Source: a virus
Virus record (IMG/VR): IMGVR_UViG_3300002835_001103
Coordinates: 1-23,676 of that record
Length of the DNA: 23,676 nt
Direction: 5' to 3' (one strand)
Positions 1 through 23,676 of this stretch are shown piece by piece. The notes beneath the pieces were generated by a model. It worked only from the letters and a program-made list of their open reading frames with translations, ran no database searches and was not told the origin of the DNA. The first letter of the stretch is position 1. Every line of letters starts with the position of its first letter. The position numbers and the translations under genes are program-made.

Positions 1-17
1 AAAAAATAATAACAACA

Positions 18-386
18 ATGAACAAATTTAGTACAAAAACAGTAAAAAAAAGCTATAGAATGGTTTATAGCACAAAGTTTAACACAGAAAGATCTAATTC
101 TATTAAAGTTTACGAACCAAATAGAGTAACAGATGTTACAATTAATTCTAATAGTTCTTTACAAACTATTAAAAAAGAAATTGAACCATTATTGTATGCA
201 ATGCAAAAAAACGATGTATGGCATTTTATTAGAAAAACTAATCCTAAATTACTATTACTTATGAGTTTACAATTTTGTACTTATGATTTTCTACTTAATA
301 ATAATATTAAAGTAGAAGATGCAGTAGAAAAATTAAAATTCAAACATAATCCTAATTTAATTAGTAAGTTTTCTAAAAATGATTAA
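18..386 (+). CDS. Hypothetical protein, 122 aa
   Basis: I do not recognise this protein. It is basic at the N-terminus (Lys/Arg-rich first 15 residues), has a hydrophobic helix-like stretch around residues 78-95 (KLLLLMSLQFCTYDFLL) and a charged C-terminus. No signal peptide or known motif is visible. There is no stop codon upstream in frame within the 17 bases available, so the true start could lie outside the window; the ATG at 18 is preceded by an A-rich leader without a Shine-Dalgarno, as for most genes here. The stop overlaps the next gene by 8 bases, so the two are probably co-translated. Confidence 0.65.
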   Translation: MNKFSTKTVKKSYRMVYSTKFNTERSNSIKVYEPNRVTDVTINSNSSLQTIKKEIEPLLYAMQKNDVWHFIRKTNPKLLLLMSLQFCTYDFLLNNNIKVEDAVEKLKFKHNPNLISKFSKND

Positions 387-609
387 TCAAGATTATAATG
401 CCATTTTAACAAAAGGAATTAATCTTAATGCAAATGTAAAGAACGGTGAAGAGATTCACTGTTCTTTTGTTTGTACTTGTTTAAAAAAACATAACATTGT
501 TAAAAAAGATTATTTTAAACTATTGGGATTAATGAAATGTGATTGTACTCAATCATTTGAAATTTACGAAGATAGTAATTACAATTTAAAAATAAAAAGT
601 ATAAAATGA
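379..609 (+). CDS. Small Cys-rich hypothetical protein, 76 aa
   Basis: Unrecognised. It has two close groups of cysteines (CSFVCTC at residues 28-34 and CDC at 54-56), a spacing that could make a small zinc-binding fold; this is inference from cysteine pattern only. It overlaps the previous gene by 8 bases and ends in an ATGA overlap with the 48-aa reading frame that follows. Confidence 0.6.
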   Translation: MINQDYNAILTKGINLNANVKNGEEIHCSFVCTCLKKHNIVKKDYFKLLGLMKCDCTQSFEIYEDSNYNLKIKSIK

Positions 610-752
610 AATTTATAATATTAGCAGTAACTTTTTTAAGCTCTCAAAATGCTTATAAATATAAAGTTAGAAACATTGAAACAAATCAAGAAGGATACAT
701 ATTTAGTTTAAATCATTACAATAAAAAAGATACAATATGTTTATCAAAGTAA
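606..752 (+). CDS. Very small protein, 48 aa, with signal-like N-terminus
   Basis: A short open frame starts at an ATGA overlap with the preceding stop and ends inside the first codons of the next gene (16-base overlap). The N-terminus MKFIILAVTFLSSQNAYK looks like a short signal peptide: one Lys, a hydrophobic core, then small/polar residues (possible cleavage after SSQNA). The remaining 30 residues are polar. Without it there would be a 127-base gap in an otherwise gapless run of genes, which supports it being real. Function unknown. Confidence 0.5.
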   Translation: MKFIILAVTFLSSQNAYKYKVRNIETNQEGYIFSLNHYNKKDTICLSK

Positions 753-940
753 CAAAAGAAAATTTAGACTATATTAATAAAGCTAGACAAAAATATAATA
801 CCAGTTATAAAGACTTTATTAATACTTATACAAATGTTATTGATATTAGTAAAAATAACATTGATCCTTTAAGAACTTCTAATTCTAATAGAGTTGATAA
901 ATTTATATCTTTTGAAGAATTTAAGAAACAAATAAAATAA
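737..940 (+). CDS. Hypothetical protein, 67 aa
   Basis: Small, Asn/Lys-rich, soluble, unrecognised. Aromatic and charged residues alternate (VTKENLDYINKARQKYNTSY), suggesting a short helical protein. It is in the same tightly packed run as its neighbours, with 7 bases to the next start. Confidence 0.55.
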   Translation: MFIKVTKENLDYINKARQKYNTSYKDFINTYTNVIDISKNNIDPLRTSNSNRVDKFISFEEFKKQIK

Positions 941-947
941 TAGAATT

Positions 948-1157
948 ATGGTAAAAAAATATACAACAATACAAGACTTTACAGTAAAACCTGCAATGGT
1001 AGACAGTGCAGGTAAAAGATATTTATTTCCTAAACGTAGTGAATTAGTAATTCCTAAGTTTGAAACTAATCTTATAGACTTAAAAGAAAAAAAACATTTT
1101 TATAAGTTAGGAGAAAAAGTTAAATTTGTAGATAGATTAAAAAGATTTTTAAAATGA
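948..1157 (+). CDS. Hypothetical protein, 69 aa
   Basis: Unrecognised basic protein, probably soluble. The C-terminal third (KLGEKVKFVDRLKRFLK) looks like an amphipathic basic helix. Its stop overlaps the next start as ATGA, the typical coupling in this genome. Confidence 0.55.
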   Translation: MVKKYTTIQDFTVKPAMVDSAGKRYLFPKRSELVIPKFETNLIDLKEKKHFYKLGEKVKFVDRLKRFLK

Positions 1158-1495
1158 AATTTTATATAACAGAGGAAACAAAACAAGAATGTAAAGATTG
1201 TAATAAGTCATTAGAAGATTGTACATGTATTGAAGATACTATTGATATGAAACAAGAAACACTTGAAGAGGTTGCTATCAGATTGTATCCTGATAATATA
1301 ATTAAATTAGGTAATGAAACTAGTTACAATGCAGCATCTCTTAAAAGAAAAGATTTTATTAATGGTGCTAATGTTCAAAAAGAACAAGACAAACAAGCTT
1401 TACAAACAGCTATAAACCTTTTAAAACAAACTACTGAGTATGATGTATTAGATAGTTGGAAAGAAAAAGTAAAAGAATTAGAAAAGTTATTATGA
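1154..1495 (+). CDS. Hypothetical protein with N-terminal Cys knuckle, 113 aa
   Basis: The N-terminus carries C12xxC15 and C23xC25 (within CKDCNKSLEDCTC), a half-zinc-ribbon-like pattern; the rest is charged and probably helical, ending in a coiled-coil-like stretch (WKEKVKELEKLL). The C-terminal part resembles the small alpha-helical phage proteins that hold a long helix, but I cannot name the family. Start and stop both overlap neighbours as ATGA. Confidence 0.6.
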   Translation: MKFYITEETKQECKDCNKSLEDCTCIEDTIDMKQETLEEVAIRLYPDNIIKLGNETSYNAASLKRKDFINGANVQKEQDKQALQTAINLLKQTTEYDVLDSWKEKVKELEKLL

Positions 1496-1752
1496 ACAAA
1501 CAAGAAATAATACAATTAGCAGAATCAATGGGATTTAAACTTGATTACGATAAATGGAATAATCCTGATAAAGGAGAATTTTCTAATGGTGATTGGTTAA
1601 GGTTTGTTTCTATAGATGATTCTTTAGATGAAAAAGATTTAAGATGGATATGGTATAAAGATGATAATGATGAAACAAACATTAAAATTGGAAAACATAT
1701 ACAATCAAGACTGTTAAAGAAAAAACAAATACAAGAATTTTTAAAATATTAA
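1492..1752 (+). CDS. Hypothetical protein, 86 aa
   Basis: I chose the ATG at 1492 because it overlaps the previous stop as ATGA and gives a natural N-terminus (MNKQEIIQLAESMGFKL). A start 36 bases upstream exists in frame, but it would add a basic peptide read from inside the preceding gene. The opening looks like the helical start seen in small phage proteins, and the middle is acidic and Trp-rich (NGDWLRFVSIDDS, DLRWIWYKDDND). Function unknown. Confidence 0.6.
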   Translation: MNKQEIIQLAESMGFKLDYDKWNNPDKGEFSNGDWLRFVSIDDSLDEKDLRWIWYKDDNDETNIKIGKHIQSRLLKKKQIQEFLKY

Positions 1753-1755
1753 ATA

Positions 1756-2085
1756 ATGAATAAAATATGTGTTAGATGTAATATGGAATATCCAGACCAT
1801 AAAATGAGTTGTAAAATACCTGTTGAAGAATGGAGATTACCTACAGCAAAAGAATTAATTTTAAAAAAATTGACTGTTTATAATAATTTAATATCTGTTG
1901 AAAATGCTGTAAAATTAATGAATTTATATGCTAAACTTCATCTTGAAGCACAAAAAGAAGCTATTCTTAAAAATGTTACAATAGATGATATTGGTTCACC
2001 TAATGGTGATGGTGAATGGATGCCTTGTAACATTATAAATAAAGAATCAATCCTAAACGCCTACCCTTTAAACAACGTAAAATAA
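1756..2085 (+). CDS. Hypothetical protein with N-terminal Cys pair, 109 aa
   Basis: The N-terminus has C5xxC8 followed by C19, possibly a small metal site. The middle is a charged helical segment (LPTAKELILKKL and onward) and the C-terminus contains GDGEWMPCNIIN. No known family is recognised. The stop codon shares one base with the next ATG (TAATG), so translation is probably coupled to the lipoprotein gene that follows. Confidence 0.6.
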   Translation: MNKICVRCNMEYPDHKMSCKIPVEEWRLPTAKELILKKLTVYNNLISVENAVKLMNLYAKLHLEAQKEAILKNVTIDDIGSPNGDGEWMPCNIINKESILNAYPLNNVK

Positions 2086-2351
2086 TGAATAAAATACTAA
2101 TTATAATAATAACAGTATTATTTATTTCCTGTAATAAAAAATACACTTATATAGGACAAGAAATAATAGATGGAAAAGTCTCTGCTATAGAACCAGGAAA
2201 TACAAAAGAAAGATATCCAACATTACCTAAAATATATGTACAAGATAATAAAAAAACTGTTTCTGTAATTATTCCTTTTAGTTATGAAAATAGGTGGAAG
2301 GTTGGAGATAGTTGTTTGTTAATAATAGAAAAATATAAAGAAAATGAATAA
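2085..2351 (+). CDS. Small phage lipoprotein, 88 aa
   Basis: The N-terminus is a lipoprotein signal peptide: MNK, a hydrophobic run of Ile/Leu/Val (residues 4-14), then FISC with the lipobox cysteine at residue 16. After signal peptidase II cleavage about 72 residues would face the periplasm or be exported to the surface in a Bacteroidota host. The mature part contains a basic/polar segment and ends in KYKENE. The neighbour downstream is a membrane-anchored glucosaminidase, so the pair may act at the envelope (lysis, superinfection or entry exclusion); that role is inference. It overlaps the next gene by 8 bases. Confidence 0.7.
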   Translation: MNKILIIIITVLFISCNKKYTYIGQEIIDGKVSAIEPGNTKERYPTLPKIYVQDNKKTVSVIIPFSYENRWKVGDSCLLIIEKYKENE

Positions 2352-2856
2352 TAAAATATTTAAACAAAACGAAGATATGTCGGTTACGGATATATCAAAC
2401 AAAATATTAACACAAAAAATATTGTTAATTGCTATATGCGTATTATATTTTTTTTCTAGTTTTAGAAATGAAGTAAAATTTGTAGACAAAGAAATAATTG
2501 TAAAAGATACAATTTATGTATCACAAGAATTTAAAGATATTGAACTTACTGATAACGAAGTTTTAAAAGAACTTATCAAACAAGGTTGTGTTTTACCTAA
2601 TGTAGCACTAGCTCAAGCTAAAATAGAAAGTATGCACTTTAAAAGTAACATAGCTAGAGAAAACAAAAACATATTTGGAATTAGAAATTCAGCTAGTGAC
2701 TTAGCTATAGGTAAAAACAGAGGTCATTCAGTTTATAAATCATACAAAGATTGTATCACAGATTATATAAGAGTACAAAATAAATATCTTAAAAATATTA
2801 ATCTTAAATATGCTGAAGATAGTGGTTATGTTAATAAAATAAAAAAAATAAGATGA
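2344..2856 (+). CDS. Membrane-anchored glucosaminidase-domain protein (putative peptidoglycan hydrolase)
   Basis: Residues 25-40 form one hydrophobic segment (KILLIAICVLYFFSSF) after a 24-residue polar N-terminus: a signal anchor or uncleaved export signal. Residues about 70-168 match the glucosaminidase fold (bacterial endo-beta-N-acetylglucosaminidase, Pfam PF01832 type): ALAQAKIESMHF with the likely catalytic Glu at 95, then NIFGIR, GHSVYKSYKDCITDY and YAEDSGYVNKI. Such enzymes cut the glycan strands of peptidoglycan, so a role in lysis is expected. The protein stops soon after the last motif, giving a minimal catalytic domain. The anchor suggests delayed release, like signal-arrest-release endolysins, but I see no holin beside it. 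Confidence 0.8.
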   Translation: MNNKIFKQNEDMSVTDISNKILTQKILLIAICVLYFFSSFRNEVKFVDKEIIVKDTIYVSQEFKDIELTDNEVLKELIKQGCVLPNVALAQAKIESMHFKSNIARENKNIFGIRNSASDLAIGKNRGHSVYKSYKDCITDYIRVQNKYLKNINLKYAEDSGYVNKIKKIR

Positions 2857-3161
2857 AAATAAATATAGATTTAAAAAATAAACAAAAACATTACGAAGGA
2901 TTCGTAATAAAAAATATTTCATCTACTGATGAACAAGAAGAAGCAATTTTTGAATTTATTATATTGTTAAGAAAATCTCCAATATTACTTTGGATTACTC
3001 CAAACAATTTAAAAAGTAAAAAAGAAATAGAAGAATCTATTTTAATTCATTTTAGTTCAATTATTAATAAAAATTATTTATTTAATTTAGAAGAACATAA
3101 TTTAAATGATAAAGTTTCTTTTTATTCTAATGAAAATGTTATTCCTCCTAAAATATTATGA
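2853..3161 (+). CDS. Hypothetical protein, 102 aa
   Basis: Unrecognised, acidic to neutral, apparently alpha/beta (FEFIILLRKSPILLWITP resembles a core strand-helix). No signal peptide. It overlaps the upstream glucosaminidase gene as ATGA and the downstream winged-helix gene by 4 bases, so it belongs to the same transcript. Confidence 0.6.
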   Translation: MKINIDLKNKQKHYEGFVIKNISSTDEQEEAIFEFIILLRKSPILLWITPNNLKSKKEIEESILIHFSSIINKNYLFNLEEHNLNDKVSFYSNENVIPPKIL

Positions 3162-3805
3162 AAATAGATTATGAAAACTTAAAATTATTTGAATCAATAG
3201 GTCTTAATAGAGATATAGCTATTACAGCTGTATACGTTTTATTTAAAATCAAAGAAGAAAATGAAACATGGTTAAAAATGTACATTGACGAAGATATAAA
3301 TAAAAATTCTATTATAGTATTAAAAGAATTACAAAAATGTAATCTTATTGAATACAAAGAAAAATTTATAATTACTAAAAATGGTTTAGATTTATTAGAA
3401 CAAGTAAATGAAAAAGTAATAAAAGAAAAAATAGTAGCAATAGATTGTTCTGAGTGGATAGATGATTATCTTAAATTATGGAAAGACTTTAATAATGTAT
3501 TCTATAAAGATAAAAATAGAACATTAGGTTGTTCTAAAAGAGATGCTATAAGTCAAATGAACAAATTTATTAAAGAATATAATTATTTATTTGAAAATAC
3601 AGATCCTAAATCAATTATATTAAATGCTACAAAAAATTTCATAAATTCAGCAAAAAGTAATAACTTTGCATATTGTCCAAATGCTTTTTATTTTATTGCT
3701 AAGCAAGGGCAGGGAGAAGGCAAAAAATCTAAATTAGCATTAGAATGTGAAAATTTAGAAATTATTAAAAATCCAATTATTAGAAAAAAAAGTGTAAATG
3801 AATAA
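3158..3805 (+). CDS. Winged-helix-like protein upstream of helicase; possible replication initiator or loader
   Basis: 215 aa. The first 75 residues have the look of a winged-helix DNA-binding domain: a helix, then VLKELQKCNLIEY, then a strand-turn (KFIITKNGLDLLEQV). The C-terminal half is helical and ends with YCPNAFYFIAKQGQGEGKKSK. I cannot assign a named family. It directly precedes and overlaps the DnaB-type helicase gene by 8 bases; phage initiators and helicase loaders often have a winged helix and sit in this position, so that is the working guess. Confidence 0.6.
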   Translation: MKIDYENLKLFESIGLNRDIAITAVYVLFKIKEENETWLKMYIDEDINKNSIIVLKELQKCNLIEYKEKFIITKNGLDLLEQVNEKVIKEKIVAIDCSEWIDDYLKLWKDFNNVFYKDKNRTLGCSKRDAISQMNKFIKEYNYLFENTDPKSIILNATKNFINSAKSNNFAYCPNAFYFIAKQGQGEGKKSKLALECENLEIIKNPIIRKKSVNE

Positions 3806-4973
3806 TTTTGTAAAAGTTTATGAAGAAATTAAAAGAAGAAAAGAAAACTTAGAAAGAGGGGGTATAAATTCTATACCTTTTCCTTTTAGGGGATTTAATA
3901 AAGTAATTCCTGGTATTATACCAGAAACACAAACTACTTTAACTACTGTATCAGGTGCTGGTAAAACATTGTTTTCTACTAATATTTATGTTCAACATCC
4001 TTTTAATTATTGGATGGAAAATAAAGATAAAATGGATATTGATGTTGAAATATTTTTATTTTGTTTAGAAGATAGTATTGAACTTACTACTAAACGTATG
4101 ATTATTAGACAGTTATGGGAACAATGTGGTATTAGACTATCTATGTTTAAATTAAATTCTTATTTTCAAGGAGACAAATTAGATGATGAAACATTAAAAG
4201 CTATTAATTCATTAAATCCTTATTTTGAAAAATTCTTTTCTAAAGTACATTTAATCGATTCTACTAAAAATCCTTATGGAATATATAATAAAGTAAGAGA
4301 ATGGTTAGAAAGACCTGAAAATGGAAAAATAGTAGATGAACACGGTAATACTTTAAATAAACAACAAATAGAAGAAGCTAATAAAAATCACGCAAAAACA
4401 ACTTATGTTCCTAGTGTATCTAATCGTTTTGTAATTGTTATATTAGATAATATGCAAAATGTTACTCCTGAAAAAGATGATACTAAATGGAATGCTTTAG
4501 ATAAATTATGTAGAACTTATATGAGGGATAGATTATGTAATTATTATAAAACAAGTAATCTTATTATAGCTCAACAAGAAAAATCAAAAGAAAGAACTGT
4601 TTATAATATGGATGGTGATGTTGTAACAGGTAAATTTTTACCTGATTTAGCTTCTATTGCAGAATATAAAAACGTAACAGACAGTTCTCATTTAGTATTA
4701 GGTTTATTTTACCCTTGGAGATACAAAATAAGAACTTATCCAGAAGACCATGATAGTTATAATATAGAAAAATTAGAAAGTTATTACAGAAATTTACATA
4801 TATTAAAAAGTAATTTTGCTGATATGGACACTAATGTTTCTTTATTATTTGATGGCGTAGCTGGAGTAGTTTCTGAATTACCTTCCCCAATATCTCCTGA
4901 TATGCATAAAGTATATGCTTATGTAGAAGAATTAATTCAAAATAAAAAAGGTTTAGTAAAATTAAAAATGTAA
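3798..4973 (+). CDS. DnaB-type replicative DNA helicase (RecA-fold ATPase)
   Basis: 391 aa. Residues about 25-390 form a RecA-like ATPase core as in the C-terminal domain of DnaB: Walker A VSGAGKT at 51-57 (Lys56), an acidic motif after a beta strand (LFCLEDS, about residues 91-97), and Walker B IVILDNMQNV with Asp217. A Gln-rich sensor segment (NLIIAQQEK) follows, as in DnaB motif H3. There is no DnaB N-terminal primase-binding domain, which is common in phage versions. It would unwind DNA ahead of the family B polymerase encoded 4 bases downstream and work with the primase at 13722. Confidence 0.85.
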   Translation: MNNFVKVYEEIKRRKENLERGGINSIPFPFRGFNKVIPGIIPETQTTLTTVSGAGKTLFSTNIYVQHPFNYWMENKDKMDIDVEIFLFCLEDSIELTTKRMIIRQLWEQCGIRLSMFKLNSYFQGDKLDDETLKAINSLNPYFEKFFSKVHLIDSTKNPYGIYNKVREWLERPENGKIVDEHGNTLNKQQIEEANKNHAKTTYVPSVSNRFVIVILDNMQNVTPEKDDTKWNALDKLCRTYMRDRLCNYYKTSNLIIAQQEKSKERTVYNMDGDVVTGKFLPDLASIAEYKNVTDSSHLVLGLFYPWRYKIRTYPEDHDSYNIEKLESYYRNLHILKSNFADMDTNVSLLFDGVAGVVSELPSPISPDMHKVYAYVEELIQNKKGLVKLKM

Positions 4974-4977
4974 TATT

Positions 4978-6171
4978 ATGAAATTATATGAAACAAGTGA
5001 AGATTACAAACTAGTGGTATATGATTTGGAAACAATTCGTTGTTACTTTCTTGCTTTTTTTTATAATCCTGATACGGAAGAATGGTTAGAGTTTGAAATA
5101 AGCGAATATAAAAATGATTTATACGCACTTATGAAATTTTACCATTCTTCTAATATAGATTTTGCAGTAGGTTATAATAATTTAGGATTTGATGCTCAAG
5201 TATTAAATTACATTCAATCAACTCACGAACAATGGTTTAACAATACTAATTTAGAAATAACTAATCTTATATATAGTTTTGTACAAAACCTTATTGAAGG
5301 ACAGAAATATGGTATGAGATTACCATATTATGAATCTCAATTTTTAATTAAACAATTAGATTGTTTTACTATATTAGGATTAAATAATGCAGCTAGATTA
5401 TCAAGTTTAAAATCATTGCAATTTCGTTTAAAGTGGTATAATGTAGAAACAATGTCTATACATCACTCTACTGAAAATATGTCATTAGAAGACATAGAAA
5501 ACGTAAAATCTTATTGTAGAAACGATATACTTAGTACTTATGAAGTATTTAAACTAGTATTAGGTAATACTGATGATGAATTATACAAAGGTAATAATCA
5601 AATGGAGTTTAGAAACTCTATAAAAGAAGAATTTAAATTAGATTGTTTTAATTATTCTGATATTAAAATAGGAGAAGAATTAATGATTTCTGCTTATTTA
5701 GAAGATACTAAAACAAAAAGAGAGAATTTTCCTAAAAGAGGTACATTTAGAAAATACATTAAATTATCAGATTGTATTCCAGATTATTTAAAATTTAACA
5801 CAGAAGAATTATCAGAATTATTAAAAACTGTAAAACGTAGAACAATTAATCAAGATGAATCTATAGATTATAAATTTAATTTTTATGGTACTAATTATGA
5901 GTTAAAAAGTGGAGGATTACATTCTAAAAACGAAAATGAAATTTATAAATCTAATGAAGAATATGTAATATATACTTCAGATGTAGGTTCGTTTTATCCT
6001 ATTTCTAGTATTCGTAGAAAAATATTTCCTGCTCAGTTAGGAGAAAAGTTTTTAAAAACTTACGAAAAACGATATAATAAAAGAATGGAATTAAAACCAT
6101 TGTCTAAAAAAGATAAAACTATTAAAGGTATTTGTGATGGAATTAAACTTCAACTTAATATAGTTTTCGGT
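4978..6171 (+). CDS. DNA polymerase family B, exon 1 (exonuclease domain and palm start)
   Basis: This codes residues 1-398 of a 665-residue polymerase; the rest is at 7342-8145. Seen in sequence: 3'-5' exonuclease motif I YDLET (D16, E18), motif II NNLGFD (D72), motif III YCRND (Y179, D183), polymerase motif A SDVGSFYP (D335, Y340) and the first half of motif B, K390-LQLN-IVFG398. All three proofreading carboxylates are present. The unspliced frame runs seven codons into the intron (LKNIKK then TAA at 6190-6192). The exon ends in GGT, its last U being the expected splice-site base. The product copies phage DNA together with the neighbouring helicase. Confidence 0.88.
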
Positions 6172-6203
6172 TTAAAAAACATTAAAAAATAAAAAAAGAA
6201 CTA

Positions 6204-6240
6204 TTGTATTTAAAATTAGTTTATGTATATTTGTATACAT
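6204..6240 (+). promoter_or_regulatory. Bacteroidota-type promoter inside a hairpin, for the intron endonuclease
   Basis: TTG at 6204-6206, 19 bases, then TATATTTG at 6226-6233 fits the Bacteroidota -33 / -7 consensus (TTG, TAnnTTTG). Expected start of transcription is within a few bases of the endonuclease ATG at 6239, so the message would be almost leaderless. The -7 box is also the centre of a perfect inverted repeat, ATGTATA 6223-6229, loop TTTG, TATACAT 6234-6240, which includes the first two bases of the start codon. Promoter call is from sequence; regulation is inference. Confidence 0.7.
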
Positions 6241-7141
6241 GAATATAATTATTGAAAATAATAGTGTATTAGAAAAATCAGGTATTTATAAAATTAAAAA
6301 TATTGTTACTCAAAAATTTTATATAGGTTCTACTATAATGAGTTTGTATAAAAGAATGCAACATCATTATTGTTTATTAAATACAAATAAACATAAAAAC
6401 ATTCATCTTCAAAGATCTTGGAATAAGTATGGAAAAGATAATTTTCAATTTATAGCATTTGAAAATATTGAAAAAACAGAATGTTTAAATAGAGAACAAG
6501 TATTAATAGATGAAATAGGTATTGATAATTTATATAATATAAATCCTTTAGCTTCTGGTACACCAAATTTATCTAAAGAAACATTAGATAAAAGAAATAA
6601 CTCTATTAAAAAAACTAGAGAAATTTGTGTAAATTATAAAAAACAAATATTAAATAAAGAAATAACAATTGATGAAATTCCTATTAAATATTTAAAATGG
6701 ACAAGTGAATTGTTAAGATTAAATAATCGAGTAACTTGGAATAAAGGTAAAAAACAAGGAGAAATTGATTATTCGCATTTAAAAGGAGTTAAAAAAACTA
6801 TAACAGAAAAATGGCATAAAAGAACCGAAAATGCTAGAAATACAGTAATGGCTAAATCTAAAGAAATGTGGGTTTATGACATTAATTATAATTTTTTAGG
6901 ATATTGGAAAAATGCTCATGAGTTAGAAAAAGAATCTTTAAATGATGATTTTAAATTAATAAAGCATATGATATTAAGAAATCCAAAAGGAAGAAATGGA
7001 TACAGTGCTTTTGTTTTAAAATCTTTTAATACACAAAAATCAATTAGAAAAAATACAAGTTATAAAGGTTTATTTTTTAAATGTGAGCCGCTTCATCAAG
7101 AGATTGATGTTGAAAAATTGGGCAAAAACGGTGAAGACTGA
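6239..7141 (+). CDS. GIY-YIG homing endonuclease encoded in the group I intron
   Basis: 300 aa. The N-terminal GIY-YIG nuclease domain is plain: GIYKIKNIVTQKFYIGST (residues about 17-34), the Arg-containing helix YKRMQHHY, and the catalytic Glu region LNREQVLIDE. The middle is a linker (about 100-200). The C-terminal part has VYDINYNFLGYWKNAHELE, which resembles the NUMOD/intron-encoded nuclease repeat that binds DNA. It is expected to cut intronless polymerase alleles near motif B and so spread the intron. The last roughly 18 codons run through the ribozyme guide, P2 hairpin and P5 5' strand, so coding and RNA folding constrain the same bases. It has its own promoter. Confidence 0.85.
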   Translation: MNIIIENNSVLEKSGIYKIKNIVTQKFYIGSTIMSLYKRMQHHYCLLNTNKHKNIHLQRSWNKYGKDNFQFIAFENIEKTECLNREQVLIDEIGIDNLYNINPLASGTPNLSKETLDKRNNSIKKTREICVNYKKQILNKEITIDEIPIKYLKWTSELLRLNNRVTWNKGKKQGEIDYSHLKGVKKTITEKWHKRTENARNTVMAKSKEMWVYDINYNFLGYWKNAHELEKESLNDDFKLIKHMILRNPKGRNGYSAFVLKSFNTQKSIRKNTSYKGLFFKCEPLHQEIDVEKLGKNGED

Positions 7142-7341
7142 AATGTTAATACCGTGCTAAACTTAGAAACTAAAAAATCTAAGTCAGTGTAACGCATAGT
7201 GGGTGAACCTGGAAACAGAATATAAACCGCCACGAGTGCCCGACAACCTATCAGTCCGTTAGGTTGAAAATATATGCTGAGCTTATAGAAATAAAAACTA
7301 TAAGAATCAAAGGATAAAAAGCCTTTGAGATAACACAACTG

Positions 7342-8145
7342 AAAATGGGTAGTAAAGTAAGTCCTTTTTTTGATATGAAAGCTTTATATTCTATTACTAT
7401 AGGTAATGAATTTACTTTATTAAAACTTATAGAAGATTTAGAATTAAATAATTTTCATGTAATTTCAGCAAATACTGATGGTATAGAAGTATTAGTAAAA
7501 AGATCAGAAGAACAAAAATATTTAGAACTTTGTGAAGAATGGTGTAATTTAACTCAATACACGTTGGAACATGATAAATATGATTGGATTATTTATTCTA
7601 GTATAAATGATTATATTGCTAAAACTATAGAAAGTAAATATAAATTTAAAGGTGATTTTGTATCAGATGTAGAATTATATAAAAATCCATCTAAAAGAAT
7701 TATTCCTTTATCTTTACAACAATACTTTATCAATGGAGTTAAACCAGAAGATTTTATTCCTAATCATAAGGATATATTAGATTTTTGTATTAGAGGAAAA
7801 GCAAATTCTTCTACTTCATTATTTCTTAAATATGATAATGGAGAAAGTATAGATGTAGGTAGTTTAATAAGATATTATTTAACTAAAAACAAAACCGCTC
7901 CTCAATTATTTAAAATAGGTGAAGGCAGTAAAGATAATAGTATTGATGCAAATCAAAATGCGCCTAATGAATTAGGAATTCAAAGAGTAAAACTATTTAA
8001 TAAAATAGTTGACGGACCGTATAATATTGATTATGAACAATATATATATCAGACTTATAAAATCATAGCAAAAATAGAAAAAAACAAAAAAGATTTGAAT
8101 TATGTAGATTCAATCTTAAACAAAGATCAATTTAAATTATTTTAA
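7342..8145 (+). CDS. DNA polymerase family B, exon 2 (palm and thumb)
   Basis: This codes residues 399-665 and continues exon 1 in frame as KMGSKVSPFFDMKALYS, completing motif B. Motif C is ISANTDGIEV (N442, T443, D444): the first Asp of the usual DTD is Asn and the second is kept. Later come KFKGDF (about residue 490), typical of family B thumb/palm 'KxKG' like segments, and a C-terminal region to Phe665. An ATG at 7345 could in principle start a separate peptide, but the exon makes sense only as a continuation of 4978-6171. Total length is like short phage family B polymerases. Confidence 0.87.
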   Translation, partial: KMGSKVSPFFDMKALYSITIGNEFTLLKLIEDLELNNFHVISANTDGIEVLVKRSEEQKYLELCEEWCNLTQYTLEHDKYDWIIYSSINDYIAKTIESKYKFKGDFVSDVELYKNPSKRIIPLSLQQYFINGVKPEDFIPNHKDILDFCIRGKANSSTSLFLKYDNGESIDVGSLIRYYLTKNKTAPQLFKIGEGSKDNSIDANQNAPNELGIQRVKLFNKIVDGPYNIDYEQYIYQTYKIIAKIEKNKKDLNYVDSILNKDQFKLF

Positions 8146-8148
8146 ACA

Positions 8149-8364
8149 ATGAATACAGAATTAACATTATTAATAACAAGATCTGCTAATATATATTTTT
8201 GGATATTTATTATCTTTTTTATTATACAATTTTTACATATGTTTACAAAAGCATATAAAATAAGACAAGAAACTTTAGAAAAATTAGGTAAAATTGAAAA
8301 CGGATTTAGTATTACAAATTTTATAACGTGGTTTTTATTTATTTTAAGCATGTATTACAAATGA
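8149..8364 (+). CDS. Small two-helix membrane protein, 71 aa
   Basis: Two hydrophobic stretches, residues about 14-32 (NIYFWIFIIFFIIQFLHMF) and 55-70 (FITWFLFILSMYYK), flank a charged 22-residue loop. The topology and size could suit a holin-like or inner-membrane phage protein, but nothing specific identifies it. It starts 3 bases after the polymerase stop and ends in an ATGA overlap with the next gene. Confidence 0.6.
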   Translation: MNTELTLLITRSANIYFWIFIIFFIIQFLHMFTKAYKIRQETLEKLGKIENGFSITNFITWFLFILSMYYK

Positions 8365-8612
8365 AAGAATTAACAATACCAACACATTTTAGATTTTTAA
8401 ATAAAAAAGAAGCTAAAAAATGGGATAGAACTACTAAAGATTGGATTCCTATAAATGAAATTCAAGTTAGAGGAAATAATGATTTTTACGATATATCAGC
8501 AGCTTCTTTTTCTTGGGTTCTTTATAATGTTGAAAAACCTAATTTAGAGTTTAAAACAGATAAATTTAGTAAAAAAGATTTAAAAGAATTTAATGGTAGA
8601 TATGGTAGATAA
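8361..8612 (+). CDS. Hypothetical protein, 83 aa
   Basis: I placed the start at the ATG overlapping the previous stop (ATGA), giving MKELTIPTHFRFLNKKEAKK; an upstream in-frame ATG at 8328 would read through the preceding membrane-protein gene and is unlikely. The protein is basic with a Trp/aromatic middle (FYDISAASFSWVLYNVEKP). No family is recognised. Confidence 0.6.
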   Translation: MKELTIPTHFRFLNKKEAKKWDRTTKDWIPINEIQVRGNNDFYDISAASFSWVLYNVEKPNLEFKTDKFSKKDLKEFNGRYGR

Positions 8613-8886
8613 CAATTTAAAAGTAGGAGATTTAGTATCTCCTACTATTATTTACAATACTTTACTTAAAAAAGATAAATATGAAGTAAGAAGTATTTAT
8701 GGTAATAAAATAGAAATATTATCCGATTACCATGGATTAAAATGGTATTTAACAAAAAACTTTAAGAAATGGAAGAAAAATGTAAATTTTATGACGATGG
8801 ACATGGAAACGGAAGTTATATGTCTGGTGCAAGTTGTGGACCTCCTAGTTGCAGATATTCTAAAAAAGAAAAATATAAATATATGA
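8602..8886 (+). CDS. Hypothetical protein, 94 aa, with long 3' overlap
   Basis: Two in-frame ATGs (8593, 8602) are possible; I prefer 8602 because it shortens the overlap with the previous gene. The first 55 residues look like a real small beta-rich domain (LKVGDLVSP, YEVRSIYGNKIEILSDYHGLKW). The last 40 residues (from NVNFMTMDMET) are read out of frame from the start of the following Cys-rich gene and look like a fortuitous extension. The 118-base overlap is far longer than others here. Confidence 0.5.
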   Translation: MVDNNLKVGDLVSPTIIYNTLLKKDKYEVRSIYGNKIEILSDYHGLKWYLTKNFKKWKKNVNFMTMDMETEVICLVQVVDLLVADILKKKNINI

Positions 8887-8996
8887 CTCCAAATTGTGAC
8901 GGTAATTTAGATAAATGTTATTTTACTGTTGAAAAAGTAATTAGTAAAATAAATCAAATAACAGAATTAGAAAATAAATTAAATAAATTATACTAA
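8769..8996 (+). CDS. Small Cys-rich protein, 75 aa, putative metal-binding
   Basis: Five to six cysteines (C5, C23, C28, C43, C49) with Gly-rich spacers (DDGHGNGSYMSGASCGPPSC) suggest a metal site or a compact disulfide/zinc fold; the C-terminal third is a coiled-coil-like helix (INQITELENKLNKL). The patterned composition makes this frame more credible than the overlapping one. Its stop shares a base with the next ATG (TAATG). Function unknown. Confidence 0.6.
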   Translation: MEEKCKFYDDGHGNGSYMSGASCGPPSCRYSKKEKYKYMTPNCDGNLDKCYFTVEKVISKINQITELENKLNKLY

Positions 8997-9364
8997 TGAA
9001 AGCAATAGAAATAAACGATACTCAAAAAGAAATGCTTTTAGAAATGTGTAAAGCATTATTTCCAGAATACAAAAATGTTTGTTTTTATATAGATGGAGAT
9101 GGTAACAATGATTATGACATTATTATTATAAAAGATAAAATTCCGTATATATTAATTCATTGGTTTGAATTTTGTCTTACTCATTTAGCTGAAAAAATAA
9201 TTGCTACATTTAATATAAATGAAGATGGTGATAAAATCTATAAAAGAACATTAAATGATGATTTAAGTAAATTTTATCTAGAATCTTTAAATTTTAGTAG
9301 AGGTTTTATTAAAACACATCCAGTCGATTATTTATATAAACAATTTAAAGAATTAAAATTATGA
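8996..9364 (+). CDS. Hypothetical protein, 122 aa
   Basis: Soluble alpha/beta protein with an acidic strand-turn (CFYIDGDGNNDYDIIIIKD) followed by HWFEFCLTHLAEKI, and a C-terminal helix. No known motif is assigned. It is linked by overlap to both neighbours (TAATG upstream, ATGA downstream). Confidence 0.6.
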   Translation: MKAIEINDTQKEMLLEMCKALFPEYKNVCFYIDGDGNNDYDIIIIKDKIPYILIHWFEFCLTHLAEKIIATFNINEDGDKIYKRTLNDDLSKFYLESLNFSRGFIKTHPVDYLYKQFKELKL

Positions 9365-9615
9365 ACTTAGAAAAAGGAAAATGGTATAAAAATTTAGGAT
9401 ATGAAAATAATTATATTGGTAAATATTTAGATGACTATGATAATAATGCTAAAATAATTTCTGAATATATTACTGGTGAAAAAGAATATAGAAATAAAAG
9501 AGGAACATTATGTTTTAAAAATGCTGTATTAATAGAAGATTTATCTGAAATACAAAAATATTTACCTTTAGGGCATTCTGATTATAAAATAAATAAAATA
9601 ATAGAGTTATGGTAA
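9361..9615 (+). CDS. Small phage protein with LSEIQKYLP motif, 84 aa
   Basis: The N-terminal half is a small beta domain opening KGKWYKN and containing YIGKYLDD. The C-terminal ALVIEDLSEIQKYLPLGHSD-like segment (here AVLIEDLSEIQKYLPLGHSD) resembles a tail I have seen in many small uncharacterised phage proteins; I do not know its function. Overlaps both neighbours. Confidence 0.65.
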   Translation: MNLEKGKWYKNLGYENNYIGKYLDDYDNNAKIISEYITGEKEYRNKRGTLCFKNAVLIEDLSEIQKYLPLGHSDYKINKIIELW

Positions 9616-9821
9616 AAGAAAAAATATTAGGTTGTACAAATGTAAATTGTTCAATAAGAGCAAAATGTAAAAGAGCTAATTTATCTAATAGAAAATCTTT
9701 TGAATTTAAAGAATATAAAGGAATGTGTAATAATTTTATAGATAATAGAAAACAAAATCCTAAAATAAGTAAATTTAAAGATGATATTATAGAGTTTTTA
9801 AATGATGTAGACAATTTTTAA
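9609..9821 (+). CDS. Small Cys-containing protein, 70 aa, putative zinc knuckle
   Basis: Four cysteines spaced C9-x4-C14-x5-C20 and C40 (GCTNVNCSIRAKCKR ... GMCNNF) fit a small zinc-binding unit as found in many short phage proteins; the C-terminus is a charged helix. The residue pattern, not a named family, is the basis. It overlaps the previous gene by 7 bases. Confidence 0.6.
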   Translation: MVKEKILGCTNVNCSIRAKCKRANLSNRKSFEFKEYKGMCNNFIDNRKQNPKISKFKDDIIEFLNDVDNF

Positions 9822-9823
9822 AT

Positions 9824-10573
9824 ATGATTATAAACAGAACATTTGTATGTGGTGACATACACGGAAATTTAAATGCTTTAAAAGAAGTATTAGAAAAAAG
9901 TAATTTTAACAATAAACAAGATAAAATTATTTTTTTAGGAGACTATTGTGATAGAGGTTTACAAACAGCAGAATTAATTCAGTTTCTTATAGAATTAAAA
10001 AACGAAAATTCTAATCATGTATTTATAAAAGGAAACCATGATGAATGGTTAAAAGATTATTTAGTTACAGGAGAAAGAAATCAAGTTTGGGTAATGCAAG
10101 GAGGACAAGAAACAATAGATTCTTATTTGCAAAATCCTAAATATTTAATTGATAAAGAACATGAAAAATTCTTTTTAGATTTAAAACTTTATTACATAGA
10201 TACACAAAATAGAGTTTTTGTACACGGAGGATTTACTTCTCATAGAGGAATAGGTTATGAGCCTTATGAATCTAATTATTGGTGGGACAGAACTTTATGG
10301 GAATTAGCATACGCTACTAGAAAAACACCTACTCCTAAAAAATTTCTTTATTATAAAGAAATATATATAGGGCACACTAGTACATTAAATTGGACTATTG
10401 ATGAAATAATTAATCCTATAGGCGAAGTAATAAAAGGAGATTTTCCTTGTACTACACCTATGAATTGTCATAATATATGGAATATAGACACAGGAGCAGG
10501 ATACAAAAAAGGAAAATTAACCTTATTAAATATAGACACTAAAGAATATTATCAATCAAATGAAATTAAATAA
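9824..10573 (+). CDS. Calcineurin-like Ser/Thr protein phosphatase (lambda PPase type)
   Basis: 249 aa, all metallophosphatase motifs in order: GDIHG at 10-14 (D11, H13), GDYCDRG at 39-45 (D40), GNHDE at 70-74 (N71, H72), VHGG at 133-136 (H134) and a late IGHT. The GDYCDRG form and length match phage lambda-like PP2A-type phosphatases, which remove phosphate from proteins or small substrates with a two-metal site. The phage may use it to change host phosphorylation, but the target is unknown. It lies between small unknown genes and overlaps the following coiled-coil gene by 14 bases. Confidence 0.88.
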   Translation: MIINRTFVCGDIHGNLNALKEVLEKSNFNNKQDKIIFLGDYCDRGLQTAELIQFLIELKNENSNHVFIKGNHDEWLKDYLVTGERNQVWVMQGGQETIDSYLQNPKYLIDKEHEKFFLDLKLYYIDTQNRVFVHGGFTSHRGIGYEPYESNYWWDRTLWELAYATRKTPTPKKFLYYKEIYIGHTSTLNWTIDEIINPIGEVIKGDFPCTTPMNCHNIWNIDTGAGYKKGKLTLLNIDTKEYYQSNEIK

Positions 10574-10940
10574 AGAACAAATAAAAGCATTAGCTAATAA
10601 AATATTAGCAGAAATTAAAGAACAAGTTAATTTAAAAAATGAAAAAATAACAAATTTAAAAGAAAACAGAAAGAAAATAGATAAAATCATGTCTATTTTT
10701 GAACCTGCTTTTGAATTACAAGAAAAAGAAATTATAAACATTTCTTGTTATAATTATAAAGATGAAAAAGTATATGCTAGTACTAAAGAAAGTTTAAGAG
10801 AAAAATTAGAAAGAAAAGAATTAGATTTAATTTCTTTACCTGTGTTATACCAAATAGAAAATAGTATTATTTTAAATACTATTGAATGTGATAATTTAGA
10901 TGAATTAATCGAAAGAATTAAAAACGAATACATTAATTAA
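10560..10940 (+). CDS. Coiled-coil hypothetical protein, 126 aa
   Basis: The first half is Lys/Glu-rich with heptad-like hydrophobic spacing (IKALANKILAEIKEQVNLK and on), predicting a coiled coil; the second half is a smaller mixed domain (NIISCYNYKDEKVYASTKES region). No known motif. The start lies inside the last codons of the phosphatase gene, so translation is likely coupled. Confidence 0.6.
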   Translation: MKLNKEQIKALANKILAEIKEQVNLKNEKITNLKENRKKIDKIMSIFEPAFELQEKEIINISCYNYKDEKVYASTKESLREKLERKELDLISLPVLYQIENSIILNTIECDNLDELIERIKNEYIN

Positions 10941-10942
10941 AA

Positions 10943-11314
10943 ATGGGCAGATATTATTCAGGAGACATAGAAGGTAAATTTTGGTTTGCTGTTCAATCAA
11001 GCAACGCAGCAGATAGATTCGGAGTAATTGGAAACGAACCAAATTATATAGAATATTATTTCGAAAAAGAAGATTTACCTAAAATAAAAAAAGAATTAGC
11101 TAAAATTAAAAAAACAATAGGTTCAAAAAATTTAAAAACTTTTAAAGATTTTTTCAAAAAAACAAATGGATATAATGATGAAATAATGAGAGAAAATGGA
11201 GTTTTAGAAATTTGGAATGAACATAATAGAGATTATGCTGATTACATTTTAGGTGAAAAAATTAAAAATTATTTAAAAAACAACGATAGTTGTGAATTTA
11301 CAGCAGAATTATAA
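10943..11314 (+). CDS. Conserved phage hypothetical protein, 123 aa
   Basis: The N-terminus MGRYYSGDIEGKFWFAVQSS is a distinctive opening that I associate with uncharacterised phage and bacterial proteins; it is followed by ADRFG and a Lys/Glu-rich helical region. No enzymatic motif is visible. It precedes the amidotransferase-like hydrolase with a 1-base gap. Confidence 0.65.
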   Translation: MGRYYSGDIEGKFWFAVQSSNAADRFGVIGNEPNYIEYYFEKEDLPKIKKELAKIKKTIGSKNLKTFKDFFKKTNGYNDEIMRENGVLEIWNEHNRDYADYILGEKIKNYLKNNDSCEFTAEL

Positions 11315-11315
11315 A

Positions 11316-11987
11316 ATGAACAATAAAAAAAGAATAGGAATTCCTGGTTGGTTAATAGATGGTAAATGTTTTGGAGTAACATTACCTTATATTAATTATA
11401 TATCAAAATTTGGAATCCCAATAATTATTACTCCCAATCAAGTAAATGATTTACCAGAAATAGATTTATTATATTTACCAGGAGGATTAGATGTAAATCC
11501 TTTAAATTATAATGAAATGCCTGGTTATTATACTCAAAACCCAAATGTTATGTTGGAATATTTCGATAAACACATTCTTCCTAAATATATAGAAAATAAT
11601 ACGTCTATATTCGCTGTATGCAGAGGTGCTCAATCGTTGTTTACTATGTATGGAGGAACTTTAATACAAGATTTTAAAGAACATAAACAAAGTGGTTATC
11701 CTACAGATCAATGTCATTTAATTAGACCTAAAAATCCTGCTTTATATACAGAATATAATAAATTATTTAGTAAATTAAAAGTAAATAGTAGACATCATCA
11801 AATGATGATAGATGACGAAAAAAGCAATGAAATAGATGTTATTGCTGTAGCTGAGGATTTTAAAGACATTGTAGAAGTTTGGAAACATAAAACTAAGAAC
11901 ATTTGGGGTGTTCAATATCATCCAGAAGACCATGGAATTAATGATGAATTTTCCCCTTTTGTTATAAATAATTTGTTAAATAAATAA
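11316..11987 (+). CDS. Class I glutamine-amidotransferase-like hydrolase (peptidase C26 / PuuD type), copy 1
   Basis: 223 aa from the ATG at 11316, one base after the previous stop; a GTG at 11292 would overlap that gene and is less likely. The triad is clear: nucleophile elbow AVCRGAQ with C102, and VQYHPED with H202 and E204; LPGG near residue 54-57 and YGGTLIQ also fit the family. Relatives cleave gamma-glutamyl bonds (for example gamma-glutamyl-GABA hydrolase). A paralogue, split by an intron, is at 19051-20663 within the amidoligase cluster, so this copy is likely part of the same chemistry although it sits 3.4 kb away. Confidence 0.85.
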   Translation: MNNKKRIGIPGWLIDGKCFGVTLPYINYISKFGIPIIITPNQVNDLPEIDLLYLPGGLDVNPLNYNEMPGYYTQNPNVMLEYFDKHILPKYIENNTSIFAVCRGAQSLFTMYGGTLIQDFKEHKQSGYPTDQCHLIRPKNPALYTEYNKLFSKLKVNSRHHQMMIDDEKSNEIDVIAVAEDFKDIVEVWKHKTKNIWGVQYHPEDHGINDEFSPFVINNLLNK

Positions 11988-12003
11988 AAAAATAGTATAT
12001 TTG
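11973..12003 (+). promoter_or_regulatory. Bacteroidota-type promoter before the ATPase/SSB pair
   Basis: TTG at 11973-11975 (TTTG from 11972), 20 bases, then TATATTTG at 11996-12003, matching TTG / TAnnTTTG. The next ATG is only 5 bases after the -7 box, so the transcript should be leaderless or nearly so. It starts the 12008-13658 unit, which is closed by the terminator at 13681. Confidence 0.7.
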
Positions 12004-12007
12004 TAGT

Positions 12008-12679
12008 ATGGAAAAAGAAAGGAATTATTACGCTAAAGTGGCGATAGTTGGTCAATCTGGTACAGGGAAATCTTATTTAAGTAAAACTGCTGATAAAGAA
12101 ACAACAGGTTTAATTAATGTAGAAAGAAAACCTTTACCTTATAAATCAATGCCTCTTTTTAAATTTGAAGGTAGACCTAAAACATGGGTAGCATTTATTA
12201 AAAATTTAAATGATTATATTAATAACCCAGAAGTTAAATCAATTATTATTGATTCTCAAACAATGGCTTTAAATATATTGCACAATGAAATGGGTAAAAC
12301 TTTTACTGGATATGATATTTATAAAAACTTTAATAAAGCTGTTTATGATTATTTAGAAACATTAAAGAATGCAGAAAAAGACATTATTGTTTTATCACAT
12401 GATGAAATTTTACCAATAGAAGGAGAAAAAGTAAAGAGAATGGCTGTTCACGGAAAAGAATATGAAGGTAAAATAGAACAGCACTATAGTATAGTTCTTT
12501 ATACAGGAACTAGACTAAAAGAAGGTAGTCCTGAATATTTTTTAAAGACTTTTGAGCCTGGTACATCAACTAAAGTACCAGAAGGTTTATTTCCAGATAA
12601 AAATGGAATAACTTTAAAAGAAATTAAAAATGACAGTGGTTACATATTTGAAGAATTAAAAAATTATTACAGTAAATAA
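12008..12679 (+). CDS. P-loop ATPase, AAA_24 / Sak4-like recombination protein
   Basis: 223 aa with a RecA-like core: Walker A GQSGTGKS at 15-22 (K21), Walker B SIIIDSQ with D82 and a Ser/His sensor region (IIVLSHDEI). Phage proteins of this build (Sak4-like, related to RecA/Rad51) assist single-strand annealing or strand exchange and are often next to an SSB gene, as here (1-base gap to 12681). The C-terminal part KLDGSPEYF-like region to ELKNYYSK is typical of the AAA_24 group. Function as a recombinase or replication accessory is inference from context; the ATPase fold is direct. Promoter immediately upstream. Confidence 0.75.
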   Translation: MEKERNYYAKVAIVGQSGTGKSYLSKTADKETTGLINVERKPLPYKSMPLFKFEGRPKTWVAFIKNLNDYINNPEVKSIIIDSQTMALNILHNEMGKTFTGYDIYKNFNKAVYDYLETLKNAEKDIIVLSHDEILPIEGEKVKRMAVHGKEYEGKIEQHYSIVLYTGTRLKEGSPEYFLKTFEPGTSTKVPEGLFPDKNGITLKEIKNDSGYIFEELKNYYSK

Positions 12680-12680
12680 T

Positions 12681-13658
12681 ATGAATATAGTAGATAAAAA
12701 ACAATCAGACTTTGAAAAAAAGTATTACGCAGGATTAGAAAAATTTAAAATAATTAAAGTAAATCCAACATTAGAAGAAAAATGCAAACTCTATGATAGA
12801 GAACCTAGAGAAAATGAAAAAGAAACAGATTATGTAACAATTAAAGAAAATGTAGATACTGTTAGAATTTCAATTTATATGGAAGCAATTGATACAGATA
12901 GAATTGTATCTAAAACTTTCTTTATTGAAAATAATCCATCTGTTTCTAGAGATGGAGCTAAAACTCAATATATTAATTCAGTTTGTCAATCTACTTGGGT
13001 TGATAGTGAAGAAAACTTACCTACTTGGTTTACAGACCATATTGATTTTAAAACAAAATTAAGTATGGGTAAAAAAACTTACAGAGTTGCTAAAAAAGGA
13101 GAAGTTGATTTATATGAATTTTTTAAAAATGTTACTCAAACTAAAGTAGATTATAGAAATACTGAAGTTAACATTGATTTTAAATTTGTAAAACTTTTAA
13201 GAGGTGAATTTAATGATATTAATACTTATTTTACTAATCCTAATTATGTACCTCCTTTTTATAGTTTAAATTTTATTAAAAATACTTTAACTCCTGATGG
13301 AGAAACAAAGTCAAATAATGAAGTTTATACTAAAGTAGTTATTCCTGAAAGATTATATAATACTTATTATGCTCAAATTGTTCATTTCTATGAAGAGTTT
13401 TTAAATGACCAAGAATTTTTAAAATCTAACGACATTGTAGTTCCTACAATTACTAGTGTTTGTGGTTATTTAGATAATCCTAACTTTATAATGAAAAATG
13501 AATACGATAGAAAAGCTTTAGAGTATATATTTAATTCAACTAAAGGAGAATACGGTTGTAAAGGTTTCTTTAAATTAGCTCCTGTATTTGAATATAAAGC
13601 AAACATGGATATTACTAGTAGTAATAATGTGTTTAGTGATTCTGATACAAGTTATTAA
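12681..13658 (+). CDS. Single-stranded-DNA-binding-like phage protein
   Basis: 325 aa. Beta-rich N-terminal domain with TYVxxSVCQS-like segment (AKTQYINSVCQSTWVDSEE, WFTDH), then a mid-part with VDLYEFFKNV and VKLLRGEFNDINTY, and an acidic/polar tail (FSDSDTSY). The order INSVCQSTWVD ... DLYEFF ... LLRGEF matches what I recall of SSB-like proteins in Bacteroidota phages, and acidic tails are usual in phage SSBs. The position just after the Sak4-like ATPase and just before the primase supports it. I could not verify the match by search. Confidence 0.65.
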   Translation: MNIVDKKQSDFEKKYYAGLEKFKIIKVNPTLEEKCKLYDREPRENEKETDYVTIKENVDTVRISIYMEAIDTDRIVSKTFFIENNPSVSRDGAKTQYINSVCQSTWVDSEENLPTWFTDHIDFKTKLSMGKKTYRVAKKGEVDLYEFFKNVTQTKVDYRNTEVNIDFKFVKLLRGEFNDINTYFTNPNYVPPFYSLNFIKNTLTPDGETKSNNEVYTKVVIPERLYNTYYAQIVHFYEEFLNDQEFLKSNDIVVPTITSVCGYLDNPNFIMKNEYDRKALEYIFNSTKGEYGCKGFFKLAPVFEYKANMDITSSNNVFSDSDTSY

Positions 13659-13680
13659 TAACTAATAAAACAACTTAATT

Positions 13681-13710
13681 AAAGGGAAGTAGAAATACTT
13701 CCCTTTTTTT
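13681..13710 (+). terminator. Intrinsic transcription terminator
   Basis: A perfect 11-base stem AAAGGGAAGTA (13681-13691), loop GAAA, TACTTCCCTTT (13696-13706), running into a T tract to 13710. This is 23 bases after the SSB-like gene and before the primase gene, so it closes the 12008-13658 unit. It is the only strong rho-independent terminator I see in the window. Confidence 0.93.
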
Positions 13711-13721
13711 ATTATATTAAC

Positions 13722-14678
13722 ATGAACATAGTATTAAAACCAACATTAGAAGAATATTTTCAAAAAGTAAGTCACGAAGAAGTATATAGAAGATATATGC
13801 CTTGGGATTTTAAATTAAATAGATTAACTAGAAATCCTTTTATACTAAAAGATAGAAATCCTTCTTTTATAATAGGTACTAAATTTGGTAAAATAACACA
13901 TAAAGCATTTAATACTTCTCATGGTGGAGATTGTATTAAGTTTGTACAAGAAATGTTTAATTTATCGAGAAGAGATGCTATTGAAACTATTATGAAAGAT
14001 ATTCCTATTAACAATAGAGTAATCATTAATAATGTAATAGAAGAAAAAGAACCATATTATTCTACAATTCAAGTAGTTACTAAAAAGTTTACAACAACTG
14101 AATTAAATTATTGGAAAGAATATTATCAAGGATTGGAAGATTTAACAAGAGAAAATATTTACTCTGTTAAAGATGTTTATATTAATAAAGAAAAACAATA
14201 TTATAGTGATATAACATTTGGTTATTATTATCCTACTTTAAATAGTTGGAAAATATACTCTCCTTATGAAAAGAAAGAAAAGAAATGGAGAACTAATGTA
14301 CCATTTGACTATATTGAATATCTCGAAACAATAAATCCTTCTGAAAATTGCTTTATTTCTAAATCTAAAAAAGATAAAATGGTTTTACAAAAAGCATTAG
14401 AAACAAATAATATTTGTATTACCCAAGGTGAAAGTATTGCATGTTTTAGTGAAGAAAATATAAATCTATTAAATAAAAACAAAGAAAATATTACGGTCTT
14501 TGATAATGATAGTACAGGAGTTAAAAATTCTTTAAAATTAACAGAGCTTTATAATTTTAAACATTGTAATGTTCCTTATGTTTATAGTAAAAATGGAATA
14601 ACAGATTTTGCGGATGTGTGTAGAAATTATGGATTATTAAAAATAAAAAAACATTTTAAAGAAAAACAATGGATTTAG
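13722..14678 (+). CDS. DnaG-type DNA primase (TOPRIM), zinc-less form
   Basis: 318 aa. N-terminal part resembles the DnaG zinc-domain region without cysteines: DRNPSF, then KAFNTSHGGDCIKFVQEMFN, where GGDxIxF is the usual end of that domain. The TOPRIM core follows: FISKSKKDKMVL (about residue 212), ITQGES, and the acidic FDNDSTG with D261 and D263. Such phage primases make RNA primers for the family B polymerase and DnaB-type helicase encoded at 3798-8145. The gene starts 11 bases after the terminator; I see no clear promoter box, so it may depend on read-through. Overlaps the next gene by 10 bases. Confidence 0.82.
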   Translation: MNIVLKPTLEEYFQKVSHEEVYRRYMPWDFKLNRLTRNPFILKDRNPSFIIGTKFGKITHKAFNTSHGGDCIKFVQEMFNLSRRDAIETIMKDIPINNRVIINNVIEEKEPYYSTIQVVTKKFTTTELNYWKEYYQGLEDLTRENIYSVKDVYINKEKQYYSDITFGYYYPTLNSWKIYSPYEKKEKKWRTNVPFDYIEYLETINPSENCFISKSKKDKMVLQKALETNNICITQGESIACFSEENINLLNKNKENITVFDNDSTGVKNSLKLTELYNFKHCNVPYVYSKNGITDFADVCRNYGLLKIKKHFKEKQWI

Positions 14679-15388
14679 AACAATTTAAACCTTTATTTGG
14701 AAAGTGGTATGATAAATTTGAACCTTTTTTAAAAACATCAGATTTTTCTGATATTTATGCTTTTCTTAAAACGAGAAGCAGAATGGGTAAAAAAATATTA
14801 CCTTTAAGCGGAGATTTATTTAAAGCTTTTCAAATAACTGACCCTCAACAAATTAATTGTATTATAGTAGGAAATTTTCCATATAGTCAATTAAACAAAA
14901 ACCAAAAACCTATCGCAGATGGATTATGTTTATCTGCATCAACAACTAAAGAAGATATTCCAACATTAAAACTATTCTATAGAGAATTAAAAAAGCAGTA
15001 TGATACTACTTTTTATTATAATGACTTTACAGAATTAGCAGAAAGAAACGGAATATTATTATTAAATGCAAGTTTTACTTGCGAACTAAACAATCCTACA
15101 ATACATTACGATAAAAAAGTATGGGATAAATTTAATCAATTTTTATATAAAAATATATTAAGCGATTATTGTGGAATACCTTTTTTATTAATGGGTAAAG
15201 AAGCAAAAAAAATGGAAAAATACTTATTTCCGTTATGTAATGTAATTAAAACAATTGAACATCCTATGAATGCTGTACAAGAAAATACAGATTGGAATTC
15301 AGAAAATTGTTTTATATGGATAAACAAAGTGTTAAAAGAAAATAATAACACAGAATTAAATTTTGAACCAGTAGAAATACCTTTTTAA
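14669..15388 (+). CDS. Uracil-DNA glycosylase-fold protein with altered active site
   Basis: 239 aa, aligned by eye to family 1 UDG: IIVGNFPYS (66-73) where canonical enzymes have GQDPYH; ADGLCLS (83-89) for HGLCFS; GILLLNASFTCE (128-139) for the GVLLLN stretch; FLLMGKEAKK (172-181); and HPMNAV (H198) where HPSPLS is usual. The water-activating Asp of GQDPYH is replaced by Phe and the His of PYH by Ser. The fold is therefore likely but classic glycosylase activity is doubtful. Bacteroidota phages carry UDG-like proteins in the replication block, as here after the primase. Confidence 0.75.
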   Translation: MDLEQFKPLFGKWYDKFEPFLKTSDFSDIYAFLKTRSRMGKKILPLSGDLFKAFQITDPQQINCIIVGNFPYSQLNKNQKPIADGLCLSASTTKEDIPTLKLFYRELKKQYDTTFYYNDFTELAERNGILLLNASFTCELNNPTIHYDKKVWDKFNQFLYKNILSDYCGIPFLLMGKEAKKMEKYLFPLCNVIKTIEHPMNAVQENTDWNSENCFIWINKVLKENNNTELNFEPVEIPF

Positions 15389-15391
15389 CAA

Positions 15392-15796
15392 ATGAACAAA
15401 AAACAAAATAAAGAAGAAGTTCTCTTTTTAACTTACGGAACACTTAAACAAAATTATGGCAATTATAATGCTATATTAAAAGACAAATCTGAGTTTTTAG
15501 GTACTTTTAGTACTGAACCTAATTATACAATGTATGATGGAGGATTTCCTATTGTAGAAAGAGAAGGAAATACATCTATTATTGGAGAATTACATAAAAC
15601 ATCAGATCCTCAAACAATAGATAGAGTTTTTTCGCTAGAAGGCTGTCATAGAGAGCAAAATCATCCTAACTCTTGGTACACTTATGATATAATAGAAACA
15701 CCTTATGGTCAAGCTATTATGTTTGTAATGGATAAAGGATCGTGTAAAAGAAGTAAAATAGTAGAAACAGGAAATTGGGGTTATGTTGGCATTTAA
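15392..15796 (+). CDS. Gamma-glutamylcyclotransferase-like (GGCT/AIG2) protein
   Basis: 134 aa. The family signature YGTLK at 15-19 is present after a beta strand (VLFLTYGTL), and the catalytic Glu fits SLEGC with E83 (usual form LDxxEG). GFPIVER (51-57) and WYTYD near residue 94 also match this fold. The enzymes cyclise gamma-glutamyl groups to 5-oxoproline, releasing an amine. It opens the amidoligase cluster and overlaps the next gene by 14 bases, so a trimming or recycling role in that pathway is inferred. Confidence 0.8.
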   Translation: MNKKQNKEEVLFLTYGTLKQNYGNYNAILKDKSEFLGTFSTEPNYTMYDGGFPIVEREGNTSIIGELHKTSDPQTIDRVFSLEGCHREQNHPNSWYTYDIIETPYGQAIMFVMDKGSCKRSKIVETGNWGYVGI

Positions 15797-16715
15797 ACAT
15801 CGAAGTAGCGAACATGATTATTATGAAAAAGCTTGTTTACAATCAGCTAAACGTGTTGAGTTTTTTCAATACCATTTAAATAGTGAACATTGGAATATTG
15901 AACATTCTATCAATGCACCTTTATCTAAATTAACTAAAGATCAAAAAATAGAGTTTATATTAGAAACTTTAGAAAAAATAAAAAAAGAATTTGATATAGA
16001 GTATGTACAAATTAATTATAAAGAAAATTCTTTTAGTTTTGAAAAACCAGAATCTACTACTTTATATGATATTTATATATTAGTAATATTTTCAAGATTT
16101 TTATTTTCAGGAGATGATTTTTTAGTTAGAACAATAGAAAGAATGTATGATTTGAAAGATAAATACACTGCTTTTGAATCTTACATAATTGCTTCCAGTG
16201 ATTACCATTATGGATATTACTCTATAAATAGTCATAGTAATATATTAGACATAAATAAATATAGAAATTTAGAAAATAAACAAATATTATTAAATAAAAG
16301 TTATAAATTAAATGAAAATATGTCTAACCATATTCTTTATAAAAAAGGAACTTATAGTGACAATAATGATTCATTTATAAAAGAAAATAATACAGTTTCT
16401 AAGAATAAAATAGAAGAATATTATTATAAAGAATATAGTAAACCTGACGATTTTATATTTTTAATCAACAATATATTTTACCCTAATTTTAATTATTGTA
16501 AAATAATAAATTTAATTCCAGGGTATTATTTAATAAATAAAAAATATAAATATGCTAGAAGTATAGATAGAATAAAATTAACAGATTTTATAAAAACTTT
16601 AAAAAAAGGAGTAAAAGGACATTACTTAAAAGGACAAAAAAAATATAAAGATTTAGAAATCTTTTGCAATCAACAAAATATAAACATAAACGAATTATTA
16701 AAAAACAATGAATAA
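15783..16715 (+). CDS. Hypothetical protein A of amidoligase cluster, 310 aa
   Basis: Not recognised. N-terminus: HRSSEHDYYEKACLQSAKR, then Lys/Glu helices. The middle (about residues 96-150) reads SRFLFSGDDFLVRTIERMYD, DKYTAFE and SDYHYGYYSINSHS, which by eye resembles part of protein B at 18407 (see findings). The C-terminal third is Lys-rich with YLINKKYKYARSIDRIKLT. It lies between the cyclotransferase and COOH-NH2 ligase genes and overlaps both (14 and 8 bases), so it is probably a pathway component. Function unknown. Confidence 0.7.
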   Translation: MLAFKHRSSEHDYYEKACLQSAKRVEFFQYHLNSEHWNIEHSINAPLSKLTKDQKIEFILETLEKIKKEFDIEYVQINYKENSFSFEKPESTTLYDIYILVIFSRFLFSGDDFLVRTIERMYDLKDKYTAFESYIIASSDYHYGYYSINSHSNILDINKYRNLENKQILLNKSYKLNENMSNHILYKKGTYSDNNDSFIKENNTVSKNKIEEYYYKEYSKPDDFIFLINNIFYPNFNYCKIINLIPGYYLINKKYKYARSIDRIKLTDFIKTLKKGVKGHYLKGQKKYKDLEIFCNQQNININELLKNNE

Positions 16716-17505
16716 AATAAATAATTTTCTTTTGGGAGCAGACTTTGAACTATTTTTATTTGATAAAGATAAAAATGAAGTTATTAACGCTAAAAAATAT
16801 GTAAAAGGTACTAAAGAAAAACCTTTTAATTTTGATAAAAGTAACCAATTTTGGTGTACTTCTTTAGATAACATTTCTATGGAAGGAAATATTCCACCTT
16901 GTACCACAGGAGAAGAATTTTCTAAATCTATAGAAAGAGTTATTAATTTTATGAACTCTAAGTTACCACCAAACATGGTTACTGTACACGATCCTGCTGT
17001 TTATGTTAATCCTGCTTACTTAAATACTAAAGAAGCTAGGACTTTAGGATGTATGGAAACTATGAATGCTTATACTTTAAATCCAAATGATCCTCCTAAT
17101 GGAGAAACTACAAATTTAAGAACTTGTTGTACTCATATTCATTTGAGTTATGATGATATTAATTATATGACTTCAGTAGAATGGATTAAAGCTTGTGATT
17201 TATTTTTAGGTATACCTTCTTTAATAATCGAACCTTCTAATCCTAGAAGAGAATTATACGGCAAAGCAGGTGAATTTAGATTTAATTACAAAACTGTAGA
17301 ATATAGAGTATTATCTAGTTATTTTTCTCAATCAGAAGAATTAAGAAAATGGGTATTTAGTAATGCTATAAAAGCAATAGATTTTGTAAACGAAGGTCAT
17401 AATGTAAATGACATTAGTGCTGAATTACAACAAGCAATTACAACAAACAATACAAATGTAGCTAAAAAATTAATCGAACAATTTAACATACCATTACCAC
17501 AATAA
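16708..17505 (+). CDS. COOH-NH2 ligase (phiEco32 amidoligase type 2, GCS-like)
   Basis: 265 aa. N-terminus GADFELFLFD (E14) is the opening metal/ATP-binding strand of glutamine-synthetase/GCS-like amidoligases. Then come DNISMEGNIPP with a likely acidic ligand, RTCCTHIHLSYDD with the paired His, and GEFRFNYKTVEYRVLSSYF, whose EYR is the C-terminal basic/acidic motif. The layout matches the COOH-NH2 ligase type 2 family first noted in phage phiEco32 (Pfam PF14395). The enzyme would activate a carboxylate with ATP and join it to an amine. Downstream is an ATP-grasp gene (1-base TAATG overlap), the known partner arrangement for this family. Confidence 0.85.
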   Translation: MNKINNFLLGADFELFLFDKDKNEVINAKKYVKGTKEKPFNFDKSNQFWCTSLDNISMEGNIPPCTTGEEFSKSIERVINFMNSKLPPNMVTVHDPAVYVNPAYLNTKEARTLGCMETMNAYTLNPNDPPNGETTNLRTCCTHIHLSYDDINYMTSVEWIKACDLFLGIPSLIIEPSNPRRELYGKAGEFRFNYKTVEYRVLSSYFSQSEELRKWVFSNAIKAIDFVNEGHNVNDISAELQQAITTNNTNVAKKLIEQFNIPLPQ

Positions 17506-18437
17506 TGAAAAATTTCAAAATCTTAGTAGGCAAACACGGTAGAAAATCTACTAAAATGTTATTTGAAAAAATAACTAATCCCAACACAGAACATGTACTA
17601 AAAAGTACAGTACTTAATGCTTTTGTATATAGAACTAATAAAGAAAACCTTAAATTAAGAAAAATTGTAAAAGGTTTTAAAGCTCCTGATTGCAAAAACT
17701 CTATTGTAGCTAGATGGGGTTGGTATGGAGAAATAGAAACTGATAATTCTTCTATTGTTTATAACAAAGCAGAAGCTATTAAATTATCTAATAGTAAAGG
17801 TCAGTGTAGAAAGTTTTTAGAATCTAAAGGAATAGATGTACCTAAAACTTATTTATTGAATGAACCAATAAATATAAATTCTTTTCCTTTAATAGCTAGA
17901 CCTGAACACCATGGACAAGGGAAAAATCTTTGGTTATGTGAAAGTTTTTTAGATTTAGAAGAAGCTATTGCAAAAGGAGCTACTTATTTTAGTCATGTTT
18001 ATCCTAAAACTGAAGAATATGGTGTACATGTAGCTCACGGTAAAGTATTAGCAGTAGTTAGAAAACCTGCTCCAGATGATTTAAATCAAATTGCATGGAA
18101 TAGAGCTCAAAATGATAAACCGTTTGAATTAGTACCTCAAGCAGAATATAAAAATTATATTTGTAAATTAGCTTTGAGAGCGTTTAAAGAAATAGGATTA
18201 GATTACGGTAGAGCCGATGTAATGGTGCAAAAAACTGATAAAAATTTACCTAAAGCTGTAATTTGCGAATTAAATACAGCTCCTACTTTAACTAGTACTC
18301 CTTATGTATTAGAAAGATGGACTAAATATTTTAATAAATTAGCTAACTCAGATAAAAGAATAGAACATTGGGATTTTGAACAATTTGAAAAAGCAGAAAG
18401 TTTAGCATGGAAAGAAAACCAATTATTAGCAGATTAA
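17505..18437 (+). CDS. ATP-grasp carboxylate-amine ligase
   Basis: 310 aa. The N-terminal part KILVGKHGRKST and RWGWYGE begin the pre-ATP-grasp region; the central QCRKFLESKGIDVPKTYLL opens the grasp. HVAHGKVLAVVRK and the C-terminal metal motif DYGRADVMV plus VICELNTAPTLTST (E and N ligands) are classic for the fold. It would form a peptide or amide bond through an acyl-phosphate. Its start overlaps the COOH-NH2 ligase stop by one base; the next gene overlaps by 31. Substrate not predictable. Confidence 0.85.
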   Translation: MKNFKILVGKHGRKSTKMLFEKITNPNTEHVLKSTVLNAFVYRTNKENLKLRKIVKGFKAPDCKNSIVARWGWYGEIETDNSSIVYNKAEAIKLSNSKGQCRKFLESKGIDVPKTYLLNEPININSFPLIARPEHHGQGKNLWLCESFLDLEEAIAKGATYFSHVYPKTEEYGVHVAHGKVLAVVRKPAPDDLNQIAWNRAQNDKPFELVPQAEYKNYICKLALRAFKEIGLDYGRADVMVQKTDKNLPKAVICELNTAPTLTSTPYVLERWTKYFNKLANSDKRIEHWDFEQFEKAESLAWKENQLLAD

Positions 18438-19078
18438 ATGATTATAAAGAAGATAATTATTTTGATCATACTTTAAGATACGAAATAATTTATAGTACTT
18501 ATAATAAAGATAATGTTAATTTAAAAAGTTCTAACAAAACAGAATCTTGTTATAGTAATATAAGATATGATGATTTCGAATATATTATAATTACTATACC
18601 TGAAAGTTGTATTTATAATCTTAATTTTATAAAAAGATATGTTAAAATAGTTAATTCAATAACTAAAAACATAGATTTAAAAATTACAGATTATAATATT
18701 AAAATTTATAAAAAGAATGATTTTAATTTATTATTATGTACTTTAACATTACTTAGATACTTATGGGAAAATAATAATGACAACTTTAGATTAATTCCTT
18801 ATTGGGTAGTATTTATAAATAAATATAATCCTGAATTAACTATAATGGAAAATTTGTGTATTTCACATTTTAATCATATTCATAGATTTTCTCATTCTGG
18901 ACATTCAATAATGTCAAGAAAATCAAAATTAAAAGATAGTTTTGAATTATCTTATAATGGAGTACATTCTAGTTTTATGTCAAAAGATTATAACGAATTA
19001 CGATTAACAAAATTTAAAAACAAAGAAGAATTAAAAATAACAATCCAACAATGGAATCAATTAAAACAAAAACAATAG
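18407..19078 (+). CDS. Hypothetical protein B of amidoligase cluster, 223 aa
   Basis: Not recognised. The start at 18407 is the only ATG near the 5' end of this frame and overlaps the ATP-grasp gene by 31 bases. The middle (about residues 110-165) reads TLLRYLWENNNDNFRLI, NKYNPE and ISHFNHIHRFSHSGHSIM, similar by eye to protein A. The C-terminus (YNELRLTKFKNKEELKITI) faintly recalls the C-terminal strand-helix of amidoligases. It ends at TAG, showing that TAG is a stop in this phage. Overlaps the next gene by 28 bases. Confidence 0.7.
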   Translation: MERKPIISRLNDYKEDNYFDHTLRYEIIYSTYNKDNVNLKSSNKTESCYSNIRYDDFEYIIITIPESCIYNLNFIKRYVKIVNSITKNIDLKITDYNIKIYKKNDFNLLLCTLTLLRYLWENNNDNFRLIPYWVVFINKYNPELTIMENLCISHFNHIHRFSHSGHSIMSRKSKLKDSFELSYNGVHSSFMSKDYNELRLTKFKNKEELKITIQQWNQLKQKQ

Positions 19079-19306
19079 GTGGAGATTTAAGCTATATGGC
19101 TTGGATACCTAATGCAATAGAAGTTGCAACAATAGAAGAAGCAGATTTAGTTATATTTACTGGAGGTGAAGATGTTTGTCCTGAATTATACGGACATCCT
19201 ACTCACGAAACTACTCATTATAATAAAACAAGAGATTTAAAAGAAGTAGAAGCTTTTTTAAATACAATAGCTTTAAACAAGCCTATCCTAGGTATTTGTA
19301 GAGGAT
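19051..19306 (+). CDS. Class I glutamine-amidotransferase-like hydrolase, copy 2, exon 1
   Basis: Residues 1-85 plus the first base of codon 86. GGDLSYMAWIP is followed by LVIFTGGEDV and the nucleophile elbow GICRG (C83). The reading frame hits TGA at 19315 in the intron. Joined to 20299-20663 the codon TCT (Ser86) forms and the product continues GICRGSQFICAMAGGTLIQ, a complete elbow. Total length 206 aa, close to copy 1 (223). The ATG at 19051 overlaps the upstream gene by 28 bases. Confidence 0.83.
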
Positions 19307-19420
19307 TAAATAATTGATGGTCCTCTTTAAACGGGGTGAATTCATGGAACGCTGAAATGCCAATCATGAGCTAAGCTTAGAGAGAAATCTCTTTGAAAGT
19401 GCAACGACTAGGAGTCGAGA

Positions 19421-20152
19421 CTAAGTTTCTTCATACAATTTTGTATCAGGAAATACGTCAGTAATACTCCCAAGAGCGCCCTGATTTTTTAAACAACTTA
19501 ATAATTTTAAAATATTTATAGAAAAGAGTTCTAGCTGCTCAAAATTAGCTTGATTTTTCATAGCATTTGCTAATCTAGACATAACTAAAACATTACCTTT
19601 AATGTATCCTTTGTTATTGTCTAATCTATCTAATGAAGCATGTGAAAAATGATTACCGTTCGATTGAGAACCAAAAGTAAGTTTTATTCCTAATAAAGGA
19701 CAATGAGTAGGTAATTCAAAATCATTATAATTTAAATTAAAGAAAATATTTCTTCTTTTAGATGTAAATTTTGAATTTCTTATCATATATCCTTTAATTC
19801 TATCACTTTCTGATATGTAAGTATTTTCATACATTTTTGGTTCTAAATTATAAAAATATCTTAATTGTGTAACAATATGTTTAGAAAGTTTAAATCTATT
19901 AAATAATTTATGATTTTTTAATAAATTTAAGCATTCTGTATTAGAGTTAGAATTAAACATTGTTATAAATTCTTCTTTAAATTCAGGAAATTTAACAAGT
20001 TTTTCTATAACTTTATAATTTGGCATATAATTTTGAATTCTAATAGCGCTTATAGTAGAAGTTGCTATTTTTAATTCTTTTGATATTTCACGAAGGGTTA
20101 ACCCTTTTCTAGTTAAATATATTATTTGTTCTTTTAAATCTTTTATTTCCAT
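19421..20152 (-). CDS. HNH-type homing endonuclease, antisense inside the group I intron
   Basis: 243 aa on the minus strand. The N-terminus has a helix-turn-helix-like element (KGLTLREISKELKIATSTISAI). The C-terminal half has the HNH-like nuclease core of phage homing endonucleases: CPLLGIKLTF, a His (HFSHAS), then SLDRLDNNKGYIKGNVLVMS and RLANAMKNQ. The stop codon lies inside the P7 strand of the ribozyme. It is expected to cut intronless copies of the amidotransferase gene. Opposite orientation is unusual for a phage intron endonuclease. It has its own promoter. Confidence 0.8.
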   Translation of the reverse strand: MEIKDLKEQIIYLTRKGLTLREISKELKIATSTISAIRIQNYMPNYKVIEKLVKFPEFKEEFITMFNSNSNTECLNLLKNHKLFNRFKLSKHIVTQLRYFYNLEPKMYENTYISESDRIKGYMIRNSKFTSKRRNIFFNLNYNDFELPTHCPLLGIKLTFGSQSNGNHFSHASLDRLDNNKGYIKGNVLVMSRLANAMKNQANFEQLELFSINILKLLSCLKNQGALGSITDVFPDTKLYEET

Positions 20153-20177
20153 AACTGGGGATTTGTTTAATTGATTA

Positions 20178-20207
20178 CAAATATATATAATTTACAAAAA
20201 ATTACAA
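20178..20207 (-). promoter_or_regulatory. Bacteroidota-type promoter for the antisense endonuclease
   Basis: On the minus strand TTG (20207-20205), 19 bases, then TATATTTG (20185-20178), the same spacing as at 6204-6233. The start codon follows 25 bases after the -7 box, leaving a short leader. No minus-strand terminator is visible beyond the gene, so transcripts may run on antisense to exon 1. Confidence 0.65.
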
Positions 20208-20298
20208 TAGTTGGTTTAAAAAATATGATATAGTCTGAACTTACACAAAGTCGAAGTGTAAGAAGTAAAAGATAAAGAACTTTTACGATAACAAAATG

Positions 20299-20663
20299 CT
20301 CAATTTATATGCGCTATGGCTGGAGGCACATTGATTCAACATCAATCTCATCCAGCTATGCATTCTATTACTACTAATGATGGTAAAAAAATATTAGTTA
20401 ATAGTACTCATCATCAAAGACAATGTTTAAAACATCTTTTACCAGACGAATATAACTTATTAGCTTGGGCTCAAGCTTTAAGTCCTTATTCTTATGAAGG
20501 AGATAATAATAATAATTTTGAAGAAAAAGAAGTAGAAGTATGTTATTATAATAAAATAAATGCTTTAGCTATACAATTTCATCCAGAAATGTTTCATTGT
20601 CCGTTGCAAGGAAAAGAATATGCTTTAAACTTAGTAAACAAATTATTAAAAAAAGAATTATAA
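20299..20663 (+). CDS. Class I glutamine-amidotransferase-like hydrolase, copy 2, exon 2
   Basis: Completes the protein begun at 19051: CT joins the T of exon 1, then QFICAMAGGTLIQHQ. The His-Glu of the triad lies in AIQFHPEMF (H180, E182 of the joined protein). AGGTLIQ aligns with YGGTLIQ of copy 1. An ATG at 20316 might be read as a separate start but would lack the nucleophile. The gene ends 3 bases before the NTN-hydrolase gene. Role: predicted to cleave a gamma-glutamyl or similar amide in the amidoligase pathway. Confidence 0.83.
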
Positions 20664-20666
20664 AAA

Positions 20667-22487
20667 ATGTGTGGATTAACAGGATTTGCTCCTAATAAAA
20701 ACAAAAAAGCTAATATAGATTGGATAAAAATGATTATGGTATATAATACTTCAAGAGGTACAGATTCTTGTGGTTTATATATTAATAATAAAGTTATAAA
20801 AGGCATCGGCACTACAGCCGATGCTAGAATGATGTTAGCTAAAGAAAAAATTAAAATAGACAATAATTCTCAAAATGGAGTTATAATAGGACATACTAGA
20901 AAAAGTAGTCATGGTATTAAATCTTTAGAAAATGCTCATCCTTTTAGAATAGAACATGAAGGTAGAGTTATGTGGATCGCGCATAATGGGACTATACATA
21001 ATATTTACGAACTTGCTAAAAAATATGAAGTAGATACTACTGGTATGCAAGTAGATTCTTTAATATTAGGCAACATTATGCTTCAACGAGGTTATGATGT
21101 ATTAAATAATTATAAAGGAGGAGCTGCTTTATTATGGCATTTTGAAGATGAACCTAATGTTCTATATGCTTTTAAAGGAGCTAGTAAAGAATTTACTTAT
21201 AAAGAAGTAGAAGACGAAAGACCTTTGTTTGTAGCTAAAACAGATGAAGGTATTTATATTTCTTCTATTATAGAATCTTTAGAATGTTTGACAAATAAAG
21301 AATGTTTTACTTTACAAGCTAACGAAGTAATAAAAATAACTAATAATAAATATTTTGAAGTTCAAGTAATAGATAGAGAAAAAACTAATTTACAGGTTTT
21401 TCATCAGGTTCAGAATGGTACAACTACGAAGACGAATACGCCAATTACTACAGGTCTTTTTCAAAATACTATGATTAGTGATAATTTTAATAATTTTGTA
21501 GTTATTTCTGAACCTAAACATTTATATTTAGAACAAAGCGTATGTTTTAGTGGAATTGGTTTATTGCCTTCTAGAGGTTTATTTTACGCTAAAGGTAGAT
21601 ATTATTTTAACGATAGTAGTAATAATGCCAGACTTGGTGATGATTGTGTAAAATTAGCAAATGGATTTTATGATATTACTTTTGATTCTAAAAATGGATT
21701 TTGTGCAATAGCTACTCCTTCAGTTAAAGATACTACATTTTATTTTTATGAAGGTGTTATTATTATTGTTAGTAAAATTTATGATTTTATTTATGTCAAA
21801 AAACATAATATAGAAAAAATTAAAAATCCTACTGAAAAAATAAGACAATTATCTAGTTTTTCTAAACATCCTATTACTTATTTAGAACAAGATTTTGATA
21901 AAATTAAAAGTAAATATCGAAAATTCTTTTTTATGGGAAAAGATAATATTAATTATAGTTTTGTTCCTAGTTTTTCTTATAGAAAATATGAATTATCATT
22001 AGGTACTTTAAAAAAAATATATACTTCAAATGAAAATGATTCTTTTATTTTAGATAATAAAGAAACTGAAATTGATATAAATGACCCTAATGTTTTTATA
22101 ATAGGAGGATATATGTTAATTAGAGATATTACCAAATTAACATCTTCTGATTTAATAGAAGAAGAACTTTCTTGGTTATCTGGAGATAATGTGTATTATT
22201 TTGATGATTTTGGTGTTAGTTTTTATGGTTCAGAATATTTATTAGAATTCATTAGTTATTTGGTTACTAATTATTTACATGGTACATTTAACAGTCAAGA
22301 TGATATGGATATATTTATAGATAATTTTTATAGTAGTAATATATTTAATTTAAAAGATGCAGTAAAAGCTATGTTTCACGACATAGATATAGATCAAGAA
22401 TTAGAAGAATTTACTGATTATTTTATGGAAGGTGTTAAAATATTAGAAGAAAACAATATTGAAAATGAAAAAAGTAGCAACGTATAA
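20667..22487 (+). CDS. NTN-hydrolase class II glutamine amidotransferase with long C-terminal extension
   Basis: 606 aa. MCGLTGFAP gives Cys2, which becomes the N-terminal nucleophile when Met is removed. SRGTDSCGLYI (29-39), GHTRKSSHG (75-83) and AHPFRIEHEGRVMWIAHNGTI (with NG 107-108) are the standard GATase II motifs. The N-terminal 230 or so residues form the NTN domain. The remaining 370 contain no SIS (GlmS), asparagine-synthase or PRTase domain I recognise. NTN hydrolases of this sort in phage amidoligase loci were proposed to release or use ammonia or act as peptidases. It overlaps the next gene by 23 bases. Confidence 0.83.
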   Translation: MCGLTGFAPNKNKKANIDWIKMIMVYNTSRGTDSCGLYINNKVIKGIGTTADARMMLAKEKIKIDNNSQNGVIIGHTRKSSHGIKSLENAHPFRIEHEGRVMWIAHNGTIHNIYELAKKYEVDTTGMQVDSLILGNIMLQRGYDVLNNYKGGAALLWHFEDEPNVLYAFKGASKEFTYKEVEDERPLFVAKTDEGIYISSIIESLECLTNKECFTLQANEVIKITNNKYFEVQVIDREKTNLQVFHQVQNGTTTKTNTPITTGLFQNTMISDNFNNFVVISEPKHLYLEQSVCFSGIGLLPSRGLFYAKGRYYFNDSSNNARLGDDCVKLANGFYDITFDSKNGFCAIATPSVKDTTFYFYEGVIIIVSKIYDFIYVKKHNIEKIKNPTEKIRQLSSFSKHPITYLEQDFDKIKSKYRKFFFMGKDNINYSFVPSFSYRKYELSLGTLKKIYTSNENDSFILDNKETEIDINDPNVFIIGGYMLIRDITKLTSSDLIEEELSWLSGDNVYYFDDFGVSFYGSEYLLEFISYLVTNYLHGTFNSQDDMDIFIDNFYSSNIFNLKDAVKAMFHDIDIDQELEEFTDYFMEGVKILEENNIENEKSSNV

Positions 22488-23676
22488 CGGAGAATTAGTT
22501 TTATTAAAAAACTGTAAAAAAATAAAAGGAGAGTATTATGTAAAAGGAATATCTTGTTTTTTAATTAACGATAAATGGTATAGTATTAATTCAGATAAAA
22601 TTTGGTATGACAATATAACAAAAATTTATAAAACAAAAAATAATAAAATTCGTAATTGTATGGCTTTAAAAAGTTTAAACCCTTACGAAATAGGTTATGT
22701 AGAAATAAACGATTATTATTTTTGTATAGGTATAAATAAATATGGTAATAAAATACTTTGTTCTGATTATAATATTTTTAAAAATGCTGGTTGGATAGAA
22801 CATGTTAATTTAGAGGAATGGCATGAAGAAGTTCCTGTAACAAATCCAATTAAAATTAATACTATAGGTTTTAATAAATTACCTGTAAAAAGCTACGTTA
22901 AAAATTTTATAGAAAGTTTTGGAAATAATCAAAATAATTTAAACATTAAAAGAAAATTTACTTTTAAAAATAATGTTTATAATATAGAAGATAGTAATAG
23001 TTTTGAAATATTAAAAGACAAGTATAATAATTTTAAAGTAGATTTAAGTAAAGATGTAAAACAAGCAGCTAAGTTAATTGGAGATATTAGTTTTGGTACA
23101 GAAATAGAAGTAAACAATGGTTCTATTCAACAATATTATCTTAATCAATTAGGTGTATATGTTTGCAAAGATGGTTCTATAGGTTATACTCCAGAGTTTG
23201 TAACAGTTCCTTATTCTGGAGCTAAAGGTTTGCAAAGTTTAAATAATTTATTTACTCATGTTAATAAAAGATGTGATGTAAATTACACTTGTAGTTTACA
23301 CTATCATATAGGCAATATAAGAACAGACAGAGAGTTTTTAGTAGGTTTGTATAAGTTAATAACTTATGTTCAAGAGGATCTATTTAAAATGCTTCCTTAC
23401 TATAAAAAGAATCCAGATGGAGTAAAAGAAAAGAATTATTGTAAAAAATTATCTAAATCTTTATATTCTTCTGTTCCTTATGTTAATTATAAACAATATG
23501 TAAACACTGTTTATTCTAAAATTCAAACATTTTTATTAGATAATGTATCACCAAGTCAAACTTATAATAGAAAAAATAAAATACATCCTAACGGAAAGGC
23601 TAAATGGAATTACCCTAGATATAACAATGTTAATTTTATTAATATGTTTATTAACAATAGGAATACTATCGAATTT
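22465..23676 (+). CDS. Amidoligase (Amidoligase_2, GCS-like), cut by window end
   Basis: 404 codons are visible and the frame is open at the window edge. Residues about 205-404 match the GCS-like Amidoligase_2 family: SFGTEIEV (E213, E215) for the first metal-binding strand, KDGSIGYTPEFV (D236, E244), CSLHYHIG (H279, H281) and RNTIEF (R399, E403) at the very end. The first 200 residues are Asn/Lys-rich and form an extra region I do not recognise (NGELVLLKNCKKIKGEYYVKG ...). Together with the COOH-NH2 ligase at 16708 it gives the locus two amidoligases of related fold. It overlaps the NTN-hydrolase gene by 23 bases. Confidence 0.82.
   Translation, partial: MKKVATYNGELVLLKNCKKIKGEYYVKGISCFLINDKWYSINSDKIWYDNITKIYKTKNNKIRNCMALKSLNPYEIGYVEINDYYFCIGINKYGNKILCSDYNIFKNAGWIEHVNLEEWHEEVPVTNPIKINTIGFNKLPVKSYVKNFIESFGNNQNNLNIKRKFTFKNNVYNIEDSNSFEILKDKYNNFKVDLSKDVKQAAKLIGDISFGTEIEVNNGSIQQYYLNQLGVYVCKDGSIGYTPEFVTVPYSGAKGLQSLNNLFTHVNKRCDVNYTCSLHYHIGNIRTDREFLVGLYKLITYVQEDLFKMLPYYKKNPDGVKEKNYCKKLSKSLYSSVPYVNYKQYVNTVYSKIQTFLLDNVSPSQTYNRKNKIHPNGKAKWNYPRYNNVNFINMFINNRNTIEF

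Follow-up and report, generated by a model that had tools for sequence, protein, structure and literature searches.

The DNA analysed here, which we refer to as the window, comprises the 23,676 bases of a virus record with a GC content of 23.9% and belongs to a phage carrying replication genes. By protein comparison, its closest named relatives are all distant and mixed, leaning to crAss-like or Bacteroidota phages: Maribacter phage Panino is the nearest for the DNA polymerase, cr108_1 for a COOH-NH2 ligase, and a Leptolyngbya phage, followed by Cellulophaga phi38:1, for a phosphatase. A Shine-Dalgarno sequence precedes 1 of 31 gene starts, which equals the background level, and an A occupies position -3 in 24 of 32. 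The lack of a Shine-Dalgarno sequence and an A at -3 have both been described for Bacteroidota (PMC6847099). On the basis of these start features and the leaning of the relatives, Bacteroidota is the probable host phylum.

Within the window, a group I-type intron interrupts a family-B DNA polymerase gene and in turn houses a GIY-YIG homing endonuclease gene. The features of this locus are compiled in Table 1.

Table 1 Position of the exons, intron elements, hairpin arms and promoter elements at the polymerase locus of the window
Feature	Position	Strand	Support or remark
5' exon, family-B DNA polymerase gene	4978-6171	+	PHROG 1252 DNA polymerase, E 8e-62
P1 5' strand CGGU/UU (last four bases of exon 1 and first two of the intron)	6168-6173	+	pairs with 7085-7090
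Group I-type intron	6172-7341	+	reading frame restored by excision; P1 U.G; compensatory core pairs
P1 extension, 5' strand	6179-6193	+	pairs with 7069-7084
Hairpin 5' arm	6200-6229	+	sampled pairs with probability 0.6-1.0 in whole-intron fold
-33-like element TTG, 19 bases 5' of the -7 box	6204-6206	+	match to Bacteroidota consensus
-7-like element TATATTTG	6226-6233	+	predicted +1 at 6238/6239, leaderless
Hairpin 3' arm, with ATG and first nine codons	6234-6265	+	folding
GIY-YIG homing endonuclease ORF, 300 aa, in P1 loop	6239-7141	+	PF01541, E 2e-7; PHROG homing endonuclease
Internal guide sequence GAGCCG, inside the endonuclease ORF	7085-7090	+	pairs with 6168-6173
3' exon, DNA polymerase gene	7342-8145	+	PHROG 1252, E 5e-52

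Excision of the intron joins FG to KMGSK in frame and without a break, yielding a 665-aa polymerase. The element displays the hallmarks of group I introns, namely a U.G pair at the 5' splice site in P1 (U6171.G7087, with P1 and its U.G present in four orthologues), the P3-P8 topology and a terminal G in a 3' end reading CTG, as in related introns. In an alignment of seven sequences, 27 of the 49 predicted core pairs showed two-sided compensatory changes. The invariant P7 (GCAUA/UAUGC) was taken from this alignment, as a pseudoknot-free fold does not predict it. The P1 extension cofolds at -14.3 kcal/mol, compared to a mean of -5.6 and a best value of -14.0 kcal/mol among 300 control placements, and its 5' strand contains a UAA stop codon (6190-6192) that terminates translation of unspliced exon 1. 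The Rfam group I intron model matched neither the window nor five relatives (L042, L160, L092, L032 and L031), so the model appears to miss this whole subfamily. The core (7086-7341) aligns at 68-73% identity with introns of Clostridioides difficile phages and a bajarodcaudo virus. These introns occupy other insertion sites, and the likeness is confined to the ribozyme core, excluding the leader and the endonuclease of the window. For 7110-7341 the identity to the C. difficile phage introns (L032 and L031 compared) is about 73%, which is a surprising closeness across host phyla. An IStron, which combines a group I intron with an IS605-type transposase, was considered and rejected, as the only sense ORF of at least 60 aa within 6172-7341 is the GIY-YIG gene, with no transposase or TnpB.

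Three further structures of the window are recorded here as separate observations. The strongest RNA fold of the entire window lies in DNA polymerase exon 1 (5076-5156; z about -8, -24 kcal/mol), where the opposite strand also folds strongly. A hairpin formed by AGGGAAGT and ACTTCCCT (13683-13704) lies in the gap between the end of one gene (13658) and the beginning of the primase gene (13722); it could be a terminator or a processing site. Finally, a second group I-type intron (19314-20300) interrupts a peptidase C26-like gene, whose two parts lie at 19051-19313 and about 20300-20663.

The intronic ORF lies in sense orientation within the group I intron, and its product is predicted to be a GIY-YIG homing endonuclease, with the GIY/GVY and YIG motifs as well as R39, E86 and N100 kept across the orthologues. 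Its last 19 codons or so overlap the guide sequence, P2, P3 and P4-P5, and this overlap with guide sequence and core is present in all four orthologues. As the ORF runs into the ribozyme core, barring ribosomes from the unspliced RNA should protect splicing.

The original prediction for this locus centered on a perfect inverted repeat at the endonuclease start. The repeat (arms ATGTATA and TATACAT, loop TTTG) is exact at 6223-6240; position 6241, which had been counted as part of it, holds just the final G of the ATG. As stated there, the -7-like box lies within the repeat, and so do the first two bases (A and T) of the start codon (6239-6241). The 5' arm of the repeat also contains an out-of-frame AUG that opens a 10-codon ORF (MYICIHEYNY, 6223-6252) overlapping the endonuclease start. 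By itself, this 18-nt repeat is at chance level: perfect 7-bp inverted repeats whose loops measure 3-8 nt number 48 in the window, where dinucleotide shuffles average 43; a repeat of this kind turns up in 15% of shuffles of the local 60 nt, and the 18 nt alone fold at only -3.1 kcal/mol.

The repeat is, however, the tip of a longer imperfect palindrome (6200-6229 and 6234-6265) that had been missed earlier. The resulting hairpin spans 66 nt with 29 bp and folds at -19.1 kcal/mol (z -4.9; none of 200 shuffles as stable), or at -26 kcal/mol at 25 °C, which removes the earlier worry about a weak AU-rich stem. About 1.4% of folding windows reach a similar z. The hairpin is compatible with the extended P1 and sits directly inside it, and a scan for an intrinsic terminator at the hairpin found none. 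Opening the endonuclease start requires 11.5 kcal/mol, making it the least accessible of the 32 gene starts in the window; one other start requires 10.0 kcal/mol and the remainder 0.2-5.0 kcal/mol. Among AT-rich control starts, 2-3% are equally hard to open. When only the leader was shuffled and the coding part was kept, none of 1000 sequences was as stable and 0.6% were as hard to open. Removal of the five basal pairs led to an alternative fold in which the leader is still paired and the AUG is unpaired. These results suggest that, in read-through RNA, a stable hairpin covers the translation start.

The 5' arm of this hairpin also carries putative promoter elements. The Bacteroidota promoter consensus is TTTG / TAHHTTTG (also given as TAnnTTTG), with the G at -5 (PMC6847099), and TTG-N19-TATATTTG (6204-6233) fits this consensus of the probable host phylum. 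A putative Bacteroidota sigma-A-type promoter at this site would give an RNA whose 5' end coincides with the ATG or precedes it by a single base; judging by the sequence match, this RNA would lack the 5' arm. Leaderless mRNAs make up 5.5% of the mapped mRNAs in Flavobacterium psychrophilum (PMC9723704). A search for an E. coli-type sigma-70 promoter near the endonuclease start returned matches at shuffle level only. Elsewhere in the window, the gene starting at 12008 is preceded by TTTG-N20-TATATTTG (11972-12008), with the box 12 bp before the ATG and the predicted +1 at the A of the ATG, which marks a further putative promoter of the leaderless type in the phage.

The proposal that read-through RNA hides the start and an internal RNA frees it agrees with folding of both RNAs. 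With the 5' end placed at 6238/6239, the predicted cost of opening the start drops to 2.0 kcal/mol, compared to the 11.5 kcal/mol in read-through RNA. From the sequence, the anatomy of the intron and the folding statistics, we infer repression, promoter activity and an effect on splicing as follows. In read-through RNA that starts at the polymerase promoter, the leader would fold onto the first codons and lock the start; ribosomes would then be kept out of the intron, leaving P1, P3-P5 and splicing undisturbed. The sigma-A-type promoter, with both elements within the 5' arm, would give rise to a separate RNA starting at the ATG or one base upstream, in which no hairpin is possible. This RNA would be translated leaderless, providing endonuclease without blocking the splicing of read-through RNA. 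Taken together, the locus probably operates as such a two-way expression switch, in which splicing is protected by the block on read-through RNA.

A corresponding arrangement has been worked out for I-TevI, the GIY-YIG endonuclease encoded in the td intron of phage T4, which is controlled by a hairpin and a late promoter as well as by an operator, and where td splicing suffers when the hairpin is lost, an effect attributed to ribosomes entering the intron core (PMC2988022). When the I-TevI start was run through the same script as a positive control, it required 13.4 kcal/mol to open, in keeping with the resemblance that had been proposed. Of its neighbours, 10 of 11 T4 starts required 0.4-6.1 kcal/mol; the values for denA and mobE were 16.6 and 5.7 kcal/mol, respectively. 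Both systems have a sense GIY-YIG gene within a group I intron, a 3' end of the ORF that overlaps the ribozyme core, a hairpin that hides the translation start in read-through RNA, and a promoter RNA without the 5' arm, the latter two being predictions for the window. In contrast to I-TevI, the window ORF is located in the P1 loop, the hidden element consists of the AUG and codons 1-9 instead of a Shine-Dalgarno sequence, the promoter is of the Bacteroidota sigma-A type and not a T4 late promoter, the predicted RNA is leaderless, and no homing-site-like operator was found in the window. I-TevII, I-TevIII, segB and Aeh1 mobE (PMC2988022) are alike in having a hairpin in the start region and a local promoter, but they represent other nuclease families and locations (mobE and segB are free-standing) in T-even phages with Shine-Dalgarno sequences. 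The locus most likely works like the I-TevI control, with three defining details that differ: no Shine-Dalgarno sequence, no recognisable operator and another promoter class. Overall, the predictions make it likely that I-TevI-like control exists here in a leaderless, Shine-Dalgarno-free form.

We then compared the intron with its relatives. The only other copy of it that was found is on a contig 99.96% identical over 7 kb, which is uninformative on covariation in the hairpin, and a pattern scan of viral contigs for the exact palindrome (TTATGTATANNNNTATACATGAA) retrieved only this near-identical contig and three unrelated coding matches. Three further distinct introns occupy the same polymerase site: L119 (with copies L040, L067 and L131), L042 and L160. 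They have P1, the guide sequence (its equivalent being CAGCCG) and the insertion site in common with the window, and their endonucleases are homologous with the same start, though distant at about 42-47% identity. As to whether relatives that keep the intron have lost the repeat, a point raised in the original prediction, the answer is divided: all three retain TTTG-N19-TAAGTTT(G/A), with imperfect -7 boxes (TAAGTTTG/TAAGTTTA), as well as a 7-bp repeat directly beside the ATG; strong start-hiding is absent, however, as their starts open at 4-6 kcal/mol, no better than with shuffled leaders. Their predicted RNAs carry a leader of 11-13 nt in contrast to the leaderless RNA predicted for the window. 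Because the strong hairpin is not conserved in the intron family, our confidence in the switch is lowered.

A survey of gene starts was performed at loci fetched by similarity to the intron core or the endonuclease; it covered 270 homing endonuclease starts and 1,783 other gene starts, with ORF starts called mechanically, classes assigned by home-made profiles and at least one presumed control (L371) that resembles a GIY-YIG gene. In the first set, a strict promoter was present upstream of 13 of 132 endonuclease starts compared to 12 of 1258 other starts (p 6e-8), and in the second set upstream of 10 of 142 compared to 5 of 505 (p 2e-4), so that the enrichment was clearly replicated; combined, the numbers were 22/270 and 18/1783. 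The thresholds for starts that are hidden in read-through RNA and freed in promoter RNA had been chosen with the results of the first set at hand; the second one (160 loci) served as replication with unchanged thresholds and yielded small counts (endonuclease versus other, 4 versus 0 with strict and 4 versus 2 with loose promoters). In the combined sets, a promoter together with a hidden and freed start occurred at 9 endonuclease and 2 other starts (p 5e-7); among the strict cases, these were largely other endonuclease families (Pfam NUMOD4/HNH_3 and LAGLIDADG_3). When only promoter-bearing starts were considered, hidden starts as counted by threshold were only marginally commoner in homing endonuclease genes (p 0.07 strict, 0.02 loose), and the z score against shuffled leaders was 0.62 for endonuclease compared to -0.16 for other starts (p 0.002). 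In a GC-matched comparison, the opening energies of endonuclease starts exceeded those of other starts across all GC bins (p 8e-3 to 2e-6).

The predicted +1 lay within 2 nt of the ATG at 11 of 39 promoter-bearing homing endonuclease starts (L233, L259, L273, L288, L321, L336, L352, L364, L376, L177 and the window). Counted per start, this leaderless type was found at 11 of 270 endonuclease and 9 of 1783 other starts (p 9e-6); among promoter-bearing starts alone, the difference between endonuclease and other genes was not significant (p 0.12). The best start-hiding hairpin with a TATATTTG promoter in the whole survey belongs to a second GIY-YIG gene of different sequence (L119b), which is encoded on the minus strand of L119 (ORF 1212-1868 of the reverse complement; also in L131) just upstream of the polymerase intron. 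Here, the predicted opening cost falls from 14.9 to 0.3 kcal/mol (p 0.001).

The second intron of the window contains an HNH/HTH-like ORF (19421-20152) on the minus strand, antisense to its host gene. A separate TTG..TATATTTG promoter precedes this ORF, but no start-hiding fold was found there (opening 4.1 kcal/mol). This single antisense case, the window's own, fits the notion that hiding is needed only where RNA of the host gene reads through the ORF.

An explanation that competes with the switch is that an intron loop which is AT-rich and evolves fast has produced the hairpin as a by-product, and that the endonuclease is made at a low level from unspliced RNA or a weak promoter, no hairpin switch being involved. 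The chance level of the short repeat, the absence of strong start-hiding from the orthologous introns and the presence of other strong folds in the window are all in line with such an origin. Nevertheless, we consider it unlikely: the leader shuffles (p 0.006 for opening, 0/1000 for energy) argue against it, the hairpin coincides with a promoter whose predicted RNA begins exactly at the ATG, and similar coincidences of promoter and hairpin are over-represented in homing endonuclease genes.

The palindrome might also act on DNA, serving as an operator: bound by the endonuclease or by some other protein, it would shut down the internal promoter, in the manner of I-TevI and in line with the suggestion made in the original prediction. 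The overlap of the repeat with the -7 box would suit this role, but operators in T4 are similar to the homing site (15/20 for I-TevI), whereas here the leader matches the homing site at no more than 13-14 positions over 20 bases, the level of shuffles; autorepression is therefore unsupported, and we regard an operator as quite improbable. Equally improbable is that the hairpin serves as an RNA processing or stability element, or as a P1-loop spacer that protects ribozyme folding, with an incidental start overlap, since its position directly inside the compatible extended P1 (6179-6193/7069-7084) would accommodate such a function but leaves unexplained both the promoter in the 5' arm and the wider tendency of homing endonuclease starts to be hard to open.

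As a tentative extension of the two-way switch, which we hold to be possible but rather doubtful, the sigma-A promoter of intron endonucleases in Bacteroidota phages would double as an anti-start element, with the -33 and -7 elements in the 5' arm and the ATG in the 3' arm, so that every read-through RNA is self-repressed and every promoter RNA is free. Genes of the GIY-YIG, NUMOD4-HNH and LAGLIDADG kinds would have acquired such an arrangement on repeated occasions, frequently in leaderless form.

How a self-splicing intron is kept free of ribosomes while its gene is still expressed has, in the literature searched, been worked out mainly in T-even phages. If the same holds true in Bacteroidota phages, with another sigma factor, no Shine-Dalgarno sequence and leaderless RNA, this would represent a convergent regulatory circuit around mobile introns. 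It would also yield a sequence rule, with the promoter placed in the 5' arm and the ATG in the 3' one, by which crAss-like phages and their relatives can be screened.
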